Shown in pieces: positions 1 to 64,000 of a DNA stretch of 64,000 bases. The DNA lies in the NCBI RefSeq assembly GCF_000427965.1, contig NZ_ATZA01000018.1, positions 1-64,000 on the forward strand. Reading direction: 5' to 3'. Below the pieces are notes generated by a model. That model saw nothing but the letters and a program-made list of their open reading frames with translations, was not told the origin of the DNA and did not search any database. How positions within the stretch are numbered: position 1 is the stretch's first letter; the number at the start of each line of letters is the position of its first letter. Position numbers and translations under genes: made by a program. Source of the stretch: Olivibacter sitiensis DSM 17696 (GTDB lineage Bacteria > Bacteroidota > Bacteroidia > Sphingobacteriales > Sphingobacteriaceae).

Positions 1-194
1 CCCATAGAATCACATCGGCTGAATATTCCGAACAGCATCGTCATGAGTTGTGTCCATGAATCAAAGGTCTTGTAATAGCGGTCAGACCGGTGCTTGCTCA
101 CAAGCATCTCAAATTTGTTCCTTGGAATAAAACCTAATAATTGTTTGAAGATTGGCTGACCGACTAATTTCTTTTCTGTATTTTTATCACTCAT
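1..194 (-). mobile_element. IS4-type transposase, N-terminal part (cut by window edge)
   Basis: The minus strand from an ATG at 194 reads MSDKNTEKK, then a GQPIFKQLLGFIPRNKF segment and a W-T-Q-L-x-x-M-L-F-G segment. This is the DUF4372 N-terminal domain typical of IS4-family transposases in Bacteroidota. About 64 residues are visible and the frame is open at the left edge, so the DDE catalytic part lies outside. The element's end should lie in the short stretch before the gene at 322. I could not define the terminal inverted repeat, and I cannot tell whether the copy is complete. Confidence 0.8.
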
Positions 195-221
195 ATTTTT
201 AGTTTGTCGTAAAACCAAAAT

Positions 222-257
222 ATGAAAAAAGGAGCTTGCCAGATATGGCAGCTCCTT
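222..257. repeat. hairpin between IS transposase and next gene
   Basis: The arms aaggagcttgcca and tggcagctcctt pair with one bulged base around a short gata loop, and A- and T-rich sequence lies on either side. It sits just outside the transposase start, so it may be part of the IS end, or a terminator that keeps outside transcription from entering the element. Confidence 0.45.
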
Positions 258-321
258 AAATTATTTTTTGTCGGTCAGTAGTGGTTTTCTTTATATTTTT
301 GGAGTATCAATTATAAACGTT

Positions 322-642
322 ATGAACAGCAAAACAATTTGTATTATTTCCTACATTACCATTATTGGATGGTTGATTGCCTTTTTTCAAAGCAAGGAGA
401 ACAGAACACCCTTGGTTAAGTTCCATCTGGAGCAGGCATTGGGTGTCTTTATTTTTTCGTTCATTTGGCCTATCGTGCTGCGGTTGTTGTTTGCGATTGT
501 TCCGTCATTAGGCATAGTGTTGAACCCCTTGTCGTTTGTGCCACTGGTATTCATGATCTTGGGCATCATCAACGCCTCGAAAGAACAGATGACGCCTGTA
601 CCTGTCATCGGAGAATTTGTTGCAGGAAAAATTAAGCTCTGA
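322..642 (+). CDS. small integral membrane protein, DUF4870/Tic20-like
   Basis: A protein of about 106 residues with hydrophobic segments near residues 5-20 and 35-60 and a third near 65-80. It ends in a short charged tail. The pattern (an SKENRTPLVKFHLEQALG-type loop between helices) resembles the DUF4870 family of small bacterial membrane proteins of unknown role. An upstream ATG at 268 is in frame, but it lies in what looks like IS flank and would put extra non-conserved residues before the first helix, so I prefer 322. Its own promoter may have been affected by the neighbouring insertion. Confidence 0.65.
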   Translation: MNSKTICIISYITIIGWLIAFFQSKENRTPLVKFHLEQALGVFIFSFIWPIVLRLLFAIVPSLGIVLNPLSFVPLVFMILGIINASKEQMTPVPVIGEFVAGKIKL

Positions 643-775
643 TTGCACTATTTGTCAATCAAGTCCAAAAAGCCAGCAAGGAGTAGCGATTGCTTGTACC
701 ACAAAACCCCTGAAAACCATTATTCCTCAATATCGGTGAGAACTTTAACTTTGGAAGAATGACATAAGGAGGATC

Positions 776-2263
776 ATGGTTAATTCCATCATAATGTTTG
801 CTGCTTGTTTGTTGGCCATTGTCAGTTGCAAGGGCCAAGGCTCAATGGATAAATGGCATGAGCGGCAGCTCTATCCCTATCTTGCTGAAAACGGATTGTA
901 CGGCTACGTGGACGAACAACTTGATCTTGTAGTCCCCGCGCGTTATCGCAGTGCATCGCCATTTACGAGTACGGGCTTTGCCATCGTTTCTGATGAGAAT
1001 AACAGGTATGGAGTCATTAATAGCGCCGGTGCGCTTGTGGTGCCACTCGAATATAAAACTGTTTATGTTGAGGTATTGGGTAAGCATACTTTATTATGGA
1101 CTGTGCGCACCTATAATAGTCCCTTACGGTTCTGGGAATGGAGGTTTCTACCCGGATTTTGGGGAGCAAGCGATAGGCGGCTCTTCGATACGCAGGTAAA
1201 ACGATCACATTTATGTATCACCGTGTTGGAAAGTGGTCAGCGAATCTATTCGGAACGAGTTCTTTCCGAATTGGCTTATGGTTATTACTTCAACATAAAA
1301 AAAGTGGATGATACACACTTCATTCGAGATGGGATCCTTTATGAAATTGGGCGCAAGCGGTGCAGGGCGCTCGCGAAACATGTTTTTGGACAGTCCGACG
1401 ATGGTCTGCTGCTGCAAAAGATGGGAGATTACTATCGCTTGATTAGTGTAAAGGGAAAAGCTGTAGGCAAGCGAAGGTTTCGATATCAGGATCATCTCAC
1501 TTATGAAATTGAGGGACGACGGCATATCCTGAATTTGGTGTCGACATATGATTATCTGCACCGGGTGGCTCATCTATTTCAGGACAGCGATGGTGAACAA
1601 TATTTTTTCCCGGATTTGACCAAGGCATTTCCGAAATCTATCGCCGCACAGGTGCATAAGGACCTAGTCGCCGATACGTTGATTCAGAACTCCATGCTGG
1701 CCGCCAGCATGCCCCATACGGATCGGTTTATTTTCCGTCGGTTTAATCGAGGTTCTAATACATTTGAGTATTGGATGTTGGATACCGTCGGCAATTGGCA
1801 CGCTAATGTACCCGAAGATAATCGCTTTTCCGTTGTTTCGCAGGCTGGCGATATCCTTTGGCCGTCTATCGAGGACATAATACCGCTAGATGCGGTGGCA
1901 TCAGGCTGGAAGCCGTCTCGTTATGCGAGCGTAGACGAAGATCGCCAGCTGTATAAAGTGACGATACGTCGTGATAAAGAGGAACGGATGGGTATATGGA
2001 ATGTGGCTGAAAGAAAATGGCAATGGAAGCCGGAACACGCTTATATCCGGTATCTGGGCAATGGCTATTGGACCTTTAAATCTATACAGGATGCCAAATA
2101 TGGCTTGTACCAGTTGTCTACCTCGCAAGTGCTCATCTCTCCAAGGTACCATGATATGAATGGGAATGGCATGGTCGCTTATTATGACGAAGCAGGTCAA
2201 TACATAAGGTTTTACGTTGACTGGAAAACGCAACGTGAATATTGGTATGAGCAGGCCAATTAG
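776..2263 (+). CDS. WG-repeat lipoprotein
   Basis: A 495-residue protein starting with a lipoprotein-type signal (hydrophobic stretch ending LAIVSC, candidate lipobox cysteine near residue 18). The N-terminal third holds WG-type beta units such as GLYGYVDEQLDLVVPARY and NRYGVINSAGALVVPLEY; related, more diverged units recur near the C terminus (MGIWNV, YGLYQL). WG-repeat proteins are exported beta-propeller-like proteins without a defined enzymatic role. It appears to stand alone, with about 150 bases before the next gene. Precise function unknown. Confidence 0.7.
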   Translation: MVNSIIMFAACLLAIVSCKGQGSMDKWHERQLYPYLAENGLYGYVDEQLDLVVPARYRSASPFTSTGFAIVSDENNRYGVINSAGALVVPLEYKTVYVEVLGKHTLLWTVRTYNSPLRFWEWRFLPGFWGASDRRLFDTQVKRSHLCITVLESGQRIYSERVLSELAYGYYFNIKKVDDTHFIRDGILYEIGRKRCRALAKHVFGQSDDGLLLQKMGDYYRLISVKGKAVGKRRFRYQDHLTYEIEGRRHILNLVSTYDYLHRVAHLFQDSDGEQYFFPDLTKAFPKSIAAQVHKDLVADTLIQNSMLAASMPHTDRFIFRRFNRGSNTFEYWMLDTVGNWHANVPEDNRFSVVSQAGDILWPSIEDIIPLDAVASGWKPSRYASVDEDRQLYKVTIRRDKEERMGIWNVAERKWQWKPEHAYIRYLGNGYWTFKSIQDAKYGLYQLSTSQVLISPRYHDMNGNGMVAYYDEAGQYIRFYVDWKTQREYWYEQAN

Positions 2264-2413
2264 AGCGATGGGGGAGGCCATTGAAAATCTATTATAATAT
2301 GAAGGAAACCTTACCGCTGCTTTTTATATATAAGGATAAGGCGATAATTGTTTTTTCAACTTAAAAGTCGAATGGCTATTCCGGTTAACTAAGAAATTAG
2401 TTATATTTGAAGC

Positions 2414-3583
2414 ATGAAAATATTACTCTCTGCTGTATATAGTGTGTTTTCCTGTTTCGTCATACAAAACTATTGCCATGCACAGGAAATAGACCAGTCC
2501 AAGTTGCTGGCATTTTATGAAAACCAGCAATATGCGGAAGCTGCCAATTATATGCTGAGTCATTATGGAGATTCTGTACAGGATAAGCGAATGTTGGCAA
2601 GTATTGCCAACAATTTTAGAATGGCAGGTCAAGTAAATAAGGCAGAAGTGTATTATCACAAACTATACACGTTGGATAGTACGCATAGAGGTGCGCTTTC
2701 CAATCTCGGCGCGTTCAGCTATCAAAAAGGCAACCTACAAAAGGCCAAATTTTTTTATACCAAGTTGCTGGAAGTGGATAGTGTCCATGTCCAATCCTTG
2801 GTAGTGCTTGCAGACCTGGCAAAGACTGAGGCCAAATTGGATGATGCGCTGAAATACCTGCGTCATGCGAATGCTATAGCGCCAGATCGGTCTGATATTG
2901 TTTACGATCTAGCTTCGCTGTATATTGTGCTGGAAGCAAACCTGGACGCAGAGGAATTGCTCGCCAAATCATTGGAAAATGACCCAGAAAACATATTGCT
3001 CATGAAGCTTCAGTTGGAAGTGCTATATGCCCAAAAGAAGTATACGGAAGTTGTGCAGTTGGGTGAGCGATTGGAGGAGATCGGAGACCGTTCCGATTTG
3101 CTCTATGGAATTATGGCACCCAGTTACTACTTCTTGAAAAAGTACGATAAGGGAATAGAAACGTACGATAAGCTAGAGGAAAGTGGCGATTTAAAGGAGG
3201 GTTCTTTATATTATAAGGCCATGTGCTATAAGGCATTGAAGCGAAATGAAGAAGCAATAGCCTATCTGGATAAAACACTGGAGGCGGCCGTTTCGGAAAA
3301 CACGTCCAGCTATTACACCATAAAAGCACAGGTTTATGAGGATATGAACTGGAATAAGAATGCGCTCGCTGCCTATCAGAAAAGCCTCCAGTTTAAGGAA
3401 GAACCGCTCACATTTTATAGCCTGGCTTTGTTGTACGATTTGCGTTTCAAGCAGGTAAATAATGCCTCAAAGTATTATAACACCTATCTTAAAGTGGAAA
3501 AAGACCTTAAAGGAAACAAAGACTACATCGATTACGTCACCGAAAGGCTGAAGCAATTGAACGCAGGGACCGCAAAAAAGTGA
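2414..3583 (+). CDS. periplasmic TPR protein
   Basis: A 389-residue protein with an N-terminal signal peptide (cleavage likely after the CHAQ-like segment near residue 24), followed by at least eight tetratricopeptide-type helix pairs with the usual small and aromatic residues (for example ALSNLGAFSYQKGNLQKAKFF). TPR arrays are protein-interaction scaffolds. No catalytic domain is visible. A TATATTTG box lies at 2402-2409, only 4 bases before the ATG, so the transcript may have almost no leader. The stop is 2 bases from the 3' end of the convergent ribE gene. Confidence 0.8.
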   Translation: MKILLSAVYSVFSCFVIQNYCHAQEIDQSKLLAFYENQQYAEAANYMLSHYGDSVQDKRMLASIANNFRMAGQVNKAEVYYHKLYTLDSTHRGALSNLGAFSYQKGNLQKAKFFYTKLLEVDSVHVQSLVVLADLAKTEAKLDDALKYLRHANAIAPDRSDIVYDLASLYIVLEANLDAEELLAKSLENDPENILLMKLQLEVLYAQKKYTEVVQLGERLEEIGDRSDLLYGIMAPSYYFLKKYDKGIETYDKLEESGDLKEGSLYYKAMCYKALKRNEEAIAYLDKTLEAAVSENTSSYYTIKAQVYEDMNWNKNALAAYQKSLQFKEEPLTFYSLALLYDLRFKQVNNASKYYNTYLKVEKDLKGNKDYIDYVTERLKQLNAGTAKK

Positions 3584-3584
3584 C

Positions 3585-4181
3585 CTACCGAGCCTCTCGA
3601 ATGGACATTAAACGGCTCACATATTTTCCAATGATGTCAAACTCTAGGTTGACAGAATCTCCTTCCCTGAGTTTCCCAAGATTGGTGTGTTCATAGGTAT
3701 ATGGTATAATAGCTACCGAAAAACGGTCTATTTCCGAGTTTACCACGGTTAGGCTGATGCCATTGACCGCTATTGATCCCTTTTCTACGGTGATGTTTCT
3801 CATGGCAGTATCGTATTTGAACGTGAAAAGCCAGCTACCATCTTTATTTTCTATATGGGTGCAAATAGCCGTTTGATCTACGTGCCCCTGTACGATATGG
3901 CCGTCTAGCCTCGCGCCCGCAATTGTGCAACGCTCCAGGTTGACCCGTTCGCCCACTTTCAACTCGCTCAGGTTGGATTTGAGCAACGTTTCTTCTATAG
4001 CCGTAACGGTATGCATACCAGGCTCAATGCCTATTACAGTAAGGCAAACCCCATTATGTGACACGCTTTGGTCTATTTTCAACTCGTCCGAAATGGCGGA
4101 CTTGATGGTAAAGTGCAAATTGCTTTGTTCTTGAACTATTTTTTCTACGTAACCGAGTGTTTCAATGATGCCTGTGAACAT
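3585..4181 (-). CDS. ribE: riboflavin synthase, alpha subunit
   Basis: A 198-residue protein made of two lumazine-binding repeats. It begins with the signature MFTGIIETLG; the SHNGVCLTV motif falls at residues 41-49 and the second repeat begins near residue 93 with LDGHIVQGHVD. It matches the family length. It dismutates two 6,7-dimethyl-8-ribityllumazine molecules to riboflavin plus the pyrimidinedione, the last step of vitamin B2 synthesis in the cytoplasm. It stands alone here, convergent with the TPR gene. I saw no FMN riboswitch (RFN element) in the upstream region. Confidence 0.95.
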   Translation of the reverse strand: MFTGIIETLGYVEKIVQEQSNLHFTIKSAISDELKIDQSVSHNGVCLTVIGIEPGMHTVTAIEETLLKSNLSELKVGERVNLERCTIAGARLDGHIVQGHVDQTAICTHIENKDGSWLFTFKYDTAMRNITVEKGSIAVNGISLTVVNSEIDRFSVAIIPYTYEHTNLGKLREGDSVNLEFDIIGKYVSRLMSIREAR

Positions 4182-4563
4182 GATAAAATGTGAAAAGGCA
4201 AATGTAATGATTAAAAGAGATATGAGGGAATAGATATGAGATATGATAGGCTGTCAGACTATAGTCAAAATCCAAGAGCCGCCAGCTAAGCGTTTACAGC
4301 CGTGAACTGCTGACTAATTGTAAAAAATACACTAACTGATAAAGAAATATTTTCTTTGTCACTCATTTGTAAATGAGCTTTTTGCGATCTTTTTTTTACA
4401 CGACCGAAGGTAGGGGCAGAAAGTATTTACAATTAATTGTTTGTTTTGAAGGACTAAAGACGTAATTTGCGAGGCGTTAAATTAATTGTTAAGTTATTGT
4501 TTAGCCAATATGAGTAATTAACAAAATAATACCTAAAAGAAGTTTATAAATTATTATACCATT
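4182..4563. other. intergenic region with no gene seen
   Basis: This 382-base AT-rich spacer lies between the divergent ribE and kinase genes. It contains a few GATATGA-like repeats near 4220-4245 and a small palindrome, CTCATTT-GT-AAATGAG, at 4362-4377. I see no open frame worth calling, no tRNA and no recognisable riboswitch. It presumably holds the promoters of both flanking genes. Confidence 0.6.
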
Positions 4564-5421
4564 ATGATCATTATTGCTGATGGCGGATCAACTAAGACCA
4601 ACTGGTGTTTGATAAACAGTTCGGGAAAGAAGATTTATTTTAATACGGAAGGATACAACCCGTATTTTGTGACGAGTGAATACATATTGAGCTCGATGAA
4701 GAAGGCCCTACCGAAGGACATTCCCTATCAGGAGATAGAGGAGGTGCATTACTATGGGGCAGGTGTACATAATGAGGAAAAAGCCAGTGTGGTAGAGATT
4801 GCCATGAAGCAAATCTTCGTTAATTCGAGAGTGTTTATTGGTCACGACTTATTGGCGGCGGCACGTGCCTTGTTGGGAGATGAGCCTGGTTTTGCTGCCA
4901 TATTGGGCACCGGGACAAACACCTGTCTTTATGATGGTAAGAATGTTGTGTTGAACATCGACTCGGCCGCTTATATATTGGGTGATGAAGGTAGCGGGTG
5001 CTATATCGGCAAGAAAGTACTGACAGATTATGTGAGGGGATATATGCCTCAGGAAGTGAGAGATCAGTTTTGGGAAACATATAAAATAACCCCAGATGAG
5101 GTAATGGACGCAGTTTATACCAAGCCATTAGCTAATAGGTATTGTGCTAGTTTTAGCAAGTTTTTGTATGACAGTACCGTCAATATCGAGTACAACAGGA
5201 GTATTGTAAAGAGTGCTTTTAATGATTTCTTTACTAATTTGGTGTCACATTACCCTGATTTTCAAAAATACTCGTTTAACTGTATAGGCTCGGTGGCCTA
5301 CAATTTCCGGAATGTGCTGGAAGAGGTGGCCAAAGAGCACAATATGGAGTTTGGCAAAATCGTACGCTCGCCTATAGATGATTTGGTTAAATACCATATG
5401 GAAAGAGTAACTGAAAAATAA
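4564..5421 (+). CDS. BadF/BadG/BcrA-type ATPase, probable N-acetylhexosamine kinase
   Basis: A 285-residue ASKHA-fold protein. The phosphate-1 loop ADGGSTKTNW is at residues 5-14, a probable catalytic aspartate is D95 in the IGHDLLAAARAL segment, the phosphate-2 motif GTGTNT is at 115-120, and GDEGSG is at 140-145. Small cytoplasmic members of this family phosphorylate amino sugars such as GlcNAc. All sequence motifs needed for ATP binding are present, in contrast to the paralogue at 7485. Both copies lie within 4 kb of pfkA and gapA, which suggests feeding sugar phosphates into glycolysis. Substrate not proven. Confidence 0.8.
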   Translation: MIIIADGGSTKTNWCLINSSGKKIYFNTEGYNPYFVTSEYILSSMKKALPKDIPYQEIEEVHYYGAGVHNEEKASVVEIAMKQIFVNSRVFIGHDLLAAARALLGDEPGFAAILGTGTNTCLYDGKNVVLNIDSAAYILGDEGSGCYIGKKVLTDYVRGYMPQEVRDQFWETYKITPDEVMDAVYTKPLANRYCASFSKFLYDSTVNIEYNRSIVKSAFNDFFTNLVSHYPDFQKYSFNCIGSVAYNFRNVLEEVAKEHNMEFGKIVRSPIDDLVKYHMERVTEK

Positions 5422-5440
5422 AAGTTTATTGCATAAAACA

Positions 5441-5484
5441 AAAAGTGCGGCTCCCCGAATTGCGGAAGCCGCACTTTTTTGTTT
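5441..5484. terminator. bidirectional intrinsic terminator
   Basis: The arms aaaagtgcggct (5441-5452) and agccgcactttt (5467-5478) form a perfect 12-bp GC-rich stem with a 14-base loop. It has a T-run on the plus strand and an A-run on the left that serves the minus strand. It sits between the convergent kinase gene and the NUDIX-type gene, so it can stop both. Confidence 0.85.
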
Positions 5485-5493
5485 TATATTCCT

Positions 5494-6249
5494 TTATTTG
5501 GAGAAGTTAATCCCGTTTTGAAAGGCCTTGGCGTATTTTCGTTTGTCAAACTTGTATAGTTTGGCTGCTCTATAGGAAACGCCTTTCTGCTTTTCGTCCA
5601 ATTCCTTTAATACGTCGTAGTTGAGCATTTTTTTCCTGAAATTGCGTTTATCTAGCTTCTTTTCCCAGATTGCCTCGTACAATTGCTGCAGTTGGGTCAA
5701 GGTGAATTTTTCCGGCAACAGCTCGAAAGCGATGGGACTGTGGCTTATTTTACGGCGTATTTTTTCCAGGGTTTTCGCGATAATCCGATTGTGGTCAAAG
5801 GCCAATTCGGGCAAGTCCTTAATGCTCCACCACTTGGCGCTGCGCACGTAATTGGAAGAAGGGGCCAGCTTTATTGCATCATCAAGCCGCAGCATGGCAT
5901 AATATGCTACGGTAATAATGCGTCCCTGTGGATGACGCTGCAAATCGCCAAAAGTATAGAGTTGCTCCATGAAGATGCCTTTCAGCCCTGTGTACTCAAA
6001 AAGAATCCGCTTTACGGCATCGTCAATGGTTTCGTTTTGATCTACAAAGAAACCTGGAAGTCCCCAGAAATCCTTAAAGGGAAATTCATTTCTCTCTACT
6101 AATAGGACCTTAAGTTCACCTTCCTTGAAGCCCAGTATAACACAGTCTGCTGTGAAGATAGATTGGATATGTGGTAAATTGTTTTGCAAAGCGTAATAGT
6201 TTTTAGTTCCAAATTGGGTGTTGCTAAATTTACGTGCTTGTTTTGTCAA
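5494..6249 (-). CDS. NUDIX-type transcriptional regulator (NrtR/AraR-like)
   Basis: A 251-residue protein with an N-terminal NUDIX fold and a C-terminal winged-helix region (about residues 165-235), the architecture of Bacteroidota NUDIX-type regulators. The NUDIX box (about residues 66-89) is degenerate: the expected REUxEExGU helix reads RILFEYTGL, so metal-binding glutamates are missing and hydrolysis is unlikely. Known relatives bind a sugar or nucleotide effector through the NUDIX fold and DNA through the wing. It is divergent from pfkA and beside two kinase genes, so it probably controls sugar metabolism locally. The effector is unknown. Confidence 0.8.
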   Translation of the reverse strand: MTKQARKFSNTQFGTKNYYALQNNLPHIQSIFTADCVILGFKEGELKVLLVERNEFPFKDFWGLPGFFVDQNETIDDAVKRILFEYTGLKGIFMEQLYTFGDLQRHPQGRIITVAYYAMLRLDDAIKLAPSSNYVRSAKWWSIKDLPELAFDHNRIIAKTLEKIRRKISHSPIAFELLPEKFTLTQLQQLYEAIWEKKLDKRNFRKKMLNYDVLKELDEKQKGVSYRAAKLYKFDKRKYAKAFQNGINFSK

Positions 6250-6499
6250 ACACTATACAAAGTTGAAAAAAAAGTTGGAAAATCTTGCAATAGTGTAGAA
6301 AATACACCTTATATTCGTGTCGATAAATATGAGCCATATAATTTAATTTACCTATTTTTACATCAAAGATTGTTGGTTGGAGGTTTAAATCTTTTTTGTT
6401 GATAAGATTTATTGCCATTGCTGCTGACAAGCGTAAATTGATTAGGGACTATACTTAGAGGTGCATTAGTATAATGCAATATAAGACAAATATATTCTA

Positions 6500-7483
6500 A
6501 TGAGCAAGATTAAAAGAATTGGTGTTTTTACGTCTGGTGGCGATGCCCCTGGCATGAATGCATGTGTTCGTGCGGTAGTGAGAACTGCGATATACCATGA
6601 CATAGCGGTAACGGGCATTTTGCAAGGTTATCAAGGCATGATAGACCAAAGTTTCATTGAAATGAACAGCCGTTCTGTCAGCAATACGATCCAAATGGGG
6701 GGAACCATACTGAAGACGGCGAGGTGCCTTGAGTTCCGCACGAAGGAGGGCAGGGCCAAGGCCTATGAGAATATCAGAAGTGTTGGGATAGATGCCTTGG
6801 TCGCCATCGGTGGTGACGGTACCTTTACCGGTGCTGAAGTGTTCTCGCGCGAGTATGATATCCCCGTCATTGGCATACCGGGCACTATTGACAATGATTT
6901 GTACGGTACCGACTATACGATAGGCTATGATACGGCCAATAATACGGTGATTGATGCCATAGATAAGATTAGGGATACAGCAGCTTCGCATGACCGTTTG
7001 TTTTTCGTTGAGGTAATGGGGCGCGATTCGGGGTGCATTGCCCTCAATTGTGGTATAGCCGGTGGGGCAGAAGCGATATTGCTTCCCGAAAAGGAAACAG
7101 GTATTGATGAATTGATTGATAAATTGGAGCGGGCAAAAGAGGGAAAAAAATCATCTACCATTGTTATTGTTGCGGAAGGAGATAAGAATGGCGGCGCATA
7201 TAACGTAGCCAAGCGGGTGGAGGAGAAATTCGACTTTTACGACACGAAAGTAACCATCTTGGGACACTTACAGCGTGGTGGGTCGCCAAGTAGTTTTGAC
7301 CGCGTGTTGGCTAGCAGATTGGGCTACGCGGCGGTCAATAGGTTATTGGCGGGAGAGACACGTGTGATGGTAGGCCTTAGAAACAACGAAATAGAAAGCA
7401 CTAGCCTTGAAGAAGCATTGAGCAACAAAGAATTTAAATTGGCGGAGGATATGTTGGAGATGACCAACGTCTTAGCTATCTGA
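6500..7483 (+). CDS. pfkA: ATP-dependent 6-phosphofructokinase
   Basis: A 327-residue PfkA-type enzyme. The glycine-rich loop GVFTSGGDAPGMN is at residues 8-20, GGDGT at 104-108, the catalytic PGTIDND at 127-133, and MGRDSG at 173-178. The glycine after GGDG-type motifs and overall length fit the ATP-dependent rather than PPi-dependent group. It phosphorylates fructose 6-phosphate to the 1,6-bisphosphate in glycolysis. The next gene starts 1 base after the stop, and gapA follows, so the three are probably one operon. The promoter should lie in the 250-base gap shared with the divergent regulator. Confidence 0.95.
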   Translation: MSKIKRIGVFTSGGDAPGMNACVRAVVRTAIYHDIAVTGILQGYQGMIDQSFIEMNSRSVSNTIQMGGTILKTARCLEFRTKEGRAKAYENIRSVGIDALVAIGGDGTFTGAEVFSREYDIPVIGIPGTIDNDLYGTDYTIGYDTANNTVIDAIDKIRDTAASHDRLFFVEVMGRDSGCIALNCGIAGGAEAILLPEKETGIDELIDKLERAKEGKKSSTIVIVAEGDKNGGAYNVAKRVEEKFDFYDTKVTILGHLQRGGSPSSFDRVLASRLGYAAVNRLLAGETRVMVGLRNNEIESTSLEEALSNKEFKLAEDMLEMTNVLAI

Positions 7484-7484
7484 T

Positions 7485-9337
<1,853 letters not shown>

Positions 9338-9383
9338 AAAATGTTAAAGAAAGCCGCTTTTCGAGGCGCTTGTCTATCCATAC

Positions 9384-9417
9384 AACGGTGAGATCTATAA
9401 GATCTCACCGTTTTTTT
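9384..9417 (+). terminator. intrinsic terminator after gapA
   Basis: The perfect 13-bp stem AACGGTGAGATCT / AGATCTCACCGTT (9384-9396 with 9400-9412) has a 3-base loop and is followed by a run of seven Ts. Confidence 0.9.
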
Positions 9418-9523
9418 GCACTAAGCTTGCATATTTTATGCATGCATAGTATTTTTGTGTGATAACCAATTATTAACTTGATCCGAATCCAAATGGAATT
9501 TCGGATTGCAAACACAAAAGCAT

Positions 9524-9955
9524 ATGAAAAAATTACTTGTAATGATGGCAACCCTTTTGCTGGCAGGTTTTCTGGCAGCGCAGGACAAGGATGCCGTGTT
9601 AGGCAAATGGCAAAATCCTAGCGGAGAAGGTAGGGTAGAGATCAGCAAGCGGGACGGCAAATATTTTGGCAAGTTGTATTGGCTGAAAGAGCCCAATGAT
9701 GAGAGCGGAAAGCCCAAACTGGATGTCAAAAATCCGGATGAATCCTTGAGGAAAAGACAAATTCAGGGTCTAGAGATATTAAAGGATTTTGATGCCAAGG
9801 ACAAAGGGGTGTACGAGAATGGCACTATATATGATCCAAAATCGGGCAAGACTTATAGCTGCAAAATGACTTTGAAAGGAGAGAAGCTGGATATACGTGG
9901 CTATGTGGGTGTGAGTTTACTGGGACGTACAGAAAGCTGGACGAGAGTGAAATAA
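9524..9955 (+). CDS. DUF2147 family exported protein
   Basis: A 143-residue protein with a signal peptide (hydrophobic stretch after MKKLL, cleavage near AAQD). The mature part carries the DUF2147 pattern: a VLGKWQNPSGEGRVEI start, a YFGKLYWL segment, a central GLEILKDF segment, and a C-terminal LDIRGYVGVSLLGRTESWTRV. The family is a lipocalin-like beta barrel in the envelope with unknown ligand. The start at 9524 is preferred over 9506 because it opens the signal peptide. A TATTTTTG box at 9450-9457 could be its -7 element. Confidence 0.85.
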   Translation: MKKLLVMMATLLLAGFLAAQDKDAVLGKWQNPSGEGRVEISKRDGKYFGKLYWLKEPNDESGKPKLDVKNPDESLRKRQIQGLEILKDFDAKDKGVYENGTIYDPKSGKTYSCKMTLKGEKLDIRGYVGVSLLGRTESWTRVK

Positions 9956-9972
9956 TAGCGTGTAGTAAATTA

Positions 9973-10002
9973 TTTAGGGACGGACCATGATCCGTCCCTA
10001 AA
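9973..10002. terminator. hairpin between convergent genes
   Basis: The arms tttagggacgga (9973-9984) and tccgtccctaaa (9991-10002) pair perfectly over 12 bp with a 6-base loop. It lies between the DUF2147 gene and the convergent efflux operon and probably terminates both. Confidence 0.75.
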
Positions 10003-10023
10003 TGTTTGTGGTTTAGTTAGTTC

Positions 10024-13000
10024 TTAATGATTCTTATGCTCGTGCTCGTCGGGCTTATAGTTGGCCTCTAGTTCGGCCAATTTTTTCTTCCCGTAAGCTA
10101 TCCTACTGATGAGCACAAATAGCACGGGTACTATAAATAGCGCCAAGATCGTGGCGGCTAGCATCCCACCGGCTACTGTCCATCCGATAGTTTGTCTACT
10201 TACTGCGCCCGCACCTGAGGCTACTGCCAATGGCAACACTCCCAAAATGAATGCGACGGAGGTCATGATAATTGGCCTCAATCTCAGCTTCACTGCTTCC
10301 AAGGTAGCGCGCATGAGCCCCATACCCCAATCAAGTCGTTCCTTTGCATATTCCACGATCAGGATGGCATTTTTCGCCGACAAACCTATTAAGGTAATCA
10401 GCCCGATCTGTGCATAGATATTGTTGGTCAACCGCGGTATGAACGTAAGTGTCAGGATAGCGCCAAACACTCCTAGTGGAACGGCCAATATAATGGAAAA
10501 TGGCACCGACCAGCTTTCGTACAATGCGGCCAACAGAAGGAATACGAAAACGATGGACAAAGCAAAGATGACGATAGTCGTATTGCCCGATTTGCTTTCT
10601 TCCAAACTGAGGCCGGAGAAATCAAATCCATACCCATTGGGTAAGGTCTGTGCCGCCACCTCTTCCAAGGCTTGCATGGCCTGTCCACTGCTATAGCCTG
10701 GTGCGGCATTGCCATTTATTTCAGCCGCGCGAAACAGGTTATAGTGCGTTATGGTAGATGCATTTTTGATCTGCTCCCATGAAGCAACGGCACTCAGGGG
10801 TACTTTCACGCCCTGATTGTTGGAGACATAGTAGTTGTTGATATTGCCTATATCGTTTCGGAAATTGGTATCCGCTTGGGTCACTACCCTGAAATTTCTA
10901 CCATATTTGGTAAAATCGTTGATATAGCTACTACCCATGAAACCCGATATGGTACTATAAATGGCATTGAGCGTAATGCCCATCTTTTTAGCCTTTTCTC
11001 GATCTATATTGACTCGGTAACTTGGCGTCTGTGCATTGAAGAACGTATAAGCCATCGCGATCTCTGGCCTTTGGTTCACAGCCCCCACAAATTTATTGAC
11101 ATTCTGTTCAAATGTTTGTATATCATCTCCTGCCTGCCTTTGCTCCAGCATGAAGCTGAAACCACCCGTATTGCCCATACCCGGTATAGCTGGTGGTGTC
11201 ACCACGATGATGTTGGCTCCCTTGATACGCGCTACGGCTCCCTGAAGCTTGGATACGACGGCATCTAGTTGGTCTTCCTTGGCCTTGCGTTGCTCCCAGG
11301 GCTTCAGCTGCAGGAAGAAGGTAGCCGAGCTACTTTTGAAGGAAAAGTTGAGCGCATTCAACCCCAGTATTCCCGTGTAGGTTCTGAATTGATCAAATTC
11401 ATTGCCCAGTATATGGGAGATGGAGTCTATGACTTCTTGTGTTCTGTTGGCAGAAGATCCTTCCGGTAGGTTAACTGAGATAAAAACCCGTCCTTCGTCT
11501 TCCTGGGGAATGAATCCTGTGGGCTTGTTCGTGAAAAGTATGCCGGTGCCTACATAGAGACACACTAGAAAGATAATAGCCAGCGGACTTTTCTTGATGA
11601 CATACTGCACGCCTTTTCCATAACGTTCCACGGTCCTGTTGAACCATAGGTTAAACCGATAGAAGAACCTATTGAGCCCTTTGGACTCTTTGTTTAGATT
11701 CATGGGTTTCAGCATCAGCGAACAGAGGGCGGGAGTGAGGGAAAGTGCTATAAAGGCAGACAGGAGTACCGAAATAGCAATGGTAATGGCAAATTGTTGA
11801 TACAACCTACCCACCATGCCGGGTATAAACCCTACCGGGATGAACACGGCCGCAAGGATGAGGGCAATGGCGATAACCGGTGCCGATATGTCCTTCATCG
11901 CTGCTTTTGTAGCTTCTTTGGCACTCATGCCCTCATTATCTATATAGTGCTGTACCGCTTCTACGACCACAATGGCATCATCTACCACGATACCGATGGA
12001 TAGCACAAAACCAAATAGGGTGAGGGTATTGATGGTAAAGCCTAGCGGTATAAAGAAGATGAACGTACCGATGATAGATACCGGAATGGCCAATACGGGA
12101 ATCAATGTGGCTCGCCAGCTTTGCAGGAAAAGGAAGACCACTACCGTTACCAATAAAAGCGCCTCCACCAAGGTGTGCAACACCTCGTTGATGGACACTT
12201 TGACGACGGTGACCGATTCCGTGGCGATTTCATAGTCCAAATCCTTTGGAAAGGATTTTTTCAGCTCTTCCAGCGTTTGGGTGATGCCGTCTGCCGTCTC
12301 TACGGCATTGCCTCCGGGCACTTGATAGAGCAACAGCATGGTGGATGGAATACCTCTCGTGGTCGACTGCGCACTGTAATTAAACTGACCCAGTTCCACG
12401 CGCGCCACGTCTTTGAGATAGACCACGGATCCATCTATATTGGAGCGAACGATGACATCTTCGAACTCTTCAATATCTGATATTCTACTGTTCAATAATA
12501 TGGGATACTCGAATGCCTGCGTACTTTGCTGAGGTGCTACGCCGACAGATCCTCCGGCCAATTGCACGTTTTGATCTTGCAAAGCGGCAGTGATCTCGGC
12601 ATTTGTCACGTTCAGTTGCGACATCTTCTCTGGATTGAGCCAGATACGCATGCTATAATCCTGACCGATATTGGTGACATCGCCCACGCCATTGACACGC
12701 AACAAGGCATCGCGTAGGTATATATTGGCATAGTTTGCCAAAAATTTGCGATCGTAGGTTCCGTTGGGCGAATACAGTGCCACACCCATCAATATGGTCG
12801 GGTTACGCTTCCTGATCGTAATGCCGAGCCTCTGTACCGCCTCCGGTAAGGTAGGTTCGGCTACCGCCACACGGTTTTGCACCTCCACGGCCGCCAAATC
12901 GATATTGGTACCGATGTCAAAAGTGACGTTGGCAGACATCTGACCGTTGCTGGCGCTATTGGTAGAGAGGTAAGACATATTGGGGGCACCGTTTATCTGT

Positions 13001-13203
13001 ACCTCAATAGGTGTGGCCACGGTCTCTTCCACCGTCTGTGCGTCGGCACCGGTATAGTTGGCCATTACCTGTACCACGGGAGGGGATATATCAGGGTATT
13101 GACTGATGGGCAAATTGAGGATGGAAATGATCCCGACCAACACAATGACGATGGAAACAACGATTGCGGTGACAGGTCTCTTTATAAATACGTCTGCTAT
13201 CAT
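10024..13203 (-). CDS. RND multidrug efflux pump, inner-membrane subunit (HAE1/AcrB type)
   Basis: A 1059-residue protein with a first transmembrane helix at residues 10-28, a large periplasmic porter domain, a central block of helices (about 340-540), a second porter domain and a final helix block (about 870-1035). The signature start MIADVFIKRPVTAIV and the AIVVVEAV segment in the helix thought to carry the proton-relay aspartates are typical. It uses proton influx to export drugs through the adaptor and outer-membrane channel encoded just upstream. It is last in a tetR-tolC-acrA-acrB order on the minus strand. Confidence 0.93.
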   Translation of the reverse strand: MIADVFIKRPVTAIVVSIVIVLVGIISILNLPISQYPDISPPVVQVMANYTGADAQTVEETVATPIEVQINGAPNMSYLSTNSASNGQMSANVTFDIGTNIDLAAVEVQNRVAVAEPTLPEAVQRLGITIRKRNPTILMGVALYSPNGTYDRKFLANYANIYLRDALLRVNGVGDVTNIGQDYSMRIWLNPEKMSQLNVTNAEITAALQDQNVQLAGGSVGVAPQQSTQAFEYPILLNSRISDIEEFEDVIVRSNIDGSVVYLKDVARVELGQFNYSAQSTTRGIPSTMLLLYQVPGGNAVETADGITQTLEELKKSFPKDLDYEIATESVTVVKVSINEVLHTLVEALLLVTVVVFLFLQSWRATLIPVLAIPVSIIGTFIFFIPLGFTINTLTLFGFVLSIGIVVDDAIVVVEAVQHYIDNEGMSAKEATKAAMKDISAPVIAIALILAAVFIPVGFIPGMVGRLYQQFAITIAISVLLSAFIALSLTPALCSLMLKPMNLNKESKGLNRFFYRFNLWFNRTVERYGKGVQYVIKKSPLAIIFLVCLYVGTGILFTNKPTGFIPQEDEGRVFISVNLPEGSSANRTQEVIDSISHILGNEFDQFRTYTGILGLNALNFSFKSSSATFFLQLKPWEQRKAKEDQLDAVVSKLQGAVARIKGANIIVVTPPAIPGMGNTGGFSFMLEQRQAGDDIQTFEQNVNKFVGAVNQRPEIAMAYTFFNAQTPSYRVNIDREKAKKMGITLNAIYSTISGFMGSSYINDFTKYGRNFRVVTQADTNFRNDIGNINNYYVSNNQGVKVPLSAVASWEQIKNASTITHYNLFRAAEINGNAAPGYSSGQAMQALEEVAAQTLPNGYGFDFSGLSLEESKSGNTTIVIFALSIVFVFLLLAALYESWSVPFSIILAVPLGVFGAILTLTFIPRLTNNIYAQIGLITLIGLSAKNAILIVEYAKERLDWGMGLMRATLEAVKLRLRPIIMTSVAFILGVLPLAVASGAGAVSRQTIGWTVAGGMLAATILALFIVPVLFVLISRIAYGKKKLAELEANYKPDEHEHKNH

Positions 13204-13268
13204 GAGATAAGTAAAAAGTAATAATTTAAAAAAATCAAAAAAGCCATACTTAATGCGTGCAGCTATTG

Positions 13269-14396
13269 TTAGGGCGCAGCAGGGGTAGCTTTTTGTGGTT
13301 CTATGACTTGTACTTTCATCCCCTCGCGTAGGCTCTGAATGCCATCTACGGCTATGGTTTCACCTACCTTCAGCCCATCACGTACAATAATCTTATCCTT
13401 TACAACGGCACCCAGTTTCACCTCACGCTGGCTTACCGTACTGCTGTCCGTAAGGACAAATACCGTGGCCGCGCTGAGTTGTTGGGTAATCGCTTTTGTA
13501 GGTATCACTATTTGCTCTCCTTGGTCTTGGCTAGCGACCAATATATTAGTGTTCATACCTGCACGCAACAATCCATCTTGATTTGGGAAAACGATGCGGG
13601 CTGTAAGCGTTCCTGTTTGTGGGTTGATGGCACGATCTATAATGGTCAATTTGCCGTGATGTGGATAGGCCTGTTGTCCGGGAAGCACTAAGGCAAAGGT
13701 GCTATCTGGCGCCGATTTTTGCAGTTGTACAAAGGTGCTTATAGACCTTTCGTTGATGGGAATATCCACTGCGATCGGGTTTGTCGAAGAAATCGTGTTG
13801 AGCAAGGTGGTTCCTGCACTTACCAAAGCGCCCAAACGCACTTGGGAAATGCCAATGGTACCGGCAAAGGGGGCAGTGATCACCGAACGTTGCAGATCGG
13901 TATTGGCCGTGACCAATGCTGCCCTGGCAGACGCCACCTGTGCCTTGGCATTGCTGAGGTCCGTGCGGGCATAGTCTAGCGTTTGTTTGGCAATGGCGTC
14001 TTGCTCGGCCAGTGTTTCATAGCGTTGTAGGTCCTTTTCTACCCGCTGCAGATTGGACTCGGCAATTTCCAGATTGGCCTGTGCCTGATCGCGAGCCGAC
14101 TGGTATCGGGTACGATCTATGTCATAGAGCTTTTGCCCCTTGCTTACCGATGCACCGTCTGCCACATGTATGGCAGTGACGTAGCCATTCACTTCTGCAC
14201 GTAGCTCGGTTTGGTTCAATGCAGTCACCGTGCCTGGGTAGGCATCCTGTACGTTTACCCGCTCTTCGCTGACTTTGAAAACCGTGATTTGCGGAGTTTG
14301 TGGACCTGCTTGTTGCGGCTGTTGTTTACCCCCGTTACAGGCTGCCATTGTAGCTATGGCAAGAGGTAAAAGTGCGGTAAAATATCTGTTGTTCAT
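13269..14396 (-). CDS. RND efflux periplasmic adaptor (AcrA/MexA type)
   Basis: A 375-residue membrane-fusion protein with a lipoprotein signal (MAACNG, candidate lipid-anchored cysteine near residue 20). It is followed by the biotinyl-lipoyl half-motif around LRAEVNGYVTAIHVADGASV, a coiled-coil hairpin (about 95-165), the second lipoyl half (APFAGTIGISQVRLGALV) and a beta-barrel domain. It bridges the inner-membrane pump and the TolC channel. The C terminus is proline/alanine rich. It lies 65 bases upstream of the pump gene in the same operon. Confidence 0.92.
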   Translation of the reverse strand: MNNRYFTALLPLAIATMAACNGGKQQPQQAGPQTPQITVFKVSEERVNVQDAYPGTVTALNQTELRAEVNGYVTAIHVADGASVSKGQKLYDIDRTRYQSARDQAQANLEIAESNLQRVEKDLQRYETLAEQDAIAKQTLDYARTDLSNAKAQVASARAALVTANTDLQRSVITAPFAGTIGISQVRLGALVSAGTTLLNTISSTNPIAVDIPINERSISTFVQLQKSAPDSTFALVLPGQQAYPHHGKLTIIDRAINPQTGTLTARIVFPNQDGLLRAGMNTNILVASQDQGEQIVIPTKAITQQLSAATVFVLTDSSTVSQREVKLGAVVKDKIIVRDGLKVGETIAVDGIQSLREGMKVQVIEPQKATPAAP

Positions 14397-14445
14397 ATCT
14401 GTGATTGTGCTTTATGATTCCTGTCTACGTTATAATTTATTATTG

Positions 14446-15792
14446 TTAATTGTCGTTGGCTGGTATGATACTGCCTAGAGCCTGTTGCACATCCAGTTTG
14501 CCCGATAGGACGGCATACATGGCATTCAGGTAATTGATCTGCGTGGTACGCAGATCCGTCTCGGCGGTCATAAGATCCAGATAGGTCTTGATACCTTCAT
14601 CGTATTGCAATTTAATGGTATTGTATACTTCTTTGGACAACTCTACGTTTTCCTGGGCTGTTTTCCAATCATTCAGATTGGATTTGTAAGTAGCTAGGGC
14701 CTGTTGATATTGTGTGTTGATTTGATTTTTTGTATTGACCATATCCCACGCTAGCCGTTGTTCCTGCAATTTGGATTTCCTTATTTCCTGAAGCCTTTTT
14801 GTGCCCTGAAAGATTGGTAAAGAAAGGGTCACGCCCAATACCGATCTGGGGTAATCGACACGATAGAGATCCGAAAACCCAGCATTGGTACGGTAATCCC
14901 ATCCGTAATTGTAAAAAGCGGATAGATTGGGCAAAAACGTCCATTTATTGTAAGAGGTATTGAGTTTTTGCAACTGCATACCGGTTTCCAATTGCCTGAA
15001 TTCAATCCGGTTTCTGAAATGGAGGTTCTCGGTGGTGTCAATCAACATTTGCTGTTCCATGCTGCCGCTGTCATAGGCCAATTTCAACTCCTGCTCAATG
15101 CTCAAACCCACCAGTTCTTTCAAATAAGCATACTTATACTTTAGCATTTCCTCTGTACGCTTCCTATCGGCCTTGGTCGTACTCAGCGCGATTTGGGCAC
15201 GTTTGAAATCGGTTTTGTCCACTAGGCCCGTTTCGTACTGAGCCCTGGCATCTTTCAATTGTTTCTCCAGCCTGACGATGTTTTCATCTATGATTTTTAA
15301 TTGCTCTTCACTTGTTAGTATATCGTAGAATGCCTTACTGACACTTACTATGGTGTTGATCTTGGCGTTTTCCGTATTTTGTGCATTCTGGATTTTTACA
15401 TACTTGGCTGCTTTGCTGGCTTGGATCAAAGACGGATCTAAAATCTTTTGGTCTGCTTGCAAGGTCAGTGCAGAGGTGTTTTTCTGCCCGAACTGTATAA
15501 CCTGATCGCCAATGACGTTGGTAGGGATTTTGATATTATGATTGTAGCTGGCATCTGCATTGATCTGTGGAAACCAACCAGATAGGGCAGAGGCAATATC
15601 CCGCTTGCCTATTTCTTCATCTATGAGGGCTTGTCTTACCTCAGTTTGATGAAGTAGCGCATAATCTATGCATTGCTGTAAGGTTGCTTGGCCAAGGGGA
15701 TCGGTACCCGCATTTGCAAGGTTGTCCTGAGCCATGGCTTGCCTGCTAATAAAGGAAATGAACAGTAGGAAAAGGCTATATCTCATTTGCAT
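14446..15792 (-). CDS. TolC-family outer-membrane efflux channel
   Basis: A 448-residue protein with a signal peptide ending near AMAQ (residue 22) and two repeats of long amphipathic helices, the OEP domain (for example LTLQADQKILDPSLIQASKAA and the LYRVDYPRSVLGVTLSLPIFQG beta segment). It forms the trimeric outer-membrane exit duct for the adjacent RND pump. It sits between the tetR gene (45-base gap) and the adaptor gene (about 50-base gap), in one operon. Confidence 0.92.
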   Translation of the reverse strand: MQMRYSLFLLFISFISRQAMAQDNLANAGTDPLGQATLQQCIDYALLHQTEVRQALIDEEIGKRDIASALSGWFPQINADASYNHNIKIPTNVIGDQVIQFGQKNTSALTLQADQKILDPSLIQASKAAKYVKIQNAQNTENAKINTIVSVSKAFYDILTSEEQLKIIDENIVRLEKQLKDARAQYETGLVDKTDFKRAQIALSTTKADRKRTEEMLKYKYAYLKELVGLSIEQELKLAYDSGSMEQQMLIDTTENLHFRNRIEFRQLETGMQLQKLNTSYNKWTFLPNLSAFYNYGWDYRTNAGFSDLYRVDYPRSVLGVTLSLPIFQGTKRLQEIRKSKLQEQRLAWDMVNTKNQINTQYQQALATYKSNLNDWKTAQENVELSKEVYNTIKLQYDEGIKTYLDLMTAETDLRTTQINYLNAMYAVLSGKLDVQQALGSIIPANDN

Positions 15793-15837
15793 ATATCTGT
15801 TTTGTTTGAATTCTTCCTCATCAATTGAGGAATTATC

Positions 15838-16455
15838 TTATAATCCTGTTTGTTGTTCTATTGGGTCTAGTTCCAGCTTCAGCCCGTCCCAGACAATGGA
15901 AGCCATGTCCTTGAGATCGGTTTCGTTGACCGGCCTGTCGCCCATAATATGCCGCTTGGCCGTGATGACAATGCTACCTACAAAGGTAGATGTGAGGATA
16001 TCCATACGGTAATCCTTGATAAGCCCTTGCTCTACACCCCGATTAAAAAAGGAGACAAAATCATTCTGGCAAAACTGCGTGTCATTGTTCTTGATCAGCT
16101 TCTGATAAGGGGACGAAAAAAACTGATCGATGAAATTCAGTACCTCGGGGTGTTCCAGGTAATATTTGCAAAGATCCATCCAGATGCGTTGAAAAGCCTT
16201 GGGATAGTCGTCCGTCAGATCATCTTTCATCCGGAAAATCTCGTTGTGCATCTGCTGTTTTACCTGTTTGAAGAGGGCTAGAATGAAATCATCTTTTGAT
16301 TCAAAATGGTGATAGATGGTTCCTGCTGCCACACCCGCCTCGGAACTGAGCAATGACATGGATACACCGTGTATCCCATGCTGGTTGGCCAATTTCAAGA
16401 ACGTGGTAAAGAGGATGCTCTTCTTATCGCTTATATTTTTCAATTGAACGTTCAT
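15838..16455 (-). CDS. TetR/AcrR family regulator of the efflux operon
   Basis: A protein of about 205 residues with an N-terminal TetR DNA-binding domain: helix-turn-helix around LLSSEAGVAAGTIYHHFESKDDFI, the classical GxxxGTIYxxFxxKxxL pattern. The C-terminal helical domain presumably binds an inducer. I start it at the ATG at 16455 rather than 16476, since the seven extra residues are not typical. It is the first gene of the efflux operon and is transcribed with it, so it probably autoregulates and represses the pump. Confidence 0.88.
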   Translation of the reverse strand: MNVQLKNISDKKSILFTTFLKLANQHGIHGVSMSLLSSEAGVAAGTIYHHFESKDDFILALFKQVKQQMHNEIFRMKDDLTDDYPKAFQRIWMDLCKYYLEHPEVLNFIDQFFSSPYQKLIKNNDTQFCQNDFVSFFNRGVEQGLIKDYRMDILTSTFVGSIVITAKRHIMGDRPVNETDLKDMASIVWDGLKLELDPIEQQTGL

Positions 16456-16592
16456 TCGGTTGCAAATGTAGAACATTGAAAGATTAAAATTGTCTTAGAA
16501 AAGTCATTGATTGATCAAATAGAGGGGCAACATATTGCGTCTGTACTAAATCTTCCAATCTTGAGTCGGCTTTAGTCTCTAAGCTTTGGTCT

Positions 16593-18107
16593 TTAGCCTT
16601 TAATAAGCACGATTTTCCCTGATGAAAGCACCAGCTTCTTGTCTATCGAGTCTGGAATATCCTCTGGGTAATGGCTCACGTATATGATCGTGGTATTTGT
16701 TTCTTGGCAGATGTGGGTGATAATAGCCTTGAAACGATCGCGCTGTACGGACGAAAGTCCCTGGCAAGGCTCGTCCAAGATGAGCAAGGGTGGGGTTTTG
16801 ATGAGTGCCCTGGCCAATAAGCAGAGTCTTTGCTCGCCCGTGGTCACCATTTTGAGCAGTCTGTGCTTCAGTTGATCTATCTCAAAAACTTGCATCCACC
16901 TTAGGGCTTGTGCTTGCCTTTCTTCGCTCACCTTGCGAAAAAGGCCATCTGTATCATAATAGCCGGATAAGATGACCGATAAGCAACTTTGGTCGACGGG
17001 GAAGTACTGGTGTTGTTCCGGCGATACATAGCCTATTTTCTTTTTGATGTCCCAGATGCTTTCCCCACTTCCTCTCTTTCTGTCAAACAAGACGATGTGG
17101 TTTGCATAGGCCTGTGGGTTATCGCCATTGATTAGGCTAAGCAGGGTCGATTTTCCGGCACCGTTGTGTCCTTGCACTACCCAATGCTCTCCCTGTTTTA
17201 CAGTCCAGTTGATACCGCTTAAAACTTGTTTATCTCCATAGCTAATGTGTACGTCTTTCATTTCCACTATTCGTTCAAAAGTGGGAAGCTTTTGCTTGCT
17301 TAGCTCTTCCCTAAGTAGTGCCTCTTTTTTTAATGTGGACTCTTGGTTATTGGCAAGTACAAGCGGGGTGAGTGCTATCGATTCTTTTTTCCCTTGTGCA
17401 TGTATGCGGCCATCTTGTAACCAGGCTACATGGGTGATGCTATCCGGAATCTCGGTGGCACTGGTAGCTAAAATAAGGTGAATGCCCGACTGGATGATTT
17501 GCTGCAAGATATCGTCAAAACGCTCCCGTGTTTCGCGATCCAGGCCAATGAGTGGTTGATCCATCAGCAATATGGAGGGGTTCTTCAATAGGGCCAGGGC
17601 AAAAGTGAGCCGGCGGCTTTCGCCATTGGAAAGCATGATGATCTTTTTGTCTTTCAGGCTCGATAGGTCGAGGGTTTGTATTACCTTATCCAGTGTCCAA
17701 AAATTGTTCCAGCTGTTTTTGGCGTATTTAACCAGGTATTCCTCCACCGTGTCGATATCATCCAGTTCGCTACTATTGAAGCGCTGCTGGTAGTAAAAGT
17801 TTTGTACGTTGGACTTGCTCTTAAAACTATGTTGTGGTGTGGTAAGGGCAATGAGGTCATGGAAGCTCCTGTTGCTGCCATCACCCTGGTGCGCCTGAAG
17901 ATAAGGCTGGGCAAAAGGCGCTTTGTAGCTGCCCGAGCTTGGGCGCAGCTTGCCCGCTATGAGCGATAGCAAGGCACTTTTTCCTGCCCCAGATGCGCCT
18001 ACAAGTACCCATTGCTGTCCTTCCTGTAGCGTAAAATGGATGTGATCTAATATGGTTTTTCCTTGGTTTTGAACGCTTACTGCTTCTAGGGACAATAGTA
18101 TGGACAT
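16593..18107 (-). CDS. tandem ABC ATPase, ModF/PhrA-like
   Basis: A 504-residue protein with two ABC ATPase domains and no membrane segment. Walker A motifs are GASGAGKSALL in the first half and GHNGAGKSTLL in the second. The second half has an LLILDEP-type Walker B; the first reads ILLMDQPL, with Q in place of the catalytic glutamate, so that site may bind but hydrolyse poorly. Such stand-alone tandem ATPases are annotated ModF or photorepair-related, without a firm role. An earlier in-frame ATG at 18149 would add 14 unlikely residues. No partner permease gene is adjacent. Confidence 0.82.
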   Translation of the reverse strand: MSILLSLEAVSVQNQGKTILDHIHFTLQEGQQWVLVGASGAGKSALLSLIAGKLRPSSGSYKAPFAQPYLQAHQGDGSNRSFHDLIALTTPQHSFKSKSNVQNFYYQQRFNSSELDDIDTVEEYLVKYAKNSWNNFWTLDKVIQTLDLSSLKDKKIIMLSNGESRRLTFALALLKNPSILLMDQPLIGLDRETRERFDDILQQIIQSGIHLILATSATEIPDSITHVAWLQDGRIHAQGKKESIALTPLVLANNQESTLKKEALLREELSKQKLPTFERIVEMKDVHISYGDKQVLSGINWTVKQGEHWVVQGHNGAGKSTLLSLINGDNPQAYANHIVLFDRKRGSGESIWDIKKKIGYVSPEQHQYFPVDQSCLSVILSGYYDTDGLFRKVSEERQAQALRWMQVFEIDQLKHRLLKMVTTGEQRLCLLARALIKTPPLLILDEPCQGLSSVQRDRFKAIITHICQETNTTIIYVSHYPEDIPDSIDKKLVLSSGKIVLIKG

Positions 18108-18233
18108 GCTGAACGAGATTGTTTTTTCTTGCGAATATCTAGATAACAAAGGATATATCTAAAATATAGCGCACAGAATTTTTGCATGATGCTGCTTAGA
18201 TGCCAGGACTATGACCTATCCTGAAAATATCGG

Positions 18234-19967
18234 TCAGCTCGCCAGTGATACATCATCTTTCGTGACCTCTTTTATAAAGACAGAAGGTTTTACGCCTGTA
18301 CGGGTCTGGAAGGCCCTCGAAAAGGCCGTCGCGTTATTGTACCCCACATGCTTTGCCATCGCTTCTATCGAGTATTTAAAAAATATCGAATCACGGTTGT
18401 TGACCAGTTCATCCAGCACATAGTTTATGCGTAGGCTGTTGAGGTATTCCGAGAACGTTTGGTTCTTGTGCTTGTTGATGGTGGAAGACAGATAAGTCTG
18501 GTTCGTTCCCAGCTGATTGGCCAGCTTCTCCAGGGTGATATTGGGTCTTAAGAATTTTTTATTTTGCTCAAATTGGTTTAGTTTGCCCAATAGCTGTTCA
18601 ATTACTTCGTTTTTTAATGGTACATTAGTTTTTTTAGTCGCCTCTTTGACCAGGGTAGGCGTTACCGGGCCGGGAGTAGACTGTTCCTGCAATGTTTTTA
18701 TTTTTTGGATAAGTTCCCGTGCGGTTTTTTTTGTTTTCTGCTGCCTATGGTACATGCCGGTAACGGCGAACAGGAGTACTAGTACCGATCCGGTGACGGT
18801 CAGCATGGTTTTGTTTTTCTCCAGGTAAATCACTGTTTCCAGCTCCTCTTTTGCCCGGAGCAGGTCTTTTGTGGTGTATTCCTTATATATCCGGCTGAGC
18901 AGGTGCTTGTGGTGCTGGCTGAGAACATTGTCTACCAGTACTAGTTGCCCCATGTACTGTATCTGCTTGTCCTTGTCGTTCCGTGCTTTATAGTAGTTGA
19001 TGAGCAATTCGTATCCCTCCCTTAGGTCGGGGTGCGTGTAGTTTCTGGACCTGAATACCTCGTCTATTTTCGTGAAATAGGCGAGGGCCTTTCCCTTATC
19101 CCCTTTGTCCCAATAGGATTTCCCGATATAGAACTCGCCGATACTGGCCCAGGCAAAGTCTTCGTTCTCGTACAGGAAAGGCAATTGTTGTGCTATCTTG
19201 TGGATGGCGCTGTCATGTTTGCCGAAGATATAGTCATTGATGCCCTGTTTGAAGAGTACATAGTGTACATCCAGTTCGGAAAAGCCCGCCTTTTCCGCAG
19301 AGATGAGTGCTTTGGCGAGTAATTCGTTGCTTTCTGCTATGCGGTTGGTTTTGGTATAGCTCCAGGCCAAGCCCAGCAACGAACTTATGTAGCCCCGGTG
19401 CATGTTGTAGCTGTTCTCGTCCCGGCCAAAGTAGGCAACACAGGCATCAAAAAGCTCTTCTGCCTCCTCATAATAGCCCAGGTAATTCTTGAGGAGGCCT
19501 ATATGGTTCTTGATGCGGTATTTGTTATATACATCATGGGTCTGTGCAATATAGTCATTAGCTTTTAGGTAATGATCAAGGGCTTTTTGATAGTCCTTGG
19601 TGCTATAGTAAACTGCAGCTTTAGTCAAATAAGCGCTTCCTACAAGTGCTTTATCCCCGGTTTGATGGGCATAGTGCAGCGCACTGTCGATAAAAGATAA
19701 TCGATTTTCTTCTTTTTGGTAGAAAACAAAACTTCTGTAATAAATGGCTATCCGTCCGGTATTTTTTTCTCTTCGGGCTTTCTGCAGGTAATAGTTGAGA
19801 TAGAGGGACATTTTCGTGGAATCATATCTGTTCTCATCGACCAGATTATCGAGCTCCCTATAAGAATATTTCGCCAAACTATCCTGCATACCTTGTGCAG
19901 GAATTGCTTCAAGGAGGCAAAACAACATACAGAGAAAATAAAGGATATTCCTTCTCGAAAAAGCCAT
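18234..19967 (-). CDS. TPR sensor with transmembrane helix and AraC-type DNA-binding domain
   Basis: A 577-residue one-component regulator: a signal-like N-terminal hydrophobic segment, an array of TPR helices (about residues 40-370), a transmembrane segment near 385-405 (TVTGSVLVLLFAVTGMY), a short coil and a C-terminal AraC/HTH_18 domain (about 465-570, with the YNNATAFSRAFQTRTGVKPS recognition motif). TPR-TM-AraC proteins of Bacteroidota are thought to read an envelope or peptide signal and act on DNA from the membrane. It is divergent from a tiny secreted-peptide-like ORF, which it may control. Confidence 0.85.
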   Translation of the reverse strand: MAFSRRNILYFLCMLFCLLEAIPAQGMQDSLAKYSYRELDNLVDENRYDSTKMSLYLNYYLQKARREKNTGRIAIYYRSFVFYQKEENRLSFIDSALHYAHQTGDKALVGSAYLTKAAVYYSTKDYQKALDHYLKANDYIAQTHDVYNKYRIKNHIGLLKNYLGYYEEAEELFDACVAYFGRDENSYNMHRGYISSLLGLAWSYTKTNRIAESNELLAKALISAEKAGFSELDVHYVLFKQGINDYIFGKHDSAIHKIAQQLPFLYENEDFAWASIGEFYIGKSYWDKGDKGKALAYFTKIDEVFRSRNYTHPDLREGYELLINYYKARNDKDKQIQYMGQLVLVDNVLSQHHKHLLSRIYKEYTTKDLLRAKEELETVIYLEKNKTMLTVTGSVLVLLFAVTGMYHRQQKTKKTARELIQKIKTLQEQSTPGPVTPTLVKEATKKTNVPLKNEVIEQLLGKLNQFEQNKKFLRPNITLEKLANQLGTNQTYLSSTINKHKNQTFSEYLNSLRINYVLDELVNNRDSIFFKYSIEAMAKHVGYNNATAFSRAFQTRTGVKPSVFIKEVTKDDVSLAS

Positions 19968-20078
19968 AAAAAAGTCGGGTTTCTTGTAAAGATACCCCTT
20001 TTGTCTCTTTTTTCAAATAACGAGTTGGTTTTTTGGTTTAAACAATTTATTATGAGTTTTTTATATGGTTGAAATGCT

Positions 20079-20113
20079 ACTGACAATTCTTAAATTTTTT
20101 AAGGATTGTCAGT
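20079..20113. repeat. 35-base near-perfect inverted repeat upstream of the small-peptide ORF
   Basis: The left arm actgacaattcttaaa (20079-20094) and right arm tttaaggattgtcagt (20098-20113) pair over 16 positions with one T/G wobble, around a ttt loop. It lies between the divergent AraC-type gene and the short ORF at 20215. It could be an operator, a leader hairpin or an attenuator. Confidence 0.6.
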
Positions 20114-20214
20114 ACTACCTTTTGCCAAAAGCGGAAAGATTGCTTTGGTTTGCTGGTAGAAAAATGAACAAAGCCGGCAGCGTTCATGATGATTTGATTT
20201 TAAACGAACTCATT

Positions 20215-20301
20215 ATGAAAAAAAAATATGCTTTGTTAGCAGGTTTAGCCCTTTTACTTTTTATCGCAAATGCTCTTTCGGCCGGTGTCGATTGCTTATA
20301 A
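20215..20301 (+). CDS. 28-residue secreted-peptide-like ORF
   Basis: A short frame beginning MKKKYALLAG, with a continuous hydrophobic core and a small-residue ANALSAG stretch that looks like a signal-peptidase site, and ending GVDCL followed by a stop. If cleaved it would release only a 4-6 residue tail containing one cysteine. No family is recognised. It is preceded by a strong inverted repeat and lies between a TPR/AraC sensor and a C11 protease gene. It may be a true micro-gene or chance; the signal-peptide composition argues for the former. Confidence 0.45.
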   Translation: MKKKYALLAGLALLLFIANALSAGVDCL

Positions 20302-20376
20302 GTATATAATGCGTAAGATAATAAATCAAGACAGGTCTTATTATCTTACGCTAATTGATATTTAATCTCTTTAGTA

Positions 20377-20631
20377 ATGGAAACAAAACAAGTATTAAGG
20401 ATTTATTTGATCCTTTCGGTGATTATTTCTTTTCTATTCCCCTTCACAGGCTTGATCGCATTGGTAAATGCAATCCGGGCAAACAGAGCAGGACTAACCA
20501 AAACAGATGAAATAAAGAAACATCTGAACAATTCCTATAAATGGATTATCATCACTGTAACGGTGTTTGTCCTTGTGTACCTTCTCTTTATCTCATTTTT
20601 TATCCTGACGAATCTAATGCTCAAGAGATAG
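20377..20631 (+). CDS. small two-helix membrane protein, CD225/DUF4190-like layout
   Basis: An 84-residue protein with hydrophobic segments at about residues 8-32 and 53-78, separated by a charged loop (IRANRAGLTKTDEIKKHLNNSYK). This loop between two helices resembles the dispanin/CD225 and DUF4190 layouts, but the match is only by eye. It lies between the short peptide ORF and the C11 protease gene, on the same strand. Function unknown. Confidence 0.55.
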   Translation: METKQVLRIYLILSVIISFLFPFTGLIALVNAIRANRAGLTKTDEIKKHLNNSYKWIIITVTVFVLVYLLFISFFILTNLMLKR

Positions 20632-20835
20632 CGGAGGAGAACCAATCGTTGAAAATCGAGGATCGCGACTCAATGCCGTTCATTTAGTGGTTTCTTGCGG
20701 ATGCAAAACAGGGCTGTCACACTACGGTTTGTCCTGGGATATGTTGACACGTCACTTGTATAGCTAAAATGGCATTGTTGATGAGAAATTTCTGGTTTCT
20801 GCTTTTAAACTTAAAAAATAAATATACAAACCATC

Positions 20836-21981
20836 ATGAACAAGTGGCTTAGCTGCCTTGCATTATTGTTTCTATTGTTTTTGTCCTGTTATAAAGAGGA
20901 CGAGCTACTGCCTGGTAAAACCTCCGAAAATACGGTATTGATATATATGGCAGCAAACAATGACCTGTATTTCGACGCAGAGGAAGACTTGGAGGAAATA
21001 CTGCAATCCAAGATACCCGACAACGGTAATCTACTTGTCTACATAAGCGGGCCTTCCTACTCTCCCTATGCAGCGCCCAAGCTTCTGCGCCTCAACGGAG
21101 CTGATTTCGAGACCTTGAAAGTTTACGGAGATCAAAATTCAGCCACCGGAACCGTCCTGAACAAAGTCGTTACGGATGCCATTCAATTGTTTCCAGCTAA
21201 TAAATACGGACTTGTGCTCTGGTCTCACGCCACGGGTTGGCTTCCCCCAAATTCCTATCAGGCGATAAGCCAGATGCAAGGGGTGGACAGGCATCAAGAT
21301 GGATTGATGGTAAAATCGTTTGGAAGGGAAAGCCAGCAAGAAATGGATATTGCTACCTTAGGGGCTTCAATCCCCATAAAGTTTGATTTGATCGCATTTG
21401 ATGCATGCTTAATGGGAGGTATCGAGGTGTATTACCAACTCCGCAACAAGGCAAGCTATATCATTGCATCCCCTACCGATGTCCTTTCCACCGGTTTCCC
21501 GTACAAGGAAATCGTTCCTAATCTTTTTGTGGGAGAAGATGGTTATAAAGAGATCGCTGCCGAATATATGGAATTTTATCAAGGTCAGGACGGAGTTTTC
21601 CGATCGGCAAGTATCTCATTGGTCAAAACGGACAGACTGCCCGAATTGGCCAATGAGATACTTGAATATTACAAGACGAATAAAATTGACAAACTGCCAA
21701 AAGACCTGGACATGCAAAACATTCAAAGATATGACAACCTTAAAACACCTGTTTTTGTCGATCTGGAAACTTATTTGGCTCAGTTGTTCAACAGAGACGA
21801 GCTTGAAGAAATAAAGACATTGTTATTGGAGATTGTTGCATATAAAGATTTTACGGATCACTTCATTGACATCCCTCTGAATAAAAGCAGCGGCATGAGT
21901 ACCTATGCCTCCTTTGGCGATGATAACCTAGACAATGCGTACAGGAAACTTGACTGGTATGTTGATGCATTGGATTATTAG
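20836..21981 (+). CDS. clostripain-family (C11) cysteine protease, lipoprotein
   Basis: A 381-residue protein with a lipoprotein signal (LFLLFLSC, lipobox cysteine C18). The peptidase domain carries the C11 catalytic pair: H131 in the LVLWSHATGW segment and C191 in the LIAFDACLMG segment. Known clostripain-type enzymes cut after Arg or Lys and mature by internal cleavage. The predicted location is the outer-membrane or periplasmic face. It is the last gene of the set that begins with the short peptide ORF, and its stop abuts the convergent MocR gene. Confidence 0.88.
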   Translation: MNKWLSCLALLFLLFLSCYKEDELLPGKTSENTVLIYMAANNDLYFDAEEDLEEILQSKIPDNGNLLVYISGPSYSPYAAPKLLRLNGADFETLKVYGDQNSATGTVLNKVVTDAIQLFPANKYGLVLWSHATGWLPPNSYQAISQMQGVDRHQDGLMVKSFGRESQQEMDIATLGASIPIKFDLIAFDACLMGGIEVYYQLRNKASYIIASPTDVLSTGFPYKEIVPNLFVGEDGYKEIAAEYMEFYQGQDGVFRSASISLVKTDRLPELANEILEYYKTNKIDKLPKDLDMQNIQRYDNLKTPVFVDLETYLAQLFNRDELEEIKTLLLEIVAYKDFTDHFIDIPLNKSSGMSTYASFGDDNLDNAYRKLDWYVDALDY

Positions 21982-23451
21982 CTACATCATTGACCTTTCC
22001 AATATTTCTATGCTTTTATGTAATTCCTCAGGCGTGGATGAAGCAAAGCCCAATCTTGTCCCGTTTTCTTCCGAATAGCCATATTCCTTGAAAACCGATC
22101 CGTTGGAAATGTATAAATCCTTTAGGGCAGCTTTTTTTGCTATCTGTCCCAAATTGAGGCTTTCGTCAAACTTGGCCCATACGGCCAGACCGCCTTCGGG
22201 AATCTGGAAATTTACGTACTGGCCGAGTTGGTCTTTCAGCAGTTTGCAGAAAATGTCCCGGCGCTCCCTGTATGCGCGTAGCGACTTGCGTACATGGCGT
22301 TGTATGATGCCGTTTTGGAGGAGCTCGGCCATGGCATTTTCCAGCATGGTATCGCCTTGCCGGTCTACAAAGCGCCTTAGCTTTGCCAAATGCGTAATGG
22401 CATTTGCCGGCCCTACTACATAGCCAATCCTGAATGCGGGAGACAGCGTTTTCGTAAAGGAGCCGCAATAGAGTACCATGCCCTGTTCGTCGGCACTGGC
22501 AAGTGGGAGCAAAGGCTTGTTTTCGTAGTGGAAGTCGTAATCGTAGTCGTCCTCAAATAGTATAAAGCCATATTGCTCGGCGAGCTTTAGCAATGCCATG
22601 CGCCTATCGGCCTTGAGCGATACGGTGCTAGGGTAGTGGTGATGGGAAGTGACATAAACCATCCTGATTTTATGGTGTTGGCATAAGTGCCGCAATTCGT
22701 CGATGCAGAGGCCATGCGCATCTACTCGGATTTTCATCACTTGTGCTCCAGCCTGTTTAAAGATGGTGGCGGCGCTGCCCCAGGTAGGAACCCCTACCAC
22801 TATTTTGTCTCCGATTTCCAGCAAGGCGGTACAGCTGAGGTATAAGCCCATGACAGATCCCCTGGTTATGAGGATATTCTCTGGCCTGGTGTTTAGCGCT
22901 CTTGTCTGGTTGAGGTAGGCTGATAGTTCTTCCCTGAGCCATGGCGTTCCGCCAGGATCGGCATATCCTAGCCTATGGTAGGCGTTGCCCATGAGCAATT
23001 GCGTGCGATAGGCCCTCGAAAGGTCCCGCAGAGGAGCTAGTCTGCTATCCGGAAAGCCATCATCCAAGTGGTATCTGAAATGGTTCTTGTTTATTGGCCG
23101 ATTTAAATGGGGGGCATAAGCCATGCCGAATCCGGCAGTTTGGCCTGGCTGACGTACGCTGCTTTTGCCGATTATCTTTCTGGGATTTATTTCCGGTAAA
23201 TTATAAGCCACGAATGTGCCGCTTCCTACATGGCTTTCCAGCCATCCCTGCGCCAATAATTCGTCGTAAGCCCTAATAACCGTCTTTCGATGAATTCCCA
23301 ATAGTTTTGCTAAGTCCCTCGTGCTGGGAAGGCGATGGCCGGCAGGCAATATGCCCTGCTTTATCAAGTTGGCTATCTGTACGGACACCTGTAGGAATAT
23401 GGCCGAGTCTCCATCTTTGTTTAGCGCTATCAACGAAGTGAATGGATGCAT
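21982..23451 (-). CDS. MocR/PdxR-type GntR regulator with aminotransferase-like domain
   Basis: A 489-residue protein with an N-terminal GntR winged helix (about residues 15-85: LPSTRDLAKLLGIHRKTVIRAYDEL) fused to a fold-type I aminotransferase domain. The PLP-binding lysine is near residue 334 in the GSFTKTLSPAFRIGYV segment. MocR proteins sense pyridoxal phosphate and often control vitamin B6 metabolism genes. It is divergent from a flavin-dependent oxidase-like gene, which it probably regulates through the inverted repeat at 23476-23499. Confidence 0.9.
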   Translation of the reverse strand: MHPFTSLIALNKDGDSAIFLQVSVQIANLIKQGILPAGHRLPSTRDLAKLLGIHRKTVIRAYDELLAQGWLESHVGSGTFVAYNLPEINPRKIIGKSSVRQPGQTAGFGMAYAPHLNRPINKNHFRYHLDDGFPDSRLAPLRDLSRAYRTQLLMGNAYHRLGYADPGGTPWLREELSAYLNQTRALNTRPENILITRGSVMGLYLSCTALLEIGDKIVVGVPTWGSAATIFKQAGAQVMKIRVDAHGLCIDELRHLCQHHKIRMVYVTSHHHYPSTVSLKADRRMALLKLAEQYGFILFEDDYDYDFHYENKPLLPLASADEQGMVLYCGSFTKTLSPAFRIGYVVGPANAITHLAKLRRFVDRQGDTMLENAMAELLQNGIIQRHVRKSLRAYRERRDIFCKLLKDQLGQYVNFQIPEGGLAVWAKFDESLNLGQIAKKAALKDLYISNGSVFKEYGYSEENGTRLGFASSTPEELHKSIEILERSMM

Positions 23452-23475
23452 GATTGGACTACGTCTTTTGTAAAA

Positions 23476-23514
23476 ATTGGATGATTATCTGCATCCAATA
23501 AAGGTATATTTTTG
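23476..23514. promoter_or_regulatory. inverted repeat and -7 box between mocR and the oxidase gene
   Basis: The perfect 8-bp arms ATTGGATG (23476-23483) and CATCCAAT (23492-23499) flank an 8-base spacer in the middle of the short divergent intergenic region. A TATTTTTG box (fits TAnnTTTG) follows at 23507-23514, on the side of the oxidase gene. The placement suits a MocR operator acting on both promoters. Confidence 0.55.
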
Positions 23515-23534
23515 TGTTGAAAAGGAAGAAATAT

Positions 23535-24167
23535 ATGAAAAAATACCTTGTACCAAGTCGAGCGGCCAAACGAGCACATTACGATGAGGCCACCATCCAC
23601 GCCATTTTGGACGAAGCATTATATTGCACGGTGAGCTATGTGTCTGAAGGCTTACCATTTTCCATTCCAACGGCCTTTGTGAGACATGGGGATAAGCTGT
23701 ATATACATGGATCGGTAGGTAGCCATTTCATTCGGATATTGGAGCAAGGTATCCCTGTTTGTATTTCGATTACCCTGATGGATGCCTTGGTTATTGCCAA
23801 ATCGGCCGTTAGTCATTCGATGAACTATCGTTCTGTCATCTTGTTTGCCACTGCCGAAAAAGTGGAAGACGACATGCAAAAAGCCGATGCGCTTGAGTGG
23901 TTGACCAATAAAGTAGTGCCCGATAGCTGGGATTACCTTAGGCCTATGACTGATAAAGAGCTGCGCAAGACCACGGTTTTGGCTTTTGACCTGGCCGAAG
24001 CTTCTGCCAAAATCCGTACGGGCATGCCCAATGATGAACCAGAGGATGAATCACTTCCCATCTGGTCGGGAATTATTCCTTTGCAAACGAGCAGGCTTGC
24101 CCCTATAGGAGATGATTCCAGTCAAGGGATTCCCTTGCCAGCGCATTTGGAGAACTTATTGCGTTAA
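23535..24167 (+). CDS. pyridoxamine 5'-phosphate oxidase family protein (FMN split barrel)
   Basis: A 210-residue protein of the Pyridox_ox_2/NimA-like flavin-binding split-barrel group: ILDEALYCTVSYVSEGLPFSIPTAFVRHGDKLYIHGS contains the first strands and substrate loop, and YRSVILFATAEKVED the dimer strand. Members bind FMN or F420; the physiological substrate here is unknown. The ATG at 23535 is chosen over 23514 because the upstream frame is the promoter box region. Divergence from a MocR regulator suggests a link to vitamin B6 or amine detoxification. Confidence 0.82.
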   Translation: MKKYLVPSRAAKRAHYDEATIHAILDEALYCTVSYVSEGLPFSIPTAFVRHGDKLYIHGSVGSHFIRILEQGIPVCISITLMDALVIAKSAVSHSMNYRSVILFATAEKVEDDMQKADALEWLTNKVVPDSWDYLRPMTDKELRKTTVLAFDLAEASAKIRTGMPNDEPEDESLPIWSGIIPLQTSRLAPIGDDSSQGIPLPAHLENLLR

Positions 24168-24358
24168 CATAGGTTGTCGTTAGGTCAACTCTACCTTGAT
24201 ACACCGTTAAAACTATGTTGATAGATCAAGCTATCCCTAATTTGATGAGAATCAGATAGGGAATAATCTATAGTGCTAGTGCGATTGAGGTTCGAGAGCG
24301 ATGGGAAAGATGGCGTATGCCTGTTCTTTTGCATCCTTATTGTCGTATCTTTGCATCC

Positions 24359-25729
24359 ATGTCTATTGGAATAGAAAACGATACGATAGTAGCCTTGGCT
24401 ACGCCACCGGGCAGTGGTGCCATAGGCGTCATACGCCTTTCCGGGCCAGAGGCCATCGCGATATGCAATCAGGTTTTTAAGGGCAAGGACCTCGCTCAAC
24501 AGCCCTCACATACCATTCATTTTGGCACTATCCGCGATGGGGATGAAATCATCGACGAGGTATTGGTCAGTCTGTTCATCGCCCCGCACAGCTATACCAA
24601 AGAGGACGTAGTGGAAGTCTCCACGCACGGCTCCAATTATATCATCGAGCGTATCATCAAGCTGTTTATCAAGCATGGCGCACGCGGGGCCAAAGCAGGC
24701 GAATTTACCCTGCGTGCTTTCCTGAATGGCGCCATGGACCTATCGCAGGCCGAAGCAGTAGCCGACCTGATCGCTTCCAACTCTGCCGCATCCCATCAAG
24801 TGGCCATGCAGCAGATGCGCGGTGGATTTTCCAACGAACTGAAGCAATTACGGGAGCAGCTCATCCATTTTGCGTCCATGATAGAACTGGAACTGGATTT
24901 TTCCGAAGAGGACGTGGAATTTGCCAATCGCGCGCAACTGAAAGAATTGGTATTGCAGATAGACAGGGTGCTGCAAAAGCTCATTGCTTCCTTTGAGCAA
25001 GGCAATGTACTGAAAAATGGCGTACCCGTGGTCATCGCCGGAAAACCCAACGTGGGCAAATCTACCTTGCTTAATGCCTTGCTCAACGAGGAAAGGGCCA
25101 TCGTGTCCGATATCGCCGGTACCACGAGGGATTCTATTGAGGATGAAATCAATATCAAAGGGGTTACCTTTAGGTTTATAGACACGGCAGGCATACGCGA
25201 TACCTTGGACATCATTGAGGCCAAGGGGGTGGAACGTACGCGCGAAAAGATGAGGCAGGCCCGGTTAATCATCTACCTGGTAGATCCTACACAGGACAAT
25301 GTGGAGGAAGTGGCCCAGCAGGTGGCGGAACTCAAAGATTTGCAGATTCCTTATCTGCTCATCGTCAATAAAAAGGATCAATTGCAAGCGGAACAAAAAG
25401 CTGGTTATGAAACTTTGGAGCCTCTGTTCATAGCTGCCAGGGAAAAGGAAGGGGTGGAGGAGCTACAGGAAGAACTGTTGGCCCTCGTCAACCTGCGAAA
25501 TATCAATGCCGATGATGTATTGGTGACCAATATCCGCCATGTAGAAGCCTTGCAAAAGACACAGGCTTCATTGGAAAACGTACTTTATGGCGTAGACCAT
25601 CCCGTCACTTCCGATTTCTTGGCCATGGATATCCGGCAGGCCTTGCACCATCTGGGAGAAATTACGGGGAGCGTCTCTACGGATGACTTATTGGAGAATA
25701 TATTCTCGAAGTTTTGCATCGGGAAGTAG
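24359..25729 (+). CDS. mnmE: tRNA uridine-5-carboxymethylaminomethyl modification GTPase
   Basis: A 456-residue MnmE. The N-terminal folate-binding domain begins IVALATPPGSGAIGVIRLSG; the G domain has P-loop GKPNVGKST at residues 228-236 and the DTAGIR switch; the C terminus is the invariant FCIGK at 452-456. With MnmG it modifies the wobble uridine of certain tRNAs. A TATCTTTG box at 24346-24353 ends 5 bases before the ATG, so the mRNA may be nearly leaderless. The gene's 3' end is the apparent attachment site of the mobile element that follows, and the reading frame remains intact. Confidence 0.95.
   Translation: MSIGIENDTIVALATPPGSGAIGVIRLSGPEAIAICNQVFKGKDLAQQPSHTIHFGTIRDGDEIIDEVLVSLFIAPHSYTKEDVVEVSTHGSNYIIERIIKLFIKHGARGAKAGEFTLRAFLNGAMDLSQAEAVADLIASNSAASHQVAMQQMRGGFSNELKQLREQLIHFASMIELELDFSEEDVEFANRAQLKELVLQIDRVLQKLIASFEQGNVLKNGVPVVIAGKPNVGKSTLLNALLNEERAIVSDIAGTTRDSIEDEINIKGVTFRFIDTAGIRDTLDIIEAKGVERTREKMRQARLIIYLVDPTQDNVEEVAQQVAELKDLQIPYLLIVNKKDQLQAEQKAGYETLEPLFIAAREKEGVEELQEELLALVNLRNINADDVLVTNIRHVEALQKTQASLENVLYGVDHPVTSDFLAMDIRQALHHLGEITGSVSTDDLLENIFSKFCIGK
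25712..25721 (+). repeat. candidate attL inside the mnmE 3' end
   Basis: TTTTGCATCG lies within the codons for the conserved FCIGK terminus. The same 10-mer recurs at 42756-42765, just past the last cargo gene. The 3' end of mnmE (trmE/thdF) is the known target of Salmonella genomic island 1. Here the integrase gene begins about 180 bases downstream. Confidence 0.4.
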
Positions 25730-25850
25730 GTTTTGATAATCATCAATTGCAATCCATAGAAATATATGATTTAATAAACTAAAAATCAATTTATTGTATA
25801 AATATCATTTCTTTTTGTTTTTCATTGACTAACCTTTATTTTGTATCTTT

Positions 25851-25896
25851 TTGTACCTTTGTTGGGATGTTTTAACGGAGGTACAAATAGGTACAA
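25851..25896. promoter_or_regulatory. TTGTACCT/AGGTACAA repeats in front of the integrase
   Basis: TTGTACCT at 25851-25858 faces two direct copies of its complement AGGTACAA at 25879-25886 and 25889-25896, the last ending 4 bases before the integrase ATG. A TACCTTTG box (25854-25861) overlaps the first. The layout fits an autoregulatory operator or integrase arm-type binding sites. Confidence 0.45.
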
Positions 25897-25900
25897 GATT

Positions 25901-27028
25901 ATGGAACGAACCCGATCAGTCAAATTACGAGAGAAAGAATTAAGCGATGGGCGGTTAAGCCTTTACTTGGATTACTACCCGCCTGTTTATATCCCCGAGA
26001 CGGGTAAGGAATCCAGACGGGAGTTCCTGAAGATCTATATCCATAAAAAACCCGCCAACGCTGCGGAAAAGGAGTACAATAAAGTTTGCCGGGCTAAGGC
26101 CGAAAGCATCCGGTCGGAACGCGAACTCCAATTGATTAATCGGCAATTTGATTTTGCCGACAGGTTAAACGCGCAGCGTGATTTTCTTGCCTATTTTAAA
26201 GAACAGGTTAGAAAGCACAACAAGTCGAAAGGTAATCACGACAATTGGTATGGTACGTATAAATACCTCGAAATGTACACGAACGGTCAGTGTACGTTTG
26301 GCGACGTAACCGAGAAATTCTGCGAGGGTTTCAAAGAATTTTTGGGATCAGTCAAATCCATTCGGTCTAATACCGTTGGCCTTTCCGCCAATACCCAATA
26401 CAGCTACTTCAATAAATTCCGTGCGGCCATCAAGGAAGCGTTTCAGGAACGGCTTTTTTCCGTTAATCCCATATTGCGCGTTAAAGGACTGCCACAAGGC
26501 GAGACACATCGGGAGTTTTTGACATTGGAGGAATTGCGGGCGATGAAGGAGGCGGAATGTGATTTGCCCATTCTGAAACAGGCATCGCTTTTTTCCGCAC
26601 TTACGGGATTGCGATGGTCGGACATCATCAATTTAAAATGGGGCGATATCCACCATTCTGCCGAACATGGGTATTACATCCGTTTCGTACAGCAAAAGAC
26701 CAAAGGTGCAGAAACACTATACATACCCGATCAGGCGTACGAACAATTAGGTGAAAAGCAGCGTGCCGAAGAGCAGGTTTTTAAAGGGCTTAAGTATTCG
26801 GATTACATCAGTTTGCAGATTTCCCGATGGGCACTGCGTGCCGGAATAACCAAGAAACTGACGTTCCACTGTTTCCGACACACCTATGCGACGTTGCAGC
26901 TAACCATGGGTACGGATATTTATACGGTGTCCAAACTTTTAGGGCACCGGAACGTGAAAACCACGGAAATTTACACCAAGGTCATTGACGAAAAGAAAAT
27001 TGAAGCCGCAAGACGCATTATACTTTAG
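25901..27028 (+). CDS. tyrosine recombinase (integrase) of the mobile element
   Basis: A 375-residue site-specific recombinase. The N-terminal part is an Arm/SAM-like DNA-binding region; the catalytic domain has R238 (ALTGLRWSD), H323xxR326 (HCFRH), H349 (LLGHR) and the nucleophile Y358 (TTEIYTK). All catalytic residues are present. It catalyses integration and excision of the element at the mnmE 3' end. The ATG at 25901 is chosen because the earlier in-frame start at 25841 runs through the repeat-rich promoter region. It is transcribed away from mnmE, into the element. Confidence 0.92.
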   Translation: MERTRSVKLREKELSDGRLSLYLDYYPPVYIPETGKESRREFLKIYIHKKPANAAEKEYNKVCRAKAESIRSERELQLINRQFDFADRLNAQRDFLAYFKEQVRKHNKSKGNHDNWYGTYKYLEMYTNGQCTFGDVTEKFCEGFKEFLGSVKSIRSNTVGLSANTQYSYFNKFRAAIKEAFQERLFSVNPILRVKGLPQGETHREFLTLEELRAMKEAECDLPILKQASLFSALTGLRWSDIINLKWGDIHHSAEHGYYIRFVQQKTKGAETLYIPDQAYEQLGEKQRAEEQVFKGLKYSDYISLQISRWALRAGITKKLTFHCFRHTYATLQLTMGTDIYTVSKLLGHRNVKTTEIYTKVIDEKKIEAARRIIL

Positions 27029-27031
27029 GCA

Positions 27032-28024
27032 ATGGGAATACTTAAACGGAATCCAAACAAGACACTCAGCCCCGAAATGGGATATTGGAAATACCTGCTG
27101 TTTGAGTATTTTGGAGCCTATGACGATGGTAGTCTTGAAACGCGGCTGAAAGCATTGCAAGTTGGCTGGATGATTTTTAGCAGAGAAGGGAAAGCAGCTT
27201 ATGAATTTGTCGAATTTCATAAAAACAAACGTCGCGTATTGGGTGATGTGCTGAAATATTTATATGTCATTGTCGGTTTAGGCGGTTTTATCCTGTTGCT
27301 TTATGTATTTAGCGCACCTTTTTTCTTTGCCCTGCTGGCTTTCGTGCCACCAATAATAATCCATCTTTTGGCGTATAAGCCCAGGTTAAAACAAAATCTA
27401 CGGCACGTTACGCATATTCTTGAAAATAGTCAGCGATTTACACAACTCATCAATTTGCCAATTGACGATGAGAACGGACTCCGAGCGTTCATCGAATCGT
27501 TAAGAGCAGGAAACAAGGATGCTGGCGAAAGAAAAAATGACACAGAGGCTCATGAAGCTTTTTCCGATGACCTAATCAGTGATTTTCAATTACAACTTCG
27601 GGAGATCAGCAAGAGGGAGAATCAATTCAATCAAATGCCCATGCGTGAGGTGATTGATTTCTTTAACGTGATGTGTTGCCCGGCATGCAGCAAAGAAGTA
27701 GCGCAAATGTCAGAAGCTGACTTTCTGTTGTTTCTGAGATCAGCATTTCTGCTGCATCCCATGCCGATGAAAATCGTCTTGAAAAATAAAAAGCCCGTCA
27801 TCACAAGAATGATTTTCCATCAGTTTATGCTTGCATCGTATGACAAGCATCATGATAAAAAGGATATACCTAAATACGCAACCCTACTGTGCGATCATTT
27901 TGAAGGTTTCGAGTTCGAAAAGACGATTCGGAATTTTCGGACAGATGATAATCAACTGTTGGAAAGAATAAGAAACGATTACAAAAGCCATTTACAATTT
28001 TTACGGTATCTACAATCTTCATAG
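27032..28024 (+). CDS. two-helix membrane protein of unknown function, on the mobile element
   Basis: A 330-residue protein, not recognised. Two adjacent hydrophobic segments lie at about residues 70-110 (YLYVIVGLGGFILLLYVF and the next helix). A charged cytoplasmic-type C-terminal domain follows, with a short CCPAC motif near residue 215 (possible metal site). It starts 3 bases after the integrase stop, so it is probably co-transcribed with it. Possible roles, all unproven: element maintenance, entry exclusion or defence. Confidence 0.6.
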   Translation: MGILKRNPNKTLSPEMGYWKYLLFEYFGAYDDGSLETRLKALQVGWMIFSREGKAAYEFVEFHKNKRRVLGDVLKYLYVIVGLGGFILLLYVFSAPFFFALLAFVPPIIIHLLAYKPRLKQNLRHVTHILENSQRFTQLINLPIDDENGLRAFIESLRAGNKDAGERKNDTEAHEAFSDDLISDFQLQLREISKRENQFNQMPMREVIDFFNVMCCPACSKEVAQMSEADFLLFLRSAFLLHPMPMKIVLKNKKPVITRMIFHQFMLASYDKHHDKKDIPKYATLLCDHFEGFEFEKTIRNFRTDDNQLLERIRNDYKSHLQFLRYLQSS

Positions 28025-28072
28025 AGAACGCTAAAAATGCTCTTATCATTGCGGGAAACAAGTTTTTACGCA

Positions 28073-28420
28073 ATGGAAAATCCCTTTGTATTATTAGACC
28101 AACGGCTTGATCGGATCGAGACGTTGGTAATGGAAATGAAGAATGGAACCGTTGAAAAGCCGGCTCCGGATGGCTATGATATTATCGATATCGATGAAGC
28201 TACCCAACTTTTAGGCATTGCCAAACCCACCGTTTACGGAAAGACTTCCCGGGGTGAAATCCCCCATATGAAAAGAGGGAAGCGGCTTTATTTTTCCAAG
28301 AAAGAACTCTTGGAGTGGCTGAAGTCCGGGCGAAGGAGAACGCGAGCGGATATCGAGGAGGAAGCCAAAGCTTATATCCTGCGAAAAGGTTCGCCGTTCC
28401 GTGGTAACCCATCTTATTAA
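28073..28420 (+). CDS. excisionase-type helix-turn-helix protein
   Basis: A 115-residue protein with a MerR/Xis-like HTH_17 domain at about residues 40-85 (DEATQLLGIAKPTVYGKTSRG followed by HMKRGKRLYFSKKELLEWLK). An N-terminal leucine-containing coil comes before it. In Bacteroidota integrative elements such proteins sit between integrase and primase genes and act as excision or copy-control factors. The start at 28073 is preferred to 28037, whose extra residues are unlike the family. Confidence 0.8.
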   Translation: MENPFVLLDQRLDRIETLVMEMKNGTVEKPAPDGYDIIDIDEATQLLGIAKPTVYGKTSRGEIPHMKRGKRLYFSKKELLEWLKSGRRRTRADIEEEAKAYILRKGSPFRGNPSY

Positions 28421-28447
28421 ATTTTTTGTTGACTAAATCACTTCGCC

Positions 28448-29671
28448 ATGAAACAGGATAGTGATAACACCTATATCCGCGTAGGTACGACGTTGTATAA
28501 GCGGGTGAAGAAGCCGTTGATCAGCGGTAAAGATGAAGATATGCTGATTGTGTGGAATTTGGATACCATCAAACAGGATTACCCCAACAATTGGCGGGAG
28601 GTTATCAAAGGTATCGACAAATACAATGGCTTCTGTACCATCCCGGAGCATTTGGACTACCGGAGAAGCTACCAAGGTTTCTATAACCTCTATGAACCTG
28701 TGGTACACGAACCCAAAGAGGGTACATATACTACTATTCTCCAATTTATCACCCATATTTTCGGGGAACAGTACGAATTAGGGCTCGATTATTTGCAGCA
28801 TTTGTATACCCAGCCCCGGCAACGTTTGCCCGTGCTGTGTCTGGTAAGCAGCGAGGGGAACACCGGGAAGACAACTTTCCTCAACCTGTTAAAGTCCGTC
28901 TTCGGCAATAACATGACGTTCAATACCAATGCCGATTTCCGGAGCAATTTCAACGCCGACTGGGTATCCAAATTGATTATCGCGATTGACGAAGTGTTGC
29001 TCGACAGGAGGGAAGACAGCGAGAAAATAAAAAACCTCAGTACCGCCAAATCCTACAAGGCAGAAGCCAAGGGCAAAGACCGTTTCGAGGTGGAATTTTT
29101 CGGCAAAATCATCCTGTGTTCCAACAATGAGGAAAACTTCATGGTCATCGGTTTGCAGGAAACCCGCTATTGGGTAAGGAAAGTACCCACATTACCATCG
29201 CTTGATCCGGATTTCCTCTGGAAACTTGAAGCAGAGATACCGGCATTTCTCGATTTTCTGCTTCACCGGAAACTGGCCACTAAAAACAGTTCCCGCATGT
29301 GGTTCACGCCGGAGCAGATTGCTACATCTGCCTTACGGAAGGTGAAGTCATATTATGTGAATAAGGTGGAATTGGAACTCTACGAGACCATCCGCGAAAT
29401 CATGGAGGCAAAGGAGGTGTTGGACTTTTGCCTGACCAATACCCACGCCAAGATCCTGTTGGAGCGATCAGGTATCAAGGTATCCCGTTCGCAGGTGCGC
29501 CACATCTTGGAAGACCAATGGCGTTTGAAGCAATACCCCAACGCGTCCACCTTTACCACGTATCTGTATGACCACAGCGGCTACCTATTGGAACTGGACG
29601 GCAAGGGCAGGTATTACCGGATTACCCAACAGGACTTGGAACGCATTTATAGTGGAATGTTGACTTTTTAA
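28448..29671 (+). CDS. VirE/D5-like primase-helicase of the mobile element
   Basis: A 407-residue SF3-like ATPase. Walker A is SEGNTGKT at residues 135-142, Walker B LIIAIDEV at 176-183, and sensor-like ILCSNNE near residue 226. The C-terminal winged-helix part is around 330-400. Such proteins unwind DNA for replication of integrative and mobilizable elements. It is followed directly by an array of GTCAAC/GTTGAC motifs that is a plausible origin; one more GTTGAC lies just before the gene (28429-28434). Confidence 0.8.
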   Translation: MKQDSDNTYIRVGTTLYKRVKKPLISGKDEDMLIVWNLDTIKQDYPNNWREVIKGIDKYNGFCTIPEHLDYRRSYQGFYNLYEPVVHEPKEGTYTTILQFITHIFGEQYELGLDYLQHLYTQPRQRLPVLCLVSSEGNTGKTTFLNLLKSVFGNNMTFNTNADFRSNFNADWVSKLIIAIDEVLLDRREDSEKIKNLSTAKSYKAEAKGKDRFEVEFFGKIILCSNNEENFMVIGLQETRYWVRKVPTLPSLDPDFLWKLEAEIPAFLDFLLHRKLATKNSSRMWFTPEQIATSALRKVKSYYVNKVELELYETIREIMEAKEVLDFCLTNTHAKILLERSGIKVSRSQVRHILEDQWRLKQYPNASTFTTYLYDHSGYLLELDGKGRYYRITQQDLERIYSGMLTF

Positions 29672-29847
29672 AGTAAGGTGTTAATAATGAGTTTTTTGAT
29701 AAGTCAACATTTGGTCAACAAATGGTCAACAATCAACAATAAAGTTGATAGGCTGTCAACAATCGAATCCAAATGTTGACCGGAAAGTTGATGGAAAGTT
29801 GACCGGTTAAACGGCAATAAAACAATGGCTTATGGTGAAAAGTCAAC
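29659..29847. repeat. GTCAAC/GTTGAC iteron array, candidate replication origin
   Basis: GTCAAC occurs at 29703, 29714 and 29725 (exact 11-base spacing) and again at 29755. The complementary GTTGAC/GTTGAT occurs at 29744, 29775, 29787 and 29798 (12- and 11-base spacing among the last three). Outliers lie at 29659 (inside the end of the primase gene) and 29842. Two oppositely oriented, helically phased triplets around a centre near 29750 suggest cooperative binding by an element-encoded replication protein. Confidence 0.6.
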
Positions 29848-29869
29848 ATAGCAACATTTTTAAGGTTCA

Positions 29870-29902
29870 CTTTTGCTGTCTTTTTTCTTTAGCCAGCAAA
29901 AG
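29870..29902. repeat. inverted repeat upstream of the oriT-like hairpin
   Basis: The perfect 9-bp arms CTTTTGCTG (29870-29878) and CAGCAAAAG (29894-29902) are separated by 15 pyrimidine-rich bases. The repeat lies between the iteron array and the larger hairpin at 29951, in the non-coding replication/mobilization region. Confidence 0.5.
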
Positions 29903-29950
29903 GAAAAATACGATAACAAACCCGTATATGGAGAGGGTAGGTCGCATGTG

Positions 29951-29992
29951 CGAAGCAAGCCATGTTTCCGTCAGACGGAAACGCTTGCTTCG
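29951..29992. other. candidate oriT hairpin
   Basis: A 42-base inverted repeat: outer arms CGAAGCAAGC (29951-29960) and GCTTGCTTCG (29983-29992), inner arms GTTTCCGT (29964-29971) and ACGGAAAC (29975-29982), with a cag loop and a cat bulge on one side only. It is 46 bases upstream of mobC and close to the relaxase gene, the usual place for the oriT inverted repeat of MOBP-type elements. The nick site is not identifiable by eye. Confidence 0.55.
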
Positions 29993-30038
29993 GCGTATTT
30001 ACCACTTCGTTTGTACGTATATCCAACTATAGCTATAT

Positions 30039-30371
30039 ATGGCAAGACCGACTAAAGAGAGAAAAGACCAGCGGTACATCCGTGTCACCGTGCGGCTTAC
30101 GGAAGCGGAATCCGCGCAATTGGAAAAGCTTTCTGCCTATGCGGGCCTGCAAGCTTCGGAGGTAATCCGCGAGGCCGTATTTAAGAATAGGATACTACAA
30201 GCCAAAGTGCCGGTGCTGGATCAGCAAACATACGTGGAGTTGAAGCGCATCGGCAACAACATTAATCAGATTGCTAAGCACCTGAATTCCGGACAGGATG
30301 TTGGTGCCAAGGTGTATTTGGAAACAATTGAAAAGCAGTTATCCATCATCCTAAAAAAACTCATCCAATGA
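30039..30371 (+). CDS. MobC-type relaxosome accessory protein
   Basis: A 110-residue protein. The N-terminal ribbon-helix-helix-like part (VTVRLTEAESAQLEKLSAYAG, residues about 16-36) and the C-terminal segment RIGNNINQIAKHLN (about 70-83) are the hallmark of MobC-type relaxosome proteins. It would bind oriT and help the relaxase nick. Its stop overlaps the relaxase ATG by 4 bases (ATGA), so the two are translationally coupled. Confidence 0.85.
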   Translation: MARPTKERKDQRYIRVTVRLTEAESAQLEKLSAYAGLQASEVIREAVFKNRILQAKVPVLDQQTYVELKRIGNNINQIAKHLNSGQDVGAKVYLETIEKQLSIILKKLIQ

Positions 30372-31570
30372 TTGCCAAACAATCCATCGGTAAATCGTTC
30401 ATGGGCGCGTTGCATTACAACCTGCGGAAGGTGTTCAGCAGAAATGAGGAAGAACGAGCAGAATTGTTGGAAACCAATTTTTCCACGCTTGACAACAGCA
30501 CCGTTAAAAAGGAATTGGAGATCATGCGCTTGCGGAATCCACATTTGCAACGGAATACCTATCATGCCAGCTTGAACTTTTCCGATAAGGAGCAAATCAG
30601 CAACAAAACGATGCTGTCCATTGCCAAAGAATATATGGAACGGATGGGATTCGATGACAACCTGTATTGCATCTTCCGGCATCACGATACTTCGCATCCA
30701 CATTGTCATATTTTGGCGTTGCGCAATCGCTTTGATGGCAAAGTGGTGAGCGACAGCAACAATTATCAGCGCAGTGAGAAAATTGTCCGCGAGCTGGAAA
30801 ATAAATACGGACTGATAGAAGTTATCGATAGCAAACAATCGAAACACAAGGCTCCGACCAAGGACGAAATCGAAATGGCGCTCCGTACCGGAAGCCCCTC
30901 AATGAAAATGCTGCTACAGGAAAAAGTGGCGGCGGCCATCGAATCATCAAAGGACATGGGCGATTTTATCGGCACGCTCCGTAAGGACGGCATCGACCTA
31001 TTGTTCAACCAAGCCCGCACCGGGCGGGTTTCCGGCATCACCTATTTCATGGATGGTTTCATGGTGACAGGTCGATCATTGGGGCAACAATTTAAATGGA
31101 GTTCACTATTAAAGGAGATTTACTATGAGCAAGCTCAACATGGCGAGGCAATTGGCCAAGCAAACGACCGGACAAAAGCAAAATACGGAGAAAGAGCAAC
31201 GGGAACAACCGCTGACCATCGACAAGGCTTTGGCGGAAATGTTCACCATGATACTGGAAAATCAAAAGGTGTTGAACCGATTTCAGCACGACATAGCGAG
31301 CGTCATCAACAAGCGACTTCCAAATTCAGCAGCGACGGATCAGCGACTGGCGAAGATAGAGACGACACTTTTGGAGATTACCCGCGCAATGCCGGAATAC
31401 AACAAGCAGCAACGGAAAACGAGAAATCTTTTGATGGCGATATTTTTCCTGAGCACGATACCATTTCTCGCACTGGTAGCAGCTCTTGGTTTGATGGCTT
31501 GGCTATCGAGATAACACCCGACGAAGATGACGAGCGGCTCAAGCGAAAGAAGCGGGGATTAGGACGGTAA
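30368..31570 (+). CDS. MOBP-type relaxase (mobilization nuclease)
   Basis: A 400-residue relaxase. The N-terminal half is the catalytic domain: candidate nucleophile Y17 (ALHYNLRK) and the metal-binding cluster HHDTSHPHCHI at residues 105-115. It would nick oriT and pilot the strand during conjugative transfer using machinery from another element, as no type IV secretion genes are present here. From about residue 253 on, the sequence is low-complexity and polar, and this stretch is overlapped in another frame by a second ORF (31125-31514) with better protein-like features. Confidence 0.85.
   Translation: MIAKQSIGKSFMGALHYNLRKVFSRNEEERAELLETNFSTLDNSTVKKELEIMRLRNPHLQRNTYHASLNFSDKEQISNKTMLSIAKEYMERMGFDDNLYCIFRHHDTSHPHCHILALRNRFDGKVVSDSNNYQRSEKIVRELENKYGLIEVIDSKQSKHKAPTKDEIEMALRTGSPSMKMLLQEKVAAAIESSKDMGDFIGTLRKDGIDLLFNQARTGRVSGITYFMDGFMVTGRSLGQQFKWSSLLKEIYYEQAQHGEAIGQANDRTKAKYGERATGTTADHRQGFGGNVHHDTGKSKGVEPISARHSERHQQATSKFSSDGSATGEDRDDTFGDYPRNAGIQQAATENEKSFDGDIFPEHDTISRTGSSSWFDGLAIEITPDEDDERLKRKKRGLGR
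31125..31514 (+). CDS. membrane-anchored mobilization protein nested within the relaxase gene
   Basis: A 129-residue frame lying wholly inside the relaxase gene in a different frame. It has a strong Shine-Dalgarno AAAGGAG at 31111-31117, 7 bases before its ATG. The protein has a polar N terminus, a predicted helical/coiled middle (ENQKVLNRFQHDIASVINK), and one clear transmembrane helix near the C terminus (LLMAIFFLSTIPFLALVAAL). The arrangement recalls RSF1010 MobB and ColE1 MbeB, small membrane-associated mobilization proteins encoded inside their relaxase genes. Homology to them is not claimed. Confidence 0.65.
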   Translation: MSKLNMARQLAKQTTGQKQNTEKEQREQPLTIDKALAEMFTMILENQKVLNRFQHDIASVINKRLPNSAATDQRLAKIETTLLEITRAMPEYNKQQRKTRNLLMAIFFLSTIPFLALVAALGLMAWLSR

Positions 31571-31607
31571 ACAGCCTATTTATGCGTATATTTGCCATAT
31601 CCTAACG

Positions 31608-32291
31608 ATGAAGATTACGGTCATTTCCGATACCCACGGCCAGCACCGGTCACTGAAATTGCCAAAAGGCGATATACTCATCCACGCTGGTGACGTAAGC
31701 AAGCGGGGGCATCCAGTTGAGATTGAAGATTTTTTGGATTGGTTCAGCAAGCAGAAATTCACTTACAAGGTATTCATCGCGGGCAACCACGATTTCTTTT
31801 TCGAGCAGGCGCACCCACGGATTATCGAGCAGATGATTCCCAAAGGCGTGATTTACCTAAATGATTCCGGTTGTGAAATCGAGGGATTGAAGCTATGGGG
31901 TTCGCCCATCACCCCGTGGTTCAATAATTGGGCATTCAATCGGGAGCGAGGAACTGAGATCAAACCGCATTGGGATCTGATACCCATAAATACCGACATT
32001 CTCATTACCCACGGCCCGCCTTTTGGCATCTTGGATGAGACGGTGTATAGCAAAAGAACGGGCTGTGAGGAATTATTGCTGAAAGTCTATCAAGTGAAGC
32101 CCAAGCTCCATGTTTTTGGGCATATCCATGAAGATTACGGGCAGTACATCAAAGGGGATACCACTTTCGTGAACGCCAGCGTGCTGGATGATCATTACCA
32201 ATTAGTACATCAGCCGGTGGTGATAAATCTTGATGAGAAAAGGCAATCTCGACATCAGCTATCAGCCAAAGAAGAAAGCCCGCTTTCTTAA
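31608..32291 (+). CDS. calcineurin-type metallophosphoesterase
   Basis: A 227-residue enzyme with the full metal-binding set: D8-x-H10 (ISDTHG), GD at 28-29 (HAGDVSKRG), GNHD at 59-62, a THGPP segment near 134 and GHIHE near 174. It resembles the MPPED/YfcE-like branch of cytoplasmic phosphodiesterases, whose substrates vary (nucleotides, phosphoesters). It lies downstream of the mobilization genes and may be cargo. Whether it acts on nucleic acid or a nucleotide signal is not visible. Confidence 0.82.
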   Translation: MKITVISDTHGQHRSLKLPKGDILIHAGDVSKRGHPVEIEDFLDWFSKQKFTYKVFIAGNHDFFFEQAHPRIIEQMIPKGVIYLNDSGCEIEGLKLWGSPITPWFNNWAFNRERGTEIKPHWDLIPINTDILITHGPPFGILDETVYSKRTGCEELLLKVYQVKPKLHVFGHIHEDYGQYIKGDTTFVNASVLDDHYQLVHQPVVINLDEKRQSRHQLSAKEESPLS

Positions 32292-32327
32292 AAACGGGCT
32301 CCCTAATAAAAGCAATCGGCCACTTTT

Positions 32328-32558
32328 TTACATTATCCGCTCGATATCTTCGTGAGATGGTGCGATGGCTTTCAGCAGGCTCATCGTACCATAAAACGGC
32401 TCCGTGATTTTTCGCTCACCGTTCTCGTTGAGAATCAGTGCGCATTGAAGCAGTTCAATCAATTCAGGATAGAGGCGACTCAACGTGTCGACTTCCAAAC
32501 CGCCAACGTCTTTGGGATCAAACTCAATGATGAGTTTGTTTGGTTCAATGGTGACCAT
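32328..32558 (-). CDS. small acidic protein of unknown function
   Basis: A 76-residue acidic protein, not recognised. It begins MVTIEPNKLIIEFDP and has no membrane segment. Its leader (TAATTCCTTxAATCTTTAGATATG) is repeated 122 bases upstream in front of a 25-codon ORF, and a TAnnTTTG promoter box and a palindromic operator lie further upstream. It is divergent from the XRE regulator at 33050 and probably under its control. Confidence 0.55.
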   Translation of the reverse strand: MVTIEPNKLIIEFDPKDVGGLEVDTLSRLYPELIELLQCALILNENGERKITEPFYGTMSLLKAIAPSHEDIERIM

Positions 32559-32602
32559 ATCTAAAGATTTAAGGAATTAAAAAATCCCTTGCTTTAGGTG
32601 TC

Positions 32603-32680
32603 CTAACGCTCTTTAGAAGGCGTCCGGGGGCTTTCGCCTGATCCGCACCATAACAAGGGGTAACTTAATGCTTTGTTCAT
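32603..32680 (-). CDS. 25-codon upstream ORF with duplicated leader
   Basis: On the minus strand an ATG at 32680 opens a 25-residue frame (MNKALSYPLLWCGSG, then a polar tail) ending in TAG. The bases before this ATG repeat almost exactly those before the ATG of the next gene (32558). It could be a leader peptide or a trace of a duplicated gene start. There is no family match. Confidence 0.3.
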   Translation of the reverse strand: MNKALSYPLLWCGSGESPRTPSKER

Positions 32681-32701
32681 ATCTAAAGATTCAAGGAATT
32701 A

Positions 32702-32709
32702 CAAATGTA
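32702..32709 (-). promoter_or_regulatory. -7 promoter box of the minus-strand unit
   Basis: Read on the minus strand the sequence is TACATTTG, which fits TAnnTTTG. It lies 22 bases before the first ATG (32680) and next to the palindrome at 32741-32757. No good TTTG -33 box is seen. Confidence 0.4.
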
Positions 32710-32740
32710 CCGTAATTAATTGGTTTTTGGAATAAAATTT

Positions 32741-32757
32741 ATCTCAAAAAATGAGAT
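32741..32757. promoter_or_regulatory. operator palindrome, copy 1
   Basis: ATCTCA-N5-TGAGAT, a perfect 6-bp-arm palindrome over 17 bases, about 32 bases upstream of the minus-strand -7 box. The same palindrome recurs at 32983-32999. Confidence 0.6.
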
Positions 32758-32982
32758 GTCAGTCCAATACGACAAAATACACTGTTCTCTGAAATTAGCT
32801 AAGGATGATTTGCTTATCCATTCTGGAGAAGTACGTAGGTAATTGCATGACCATAAATCGGACACATACGCCAGTGTTGATCTCTTAATAAGCCGTTTCC
32901 GGTTTTCCGTATTTTTTAATATGCCTCGTTGATTAATTTTGATTGACTTGGTGCTGGATTATTTATGCTGCATTATTAGTCT

Positions 32983-32999
32983 ATCTCACAAAATGAGAT
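32983..32999. promoter_or_regulatory. operator palindrome, copy 2
   Basis: ATCTCA-N5-TGAGAT again, differing from copy 1 only in one spacer base, 50 bases upstream of the XRE gene's ATG. The two identical sites on either side of the divergent intergenic region suggest that the XRE protein binds both. Confidence 0.6.
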
Positions 33000-33049
33000 G
33001 ATAATCGGATTTTTGCGTATATTGTGAGGCAATTTCAATAAGCTGAACG

Positions 33050-33256
33050 ATGAACCGAATCAAAGCCGTATTGCAGGAGAAAGGGCTAACGCAAACGTGG
33101 CTGTCCGAGCAATTGGGTAAAAGCTATAATATGGTGAATGCATATGTGCAAAATCGGCAACAGCCGAGGTTGGAGGTGCTGTTTGAGATTGCAAGGATTT
33201 TAGAGGTGGAGGCTAAGGATTTGATTGAAAATATTGGTGCTGTTAAAAGATATTAA
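33050..33256 (+). CDS. XRE-family regulator (restriction-modification control-type protein)
   Basis: A 68-residue protein that is essentially one Cro/C1-type helix-turn-helix: GLTQTWLSEQLGKSYNMVN with a recognition helix at about residues 24-34. Size and position (directly upstream of a Type III restriction-modification operon) match the small C-protein-like regulators that delay restriction after entry into a new host. Twin palindromes upstream are likely binding sites. The spacer to res holds a short palindrome, ATCCAA-G-TTGGAT (33286-33298). Confidence 0.8.
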   Translation: MNRIKAVLQEKGLTQTWLSEQLGKSYNMVNAYVQNRQQPRLEVLFEIARILEVEAKDLIENIGAVKRY

Positions 33257-33357
33257 AGCAGCACTTAACTAATACAAATCGTAGAATCCAAGTTGGATGG
33301 ATGACAGGATAGTAAAGCAGAATACAGACAGATAGGCTAATATGAAAGAATAGCACA

Positions 33358-36153
33358 ATGAATATTAATAACCCCTTTAAAATATTGTCTCCCAACGAAA
33401 GGTGGGCACCGACACAAAGCCAAATGGATGCTTTTCAAAACGCCTATGAAAAGCTGTTACCGCCATTGGTTTATAAAATCAGGCTTGCAGTTGCTAAATG
33501 GCGTGACGAAAATTATGCAGGTGCATCCGACACGACAAAATCACTTTTGAATTTTTGGTTTAATCAAGAGCATTTAATCGGGCAGACAAAATTCAGTTTT
33601 TTCTTTTCACAACGTGAAGCCATTGAATCAATCGTTTATCTGTATGAAATAGCCAACGCAAAAGACAAATACGAATTGATGAAGTTTGATTTATCAGGTC
33701 GTATCAGCACGGGTATGTTTGACGAAAACTGGACTCGTTACGTGGTAAAAATGGCAACAGGTGCGGGTAAGACGAAAGTGATGGGCTTGACTTTGGTTTG
33801 GTCTTATTTCCACAAACTCTATGAAGCCGACAGCACTCTCTCAAAAGATTTTTTGGTGATTGCTCCAAACATCATCGTTTTAAATCGTTTGAGAAAAGAT
33901 TTTGATGGACATAAAATGTTTTTTGACGAGCCTTTTATTCCTGACAATGGATTTGACAATAAAGACTGGAAAAACGATTTTCAATTAACGCTTCATATTC
34001 AAGATGACTTAAAACCTATAACAGAATCTGGAAACATTTTCCTGACCAACATTCATCGAGTATTTTTCAATGAAGAACCTGAACAGAGTTTTGAAACAAC
34101 TTTCTTAGGCGTAAAACCAAAACCTGACGCAGACACATCAAAAGGCTTAGACCTTGGTAAAATTCTGAGAAGCGATAAAATCAAAAATCTCGTTGTGCTG
34201 AACGACGAAGCCCATCACATTCACGATAGTTCATTGGCCTGGTTCAAAAGCATTGAAGACATCAACAATAAAATCAAACTGAAAACCGGCAACGGAATCA
34301 GTTTACAAGCAGACTACACCGCAACACCAAGACATAACAACGGAGCCATTTTCGTTCAAACCATTTGTGATTATCCGTTAGTAGAAGCCATAAAACACAA
34401 TGTTGTTAAATCGCCTGTTTTGCCTGACGAAACATCAAGGCAAAAAATTCAGGAAAAAGACAGCAACGATTTTGTTGAACGATACCGTGACTACATTCAT
34501 TTGGGCTATTTGGAATGGGAACAGCAGTATGAAGAACTGAAAAATCACAAAACACCAATTCTGTTCATTATGACGATGAACACCAAAGAAGCAGACCAAG
34601 CCGCAGCTTTTTTGGAAGCCAATTACCCGAAAATGAAAAATTCGGTGCTGACTATTCACACCAATAGTTCAGGTGAAATTGCATCCGATAAAAAGAACCT
34701 GACAAAAAAAGACAAAGAAGAATTAGACAAATTACGCAAAGCAGCGGACGATATTGACAAAGACTATTCGCCTTACAAAGCCGTTGTGTCGGTTTTGATG
34801 CTTCGTGAAGGTTGGGATGTTAGAAACGTTTCAACCATTGTCGGACTACGCCCTTATGGTGCGGATTCTAAAATACTTCCCGAACAGACTATTGGTCGTG
34901 GTTTAAGAAAAATGTTCTCTCTCGACACACCCGAAAAATTGGTGATTGTTGGAACACCTAAGTTTTTGGAGTTTGTCGAAGAACTGAAAACCGAAGGCGT
35001 TGAATTCCAATACAGCCCAATGGGTAAAGGTACAAAAGGAAAATCGCCTGTTATTGTTGAAGTGGACAAGGAAAATCACGACAAGGATTTAGATAAACTG
35101 GATATTCCGATTCCACAAATGAGTCCGAGAATTTATCGTGAGTTCAAGAATTTGGAATTCATTGACGTAAGTAGACTCAAAAACGAAAAAGTTCCCCTTA
35201 AAAAATTCAGTTCGGACGAATTGCAAGAAATTGTATTCAATGATATTGAAGGCAACCTTTCTCACAAAACAGTTTTTAAAGACACAGTTCCCGACTATCG
35301 AAATGTAATTGGCTTTTTCACTTCTTCTATTTTAAAAGACAGCCGATTGGTTAGCGGCTTTAATATTCTTTATCCGAAAGTTGAAAGCTTTATCAAGTAT
35401 CAGCTTTTTACCAATGAAGTTGAATTGAGCAACCCGCAGACATTAAGAAATCTTTCCGAAGTAAAGCCAAAGGAAGTTTTACGAACCACGTTCAAAAAGG
35501 CAATTGATGAACTAACCGTAACCGATAAGGGAACAGCAGAAGTAAAAAACTATATTTCGCTAAAACTAACCAAACCAAAGGTTGCCGAAAACCAACCTTT
35601 CCTTGTTCCTAAAAAATCGGTATTCAACAAAATCATTGGCGACAATCCGTTTGAACTGGAAGTAGCATCATTTCTTGAAAGTCGTTTTTCAGATGTAATT
35701 GCCTATGCCAAAAACACAATGGGCGAAGGCGGTATCAACTTCAAAATTGAATATCAGGCTCAAGACGGAAACATTCGGGAATATTTTCCTGACTTCTTTG
35801 TAAAAACTGGAACGAGCACTTTTTACATTCTTGAAACCAAAGGCAGAGAAGATTTAGACGATTGGCTAAAAATTAAACGATTGACAACTTGGTGTAAAGA
35901 CATCAACAATGCGCAAAGCGAATACACATACAATCCTGTGTATGTAAAGCAGGAAAAATGGGATGAGGTAAAGAACAATCTGAAATCATTCCAAGACCTT
36001 GTTTCTATATTTTTTATTAAAGACTTCCGCAAAAAACTTTCTAAGGAAGACGCTATTCAACTCATCAAAAAGGGTGCAGACGTATCAAACTTTGGCGACC
36101 CTGTGGAATGGCAGAAGAAAGACAGAGCGGAGCGTAAAATCAATGGGCTATGA
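33358..36153 (+). CDS. Type III restriction enzyme, Res subunit (helicase-nuclease)
   Basis: A 931-residue protein. SF2 helicase motifs: Walker A ATGAGKT at residues 133-139, NDEAHH (DEAH box) near 282-287, and QTIGRGLRK (motif VI) near 511. The C-terminal PD-(D/E)xK nuclease has YFPDFF near 812 and LETKGRE near 826. It moves on DNA after recognition by Mod and cuts near unmodified sites. The stop overlaps the next gene's ATG (ATGA). Visibly more AT-rich than the mobilization genes before it. Confidence 0.92.
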   Translation: MNINNPFKILSPNERWAPTQSQMDAFQNAYEKLLPPLVYKIRLAVAKWRDENYAGASDTTKSLLNFWFNQEHLIGQTKFSFFFSQREAIESIVYLYEIANAKDKYELMKFDLSGRISTGMFDENWTRYVVKMATGAGKTKVMGLTLVWSYFHKLYEADSTLSKDFLVIAPNIIVLNRLRKDFDGHKMFFDEPFIPDNGFDNKDWKNDFQLTLHIQDDLKPITESGNIFLTNIHRVFFNEEPEQSFETTFLGVKPKPDADTSKGLDLGKILRSDKIKNLVVLNDEAHHIHDSSLAWFKSIEDINNKIKLKTGNGISLQADYTATPRHNNGAIFVQTICDYPLVEAIKHNVVKSPVLPDETSRQKIQEKDSNDFVERYRDYIHLGYLEWEQQYEELKNHKTPILFIMTMNTKEADQAAAFLEANYPKMKNSVLTIHTNSSGEIASDKKNLTKKDKEELDKLRKAADDIDKDYSPYKAVVSVLMLREGWDVRNVSTIVGLRPYGADSKILPEQTIGRGLRKMFSLDTPEKLVIVGTPKFLEFVEELKTEGVEFQYSPMGKGTKGKSPVIVEVDKENHDKDLDKLDIPIPQMSPRIYREFKNLEFIDVSRLKNEKVPLKKFSSDELQEIVFNDIEGNLSHKTVFKDTVPDYRNVIGFFTSSILKDSRLVSGFNILYPKVESFIKYQLFTNEVELSNPQTLRNLSEVKPKEVLRTTFKKAIDELTVTDKGTAEVKNYISLKLTKPKVAENQPFLVPKKSVFNKIIGDNPFELEVASFLESRFSDVIAYAKNTMGEGGINFKIEYQAQDGNIREYFPDFFVKTGTSTFYILETKGREDLDDWLKIKRLTTWCKDINNAQSEYTYNPVYVKQEKWDEVKNNLKSFQDLVSIFFIKDFRKKLSKEDAIQLIKKGADVSNFGDPVEWQKKDRAERKINGL

Positions 36154-36518
36154 GATTAATAGATAGCAACATATTGATTTACGCTGCAAAGCCAGAATTT
36201 CCGCAATTAAAGGAATTGTTGGGAGAAGAAGATTTGGCTGTTTCTGAATTAACCAAACTTGAAGTATTGGGGTATCACGGTTTAACTGAGGAAGCCGAAG
36301 AATACTTCAAAGCCGTATTTTCATTGGTTACCATTTTGCCAATTACAAGTGAAGTAATTGATAGAGCTACTGAACTAAAGCAGCAAAGAAATATGAAATC
36401 GGCTGATGCGATAATTGCCGCAACAGCATTATTGTATTGCACAGAAATAATTACAAGGAACACAGGCGACTTTGACCACATTCCTGGTTTAACAGTAAAC
36501 AATCCAATTGACAATTGA
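36150..36518 (+). CDS. PIN-domain nuclease embedded between res and mod
   Basis: A 122-residue VapC-like PIN protein with all four acidic positions present: D5 (RLIDSNIL), E38 (TKLEVLG), D86 (KSADAIIAAT) and D107 (TGDFDHI). PIN proteins are Mg-dependent RNases, usually VapC toxins. No VapB-like antitoxin frame is seen beside it. Its start overlaps the res stop by 4 bases and its stop overlaps the mod start by 4 bases, so it is an integral member of the operon. Confidence 0.85.
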   Translation: MRLIDSNILIYAAKPEFPQLKELLGEEDLAVSELTKLEVLGYHGLTEEAEEYFKAVFSLVTILPITSEVIDRATELKQQRNMKSADAIIAATALLYCTEIITRNTGDFDHIPGLTVNNPIDN

Positions 36519-38596
36519 TGAGTTTGAACGATACAGATAAAGACCGAATCATTGAACTGATAAAGGCAGGTGAAAAACTGCCAAAGGAATTCATTTACAA
36601 ACTTTTTGCAGATGAAGAAGATGTATTTCTTTTCTGGAACGGAAGAAAAGAAGATGTTACCAATGTAGCCCTGCCCTTTCACAGCATTGAGCATATAGAC
36701 GAGCCACGCAAAGAAGAAAAGAAGCAAGGCGATATGTATGAAATGTTTGACACCCGAGGGCGACAACTCAAAGGCTGGACAAACAAATTGATTTGGGGCG
36801 ATAATAAATTGATACTTTCTTCATTGGCAAATGGCCCTATTCGTGATGAAATAGAAAAAGAAGGCGGTTTAAAACTCATTTACATCGACCCACCTTTTGC
36901 CGTAGGTGCTGACTTTGGTTTTGAAATTGAAATTGGCGGAGAAAAAGCAGAAAAGAAACAAAGTATTATTGAAGAGATTGCATACCGTGATACTTGGGGG
37001 AAGGGCATTTCTTCTTATTTGACTATGATGTATGAACGGCTGAAATTGATGCACAATTTATTGGCGGAGGATGGAAGTATTTATGTGCATTGTGATTGGA
37101 GGGTAAGTTCATATCTACGGTTATTATTGGACGATATATTCGGAGCAGAAAATTTCAGAAATGAAATTTATTGGTATTACTACAATAAGATGCCCGATAC
37201 TAGAAAAGGAGTTTTCCCAAGAGCAACTGATACGATTTTTTGGTATGTAAAAGATAAATCTAACTACACTTTTACGCCAATTGAAGAAAAGCGAGATAAT
37301 CCAGTCAAGCAACTGGTAAGAAAAAAAGTTGATGGTAAAATGATTAATGCAAGAGATGAGTCAGGTAATGTAATGTATCAAATGAGAGATGCAAGAGTTG
37401 TCGACAATGTATGGCGGCTTTCAATGCTTCAGCCAGCTGATGATACTGAAAATTTAAACTATCCCACCCAAAAGCCTGAAACCGTTCTTGAACGTGTTAT
37501 TTCAGCAACAACAAACGAAGGCGATTTAATTGCCGATTTTTTCTGTGGCAGCGGCACTACAGCAGCAGTGGCAGAAAAACTGAACAGAAAATGGATTACA
37601 ACAGACCTTGGCCGGTTTTCAATCCATACAGCACGTAAGCGTTTAATTGGTGTGCAAAGAGAACTACAGGCAAGTGGTAAAGATTTCAGAGCCTTTGAGA
37701 TTCTCAACTTAGGCAAGTATGAAAGGCAGTTTTTTATGGACGACCTTACCAACGGCAAACGCAAAGCCAAAGAAGATTTGTATGTGGATTTGATTTTGGA
37801 AGCCTACAAAGCCAAGAGAATTGACGGACATAGTGCATTGCACGGTCAAAAATCAGGCAGGTTTGTGCACGTTGGTCCTTTAGACGTTCCGGTTACACAA
37901 AGCCGATTGATGGATATTTTTGAAGAGTGCCGTAAAAATCTTTATACGCAGGTTGATGTTTTGGGCTTTGAGTTCGAAATGGGCTTAACGCCCCAGTTCA
38001 TTCAGGAGCTGAAAGAGAAAGGCGTTTCCATTACTTTAAAATACATACCCAAAGATGTGTTCGACAAACGAGCCGTTGAGAAAGGACAAGTAAAATTTTT
38101 TGATGTAGCTTACCTGAACACAAAAGAGAAAATAAAAGACAAGTCTATCACTATCGAATTGACCGACTTTGTCACCCACTACACCCAAGACGACATAGAA
38201 GAATTGCAACAGTCAATGAGGGCAGGCAGCAAGGTGGTGATTGAAGATGGGCAGATTATCAAAGTAGAAAAAGATAAAAACGGAATCATTACCAAAACCA
38301 TCCTCACCAAAGATTGGCACGACTGGATTGACTATTGGGCAATTGACTTCAATTACGAAGACAAAAAGGAAATCATCAAAATCAAAAACGAATCAGGCGA
38401 AACCGAAGAACAATGGACGGGCAACTACCTGTTTGAAAACGAGTGGCAGAGCTTCCGCACCAAGAAAAATCCAACGCTTGAATTTACAAGCATTGCCTAC
38501 GAATACAAGAAAGCGGGCAAATACAAAGTGATGGTGAAAGTGGTTGATATTTTAGGAATTGATACGAGTAAGATTATTGAAGTGCATATCAAATGA
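36515..38596 (+). CDS. Type III modification methyltransferase, Mod subunit
   Basis: A 693-residue adenine-N6 methyltransferase of the beta class: catalytic motif IV YIDPPF at about residues 123-128 comes before the SAM-binding motif I DFFCGSGTT near 341. The stretch between them (NEIYWYYYNKMPDTRKG onward) should hold the target-recognition domain. The C-terminal part is long and ends in a PKD-like beta segment (YKVMVKVVDILGIDTSKIIEVHI). It both marks host DNA and gives Res its specificity. The stop overlaps the next gene's ATG by 4 bases. Confidence 0.92.
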   Translation: MMSLNDTDKDRIIELIKAGEKLPKEFIYKLFADEEDVFLFWNGRKEDVTNVALPFHSIEHIDEPRKEEKKQGDMYEMFDTRGRQLKGWTNKLIWGDNKLILSSLANGPIRDEIEKEGGLKLIYIDPPFAVGADFGFEIEIGGEKAEKKQSIIEEIAYRDTWGKGISSYLTMMYERLKLMHNLLAEDGSIYVHCDWRVSSYLRLLLDDIFGAENFRNEIYWYYYNKMPDTRKGVFPRATDTIFWYVKDKSNYTFTPIEEKRDNPVKQLVRKKVDGKMINARDESGNVMYQMRDARVVDNVWRLSMLQPADDTENLNYPTQKPETVLERVISATTNEGDLIADFFCGSGTTAAVAEKLNRKWITTDLGRFSIHTARKRLIGVQRELQASGKDFRAFEILNLGKYERQFFMDDLTNGKRKAKEDLYVDLILEAYKAKRIDGHSALHGQKSGRFVHVGPLDVPVTQSRLMDIFEECRKNLYTQVDVLGFEFEMGLTPQFIQELKEKGVSITLKYIPKDVFDKRAVEKGQVKFFDVAYLNTKEKIKDKSITIELTDFVTHYTQDDIEELQQSMRAGSKVVIEDGQIIKVEKDKNGIITKTILTKDWHDWIDYWAIDFNYEDKKEIIKIKNESGETEEQWTGNYLFENEWQSFRTKKNPTLEFTSIAYEYKKAGKYKVMVKVVDILGIDTSKIIEVHIK

Positions 38597-39642
38597 GAAA
38601 GGAAGCAAAACACTTGTATCAAAAAGCCATTGACTCATTAACATTGAGTATTGAGCTTTTCAATCGCCCGAACGATTGCGGACGAATACACGGTGTTTTG
38701 ATTTTTATGGATCATTCTTTTGAAATGTTGCTCAAAGCAAGCATCATTCATAAGGGCGGTAAAATCAAAGAAAAAGGAGCAAAAGAAACAATCGGCTTTA
38801 GTGCTTGTGTGCGGAAAGGATTTAGCGATAATACGATCAAATTCTTATCTGAAACGGATGTTTTGACTTTGCAGACTATTAACGGATTGAGAGACGCAGC
38901 CCAACATTACACACTTGAAATGTCGGAGCAATATTTATATTTTCAAGCCCAAGCAGGTTTGACCCTTTTCAGGGATATTGCCAAAAAGGTTTTCAATATT
39001 GATTTAAAGACCCAACTGCCGGTAAGGGTTTTGCCACTTTCCACTACTCCGCCACTGGATATTCATGCATTTTTTAGTACAGAAGTTCTGGAAATCAAAA
39101 AACTACTCGCACCAAAGAGCAGAAAGAAACTGGAAGCCACAGAAAAATTAAGGGCATTAGCGATAATGGAAAATGCTATTCAAGGAAATGAATCACAACC
39201 ATCAGACACAGAACTGAAAGCATTAGCAAAACGACTTTCAAAAGCTACAAATTGGGGTCAACTTTTCCCGAGTGTTTCAACCTTATCATTTACTCAAAAC
39301 GGTTATGGCCCTTCATTGGACTTGAGAATAACCAAATCAGAAGGTGTTCCCGTGACGGTTGTTCCCGAAGGAACACCAGGGGCGGGTGTGGTTGCTATTA
39401 AACGAGTAAACGAATTGGACTTTTACAACCTCGGAAGAGACCAACTAGCGAAGAAATTGGGCTTGACTGGCCCAAAGACGACAGCAGCCGTGAAACATTT
39501 TGGTATCAAAGAAGACCCTGAATGTTTCAAGCACTTAAAAGTAGGTAACGTTCCATTTGACAGGTATTCACAAAAAGCAATAGAGAAAATAAATGAAGGA
39601 CTAAAGACAAAAACGATTGAAGAAGTTTGGAATGAAAGATAA
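38593..39642 (+). CDS. DUF3644-type HEPN-like protein
   Basis: A 349-residue protein. Residues about 5-150 match the DUF3644 pattern (a helical domain with FMDHSFEMLLKASIIHKGGK). It has an Rx4H motif, R100-DAAQ-H105, as in HEPN ribonucleases. The C-terminal part contains a helix-turn-helix-like segment (LAKKLGLTGPKTTAAVKHFG, near residue 285). HEPN proteins are common RNase effectors in phage defence. It is coupled to mod by an ATGA overlap and ends the operon. That it acts as an RNase is an inference. Confidence 0.75.
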   Translation: MRKEAKHLYQKAIDSLTLSIELFNRPNDCGRIHGVLIFMDHSFEMLLKASIIHKGGKIKEKGAKETIGFSACVRKGFSDNTIKFLSETDVLTLQTINGLRDAAQHYTLEMSEQYLYFQAQAGLTLFRDIAKKVFNIDLKTQLPVRVLPLSTTPPLDIHAFFSTEVLEIKKLLAPKSRKKLEATEKLRALAIMENAIQGNESQPSDTELKALAKRLSKATNWGQLFPSVSTLSFTQNGYGPSLDLRITKSEGVPVTVVPEGTPGAGVVAIKRVNELDFYNLGRDQLAKKLGLTGPKTTAAVKHFGIKEDPECFKHLKVGNVPFDRYSQKAIEKINEGLKTKTIEEVWNER

Positions 39643-39697
39643 GAGCCAAGGCACAAGCTAAAATGGGGAGGCTTTTGTTTTTAAAAGATGATAATCA

Positions 39698-41065
39698 ATG
39701 CCCGAAACAAACCGCATAGAATACAAAAGAGAGCTCAATATCGATGTGGATATTGAAAAGGAGGTTATAGCCTTTTTGAACTACCATGAGGGCGGTGTGA
39801 TTTATATCGGCATTGACAAGACCGGCAATGTCGTGGGCGTATCGGACGCAGACGGTGATGCGCTCAAAATCAAAGACCGTATCAAAAATAATATATCGCC
39901 ATCGGCCATGGGGTTGTTTGACGTAGTGGTGGAGGAGCGCGAGGGCAAGGAGATTGTAAAAATCACTGTAGCCAGTGGCAGCGAAAAGCCGTACTTCAAG
40001 AAAAAATACGGGATGACCGATAAAGGTTGTTTTATCCGCGTAGGCACAGCTGCGGAGCCAATGCCGCAGGGGATAATTGATAAACTATTCGCTACCCGTA
40101 CCCGGAATTCTATCGGCAAAATCCGGTCGAACCGGCAGGATTTGACTTTTGAGCAGCTTCGCATTTATTACGAAGAAAAGCGGAAGCCGCTCAATAGCCA
40201 ATTCAAGAAAAGTTTGGAGTTGCTCACCGAAGATGGTGCGCTCAATTATGCAGCCTACCTGTTGGCTGATGAAAACGGTGTTTCCATCAAAGTGGCGAAA
40301 TACAGCGGTACGAATCGGGTGGACCTGATTGAAAACAACGAATACGGTTATTGTTCGCTAATAAAAGCTACCAAAAGCGTATTGGATAAAATCGAGTTGG
40401 AAAACCGGACGGCAACGCAGATTACGTCCAAAGAACGGATAGACCGCAGGCTTTGGAATCCGGTGGCCATCCGCGAGGCCGTGATAAATTCGATTGTGCA
40501 TAACGACTTTACCCGTGAGGTGCCACCCAAATTCGAGGTTTTTGCCGACCGTATCGAAATCACTTCGGCAGGCATATTGCCGGAGGGATTGAGCGAAGAA
40601 GATTTTTTCGATGGGGTCTCCATTCCCAGAAATCGAGAGTTGATGCGGGTGTATCGGGATTTGGAATTGGTGGAGCAACTTGGTTCAGGTGTACCTCGAA
40701 TTTTGGAGAGTTATGGAAAAGAATGCTTCCGGTTTATGGGTAATTTTATCAGGATGACATTTCCGGCTTCGGAAACGGTTGCCCCCCAAGTCACCGAACA
40801 AGTCACCGAACAAGTCACCGAACAAGTCACCGAACAAGTGTTGAATTTATTGGCAGTGGCAGACCAAACCGGACGTACAAGTGCAGAATTGATGGCGTTG
40901 GTCGGAATTAAGCATCGTCCTACGTTTCTATACAATTACCTTCAACCCGCAGTTGATAAGGGATTGCTGGAAATGACCATACCCGATAAGCCCAAAAGCA
41001 GCAAACAACGTTATGTATTGACAGCGTTGGGAATGCAGATGGCACAAAAGATTGATAAGGATTAA
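39698..41065 (+). CDS. AlbA_2/Schlafen-domain protein with ATPase-like C-terminal domain
   Basis: A 455-residue protein. The N-terminal AlbA_2 (Schlafen) domain covers about residues 1-120 (ETNRIEYKRE; FLNYHEGGVIYIGID). An ATPase-type RecG-like C-terminal domain (HATPase_c_4) has REAVINSIVHNDF and EQLGSGVPRI. A terminal winged helix lies near 385-450. The linker at about residues 364-379 is four exact VTEQ repeats. Members are annotated as putative transcriptional regulators or defence proteins. It follows the restriction operon, and its base composition is nearer that of the rest of the element. Confidence 0.8.
   Translation: MPETNRIEYKRELNIDVDIEKEVIAFLNYHEGGVIYIGIDKTGNVVGVSDADGDALKIKDRIKNNISPSAMGLFDVVVEEREGKEIVKITVASGSEKPYFKKKYGMTDKGCFIRVGTAAEPMPQGIIDKLFATRTRNSIGKIRSNRQDLTFEQLRIYYEEKRKPLNSQFKKSLELLTEDGALNYAAYLLADENGVSIKVAKYSGTNRVDLIENNEYGYCSLIKATKSVLDKIELENRTATQITSKERIDRRLWNPVAIREAVINSIVHNDFTREVPPKFEVFADRIEITSAGILPEGLSEEDFFDGVSIPRNRELMRVYRDLELVEQLGSGVPRILESYGKECFRFMGNFIRMTFPASETVAPQVTEQVTEQVTEQVTEQVLNLLAVADQTGRTSAELMALVGIKHRPTFLYNYLQPAVDKGLLEMTIPDKPKSSKQRYVLTALGMQMAQKIDKD
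40787..40834 (+). repeat. 12-bp tandem repeat, four exact copies, in the AlbA_2 gene
   Basis: CAAGTCACCGAA is repeated four times without a mismatch, encoding VTEQ units in the linker between the ATPase-like domain and the terminal winged helix. A fifth partial unit (caagt) follows. Copy-number change would alter linker length in steps of four residues while keeping the frame. Confidence 0.9.
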
Positions 41066-41077
41066 AATGGCTTGAGC

Positions 41078-41422
41078 ATGGAGAAACCACTTATTTCAAT
41101 GATCGAAGTTCAATTAAGGAACTTTGTTGAATCGTTACGGTCAGCAGACGAAGAAATCCGTAAGCAATTGGATTTTGGTTATTCTTGGGATGGACAAACT
41201 GCTTTATTGTTTGAAATTCGTCCGCAATGGAATGATTCAACGAAAATCTTAGAATTACCATTTGCTAAGCTTCGTTTTGTTAAGTCTTCTAAAATTTGGA
41301 AATTGTATTGGATGCGTGGATCTGGAAAGTGGGAAGCTTACGAGCCACAACCGGATAGTACTGATCTGCATGAATTGTTGAACGAAATTAAAAATGACGC
41401 GTACGGTTGTTTTTTCGGATAA
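41078..41422 (+). CDS. small DUF3024-like protein
   Basis: A 114-residue protein. The central pattern (ALLFEIRPQWND... followed by IWKLYWMRGSGKWEAYEP) resembles the DUF3024 family, small proteins with no known function often found on mobile DNA. There is no membrane or signal segment. The ATG at 41078 is used; a TTG at 41072 is in frame but not needed. It lies 12 bases after the AlbA_2 gene, so is probably co-transcribed with it. Confidence 0.65.
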   Translation: MEKPLISMIEVQLRNFVESLRSADEEIRKQLDFGYSWDGQTALLFEIRPQWNDSTKILELPFAKLRFVKSSKIWKLYWMRGSGKWEAYEPQPDSTDLHELLNEIKNDAYGCFFG

Positions 41423-41498
41423 TGGGAAAGGGCGAGCTGAAACTCTTCAATCTGGGAAGTGCACTCCCAATTGCGAACGCACTGCGTTCACACTTCGA

Positions 41499-41596
41499 TG
41501 CGGAGAATAAGCGTTTTTATGTCCGCATATATTGCGGAGAATAACTTTGGGATGCGGAGATTATTGCTTATATTTGCCGTATAATTTGCGGAGAAT
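41499..41596 (+). promoter_or_regulatory. fic promoter with four TGCGGAGA repeats
   Basis: A near-ideal Bacteroidota promoter: TTTG at 41546-41549, 19 bases, then TATATTTG at 41569-41576. Copies of TGCGGAGAATAA-like repeats start at 41499, 41533, 41553 and 41587, with intervals 34, 20 and 34 bases. Copy 2 touches the -33 box, copy 3 lies in the spacer and copy 4 runs over the start codon at 41595. A TCCGCA half-site (41522-41527) faces them. Confidence 0.6.
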
Positions 41597-42695
41597 GTAT
41601 ATCCATCAATTACATCATTGGCCTGATTTTACATGGAATGCGGATGAAATAGGCCCGCTCTTGGCAGCGGTACGCTTTAAACAAGGAAAGCTTTTGGGTT
41701 ATATGGAGCATTTAGGGTTCGACTTAAAAGCGGAAGCGGTGTTGCAGACCCTGACCCAGGATGTGGTTAAGTCCAGTGAAATCGAAGGGGAGATGTTGGA
41801 CATAGACCAGGTACGGTCTTCCATTGCCCGTCGCCTTGGGCTGGATATTGTTGGCTTGGTACCTTCGGATCGGCATGTTGACGGTGTGGTGGAGATGATG
41901 TTGGATGCCACACAACGGTATGATCAACCGCTGTATGAAGAACGGTTGTTTGGCTGGCACGCGGCATTGTTTCCCACGGGTCGTAGCAATATGTATCGTA
42001 TTGTGGTCGGTGATTGGCGGAAGAACACAAAGGATGATCCCATGCAAGTGGTGTCAGGGGCAATGGGCAGGGAGAAAGTGCATTTCCAGGCACCCGATAG
42101 CGAGAAGTTGCCGGTAGAGATGGAGCGTTTTTTGACGTGGTTCAATAGCGATACAGCCATCGATCCGATGTTAAAAGCCGCGGTTGCCCATCTTTGGTTT
42201 GTAACCATACACCCTTTCGAGGACGGCAACGGACGGATATCAAGGGCGATAGCGGATATGCAATTGGCAAGGGCAGACGGAAGCCCCCAACGTTTTTATA
42301 GCATGTCGGCCCAAATCCGGCAGGAGCGCAAGCACTATTATTCGGTACTGGAGAAAACCCAATCGGGCGATTTGGATATCACGGAATGGTTAACATGGTT
42401 TCTCGAATGCCTTGGGCGTGCAATCGATGCTTCGGATGTGGTGCTGGCTTCGGTAATGCACAAAGCTAAACTTTGGATGATGCCGGTAGCACAAACGTTC
42501 AATGACCGCCAACGATTGATGTTGAATAAACTACTGGACGGTTTCGAGGGGAAGCTGACATCTTCTAAGTGGGCAAAGATTGCCAAATGCTCGCAGGATA
42601 CGGCTACACGGGATATACAAGACTTGGTCGTAAAGGGGATACTGGTGAAGGACGAAGCCGGAGGAAGGAGTACGAACTATTTGCTTACAGTATAG
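41595..42695 (+). CDS. Fic-domain protein (DUF4172 N-terminal domain)
   Basis: A 366-residue Fic protein. The N-terminal DUF4172 region begins MYIHQLHHWPDFTWN; the inhibitory alpha motif SSEIEGE is near residue 60; the catalytic loop HPFEDGNGR is at 206-214; a winged-helix domain ends the protein (SKWAKIAKCSQDTATRDIQDL). Fic enzymes transfer AMP or other nucleotides to target proteins; the alpha motif before the core puts this in the N-terminally self-inhibited class. The ATG at 41595 is used because DUF4172 proteins start there; the extra upstream codons are promoter. Confidence 0.88.
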   Translation: MYIHQLHHWPDFTWNADEIGPLLAAVRFKQGKLLGYMEHLGFDLKAEAVLQTLTQDVVKSSEIEGEMLDIDQVRSSIARRLGLDIVGLVPSDRHVDGVVEMMLDATQRYDQPLYEERLFGWHAALFPTGRSNMYRIVVGDWRKNTKDDPMQVVSGAMGREKVHFQAPDSEKLPVEMERFLTWFNSDTAIDPMLKAAVAHLWFVTIHPFEDGNGRISRAIADMQLARADGSPQRFYSMSAQIRQERKHYYSVLEKTQSGDLDITEWLTWFLECLGRAIDASDVVLASVMHKAKLWMMPVAQTFNDRQRLMLNKLLDGFEGKLTSSKWAKIAKCSQDTATRDIQDLVVKGILVKDEAGGRSTNYLLTV

Positions 42696-42712
42696 TGTTT
42701 CGGCTCTAATTT

Positions 42713-42734
42713 GTACTTTATTTACATAAAGTAC
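42713..42734. terminator. hairpin at the end of the mobile element
   Basis: The arms GTACTTTAT (42713-42721) and ATAAAGTAC (42726-42734) pair perfectly over 9 bp with a ttac loop, 18 bases after the fic stop. It has no T-run. It could terminate fic or be a structural element near the right end of the integrated element. Confidence 0.45.
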
Positions 42735-42755
42735 TGTCAATCAATATAAACTACA

Positions 42756-42765
42756 TTTTGCATCG
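42756..42765 (+). repeat. candidate attR of the mobile element
   Basis: TTTTGCATCG, identical to the 10-mer in the mnmE 3' end at 25712-25721. The bases after it differ from those in mnmE, so the repeat is short; the assignment is tentative. Confidence 0.35.
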
Positions 42766-42806
42766 AATTAAGTCCCATGAATTGATCCCCTGAAACACCA
42801 ATAACA

Positions 42807-42896
42807 ATGCCTGAAACCAGCCGCATAGCATATGAACGAGAGCTCAGTCCCAAAAACAAAATACAGCATTCACACGTTTTGACAAAAACAACATGA
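42807..42896 (+). pseudogene. 5' remnant of a second AlbA_2/Schlafen gene
   Basis: The frame begins MPETSRIAYERELS, clearly related to the start of the intact gene at 39698 (MPETNRIEYKRELN), and the DNA is similar over about 48 bases. Similarity then stops and a TGA closes the frame after 29 residues. This looks like the leftover 5' end of a diverged homologue, probably from an older insertion at the same place. The stop overlaps an ATG of the next frame, probably by chance. Confidence 0.65.
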
Positions 42897-42907
42897 CTAT
42901 TCACGCC

Positions 42908-43414
42908 ATGAAAAATCTATTTATCATACTTACCTGCAGTTTATGGTTCCTTGGACTATCATCCGGCCAGGCAGCCAAACTATCCGTTTCGCCAGCCGAC
43001 AGCGCCACCGTCATATTAGATGATATCCTATTCAAAGCCGTCGACTATCAATTGGACGCCGCGACAAAAACCGCAACGGCCACGTTGACCTTGCTCAACC
43101 AAAAAGATGTACCTCGTGAACTCAGGCTGAATGTATTCGGTACGCAGATCGTGGACAACAAGCGCAACAGCTACTATATTTCCACGATTTCCCTGGGTAG
43201 GGTGCAGGTGCGCTTTGAGGACAGGCAAAACTACCTCAACTACCTGCTCCAGCCCGATCAGCCAGTGACGCTGACCATCACTGCCACTGGAATTTCCGCT
43301 GACTCGGATGTAGTGCAATTGGTGAAAATCGTGTTTGAGGACAGCAAGGAAGAAGGTCGCTTCATTGAGGCATTTGTAAGCGGCGTACCAGAGGGAAAAG
43401 ATGACATGCGATAG
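42908..43414 (+). CDS. exported protein of unknown function
   Basis: A 168-residue protein with a signal peptide (MKNLFIILTCSLWFLGLSSGQA) and a beta-rich mature part (segments such as ATATLTLLNQKDVPRELRLNVFG and QPVTLTITATGIS), perhaps an Ig-like fold. No family recognised. The ATG at 42908 is preferred over 42893 because it opens the signal peptide directly. It is the first chromosomal gene to the right of the mobile element. Confidence 0.65.
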   Translation: MKNLFIILTCSLWFLGLSSGQAAKLSVSPADSATVILDDILFKAVDYQLDAATKTATATLTLLNQKDVPRELRLNVFGTQIVDNKRNSYYISTISLGRVQVRFEDRQNYLNYLLQPDQPVTLTITATGISADSDVVQLVKIVFEDSKEEGRFIEAFVSGVPEGKDDMR

Positions 43415-43523
43415 TAACGGCCACGCAGACACCAAGATCAAGATTGAATTTTTTTTTGGGAAGTCCCATTTTGGGATTTCATTTTTTGGCTGGTTCGTCC
43501 ATGTTGTGCAATTCCTGTAAAAC

Positions 43524-43917
43524 TTCATAGCAGCAGGGATAACACGTTAGGCTATCTCCCTTTGGAGGGGCGCGGTGGCATTGAGGGGGAGGTGGTACAT
43601 GCAACCGTCTCTATGCCCTTTGGAACATATCTGGGAGCTTGCGGACGGTAGAAATTGCGGCGTAGGTAGGCGGAACTATGCACGGCGGCCTTGAGCAATT
43701 GGCGTCAAGAATGCCGATGGTCAGGGGATATGATGGTTGAATGCAGCTTTGACCGATAGCAAACTGTAAATTGCCAAAGCCTAGCGTCCATCTGGTAGAA
43801 GCCACCAAAGCCCGGCAAATTTTCCGCAGCCGCAAAAGCATTCTTTATTTACTTTCTTTCGCGTTTGCAAAGAAAGTAAAAGCTCTGGCCCGGCTTGTGG
43901 GCCAGAAGGGAAAGAGC
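43524..43917. repeat. dispersed intergenic repeat, copy A
   Basis: About 390 bases, matched along almost its whole length by copy B at 49816-50190 in the same orientation, with scattered substitutions and a few indels. Near its right end are two hairpins: TTTACTTTCTTT / AAAGAAAGTAAA (43848-43859 with 43869-43880) and CTGGCCC / GGGCCAG just after. There is no convincing gene inside. The function is unknown; it may be a non-autonomous mobile element or a structured RNA. Confidence 0.8.
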
Positions 43918-44014
43918 TGACAAAAGGTATTCGAAATATTAAAATCAACGATTTCATTTTGTCATTAGTCAAAAAGGTGCTATATTCAGCTGCCAATTTA
44001 TTGTTAAACGCTAA

Positions 44015-44977
44015 ATGACGAAAACAAAATTATTTCTTAGTAGCTTTTTGATGTGGCATATAGCATATGCACAAGCGCCATTTGAAACTTATACGCAGCA
44101 GATCCAAAACACCGATTTGACCTTTACCATGCAGGCTATCCCTGGAGGGGAATTTGATATGGGGAGTGCAGAGGGGAATCCCGATGAACAGCCGGTGCAC
44201 AAGGTGAAGATCCATCCGTTTTGGATGTCTACCCACGAGGTGACCTGGGATCTCTATGAACTATTCGTATACCGCGATTTCGAACTGTCACGCAGTGGAG
44301 GCAGCGTAGCTCCAGAGGTAGATGCAGTGACCCGCCCAACCAAGCCCTACCTGGACATGACCTTCGGCATGGGAAAGGAGGGGCACCCGGCCCTTGCCAT
44401 GACCCAATATAATGCCATCCAGTTTTGCAAATGGTTATACGCCCGTACGGGCATTTTCTACCGTTTGCCTACCGAAGCCGAGTGGGAGTATGCCTGCCGT
44501 GCCGGTAGCGGTACTGCCTATTATTTTGGTGACGAGGAGTCGGCACTGGCAGATTATGCCTGGTATAAGGGCAATAGTGGCAATAGGACGAACAAGGTAG
44601 GACAAAAGAAACCGAATGCGTGGGGTCTTTATGATATGCTGGGCAATGTTGCCGAATGGACTTATGATCAATATATAGCTGACTATTATAGTCGGTTTGC
44701 AGGTGAAACGGCCGAGAACCCGGTCGCGATACCGGACAAGCTATATCCGCATAGTATCCGCGGTGGTTCTTTTGAGGATGGGGCCAGCGATCTCCGATCT
44801 GCTTCGCGCCTTGCTTCGGACCCTTCTTGGAAACAAATGGATCCTCAGATTCCCAAAAGTAACTGGTGGTTTCCGGAGGCACCATTTATAGGCATTCGGC
44901 TGGTGAGGCCATTAAATCCACCTTCTGAGGCCGAAATAAGGGCATATTACGACAAGGCACCTATTGAAGATTACTAA
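44015..44977 (+). CDS. SUMF1/formylglycine-generating-enzyme-like exported protein
   Basis: A 320-residue protein with a signal peptide (cleavage near AYAQ, residue 20) and an FGE-sulfatase domain: IPGGEFDMGSAEGNPDEQPVHKV at the start, the W-x-L-[FY] segment, FYRLPTEAEWEYACRAGS in the middle, LGNVAEWTYD, and SIRGGSFEDG near the end. Most bacterial members are not true sulfatase activators but secreted C-type-lectin-fold enzymes of other roles. I do not see a pair of catalytic cysteines. It is 30 bases upstream of the oxidoreductase gene, probably one operon. Confidence 0.85.
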   Translation: MTKTKLFLSSFLMWHIAYAQAPFETYTQQIQNTDLTFTMQAIPGGEFDMGSAEGNPDEQPVHKVKIHPFWMSTHEVTWDLYELFVYRDFELSRSGGSVAPEVDAVTRPTKPYLDMTFGMGKEGHPALAMTQYNAIQFCKWLYARTGIFYRLPTEAEWEYACRAGSGTAYYFGDEESALADYAWYKGNSGNRTNKVGQKKPNAWGLYDMLGNVAEWTYDQYIADYYSRFAGETAENPVAIPDKLYPHSIRGGSFEDGASDLRSASRLASDPSWKQMDPQIPKSNWWFPEAPFIGIRLVRPLNPPSEAEIRAYYDKAPIEDY

Positions 44978-45007
44978 CTATTAACCATCATTTATAAACT
45001 GAATCAA

Positions 45008-46327
45008 ATGGATAGAAAAACTGTGGGCGAACAGCGCCGTGAATTTCTGAAAACATCGGCCGTTCTGGCAGGTGGTGCCATACTGAGCGGCGTGCCCTTT
45101 GCTGGGGCACATGCCGGAGTGGACGATACGATTAAGGTAGCCGTGATAGGATGCGGTGGCCGTGGCACGGGGGCGGCTTTTGACGCCATTGCTTCTGGTG
45201 CAAACTTGAAGATCGTGGCGTTGGCCGACGCATTCCGCGATCGGTTGGACGAGGCCTATACCAAGCTTTCCGAACGTCATGCCGATAAGCTGGATATGCC
45301 CGAAGACCATAAATTCGTAGGATTCGATGCCTATAAGAAGGCCATCCCGCTGGCAGATGTCGTCATCCTTGCCACCTCGCCCGGATTCCGCCCCGTCCAT
45401 TTCGAAGAGGCCGTGAAGCAGGGTAAGCACATATTCATGGAGAAGCCGGTGGCCGTTGACGTGCCGGGCGTACGAAGAGTGTTGGCCGCAGCGGAAGAAG
45501 CCAAGCGTAAGAAACTGAACGTGGTAGTAGGGCTGCAGCGTCGCTATCAAGCCAGCTATAGGGAGGCCATCGGACGTATACATGATGGAGCCATCGGCGA
45601 TATTGTGTCCGGACAGGTATACTGGAACAGCGGTGGCGTGTGGGTGCGCGAACGTCAACCCGGGCAAACCGAAATGGAATACCAGATGCGCAATTGGTAT
45701 TACTTCAATTGGCTATGTGGAGATCACATCGTGGAGCAGCACGTCCATCAGCTGGATGTGGTAAATTGGGTCAAGGGAGCCTATCCGGTATCCTTTCAGG
45801 GTACGGGTAGTCGCGCTTGGCGTACAGGAAAGGAGCATGGTGAGATTTATGACAACCACACCGTAGAACTTACCTATGCCGATGGTTCGGTAATATACAG
45901 CCAGTGTCGGCATTTTGAGGGTACGGCAAACCGGGTAGATGAGACGTTCCAGGGCACGAAAGGTAGGGTGTACTTATCGGCCGGCAACGATGGCGTGCTG
46001 TGGGACCACAAGGGTACCGAGCTTTTCAGTCATCCGAAGCGGGGTAATGCGAATCCCTATCAGCATGAGCACGTCGAACTATTTGAGGCGATAGGCAAGG
46101 GAGAATATAAGTTTCAGGATGCCGAATATGGAGCCTACAGTACACTTACGGGTATTATTGGTCGGCTGGCCACCTATTCCGGACAGGTAATCAAATGGGA
46201 CGATGCCTTGAAATCGGACATCGATCTGGCACCGGAAAGGTTGGCTTGGGACGCACCGCCTAAAGTATTGCCAAACGATGACGGTTACTATCCCTATGCC
46301 ATACCTGGACAAACGAAGGTAATATAG
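45008..46327 (+). CDS. Gfo/Idh/MocA-family oxidoreductase with Tat signal
   Basis: A 439-residue protein. The N terminus has a Tat-type signal (RREFLKTSAVLAGGAILSG), implying export already folded with cofactor. The Rossmann motif VAVIGCGGRGTGA is near residues 39-51 and the EKPVAVD motif of the family is near residue 146. Members are NAD(P)-dependent sugar or polyol dehydrogenases or related enzymes. Its TAG stop shares a base with the GTG start of apbE, so these are coupled. Confidence 0.9.
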   Translation: MDRKTVGEQRREFLKTSAVLAGGAILSGVPFAGAHAGVDDTIKVAVIGCGGRGTGAAFDAIASGANLKIVALADAFRDRLDEAYTKLSERHADKLDMPEDHKFVGFDAYKKAIPLADVVILATSPGFRPVHFEEAVKQGKHIFMEKPVAVDVPGVRRVLAAAEEAKRKKLNVVVGLQRRYQASYREAIGRIHDGAIGDIVSGQVYWNSGGVWVRERQPGQTEMEYQMRNWYYFNWLCGDHIVEQHVHQLDVVNWVKGAYPVSFQGTGSRAWRTGKEHGEIYDNHTVELTYADGSVIYSQCRHFEGTANRVDETFQGTKGRVYLSAGNDGVLWDHKGTELFSHPKRGNANPYQHEHVELFEAIGKGEYKFQDAEYGAYSTLTGIIGRLATYSGQVIKWDDALKSDIDLAPERLAWDAPPKVLPNDDGYYPYAIPGQTKVI

Positions 46328-47346
46328 TGAAAGCTGCCGGAAGTGCCCTGTTGTTTCTTTTGAGTTTGTTTTTGCAGTCATGGAATGCAAATTTCAGAGA
46401 CCTCCGCAAATATACCCTCAAGGGATATGCGCAGGGCACGGATTACACCATCGCTTACTATGCGGAAGGTGCCGTGGTAGACCAGCGTCAGGTCGATAGC
46501 CTCTTGGCGGTCATCGACAGTTCGATGTCGCTATATAAGCCCTATTCCTTAATCAATAAGATTAATGCCGGCCCTAAGGGGTCTTATGCAATTGATGCGC
46601 ATTTCCGCAGGGTGCTAGGCAAATCGTTTGAAATTGTAAAGGACAGCCAAGGGATCTTTGACGTTACAGTAGCTCCTCTGGTACAGCTATGGGGCTTTGG
46701 TACGGCACCGGTAGATCGCTTTCCCGATAGTGCAGCCGTGAGGCAGGCCCTTCGTTGTGTGGGGATGGAAAAGATCAGGTTGAAAGGCAACTATTTAGAG
46801 AAACTGGATGCCTGCGTCCAGCTCGATTTTAACGGCATCGCGCAAGGATATACCGTAGATGTGCTGGCCAATATGCTTGAAGATTGCGGCATTAGGCACT
46901 ATGTGGTGGAGCTGGGAGGTGAGCTGCGCGTGCGAGGGCCTAAGCCAGATGGCTCTCCCATGCGGATCGGGATGGAACGGCCCGCAACAGAATGGGGCGA
47001 TAGCCCCCTTGTACAGGATGTCATGTCAATAACCGAAGGCGCCATAACTACTGCCGGCAATTACCGTAGGTACCTTCAGGATGGAGATCATAGGGTGTCG
47101 CATCATATCGATCCAAAGACTGGGTATCCCTTTGACACGGAAATCATCAGTGCAACCCTTTACGCAAATGACGCGTTGACAGCGGATGGCTATGATAACG
47201 TGTTCATGGCAATGAAGGCTGCCGAGGCAGTCACCTTTGCAAACGCAAGAAAGGATATGGAGGTTTTCGTTGTGTATAGGGACCGCTCGGGTGTTGTAAG
47301 AGACACCATGAGTACCGGGTTTAGGGATCTGTTGATCAGCAAATAA
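46327..47346 (+). CDS. apbE: FAD:protein FMN transferase
   Basis: A 339-residue ApbE with an N-terminal signal or anchor (LLFLLSLFLQSW). Family motifs: SLYKPYSLINKIN, VQLDFNGIAQGYTVD, VVELGGELRVRG, GAITTAGNYRRY and HHIDPKTGYPF. It attaches FMN from FAD to a Thr or Ser of target flavoproteins in the periplasm. The start is a GTG at 46327 that overlaps the previous stop by one base (TAGTG). No obvious target protein with the D-x-x-[ST]-G-A-T motif is adjacent. Confidence 0.9.
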   Translation: MKAAGSALLFLLSLFLQSWNANFRDLRKYTLKGYAQGTDYTIAYYAEGAVVDQRQVDSLLAVIDSSMSLYKPYSLINKINAGPKGSYAIDAHFRRVLGKSFEIVKDSQGIFDVTVAPLVQLWGFGTAPVDRFPDSAAVRQALRCVGMEKIRLKGNYLEKLDACVQLDFNGIAQGYTVDVLANMLEDCGIRHYVVELGGELRVRGPKPDGSPMRIGMERPATEWGDSPLVQDVMSITEGAITTAGNYRRYLQDGDHRVSHHIDPKTGYPFDTEIISATLYANDALTADGYDNVFMAMKAAEAVTFANARKDMEVFVVYRDRSGVVRDTMSTGFRDLLISK

Positions 47347-47554
47347 ATCCATGTATCCTGCGTCGATCACTATCAGAGTCCTTCCGCTGAGGTAACACGA
47401 CGCATTAAATGAATATTGTAAAAATGAGGATATATATTTAAATAATACAAAAACAATTAATATGTTAATTTAGTTTATTGAATAATATATAATGTGAAAA
47501 ACGTCATTATGAATGCAACGAAAGTGGGCGGCACCACGAAAACCGCCCCAAAAT

Positions 47555-47674
47555 ATGGGACATACGGACGTGACCAAACTGCTTGAGCAAACCCTGGAAA
47601 ACGAAAAAGCGACCGACGTGGCACTCACCGAGGTTGCGGAAAGTTTCGTGAACCAGCAAGCCGCAGCCGAGTAG
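47555..47674 (+). pseudogene. C-terminal fragment of a DUF892 ferritin-like protein (YciE type)
   Basis: A 39-codon frame starting MGHTDVTKLLEQTLENEKATD and ending in TAG matches the last helix of DUF892 ferritin-like proteins (pattern LLxxTLxEEKxTDxxLTxIAES). The preceding sequence shows no in-frame continuation of the helical bundle, so the rest of the gene is lost. A strong terminator follows, as would be expected for the end of the original gene. Confidence 0.6.
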
Positions 47675-47692
47675 GCAAAAGGATATTTAACG

Positions 47693-47724
47693 AAACCCCA
47701 TGGACCAAATCCATGGGGTTTTTT
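47693..47724 (+). terminator. intrinsic terminator after the DUF892 fragment
   Basis: The perfect 12-bp stem aaaccccatgga / tccatggggttt (47693-47704 with 47710-47721), with a 5-base loop, runs into a T-run. Confidence 0.88.
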
Positions 47725-47828
47725 GTTGCCGTCTTTTGGGGGCACACAAGAGTATCGGCTCGTCATCTGTTCAACGAGCTTCGCTAAGCCGCAGAACTGG
47801 AAAGAAAGGCATCTGTTTTATATTCAAT

Positions 47829-48455
47829 TTAAATGATCGTGACAAGCTCTTCCTTAGGCAGGCGTACTTTCTTGAATTTTGCGTAGAAGTCGTTTGCTTC
47901 ATCGCGATAGCCCAATGCAAGCAGTACCACGCTTCGCAGTCCCTTTTCACTCAGCCCCAGCAGGCGATCGAATTTTTCGTTGTCAAAACCTTCCATTGGC
48001 GTTGCATCCACTTTTAATGCTGCCGCCGCGATAATGCCTGTCCCCAAGGCGATATAGGCTTGCCTGGCCGCCCAGGTGAAGTTTTCTTCGGGCGTTCTGC
48101 CAAGTAAATGCAGCTGCAGGGATTTTTTGAACTCGGCTAATTGCGCTGCCGCAATGCCTCTTATCTCGGCCGTGTAGCCGATGTAGTTGTCTATGAACGC
48201 CTGATCTATCCTGTCTACAGCGGCAAACACCAATAAGTCCGAGGCCTCCGTAATTTGGGGGTTGAAGGAGCCCTCGCCAAGTTCCTTTCTCAGGTTCGTA
48301 TCCTTAACGACAAAAATGCGGTACGGCTGCATTCCCGCAGAGGAAGCACTGAGGCCAATAGCCTCTATAATCTCCTGCAAATCGGCATCTGCCACTTTCT
48401 CCTTGCCGTATTTCTTTACGGCATATCGCCAGTTTAGGCTTTCTCTTAAATCCAT
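47829..48455 (-). CDS. NAD(P)H-dependent nitroreductase
   Basis: A 208-residue nitroreductase-fold flavoprotein: SLNWRYAVKKYGKEKVADADL at the N terminus (FMN phosphate contact), AIGLSASSAGMQPYRIFVV (flavin-binding loop), FTWAARQAYIALGTGIIAAA, and C-terminal LLGLSEKGLRSVVLLALGYRDE. It reduces quinones or nitro compounds with FMN. It is divergent from an HxlR regulator gene; the pair is a common redox-responsive module. Confidence 0.9.
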   Translation of the reverse strand: MDLRESLNWRYAVKKYGKEKVADADLQEIIEAIGLSASSAGMQPYRIFVVKDTNLRKELGEGSFNPQITEASDLLVFAAVDRIDQAFIDNYIGYTAEIRGIAAAQLAEFKKSLQLHLLGRTPEENFTWAARQAYIALGTGIIAAAALKVDATPMEGFDNEKFDRLLGLSEKGLRSVVLLALGYRDEANDFYAKFKKVRLPKEELVTII

Positions 48456-48505
48456 ATGCTTGTTTTCTTTTAATGGTAACAGGACAAAATTCCGTATTTA
48501 TTGTT

Positions 48506-48530
48506 TATTTTTGTCACTTACTGACAAAAA
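48506..48530. promoter_or_regulatory. palindrome overlapping the hxlR promoter
   Basis: TTTTTGTCA (48508-48516) and TGACAAAAA (48522-48530) are perfect 9-bp arms around cttac. A TATTTTTG -7 box (48506-48513) overlaps the left arm. It lies in the divergent region between the nitroreductase and HxlR genes, so an HxlR dimer could repress its own gene and the neighbour. Confidence 0.6.
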
Positions 48531-48559
48531 GTAATGGTGACATTTGGGTAACAAGGTAT

Positions 48560-48919
48560 ATGGAAGTACAACATCATAATCATCAAGCCTGTTACAAGCG
48601 GGTGATGGCCGTCCATGATACCATGGATGTGCTGGGGGGCAAATGGAAGATCTCCATTTTGTCGTCGCTCGGCTTTGGCAAGAAGCGTTATTCGGAAATC
48701 TTGAAAGAGGTAAACGGTATCTCGGGCAAGATGCTGAGCAGGGAGCTGAAAGATATGGAGATGAACCTGCTTATAAAGCGTACCGTGCTGGAAACGCAGC
48801 CCGTGACGGTGCAATACGAACTCACCGAATACTGTGAAAACCTGATGCCCATTATTTTTTCGCTAGCGGAGTGGGGGACAGCGCACCGACAAAGGGTTTT
48901 GGCCAAATGGGGTAGGTAG
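48560..48919 (+). CDS. HxlR-family transcriptional regulator
   Basis: A 119-residue winged-helix protein with the HxlR core VLGGKWKISILSSLGFGKKRYSEILKEVNGISGKMLSRELKDME (residues about 25-70), of which the N-terminal CYK cysteine near residue 10 could be the redox-sensing one. The ATG at 48560 is chosen over 48473 because the earlier frame runs through the palindromic promoter. It is divergent from the nitroreductase gene. Confidence 0.9.
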   Translation: MEVQHHNHQACYKRVMAVHDTMDVLGGKWKISILSSLGFGKKRYSEILKEVNGISGKMLSRELKDMEMNLLIKRTVLETQPVTVQYELTEYCENLMPIIFSLAEWGTAHRQRVLAKWGR

Positions 48920-49067
48920 TGGCTTGTCTTGCATATAGCTAACAATTTATCCCAAGGGGTCAGTAGGGAGGCAACCCATCTCCTTTTTTCGCTCTTAAGG
49001 CAGAAGCAATTTCCCTCAGTGCGCTACTTGGAGTGAGGAACAGTTGTGGGCTAATTTGGAAAAAAGA

Positions 49068-49349
49068 TTAAAACAAGTCGGAATGGGCCCCTGTTCGTAC
49101 CAGCTCTAGAAGATTTATCTGTTCGTTTTCATCCCAAATAAGCAATAGGTCTGGTTTTATGTGGCATTCCCAATAACCTTTGTAATCTCCGCTTAATTTA
49201 TGTGCTTTGTGTTTTTTGTGCAGGCCTTTATGCCCCTTTTCAGCCAGTGTGCTGACTAACTATTGTAATAATTCTAGATCCTTTGCAGAGTGCTTTTTAA
49301 GTAATTTCAGATCTTTAAGGAATTTTGTTGAGGTTACGATTTCAAACAT
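49068..49349 (-). pseudogene. YafQ/RelE-type toxin gene with in-frame amber stop
   Basis: The minus-strand frame from the ATG at 49349 reads MFEIVTSTKFLKDLKLLKKH, meets TAG at codon 30 (49262-49260), then continues in frame to TAA with the conserved YafQ core: HKLSGDYKGYWECHIKPDL, LIWDEN and VRTGAHSDLF. The residues used for mRNA cleavage in YafQ (His and Asp of HIKPD, the His and Phe of HSDLF) are all kept. Only the one stop disrupts it, so the loss is recent. It follows the antitoxin gene by 4 bases. Confidence 0.8.
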
Positions 49350-49353
49350 TGCA

Positions 49354-49551
49354 TCAGATGCTGTTAAAGAGCGCTTCAACGCTTTTGAATTTTTTGCCTC
49401 TGCCAGCTTTTAATTCGTTCATGGCGGCGATAGTTTCAGCGTTTGGAATGCCAGCGTCCTTTTTTACCTTGATACTGACTCCCAACTCTTTTAGTAGTTC
49501 CTTAACCAAGAGAATCTTGTTGTCTGGTACTTTTATTTCAAGTGTTTGCAT
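49354..49551 (-). CDS. RelB/DinJ-like antitoxin
   Basis: A 65-residue protein, MQTLEIKVPDNKILLVKELL onward, with an N-terminal beta strand and helices, then a charged tail (KAGRGKKFKSVEALFNSI) suited to wrapping a toxin. It precedes a YafQ/RelE-type toxin gene by 4 bases, the standard order. Because the toxin frame is broken by an amber codon, the antitoxin may now be an orphan that still protects against related toxins. The ATG at 49551 is used; an upstream in-frame start at 49557 adds two residues. Confidence 0.75.
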   Translation of the reverse strand: MQTLEIKVPDNKILLVKELLKELGVSIKVKKDAGIPNAETIAAMNELKAGRGKKFKSVEALFNSI

Positions 49552-49815
49552 ATACAAATTTACTCAAAAAAATGAAATTTAAAATAATGCAGATGAAAGA
49601 TTAGTTGCGAGAAAGTAGCAAGATTTAGTAGTTGGTATTTAGCAATTAGACAGGATGGCGTGCGGCGCTGGCAGTTCCCGGCGGTTGAGCTTGTCGAAAC
49701 CAGAGGGCATGGTCTGGGAAAACTGATGCGGTAGCGAGGTTGCTGCAAGGGATACATATTACCTCTGTACTAGACCATCATGCGGCGCTTGAAAGACTTC
49801 CATAGGGTAGGGACA

Positions 49816-50190
49816 TTCATAGCAGCAGGGATAGCACGCTACACTGTCCCCCTTTGGGGGGCGTGGTGGCCCTGAGTATTGGGAGGGGGAGGTGAAACAT
49901 ATCCAGGAGCTTGCGGACGGTTGAGATTGTGGCGCAGGCAGGCGGAACTATGCAGGGCGGCCTTGAGCAATTGGCGTTAAGAATGCCGATGGCCAGTGGA
50001 TATGCTGGTTGAATGCAGCTTTGGCCGATAGCAAACTGTAACAGTGCCAAAGCCTAGCGTTCAACGTGCAGTTGCCATCGGTATTTAGCCAAATTGGTCA
50101 CAGCCGCAAAAGCGTTCTTTGTTTACTTTCTTTGGCGTTTGCAAAGAAAGTAAAAGCCCTGGCCCGGCTTGAGGGCCGGAAAGGAAAGAG
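49816..50190. repeat. dispersed intergenic repeat, copy B
   Basis: This is the partner of the repeat at 43524-43917, same orientation. The 12-bp hairpin is exact (50122-50133 with 50143-50154). In the following GGCCC-stem one pair changes from T-A to T-G, still able to pair in RNA. The flank to the left (49680-49700) contains GAGCTTGTCGAAACC, a short word that is frequent in intergenic DNA of this group. The rest of the 49558-50357 gap shows no gene. Confidence 0.8.
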
Positions 50191-50357
50191 CGAAGGGCGT
50201 TGCGATGCAGGGCGACCTCGGAAAAACGGTAAACTAGAAACGTCCTTTCGGGAAACGGGTATTTTGGTCAATTTGTGCACAGTGATAGGTAAAATATAGG
50301 ATAGATTTGTGGGATATTGTGCTAGTTTTGCTTCTTTTGATAAGTACGGACATCGCA

Positions 50358-52508
50358 ATGAATTTATCTCTTAAAATAGGTGCAGTAATAGGTTTCCTCT
50401 TTATGGGCAGCGAGCTGTTGGGGCAGTCGGTAGAGCGCTTTCGGCCAAGCCATCAAGAGATGGTGGAGCGCTACGCGCGGGCCATGGAGTTGGACAGCCT
50501 CAGCAAGGATATCGTGTACAAATATACCGTAGACGCCCATTGGGCCGCCGATGGGAATTCCTTCTGGTACGAGAACAAGCTGATGGGCAATACCTCCGAA
50601 TATATAGAGATACAGGCAGCAACGGGGAAGCGGAGCACACTGGTCTCGGCACCTCGGCAGGACGAGCTCCAGCAAGGGCCAAGGCCTAGGCGCCGAAGGC
50701 AGCAGACAGATTTTGTGCATGGCTCCCAGTCGCCCGATGGGCAATGGGAAGCCTTTATGGAAAAAGGCAATCTCTTTGTGAAGGGAACAGCCAGCGGGCA
50801 GGTGAAGCAGTTGACAAAAGATGGCACCGAGGCCGACCCTTACGGTTACATGGTCTGGAGTCCTAATGGCAAGTACCTAGCGGGCTACAAGGTGCACCCC
50901 GTAAAAGATTCACTGGTTTATTATATACTTACTGCCGAGCCGGGCACCACAAGGGGGCAGCTACGCTCACAGCCCTACAAGCAGCCTGGCGATCCGTTTA
51001 CCAGCTACGAGCCCCATGTGTTCCTGGTGGAGGAGGGGAAAGCCCTCAAGGTGGATGCCGAGCTTGTGGACTTTGGCCAGGCGCCTGAATTTCACTGGCG
51101 CAGCGACGATGCGCGGTATTTCTTTTACGAAAAGTTCGACCGTGGGCACCAGCGCTTTCGCTTGATGCAGGTAGATGCCCAAACGGGCAAGGCAGTGGCC
51201 ATGGTGGATGAGCAAACGAAAACCTTTATCTACCACGACAGGCAGTTGGCCTACTATCCCAAGGGAACCAACTGGTACATCCGCTCCTCCGAAAAGGATG
51301 GCTGGAGGCACTTATACTTGGTAGATTTAGCCACGGGACAGGAAAAGGCCATCACCAGTGGAAGCTGGGTAGTGCGGGATGTGGACAGCATTGATGTGGT
51401 GGGCAAAAAAATCTGGTTCAGTGCCAGCGGGATGCATGAGGGCGAAGATCCCTACCACGTGCACCACTACCGCATAGGACTTGATGGAAAAGGGTTGCTG
51501 GCCCTGACGCCCGAGTCTGCTAACCATACGGTGACCTTCTCGCCAGATAAGAAGTACTTTATAGACAACTACTCCACGGTGAATACGCCGCCTAGGACCG
51601 CGCTGCGTCGCGCGAGCGACGGCAAGGAGATAACCTTGCTGGAAGAGGCCGATGTAACAGACTACAAGCGTTTGGGATTCCAAGCGCCCGAAGTGTTCGT
51701 GGCCAAGGCCAGGGATGGCTTGACGGATATATGGGGTATCGTGAGTAAGCCATCGGACTACGACCCCGCCAAGAAGTACCCCGTGCTGGAAAACATCTAT
51801 GCTGGCCCTCATGATTCTTTCGTGCCCAAGTCTTTTGTTCCCTATAGCGAGATGCAGAGCCTAGCAGAGCTGGGCTTTATTGTGGTGATGATAGATGGCA
51901 TGGGCACGGCCAATCGGTCCAAGGCATTCCACGACCTATGCTGGCAAAACCTGGAGGATGCAGGACTGGAAGACCGAGAGCTATGGATCAAGGCCCTGGC
52001 GCGGAAATACCCTTATGTAGATGCCGAAAGGGTGGGGATCTACGGTACCTCTGCCGGTGGGCAGAATACGGTGACGGCGCTGCTGCACCATGGCGATTTT
52101 TACAAGGCGGGGGTGGCTGCCTGTGGCTGCTATGACAATAGGGTAGACAAGCAGTGGTGGAACGAGCAATGGATGGGCTATCCCGTGGGCAAGCACTACG
52201 AAGAGCAATCCAACGTGACTAATGCGCACCTATTGCAAGGTAATTTGATGCTCATCGTGGGCGAGGCCGATACTAATGTGCCGCCCGAGTCGAGCTACCG
52301 GGTAGCCGATGCCTTGATAAAGGCGGGTAAGCTGTTCGACTTCCTGCCCGTGCCGGGTATGGGGCACAGCGATGGTGGTCCTTATGGACGCATAAAAAAA
52401 CGCGAGTTCTTTGTGAAGTACCTGCTGGAGGTGGAGCCGCCAAACTGGAATCAAGGAGAGGTAAGCTTTCGCGGCGAAATGGGCCGCGAACGGTGGTTTT
52501 TTAGGTAG
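50358..52508 (+). CDS. S9 family (dipeptidyl peptidase IV-like) peptidase
   Basis: A 716-residue exported serine peptidase. The signal peptide starts MNLSLKIGAVIGFLFMG. A beta-propeller (DPP-IV N-terminal) region covers about residues 80-440. The hydrolase domain has the nucleophile S565 (GIYGTSAGGQ), Asp near 637 (VGEADTNVP) and His near 670 (GMGHSDGG). It releases dipeptides or small peptides from the N terminus of peptides in the periplasm. The ATG at 50358 is used because it starts the signal peptide; the in-frame 50307 start is less likely. Confidence 0.9.
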   Translation: MNLSLKIGAVIGFLFMGSELLGQSVERFRPSHQEMVERYARAMELDSLSKDIVYKYTVDAHWAADGNSFWYENKLMGNTSEYIEIQAATGKRSTLVSAPRQDELQQGPRPRRRRQQTDFVHGSQSPDGQWEAFMEKGNLFVKGTASGQVKQLTKDGTEADPYGYMVWSPNGKYLAGYKVHPVKDSLVYYILTAEPGTTRGQLRSQPYKQPGDPFTSYEPHVFLVEEGKALKVDAELVDFGQAPEFHWRSDDARYFFYEKFDRGHQRFRLMQVDAQTGKAVAMVDEQTKTFIYHDRQLAYYPKGTNWYIRSSEKDGWRHLYLVDLATGQEKAITSGSWVVRDVDSIDVVGKKIWFSASGMHEGEDPYHVHHYRIGLDGKGLLALTPESANHTVTFSPDKKYFIDNYSTVNTPPRTALRRASDGKEITLLEEADVTDYKRLGFQAPEVFVAKARDGLTDIWGIVSKPSDYDPAKKYPVLENIYAGPHDSFVPKSFVPYSEMQSLAELGFIVVMIDGMGTANRSKAFHDLCWQNLEDAGLEDRELWIKALARKYPYVDAERVGIYGTSAGGQNTVTALLHHGDFYKAGVAACGCYDNRVDKQWWNEQWMGYPVGKHYEEQSNVTNAHLLQGNLMLIVGEADTNVPPESSYRVADALIKAGKLFDFLPVPGMGHSDGGPYGRIKKREFFVKYLLEVEPPNWNQGEVSFRGEMGRERWFFR

Positions 52509-52573
52509 ATCAGAAAAAACATCCTTCGATATGTTGTAGGAATATGCTGTGAAAGCATTAATTTTATCGAGTG

Positions 52574-53815
52574 ATGAAAATAAGAAAATGCTTGCTATTG
52601 ACCTGTACGGTATTCTTTTTTGCTGCACAGTCCCTAAAAGCCCAGTCGGACAAGAAAGTGGTATTTGTCATTGCCGACGGCATATCGGCCGATGCGTTGG
52701 AAGGGCAACCCGTACCCAATTTGAGGCGTTTGATCCAACAAGGCAGTTACTATAGGGCCTATCAAGGTGGCGAGAAGGACGGATATTCCGAGTCGCCCAC
52801 CATATCTGCCGTGGGGTACAACAATGTGCTCACCGGCGTCTGGTACAACAAGCACAACGTACCGGACAACGACATAAAGGCACCAAACTATAACTATCCC
52901 ACTATCTTCCGGTTGTTCAGGGATAGTTTTCCCGACGGAAAGATTGGTGTATTTTCCAGCTGGGAAGACAACCGCACCAAACTGATAGGAGAGGGGCTGC
53001 CACAGACCGGCGGTATAAAAATGGACTATGCCTTTGATGGACTGGAGTTGGACACCCTAAATTATCCGCACGACAAGGAACGGCAATTTATGTCACAAAT
53101 AGACGAGGCGGTAGTGGCACGTGCCGCTCAGACCATCGAAAAAGACGCGCCCGATCTAAGCTGGGTGTACCTGGAGTATACCGACGATATGGGGCATATG
53201 TACGGAGATAGCCCCCAGTATGCCGATGCCATCGCCCGTATGGATGGGCAGATAGGGAAACTGCTTGCAGCTATCGACAAAAGGGAGAAAGAGCATGGCG
53301 AAGAGTGGTTGTTGATCGTAACAACCGATCATGGGCGTGATGAAAAGACAGGTAAATACCACGGTGGGCAGTCGTACAGGCAGCGCTCGGGATGGATAGC
53401 CAGCAACAAGGTTTTAGAGAACGCCTATTCGCTATAGCTCTACCCCGCTGCTGTGGATATATTGCCCACGATAGCCCGTTTTCTGAATATGCAGATTCCG
53501 CAGGGGAACCAGAGAGAATTGGATGGGATTGCCCTCTTTGGGCCGGTTTCCTTGGCCAGCCCCCAAGCCCATCATTTCCAAGATAAGCTGGATATTACTT
53601 GGATACCCTTGGAGCAAGAGGGAGAAGTGAAGATTTACCTGAGTACGACCAACAAGATCAAAGAGGGCGGAAAGGACGAATACCAGCCGCTAGGTACCTT
53701 CCCTTTAAAGGATAAGCATGCCGTTGTTTCCGTCAAGGAGTGGCCATCTTCTTTTTACAAGCTGGTACTCGAAGGTCCACACAATACGGTGAATCGCTGG
53801 GTAATTGTGAAGTGA
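52574..53815 (+). pseudogene. alkaline-phosphatase-superfamily phosphodiesterase gene with in-frame amber stop
   Basis: The frame opens with a signal peptide ([18 protein letters not shown]) and an ALP-superfamily domain: [10 protein letters not shown] (metal site), [15 protein letters not shown] (nucleophile Thr), [10 protein letters not shown] and [16 protein letters not shown] (metal ligands). Codon 288 is TAG (53435-53437), but the same frame continues to 53815 with the expected LYPAAVDILPTIARFLNM segment and a beta-rich tail. A single nucleotide change therefore splits an otherwise whole 413-residue protein. All visible metal ligands lie before the stop, so the truncated product might retain some activity. 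Confidence 0.85.
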
Positions 53816-53841
53816 GGCATAAATTGAATTTAAAGAAAAGA

Positions 53842-53884
53842 GGTTGTCTCCTATCTTTGTCAAAGACAAATGTAGAAGACAACC
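53842..53884. terminator. hairpin between convergent phosphodiesterase and receptor genes
   Basis: An outer stem GGTTGTCT / AGACAACC (53842-53849 with 53877-53884) encloses an inner TTTGTC-AAA-GACAAA stem. There is no long T-run. It probably acts as a bidirectional terminator. Confidence 0.5.
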
Positions 53885-53906
53885 CCAGTATCTTTCCTCT
53901 TAACCT

Positions 53907-56900
53907 TTAAAATCCATAGCGCAGCCCCAGCTGGAACTGATATGGATTGCCCGAGGGGTTGACAATGCCCGAGTTGTTGACACGGTAGTTAAACCTGCGA
54001 TTGGCCGTGTCGAAATTGGGTAGGTCTTCGGCAGGAACACCTAAGGCGTAAAGTGCCTGATTGCCCAGGGATTCATTGACTCCCCAAGATCTTTTGAAGA
54101 GATTGGCCACGTTGAATATATCTACGGAAAGCTCTATGTTGTGCGTCTTATGCACATAGAACTTCTTGGTGACGCGCAGATCCACGATGCCATAGAAGCC
54201 GTTGATACCACCATTGCGCTCTGCAATTTGACCGCTGTACTGGATGATATAATCTTTTAAGCTTTGACTGGCCTCTGGATTGTCGAGAAGTGCTTGCAAG
54301 CCCGATACAATATTGGCTGGCGTACTCGCGTCGTTTCTGTCGAAGATAAAGGCGAGGTCGTTGGTTCCCGCCACAAAATCGCCATTGGTATTGCCACCAG
54401 ACAATAAACTATAGCGTGTGCCGCCTATACCCGAGTACCTGATACCTATGCTGAAACCACTGAGGGTAGGAAGCGTACCAAAAAATACCACCTTGTTCCG
54501 GAAATGATTGTTCGAATAGTTCATCTGGCTCAGATCACGCGGATCATCCCTTACCGGAAGGGAAAGGGTGGCACTGTTGGCCACATTGCCGTTGAACGAG
54601 GTATTGTCTTTCGTGTCATTCCACGTGTAACTCACGGTGATGGCACCATCCCTGAAATATTGATAAGTTCCATCTACTACTACGGCATATTGATTCACCT
54701 TGCCTTCGCTGTTAAGTTCTAGCACACGGCCAAAACGCTGGCTGATACGTCCCTCTTTCCAGTCGGCAGCGCCGTTGGCTGGCATAGATTCGGCAGGGAC
54801 AAAAACTCCTCTTCCTCCTTCGTTGCTAAGGGTAAAGAATGGTGTAGCGGCCATATTACGGTCTACATACATGTAATTGTTCCTACCAAGGGTAGCGAAG
54901 CCCGTGATACCTACTTTCAACCTGTCCGAGATAAACTTGGTGTACGATAGGTTGGCTTTGTATATCACGGGGATCTTTACATCCGGCCCATAAGTGTTGA
55001 TGGTGGGTAGCTGAAATTGCTCCATGGTGGGAATGGTGGAAGGATCGTTGCGGTAGCCTACAAAATTGGGTGTTGGCACGTCATTGCCCCTTACGTCGAC
55101 CGTGGCCAGGTGCTTTCCATCGAAAGTGAGGTTGTTGATGGTAATGTAGTTGTTGATATCGGAGGCGAATATACCGGCTCCAAGACGGATGTAATCGCTA
55201 TGCTGCTCATTGATATCCCAAGAGAGTTGCAGGCGAGGCTGTATCACAAAGGATTTTAGCCCGTGATCTGTGCGGACGCCCAATTCATCGTAGAGCAATT
55301 CATTCAAAGGCGATTTTGGGTAATGGCCGTAGTCGAGACGAAGTCCAGCGGTCATATCAAGGCCTTTGCCCAGTTTGCTTTGCATCTGGCCGTAAAGACC
55401 GGCATTGAGTATACCTGCTTTGACACTTGGGTCTGCCACCAAAGGCACTTCTCGGTAATAGGCATAGGGTGTTTTGTTTTGAAAATTCTCCAAAGAAGTA
55501 AAGCCGCCACTATTATTGAAATGAAAACGACCGTTTACCTCACTGCCGTAGGTGGAATTGGCATGCGTGTACATGACATCTACGCCAAAGGTATAATTGA
55601 CTTTGTCCGTGCTATAATAGAGATTGTCTATCAATTGGATCACATTGTTGGTGAAACCTTCTTGCGCAAAGCGATGCCCCCCTAACTGGATGTTAGTCGA
55701 TCGTGACGCGCCGTCTATTTGGGAAACGATGTTTTCGACTATAGCGCGTGGGATATTTGCCGCTGGCAACTCATCCCCAGGGCTACTTTTCTGATAGGTG
55801 TACAGATGCTGCACCTTCAGTTCATTAGTGAGTTTGGGGTTGAGGGAAGTACGCAACGTAGCCAATAGGCTGTTGTCCACGTTCTTGTCATTGCCATACG
55901 ATTCGTACAGGTTGATCGTGGTATTGTCACCTAGTCCCAGCTTATTGCGATCGCTGGTGAAATTGTCGCGTATCGTCAATAGATTCCTATCGTCGATTTG
56001 CCAGTCGATACGCAAGAAAGCAGCATCCGATCCGCGCCTTTTGTCAAACGTTCCATATTGTGGTCCATTGCCCAATCCATATTCCGAACGGCCGATATTC
56101 ACAAATTCATCCAACGTAGCTCTGGTAATATTAAAACGGCTTTCGTCCGTGGCAGATTGGATATCGGCAATGATGAGTGGTCTGGCGTCACGTTGGTGAT
56201 CCCAGGCCACAAAGTAGTGCAACTTGTCCTTGATGATGGGGCCGCCCAGTGTGAAGCCGTATTGGTAGGTAGAGAACTCATTGTCCCTGCGGTTGCCTCG
56301 AATGTCATAGGGGCTAGAAAGCCAATCTGCCCGGGCATAGGTCCAGGCACTGCCGCTGAGGGTATTGGTTCCCGATTTGGTTACAGCACTTACCGTACCT
56401 CCGCCTGCTCTGCCGTAGGTCACGTCATATTGATTGGTCACTACCTTAAACTCGCGCACGGCCTCGATGGATATGGAGTAGGGCGCGCCGCTGCGACTGG
56501 TGGTCGAGCCTGCCGAGGTGGGGTTCTTCGCCGTCATCCCATCTATGGTGAAATTTGTGGACGATCCCAATTGGCCGGACAGATTAGTACCACTGCTAAG
56601 CGGTGACAGCTCCATCAGCGAGGTAAAGTTTCTGCCATTTACAGGAAGTTGCGTGATGTCTTTGGCAGAGATAGCCGTTGCGGCGCCTATGTTTTCTATT
56701 TTGTTTTTCAATCCATCGGCGGTCACTATCACGGCATCGAGACTTTGGGCAGTCTCGTGCATGTTGATGTCTACCCGTACAACATCTCCCTGATTGAGCC
56801 TATATCCCGTGCGTACCTGTTCGCTATAGCCGATGAAGGCCACCCGTACCGTATATGGCCCTCCCAAAGGAAGTTCCTTAAAAGTATAATCGCCACTGGA

Positions 56901-57095
56901 ACTGGTGGAAGTCTTTGTGTTGAAGCCTGTCGATTCGTTCCGTATCTGTACGGAAGCTCCCTGTATAGGGCTTCCGCTGTCGTCCACAACCTTGCCCGAG
57001 ATGGATGCTTGGGTAGTTTGTGCCACCAGTGGAGTCGTAATAACCGCGATAAACTGAAATGCTACCAGTAGAAATGCTGTAAATAGTTTTTTCAT
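53907..57095 (-). CDS. Oar-like TonB-dependent receptor
   Basis: A 1062-residue outer-membrane protein. Signal peptide ending near VAQT (residue 27). A carboxypeptidase-like beta-sandwich covers about 28-110 (ISGKVVDDSGSPIQGASVQI). The plug begins around 120-230 with INGxTxKNPTSAG-like segments, and the rest is a beta-barrel ending in the usual aromatic residue (LGLRYGF). The plug and barrel pattern (VREFKVVTNQYDVTYGRAGGGTV) is of the Oar type, TonB-dependent proteins with diverse cargo. It stands alone, with no SusD partner beside it, so its substrate is unknown. Confidence 0.9.
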   Translation of the reverse strand: MKKLFTAFLLVAFQFIAVITTPLVAQTTQASISGKVVDDSGSPIQGASVQIRNESTGFNTKTSTSSSGDYTFKELPLGGPYTVRVAFIGYSEQVRTGYRLNQGDVVRVDINMHETAQSLDAVIVTADGLKNKIENIGAATAISAKDITQLPVNGRNFTSLMELSPLSSGTNLSGQLGSSTNFTIDGMTAKNPTSAGSTTSRSGAPYSISIEAVREFKVVTNQYDVTYGRAGGGTVSAVTKSGTNTLSGSAWTYARADWLSSPYDIRGNRRDNEFSTYQYGFTLGGPIIKDKLHYFVAWDHQRDARPLIIADIQSATDESRFNITRATLDEFVNIGRSEYGLGNGPQYGTFDKRRGSDAAFLRIDWQIDDRNLLTIRDNFTSDRNKLGLGDNTTINLYESYGNDKNVDNSLLATLRTSLNPKLTNELKVQHLYTYQKSSPGDELPAANIPRAIVENIVSQIDGASRSTNIQLGGHRFAQEGFTNNVIQLIDNLYYSTDKVNYTFGVDVMYTHANSTYGSEVNGRFHFNNSGGFTSLENFQNKTPYAYYREVPLVADPSVKAGILNAGLYGQMQSKLGKGLDMTAGLRLDYGHYPKSPLNELLYDELGVRTDHGLKSFVIQPRLQLSWDINEQHSDYIRLGAGIFASDINNYITINNLTFDGKHLATVDVRGNDVPTPNFVGYRNDPSTIPTMEQFQLPTINTYGPDVKIPVIYKANLSYTKFISDRLKVGITGFATLGRNNYMYVDRNMAATPFFTLSNEGGRGVFVPAESMPANGAADWKEGRISQRFGRVLELNSEGKVNQYAVVVDGTYQYFRDGAITVSYTWNDTKDNTSFNGNVANSATLSLPVRDDPRDLSQMNYSNNHFRNKVVFFGTLPTLSGFSIGIRYSGIGGTRYSLLSGGNTNGDFVAGTNDLAFIFDRNDASTPANIVSGLQALLDNPEASQSLKDYIIQYSGQIAERNGGINGFYGIVDLRVTKKFYVHKTHNIELSVDIFNVANLFKRSWGVNESLGNQALYALGVPAEDLPNFDTANRRFNYRVNNSGIVNPSGNPYQFQLGLRYGF

Positions 57096-57360
57096 ATTTT
57101 TCTGTTCACTGTTAAATAGTGTAAAATTATAATCGCTGTGTTAAGATAAATGGGCTTGATTGTTATCCTTATATTAATTTAAGATAGAAGCGCATGCCAT
57201 AGCCATTCACACATAGGTGACAGAATGGGCGGTTCCTAATTGTGAGGTGCCAGCAGAAAAACATTTGCAAAATTCAGTTCTATTGCCAATATTTGTCTTT
57301 ACCAATTAGTCTATATAATTATAGGGGCATGATGAAATTTCTGACCTAGATAATTTTTAG

Positions 57361-57903
57361 ATGAAAAATTACTACAGTGAGCGATCTGAACAATTGTTTA
57401 AGAGATACTATCCCAGACTCTGCCATTTTGCGTGGCAATTGACGGGAGGTAAGACTGATGTAGAAGATGTGGTACAAGATGCGTTCCTTGTGCTGTGGGA
57501 AAAGCGGTCAACTATTTCGGACAGCGACATTGCTATAAAAAATTTTTTGTATACCACGGTAAAAAATAGCTGCCTGAACCTGTATAGGCGAGCAAAAGTG
57601 GTAGACCGCTACTTGGACAGGACACCTATCAGCGAGCAAGAGGAGCCGCTGATCATGGAGAAGATTATTCGGTCGGAAGTGCTGGCCGAAGTTTGCCGCA
57701 TCGTAGATACGATGCCGCATGCTTGTCAAGAAGTTTTTCGCCTAGGATACCTCGAAGGTTTAAATAATGCTGAAGTGGCGGAACGTTTGGGCGTGAGCGT
57801 AAATACCATTAAAACCCAAAAGCAGCGAGGTCTTCGCATTTTAAGAACGAAACTGGATCCCGGTTTTTTCCTTATTTTACTTTCTTTATTACAAGAGCGA
57901 TAA
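57361..57903 (+). CDS. ECF-type RNA polymerase sigma factor
   Basis: A 180-residue sigma-70 family protein: region 2 (YYPRLCHFAWQLTGG; DVEDVVQDAFLVLWEKR, residues about 15-50) and region 4 (LGYLEGLNNAEVAERLGVSVNTIKTQKQRGLRILR, about 130-165). A hydrophobic C-terminal tail is present. It is followed by fecR and susC genes, the classical trans-envelope order in Bacteroidota, and should drive expression of the SusC/SusD pair when the ligand is present. Confidence 0.92.
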   Translation: MKNYYSERSEQLFKRYYPRLCHFAWQLTGGKTDVEDVVQDAFLVLWEKRSTISDSDIAIKNFLYTTVKNSCLNLYRRAKVVDRYLDRTPISEQEEPLIMEKIIRSEVLAEVCRIVDTMPHACQEVFRLGYLEGLNNAEVAERLGVSVNTIKTQKQRGLRILRTKLDPGFFLILLSLLQER

Positions 57904-57954
57904 TTTTTAAAATTTTTGTCACCCTAAATCCTTTTGTTGGTTTCTTTATAGTAG

Positions 57955-59136
57955 ATGAAGCCAGAACTATATCATATTGCTAAACGCATAACCCGTTTCC
58001 TGAAAAAGGAATTGTCTCCAGTAGAAGAAGAGCAGCTGAATGTTTGGTTGGAAGCGGACGAATCCAATAGAAAGTTGATGGATAGCTTTAAAGGCGCTAC
58101 TTCTTTGGCGGATTTATCCTATATGCGGAGCCTTTCTACAGATAAGGCATGGGATATACAGCAGCGTGCAAGAAAGAGGAAAAGACGCTTGCGAGCCTTG
58201 TACTATTCATTGCCCGTAGCAGCCAGTGTGCTATTGCTGTATTTCATAGGCCTATTTCAGCCTCGTACCGATACCTATACCGAGAGTAACATGGTTTTTC
58301 TAAAAGGAGGAGTGGATATTCTGCCAGGTAGCTCCAAGGCTACTTTGAAACTGTCCGATGGAAGTACGGTGCAACTGGGTGACACGCATGGCGACATCAG
58401 GGAAAAAAACGGTGTTCACATTAAAACGGACAACGAAAGATTAAATTACGAATCCGCACAACCTGCGGTGGAACCGCTTTACCATACCCTGATAGTTCCC
58501 AAAGGGGGCATGTATAGCATTACACTATCTGACGGCACAAGCGTAGTCATGAATTCCATGTCCGAGTTGGTTTTTCCGGTTGCGTTTAGTGGCGACAGGC
58601 GAGAGGTACAGCTAAAGGGCGAAGCTTATTTCGACGTGGCTCCCAACGTTAAGGCACCCTTTTTCGTACAGGTGGGAGGCACGAACATTGAAGTGTTGGG
58701 AACCAAGTTCAACGTAAATACCTTTAAACATTTGAAGGCTACCTTGGTAGATGGCGCTATAAAATTAAGCACGAAGAATGAGCAGCAGCTACTGAAACCA
58801 GGTGAGGAGGCCAGTTTTCAAAATGGGAAATTCAAGGTGGCAAAAGCCGATGTATATAAAGCCATAGCCTGGAAGAATGGCGAGTTCTATTTTCATGATG
58901 ACGACCTCAATGTGATCATGGATCAACTCGCCAATTGGTATGACGTACAGGTGGCCTACGAGGGGCCAGTAGATTTCAGCGAACAGTATTCAGGAAGTAT
59001 CTCCAGGCAGGAAAAATTATCACAAGCACTGGAAATGCTGGCTTTTGCAAGCGGCGCCAAATTTAATATTGATGCTGGCAACAGTACTATTAGCGTTTCT
59101 TATAAACAACCATATAAAACATTAAAATCACAATGA
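57955..59136 (+). CDS. FecR-family anti-sigma factor
   Basis: A 393-residue protein. The N-terminal cytoplasmic helical domain (about residues 1-70) precedes a transmembrane helix at about 80-100 (LPVAASVLLLYFIGLF). The periplasmic part has a FecR domain (about 180-285: IVPKGGMYSITLSDGTSVVMNSMSELVFPVAF) and a DUF4974 domain near the end (FHDDDLNVIMDQLANWYDVQV). It would hold the sigma factor at the membrane and relay the signal from the STN domain of the SusC encoded next. Confidence 0.92.
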   Translation: MKPELYHIAKRITRFLKKELSPVEEEQLNVWLEADESNRKLMDSFKGATSLADLSYMRSLSTDKAWDIQQRARKRKRRLRALYYSLPVAASVLLLYFIGLFQPRTDTYTESNMVFLKGGVDILPGSSKATLKLSDGSTVQLGDTHGDIREKNGVHIKTDNERLNYESAQPAVEPLYHTLIVPKGGMYSITLSDGTSVVMNSMSELVFPVAFSGDRREVQLKGEAYFDVAPNVKAPFFVQVGGTNIEVLGTKFNVNTFKHLKATLVDGAIKLSTKNEQQLLKPGEEASFQNGKFKVAKADVYKAIAWKNGEFYFHDDDLNVIMDQLANWYDVQVAYEGPVDFSEQYSGSISRQEKLSQALEMLAFASGAKFNIDAGNSTISVSYKQPYKTLKSQ

Positions 59137-59180
59137 AAGAAAATCACAATACCCACCCCACGTGAACGAGTAAAAAAAAA

Positions 59181-59203
59181 CGGGAGTGTTGGCAGCACTC
59201 CCG
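59181..59203. repeat. hairpin between fecR and susC
   Basis: CGGGAGTG (59181-59188) and CACTCCCG (59196-59203) form a perfect 8-bp GC-rich stem, preceded by a run of nine As. On the minus strand this would read as an intrinsic terminator; on the plus strand it could lower transcription into susC or mark the end of the sigma/anti-sigma transcript. Confidence 0.5.
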
Positions 59204-59262
59204 ATACTTAAGACTAATGTGAAAAATGTAGTTCTCGTTATTAACCTTAATACCGCAAATTT

Positions 59263-62200
59263 ATGCATTACTTTTTATTTGGCAACAAGACATCCACTTT
59301 GTTGCATAAAGTGGATGGACGTGCCATGTACTTGGCCATGAAGATCAACCTAGTATTGTTTTTGATGACGATCATGTTGGTGCATGCAGAAAGCAGAGCG
59401 CAGAAAATCAGCATTTCCGCGCAAAATAAACCCATTGAGTGGTTCTTTGAACAAATTAGCCGACAAACAAGCTACCGTTTTCTATACAAGAGCGAGATAG
59501 TCCGTCAGGCTAAACCCATGAGTATCCATGTAAAGGACGCTGATGTGGAGGATATATTAAGAAAGATTGCTTCCGTGCAAGGCTTTCAGTATAAGATCTT
59601 TTCCAACACGATTTCCATTTCCTTAACGGAGAAAATGGGAGGAGAAACCGCTTCGGAAGAGCCTTATAAGCAACAAGAAATCATAGTGACCGGAACGGTG
59701 CGAAGTACTGCGGGCGAGGTGTTGTCGCAAGCCACTGTAAATATCAAGGGAATGAGTGGTAGGGGAACAAAGACGGATGCGACAGGTAAGTTTAGGCTGG
59801 CTGTTCCCAAAGGATCTATCTTGACCGTCTCTTATATCGGTTTCAAGACGAAAGAGCTGGAAGTAAGTGAAAGTGGAGATCTTAATATAGAACTGGCAGA
59901 AGATGATGCGCTGTTGAGTGAGGTGGTCATTGTGGGATATGGTGAACAGAGCAGGAAAACCGTCACAAGTGCGATAACGAGCGTATCGGCCGAACAACTA
60001 AAAGATGTTCCGATGCCTAGCCCCGACCAAATGCTGCAGGGTAGGGCACCTGGCGTTCAGGTTACTGCCGCTTCGGGTGAGCCCGGTGGCGGTATACTGG
60101 TACGCGTGCGGGGTAGCACGTCCATAAATGCCAGTTCGGAACCGCTCTACGTGATTGACGGCGTTCCAATTATGGCGGACAATCTGGCGAGAACATCTTT
60201 CGGACAGCCCACCAATGCCTTGGCCGACTTAAATCCCTCCGATATCGAATCCATGGAAATACTGAAAGATGCCGCTGCTACGGCCATATACGGTGCACGT
60301 GCGGCCAATGGCGTGGTATTGATTACAACCAAAAGAGGAAAGTCCGGCAAGGCTACCATAGTCATTTCTTCTTATGGCGGGATATCCGAAGCATGGAGAG
60401 ACCCGAGTGAATTAAGAGTGGATGGCCCTACCACCGAATTATTGCGGAATGAGGCCAGTGCCAACAACTGGATAGATCGCTACGGCAGCCTCGAGGCCTT
60501 GGACGCAGCGGGCAATGCCTACTCGGCGCCTTACGCAGATCCCGCAAATGCCATCAATACCAATTGGCTAGACTATATCATGCAAAAAGGTCCCGTATAC
60601 AATATTGATGCCTCTATTTCGGGGGGTAACGAACGCATACGCTACATGGTGTCGGCCAATAATTTTGATCAAGATGGCATCATGAAACTGGTGAATTTTA
60701 AACGGAGATCGTTTAGGACCAACTTGGATTTTTCGGCTTCCGATAAGCTGAAGTTCGGTACCAGTTTCTTTTATTCCAATAGCCGAAGGAACCGGATCCA
60801 AAATGGCAATAGTACTAGCTCGGCATTGGCCAATGCCTTCTTTTATCCATCAAATGTACCTGCATATAACGAAGATGGATCTTATAACAAATACCTGTGG
60901 GAGAGTCCACTGGCTATCGTCAATGAGACTGACTACCTAATGGACAACACACGCATCATTGGAAATTTCTTTGCCGACTGGACCATCGTTAAGAATTTGG
61001 TGTTTCGTACTACATGGAGTTTGGACAACAGCTACGTGAAAGAACAAAATTACTCCAATACCAAGATGGTGGCCGGAGCAGCAGTGGGTGGATCGGGCAG
61101 CAGCAGCGTAGTAAACGACTTTAACTGGATAAACGAAAATATCTTGAGCTACAGATTTTCGGTCAATGAGGTACACCACTTTGACGCGCTTGCGGGAACT
61201 ACTTTCCAGAAAAACCGCAATAACTTCACCACGGCTACGGGACAAGGGTTTCCAAGTGACAGTTTCCGTCAGATATCCTCTGCCGCCACACGAAACTCCA
61301 GCGGAGACGAGAGTGAGTGGGCCATTGCCTCGGTATTCGGTAGACTTAACTACGACATCAAGCAAAAATACCTGCTCAGCATCAATTTGAGGTACGACGG
61401 TTCGTCGCGCTTTGGAGCAAACCACCGCTGGGGAATGTTCCCCTCCGCCTCTGCCGGATGGGTGATGTCCGACGAGGATTTTATGAAGTCGATTTCAACG
61501 ATATCCATGTTTAAATGGAGAGCAAGCTACGGAGTTACCGGCAATCAGAGCGGAATAGGTAACTATGCTTCCCTGGGCTTGTGGGGTGGACAGCAAGGTG
61601 GCTATCGGGGAGGCGGTGGCGTCACGCCTGGTTCAGGAGCCTCTGCAGCATATGGAGAATACCCTGGTTTGAGCCCTGTGCAGCTGGCCAATCCAGACCT
61701 GAAATGGGAAACTACGGCCCAACTCAACTTGGGCTTCGATATGGGATTATTTCATGACAGGCTGAGTCTTTCTTTCGACTATTACAATAAACAAACTAAA
61801 GACCTCTTGCTAGCGGTACCGGTACCACGTTTCACAGGCTATAGCTCCATCTTGCAAAATTACGGAGAGATTGAGAATAAGGGCTTTGAGTTTGGCATCA
61901 ATGCAAAGGCGATTAAAAAAGAGGAGTTTAGCTGGGATATTGGCCTCAATGTATCGAGAAACAACAATATGGTCAAGAAACTCGCTTCGCCCTTTAATCA
62001 GTTCACAAGAGATTATGTGCGTATAGAAGAAGGTTATCCCCTGGGATCCTTTTATGTGCACGAACAACTTGGTGTAGACCCGCAAACGGGTAATATCATT
62101 TGGAATACAGGTGACGACGATGTGTTTAACGTAAACACCGATCGCTTTATATCCGATAAGACAATATGGCCCGATTTTCAGGGGGGGCTGTCCAATAACT

Positions 62201-62667
62201 TCAGTTATAAGAACTTCGACCTCAGTACGTTCTTGCAATTTAGCTATGGGAACTATGTGTTCAATTACAACCGGTATTTTATGGAACACGGTGGCACGCA
62301 GATCTATGGCTTTATGTCGCAACAACTGGATAGGTGGCAAAACCCCGGAGATATTACCGATATCCCAAGAATGGCCAGTGTAAACTACAATACCAATTTC
62401 AGGCCTTCTCGCCATATCGAAGATGCCTCTTACCTGAGGTTGAAAAATATTAGTTTGGGTTATACCTTGCAGGGAGATGTAGTCAAGAAGATAGGTGCAA
62501 GTCAAGTGCGGTTCTATGTTTCGGGTCAGAACGTGCTCACTTTTACCAAATATAGTGGACTTGACCCGGAAGTGTCGGTAGGTGGCAGTGCGCTTACGCA
62601 AGGGATAGACCAAGGGGTGTTGCCTCAACCAAGGCTTTGGTTAGCAGGGTTCAATTTAACATTTTAA
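59263..62667 (+). CDS. SusC/RagA-type TonB-dependent transporter with STN signalling domain
   Basis: A 1134-residue outer-membrane transporter. An N-terminal hydrophobic segment (residues about 27-45) is followed by an STN (secretin/TonB N-terminal) domain (about 48-130: ISAQNKPIEWFFEQISRQT), a carboxypeptidase-like domain (about 145-215), the plug with the SusC signature VIVGYGEQSRKTVTSAIT and a beta-barrel to the C terminus. The STN domain contacts the periplasmic domain of FecR, linking substrate binding to sigma release. It is partnered by the SusD encoded 11 bases downstream. The imported glycan is not evident from this window. Confidence 0.93.
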   Translation: MHYFLFGNKTSTLLHKVDGRAMYLAMKINLVLFLMTIMLVHAESRAQKISISAQNKPIEWFFEQISRQTSYRFLYKSEIVRQAKPMSIHVKDADVEDILRKIASVQGFQYKIFSNTISISLTEKMGGETASEEPYKQQEIIVTGTVRSTAGEVLSQATVNIKGMSGRGTKTDATGKFRLAVPKGSILTVSYIGFKTKELEVSESGDLNIELAEDDALLSEVVIVGYGEQSRKTVTSAITSVSAEQLKDVPMPSPDQMLQGRAPGVQVTAASGEPGGGILVRVRGSTSINASSEPLYVIDGVPIMADNLARTSFGQPTNALADLNPSDIESMEILKDAAATAIYGARAANGVVLITTKRGKSGKATIVISSYGGISEAWRDPSELRVDGPTTELLRNEASANNWIDRYGSLEALDAAGNAYSAPYADPANAINTNWLDYIMQKGPVYNIDASISGGNERIRYMVSANNFDQDGIMKLVNFKRRSFRTNLDFSASDKLKFGTSFFYSNSRRNRIQNGNSTSSALANAFFYPSNVPAYNEDGSYNKYLWESPLAIVNETDYLMDNTRIIGNFFADWTIVKNLVFRTTWSLDNSYVKEQNYSNTKMVAGAAVGGSGSSSVVNDFNWINENILSYRFSVNEVHHFDALAGTTFQKNRNNFTTATGQGFPSDSFRQISSAATRNSSGDESEWAIASVFGRLNYDIKQKYLLSINLRYDGSSRFGANHRWGMFPSASAGWVMSDEDFMKSISTISMFKWRASYGVTGNQSGIGNYASLGLWGGQQGGYRGGGGVTPGSGASAAYGEYPGLSPVQLANPDLKWETTAQLNLGFDMGLFHDRLSLSFDYYNKQTKDLLLAVPVPRFTGYSSILQNYGEIENKGFEFGINAKAIKKEEFSWDIGLNVSRNNNMVKKLASPFNQFTRDYVRIEEGYPLGSFYVHEQLGVDPQTGNIIWNTGDDDVFNVNTDRFISDKTIWPDFQGGLSNNFSYKNFDLSTFLQFSYGNYVFNYNRYFMEHGGTQIYGFMSQQLDRWQNPGDITDIPRMASVNYNTNFRPSRHIEDASYLRLKNISLGYTLQGDVVKKIGASQVRFYVSGQNVLTFTKYSGLDPEVSVGGSALTQGIDQGVLPQPRLWLAGFNLTF

Positions 62668-62678
62668 TATTGCCGAAC

Positions 62679-64000
62679 ATGAAAAAAATAACGATAATGG
62701 GACTTGGGCTGTTGGCACTGGTAAGTTGCGACAGCATCTTGGATGTGGAACCTGTTTCACAAATATCCGTCAATCAAGCATTTTCTAATCTAAATAGTGC
62801 TGAAGGAGTCGTCAATGGTATGTACAATAACCTGCAAACACCATATATGTGGCGAATGCAGGTGATCACCGATGTGGCATCGGACATGTCGCAGCAAACA
62901 GACTCTTGGGATGCGTTGATTGCTGCCGATCAATTTGACTGGAGCGTGGACAATTCCGAAGTAGAAGATTTGTACACGTCCATCTACCGATGCATCGATA
63001 TCGCCAATAACGTAATAGTGAATGTCCCTCAAATGGATATTGCCCAAGCAAACAAAGACGACATGATGGGGCAGGCTTATTGGATAAGAGGGCTGGCCTA
63101 TTTTGATCTTGCGAGGCTTTTCGGTGGATATCCCAACGTATATGGCAATCTAGGTGTTGTGATTGTCCTTCAGCCATCGATCGGTATAAGCGACGAAGAT
63201 TTGAGACCGCGCAGTTCGCTAGCAGAAACATATGCACAGGTCGAGTCCGACCTGTTGCAGGCCTTACAGCTGCTACCAGAAAACAGGTCTTCCAGCGCCT
63301 TGTCAAAGGCGAAGGCTACGAAGCCCGCCGCTAGGGCATTATTGGCTCGCTACTATTTATATAATCAACAATGGGCGCAAGCAGAACAGTATGCAACCGA
63401 TGCTATTGCGGGAAAGGGTCTGAATGTGCCATTTGCCTCCATTTTTACCACCGATAATTCGGAAGAAAGCTTATTTGAGCTACAGTTTAACAATACAGAC
63501 GGCATGGGCTTACGCAACTGGTATTTTCCTTCTACGCTAGGAGGAAGAGGTGGAACGGCATTGCATGCAGCTACTTATGAGGTGGTTATATCCGATCCAG
63601 AAGACGTACGTTCTCAGTTTTTGGCACAGCATCCAGTCAACAGAACGTATTATGTAACCAAATGGAGTGATGCACAAAATGCCAATAATTTTCAGCTTTT
63701 GAGGCTTGCGGAACAATACCTCATCCGGGCCGAGGCAAGGGCTGAGCAGGGTAATCTAACGGGTGCATTGGCAGATTTGAACGCCGTGCGTACGCGTGCA
63801 GGGGTACAGCCTTCCAATGCCTCGGGCGCTGGGCAAATAGTGGAGGCTATTCTGAATGAGCGGAGGTTGGAATTTGTTGGAGAAGGGCAACGTTGGTTTG
63901 ACGTTATTCGTAAAGGCCTAGGCATGCAAGTCTTCCAAAATATTGTGCGCACTACCGGTAGTCAACCCAGCTATTCGTTGCCAAACGCTGGTAGGCAGGT
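62679..64000 (+). CDS. SusD/RagB-type outer-membrane lipoprotein (cut by window edge)
   Basis: An open frame of about 440 visible residues. The lipoprotein signal MKKITIMGLGLLALVSCDSI has lipobox C17. The N-terminal SusD-like domain has an AEGVVNGMYNNL segment and the GQAYWIRGLAYFDLARLFGG motif, and the RagB/SusD C-terminal domain includes FQLLRLAEQYLIRAEARAEQG and ILNERRLEFVGEGQRWFDVIRKG. It binds the substrate at the surface and passes it to SusC. Its start is 11 bases after the susC stop, so the two are co-transcribed. The 3' end lies beyond the window, so cargo enzymes are not seen. Confidence 0.93.
   Translation, partial: MKKITIMGLGLLALVSCDSILDVEPVSQISVNQAFSNLNSAEGVVNGMYNNLQTPYMWRMQVITDVASDMSQQTDSWDALIAADQFDWSVDNSEVEDLYTSIYRCIDIANNVIVNVPQMDIAQANKDDMMGQAYWIRGLAYFDLARLFGGYPNVYGNLGVVIVLQPSIGISDEDLRPRSSLAETYAQVESDLLQALQLLPENRSSSALSKAKATKPAARALLARYYLYNQQWAQAEQYATDAIAGKGLNVPFASIFTTDNSEESLFELQFNNTDGMGLRNWYFPSTLGGRGGTALHAATYEVVISDPEDVRSQFLAQHPVNRTYYVTKWSDAQNANNFQLLRLAEQYLIRAEARAEQGNLTGALADLNAVRTRAGVQPSNASGAGQIVEAILNERRLEFVGEGQRWFDVIRKGLGMQVFQNIVRTTGSQPSYSLPNAGRQ

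Follow-up and report, generated by a model that had tools for sequence, protein, structure and literature searches.

The window, the whole stretch of 64,000 nucleotides that was analyzed, carries a mobile element next to the 3' end of mnmE (24317-25729, a gene identified by eye). The element extends from 25841 to about 41089, and its genes lie in the order tyrosine integrase, 330-aa protein, HTH_17 protein, DUF5906 protein, MobC/NikA-like protein, and relaxase. A second reading frame, predicted to encode a small membrane protein, lies inside the relaxase gene. The features are as follows.

25841-27028, forward strand: tyrosine integrase, just 3' of mnmE (PF00589, PF13102)
28448-29671, forward strand: DUF5906 protein, weakly like the C-terminal part of P4-type primase-helicases (TIGR01613, E 1.3e-11, below the cut-off of that family)
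29951-29992, no strand assigned: perfect nested inverted repeats I7 and I9 with arms of 10 + 9 nt, a candidate oriT hairpin 46 bases upstream of mobC
30039-30371, forward strand: MobC/NikA-like ribbon-helix-helix relaxosome protein (PF21983, 4.8e-13; PF05713, 1.5e-8)
30368-31570, forward strand: MOBP-type relaxase (profile match to PF03432, E 7.4e-36), its ATG overlapping the mobC stop
31111-31117, forward strand: AAAGGAG, resembling a Shine-Dalgarno sequence, with 7 bases between it and the nested ATG
31125-31514 (stop included), forward strand: nested +1-frame gene of 129 aa, recognized by conservation and suppressed change at four-fold sites
31127-31567, forward strand: relaxase residues 254-400, predicted disordered from AlphaFold pLDDT, with a K/R-rich C-terminus, host of the nested gene
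31428-31502, forward strand: codons of the predicted transmembrane (TM) helix, about residues 102-126 of the nested protein (Kyte-Doolittle 19-residue maximum 2.5)

DNA matching mnmE and DNA matching the mob region occur together in two related genomes (L144 and L146); similarity between L145 and the window resumes at 39697-40874 and from 41089 onward. A search for direct repeats flanking the element, made with window positions 25601-25900, gave none of 14 nt, either as exact words or with up to 3 mismatches. The cargo of the element varies; ORFs 33358-36153 and 36515-38596 of the window read, by eye, like a type III restriction-modification pair. In Parapedobacter defluvii (L003/L146), the DNA matching 25804-30741 is missing, which indicates a deletion from the integrase to about relaxase codon 124, and the nested ORF is intact.

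Anatomy of the nested reading frame

The nested ORF begins with an ATG at 31125, ends with a stop at 31512-31514, and is read in the +1 frame relative to the 400-aa relaxase; the preliminary description, which reported an ORF nested out of frame in the relaxase gene, was right in its coordinates, frame, length, and start. The start lies in relaxase codon 253, 757 nt after the relaxase start. In the AlphaFold model of the relaxase (11 sequences, mean pLDDT 62), the last helix spans residues 244-257, and pLDDT is below 50 at 254-303 and 305-400. The relaxase fold thus ends where the ORF begins, so that the nested ORF fills a disordered tail and spares the catalytic domain. Low-complexity sequence had been noted for the relaxase residues encoded by the same DNA; pLDDT is below 50 almost throughout 254-400. 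Across the 70 loci with an intact nested ORF described below, R, G, D, and A abound in the relaxase tails, whose final 16 residues carry a net charge of 1 to 10 (median 7).

The predicted nested protein consists of an N-terminal part that is helical, and coiled-coil-like by eye, followed by one strong hydrophobic segment at the C-terminus. This segment corresponds to the single clear transmembrane helix predicted earlier. The 'coiled' middle of the earlier account is retained in part: AlphaFold (3 sequences, mean pLDDT 52) gives a helical middle at low confidence, and its coiled character is a judgment by eye.

The Shine-Dalgarno-like site is unusual in the window, since AGGAG or GGAGG occurs at -18 to -4 in only one of its 38 ORFs of at least 200 aa (most upstream ATG of each, uncurated). 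A strong ribosome-binding site of its own is, however, not a general feature of the nested gene. Among 76 clade relatives an AAAGGAG-type site is found in three, namely the window, L002, and L003, which are close kin, and it therefore lies outside the conserved design of the gene. An argument for conservation resting on this site was ruled out on the same count.

Conservation and selection of the overlapping frame

Relatives were gathered by searching 400 genomes of the order with the relaxase, of which 267 matched at E 1e-15; the closest relaxase in the genome collection, from Parapedobacter soli, is 86% identical to that of the window. From among the matches listed, with 12 weaker ones included and G055:C1:2100887 (4 stops) left out, 104 distinct relaxase ORFs were taken, and the clade was defined as the 76 with a phmmer score above 190 (L003 being 5'-truncated). 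Below this cut-off fall the fragments L095, L098, and L103 (scores 144-154), the plasmid loci, and the sister loci. The clade is sampled mostly in one order of Bacteroidota.

The preliminary description had proposed examining homologous relaxase genes for stops in the nested frame. In 70 of the 76 clade relaxases, the frame is open for at least 90 codons (97-144) and ends before the relaxase stop. An ATG stands at the column homologous to the nested start of the window in 73 of the 76, and in 69 of the 70 with intact ORFs; the remaining intact ORF (L038) has ATA at this column and its first start, a TTG, slightly upstream. Further in-frame starts precede the homologous ATG at several clade loci. 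The start codon is embedded in the relaxase motif Y-[ED]-x-x-R-D, so the N-terminus M-[STN]-K-x-E that the nested proteins of Bacteroidota share with those of plasmids is partly dictated by the relaxase frame; the motif is also present in related form in the ORF-less relaxases L057, L132, L042, L059, and L120. All 70 nested proteins contain a 19-residue hydrophobic segment (Kyte-Doolittle at least 1.6) located 0-10 residues from the C-terminus, and K and R are more numerous before this segment than after it in 68 of them.

The six relatives that have no intact ORF comprise four with none at all (L042, L059, L093, and L120) and two in which it is interrupted (L068 and L076), which indicates that the nested gene is dispensable in some elements. 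The frame stops after 32 codons in L068 and 24 codons in L076, and a TM-bearing ORF reopens downstream in the same frame.

Searching the 400 genomes with the nested protein itself returned two relatives at 86-88% and ten weak matches. Six of the weak matches (L015, L016, L017, L020, L022, and L024) occupy the corresponding position in relaxase genes; the loci of the other four (L018, L019, L021, and L023) yielded no relaxase ORF. Of the full set of 70 nested proteins, 37 belong to subgroup A1 and 12 to subgroup A2. A class-wide search with the A1 profile matched at least 4 of 395 genomes, all from the window's own family and including the window's genome, a lower bound because the second subgroup is not part of the profile. 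The nested protein looks concentrated in this family; the one clade relaxase from another family, L120, is without a nested ORF.

An open frame of this length carries little weight in a single sequence. When the synonymous codons of the window relaxase were resampled in 2000 trials, 82% of the outcomes had a +1 frame that stayed open over 90 codons or more, and 4% had an open frame that also included a TM segment, so the window alone cannot prove a gene. Averaged over the 70 intact loci, the chance is 0.165 for an open frame and 0.022 for an open frame with a TM segment. Chance openness of the +1 frame is thus ruled out by the relatives, most of which have kept it, and not by the window. The +2 frame of these loci never stays open for as many as 90 codons; its longest open stretch has a median of 24.5 codons across the 70.

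The substitution pattern, which the preliminary description had put forward as a check, was examined in 22 disjoint pairs that cover 44 of the 70 nested loci at identities of 0.62-0.985. Four-fold sites of the relaxase differ at 613 of 1554 positions upstream and, within the stretch shared with the nested ORF, at 64 of 782 (Fisher 1.7e-63, a p-value that overstates independence because the pairs come partly from one subclade). The proportion is lower over the ORF in 21 of the 22 pairs, the exception being L016/L017 (2/73 vs 1/24). For the window itself, the upstream and overlap counts are 20/73 and 3/37 against L002, and 11/43 and 1/47 against L003. Substitution rates at the three relaxase codon positions shift from 0.108/0.063/0.332 upstream to 0.221/0.136/0.125 in the overlap, where the fastest position is the third position of the nested codons, as a +1-frame gene predicts. 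Identity of the nested proteins exceeds that of the relaxases over the same DNA in 19 of the 22 pairs (counted by eye). In six ORF-less control pairs the overall proportion does not fall (126/398 upstream, 60/176 over the last 35%), and the individual pairs go both ways; the ORF-loss pair L042/L059 gives 25/84 upstream and 4/22, with few sites. Synonymous change in the host frame is thus reduced and the reduction is limited to the overlap, as in a genuine overlapping gene, and both the suppression and the shift in codon position fit a protein encoded in the +1 frame.

It is extremely improbable that the frame is not a protein gene, and that its features stem from constraint on the relaxase tail or on the nucleic acid (RNA structure or a DNA site) or from chance openness. 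The non-significant openness of the window (0.82) speaks for this alternative. Against it stand the +1 position pattern that accompanies the four-fold suppression, the absence of an overall drop in ORF-less relaxases, the C-terminal TM segment in every one of the 70 nested proteins, and the short open stretches of the +2 frame. The ORF at 31125-31514 is very probably a real, selected overlapping gene, and judging from sequence evolution it is very probably translated.

Nested and tandem membrane-protein genes: one origin or two

Nested ORFs are also present in the relaxase genes of plasmids. The best-covered plasmid matches of the window relaxase include those of Serratia, Plesiomonas, and Chitinibacter, where a gene in the frame used here has its start at an offset of 742 nt in the relaxase gene and carries the annotation 'IncQ-type mobilization protein MobB'. 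Same-frame nested starts lie at 772 nt in IncQ2 plasmids, 754 nt in a Citrobacter plasmid (from the annotated relaxase start), and 748 nt in IncQ1 plasmids, and an Aeromonas plasmid has a nested ORF with a similar N-terminus. The Pfam family PF17511 (Mobilization_B) is matched by the Serratia/Plesiomonas and IncQ1 MobB proteins; the nested proteins of IncQ2 (L138), Citrobacter, and Aeromonas have no match to it at E 0.01. In the IncQ2 plasmids, the 227-aa nested +1 membrane-protein ORF (L138:2573-3253 and L139:2573-3253) is annotated only as hypothetical. Among six cyanobacterial loci, a +1 ORF with a TM segment is found in two and one without a TM segment in Crinalium, and the remaining three have no +1 ORF of 80 aa at this place. 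Long nested +1 ORFs with a TM segment were observed in the MOBP relaxase genes of a Gloeobacter plasmid (L131:2270-3376; 369 aa, starting at about 769 nt) and a Gloeothece plasmid (L136; 271 aa, 952 nt).

The agreement with the plasmid mobB-type genes in frame and, approximately, in position suggests common descent, in which an IncQ-type mobB orthologue was already nested in a common relaxase ancestor and then disappeared from some lineages of cyanobacteria and of tandem-gene Bacteroidota. The probability of this history is judged to be only a little short of even. Frame and approximate start agree across the Bacteroidota, IncQ2, Citrobacter, and Serratia/Plesiomonas MOBP relaxases and even the MOBQ relaxase of IncQ1 pDN1, and the TM-bearing ORFs of Gloeobacter and Gloeothece extend the pattern, whereas the three cyanobacterial loci that have no such ORF count against it. 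At the N-terminus, the clade consensus M-N/S-K-x-E is similar to the sequence of the MOBP-plasmid proteins (the window has N for E, and IncQ1 MobB differs), but this likeness follows in part from Y-E-x-x-R-D in the other frame.

Profile comparison and phylogeny bear on both histories. HHalign aligned the two Bacteroidota subgroups with each other at a probability of 97. With the MOBP-plasmid proteins, the probability was 20 for the first subgroup, 47 for the second, and 46 for both pooled; it rose to 71 once IncQ1 was added to the plasmid set and was 0.4 for the first subgroup against IncQ1 MobB alone, values that weigh against shared descent. Relaxase trees were built from 73 rows and, for the topology test, from 40 chosen rows that omit Gloeobacter L131 and other long branches. 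All Bacteroidota, nested and nest-less, group together in the best tree, contrary to shared descent, with a support of 89 that is not significant and with long branches flagged; a tree holding nested Bacteroidota and Pseudomonadota together is not rejected (p-AU 0.45).

Convergence is a serious candidate as well, if somewhat less than probable. The gene would have arisen by independent overprinting in Bacteroidota, in a relaxase linker that is disordered, poor in +1 stops, and provided with an ATG by its own motif. The resampled openness (82% for the window, a mean of 16.5% over the 70 loci), the position of the ATG within a conserved relaxase motif, the lean of the tree toward a grouping of nested with nest-less Bacteroidota, and the weak or absent profile similarity all favor independent origin; the frame, the approximate start, and the order of helical part and TM segment, all as in IncQ mobB, oppose it. 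The preliminary description had suggested a convergent counterpart of MobB and MbeB. The MobB-like nested layout holds, and the convergence is better stated as one of these two histories.

Sister relaxases of the clade encode membrane proteins in another arrangement. In 11 of 22 nest-less sister loci (L004, L005, L006, L009, L107, L108, L111, L114, L115, L116, and L121), the relaxase gene has directly after it, at -4 to +25 nt, a separate gene whose product is a helical TM protein of 186-263 aa. A large ORF comes next in seven of the others, and four have neither; the one large ORF scanned (L110) matches Bacteroid_MobC, which is a VirD4-like protein. A downstream ORF with a TM score above 1.8 is found at 17 of the 22 sister loci (10 small, 7 large and coupling-protein-like) vs 1 of 69 nested-clade loci. 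No family over cut-off was obtained for the tandem proteins scanned (8 of the 11 in NCBIfam, six in Pfam). These proteins resemble the nested ones in their helical, by eye coiled-coil-like, part, their TM segment, and their place beside the relaxase, and differ in having a gene of their own after the relaxase stop. It thus seems that the relaxase gene either has the gene of a membrane partner as its neighbor or contains it.

A bolder reading, which is rather unlikely as a whole, holds that the membrane partner of Bacteroidota MOBP relaxases has switched between tandem and overprinted states, that tail and docking protein are co-encoded and co-evolving, and that the arrangement arose independently of IncQ mobB, though in an identical frame and site. 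Under this switching, the secretion-signal tail of the relaxase and its docking protein would co-evolve by necessity, since the tail residues are largely dictated by the nested frame, and the end of the relaxase fold would be a repeatable birthplace for overlapping genes.

Proposed role and comparison with known mobilization systems

By analogy with MobB, the nested gene probably encodes a small, C-terminally anchored inner-membrane protein that acts on the relaxase or relaxosome and raises mobilization of the element. Its product would be held in the inner membrane by the C-terminal TM anchor, with the helical N-terminal part in the cytoplasm. There it may bind the relaxosome, the relaxase, or both; its contact on the relaxase would probably be the disordered tail, whose codons overlap the nested gene. 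By keeping the relaxase at the membrane, the nested protein would make it available to a helper element's type IV coupling protein, and the outcome would be more mobilization of the integrative mobilizable element. The transport signals of R1162 MobA reportedly require MobB, according to the title of a 2007 paper by Parker and Meyer. These signals are placed at residues 204-323 and 322-387 in a passage of PMC10025392.

A different role for the nested membrane protein, such as entry exclusion, stability, or defence, in which it merely shares a transcript with the relaxase, is quite improbable. The lack of a convincing family match leaves room for such a role. The best Pfam matches of the nested proteins are DUF2207_C (2.4e-5, 1 of 37) and DUF4368 (2.6e-5, 3 of 37), and the best NCBIfam match is the conjugal transfer protein TraP of IncI1 (2.3e-6, 2 of 12), all unconvincing. 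PF17511 gave no match to the window protein at E up to 1, does not appear in the family listing of the 37 A1 members at E 0.01, and is over cut-off in none of the 400 genomes of the order, the sole scan that covers the 33 nested proteins outside A1; on the profile result, direct membership in PF17511 was rejected. A plasmid search with the nested protein gave no match, and an IMG/VR scan with the relaxase gave no relative. Against an unrelated role, the gene is linked to that of the relaxase at every one of the 70 loci, a TM-protein gene lies beside the relaxase in half of the sister loci, and the IncQ plasmids offer a precedent.

Small overlapping genes are easily missed by annotation, and here a family that has no convincing Pfam match is present in 70 of 76 relaxases. 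Among the matches listed in a full-text literature search, judged by title and opening lines and including few subscription papers, no nested mobB-like gene in Bacteroidota relaxases was found. Nested mobB-type genes are here extended from proteobacterial plasmids to integrated Bacteroidota elements, and a probable membrane-docking component is added to the mobilization machinery of these elements. The nested, tandem, and absent states provide a natural comparison on why relaxase tails carry overlapping genes.

In ColE1, the small mobilization proteins MbeB and MbeD overlap the MOBP-class relaxase gene mbeA. The MbeB and MbeD Pfam families are absent from the matches listed for the window and A1 proteins. 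Overlapping mobA, mobB, and mobC genes are described for MOBP5 plasmids in a passage of PMC3832669, and an HEN motif III for MbeA in one of PMC12857230; in contrast, the window relaxase has H105, H112, and H114, all three invariant in A3, and so differs from MOBP5 relaxases of the HEN type.

The IncQ1 plasmids RSF1010, R1162, and pDN1 provide a closer parallel in layout. An overlap of RSF1010 mobB with mobA is described in a passage of PMC5572225, and in pDN1 mobB spans about MobA codons 250-385. IncQ1 MobB is likewise small, ends in a C-terminal hydrophobic segment, and is encoded within the relaxase gene, in its +1 frame and after the catalytic domain, starting at 748 nt (pDN1 and two other IncQ1 plasmids) vs 757 nt here; in the nested protein of the window the membrane segment is a prediction. 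The differences lie in the host gene and the family. The IncQ1 relaxase is of the MOBQ type (PF03389) and that of the window matches PF03432; pDN1 MobA also matches RepB_primase, forming the relaxase-primase fusion MobA-RepB, whereas no primase family was matched in the 400-aa window relaxase, and PF17511 is matched only on the IncQ1 side. The window-clade proteins end 0-10 residues after the TM core, and the plasmid proteins run on further (by eye).

The IncQ2 plasmids (Enterobacter pHPRU111 and p5MO13m20) and those of Citrobacter, Aeromonas, and Serratia/Plesiomonas/Chitinibacter share PF03432, the frame, the approximate start, the order of helical part and TM segment, and the N-terminus M-[ST]-K-x-E with the window, and differ in that their proteins are longer (166-227 aa) and are carried on plasmids, not chromosomal elements. 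A passage of PMC6856555 places IncQ2 plasmids, pTC-F14 among them, in MOBP14. Four-fold sites of these relaxases show the same tendency as in Bacteroidota, in weaker form: 33/106 upstream, 9/55 over mobB, and 56/121 downstream in the Serratia/Plesiomonas plasmids, and 16/140, 6/129, and 27/168, respectively, in an IncQ2 pair. The nested protein of the window is thus MobB-like in layout and, by analogy, probably in function too.
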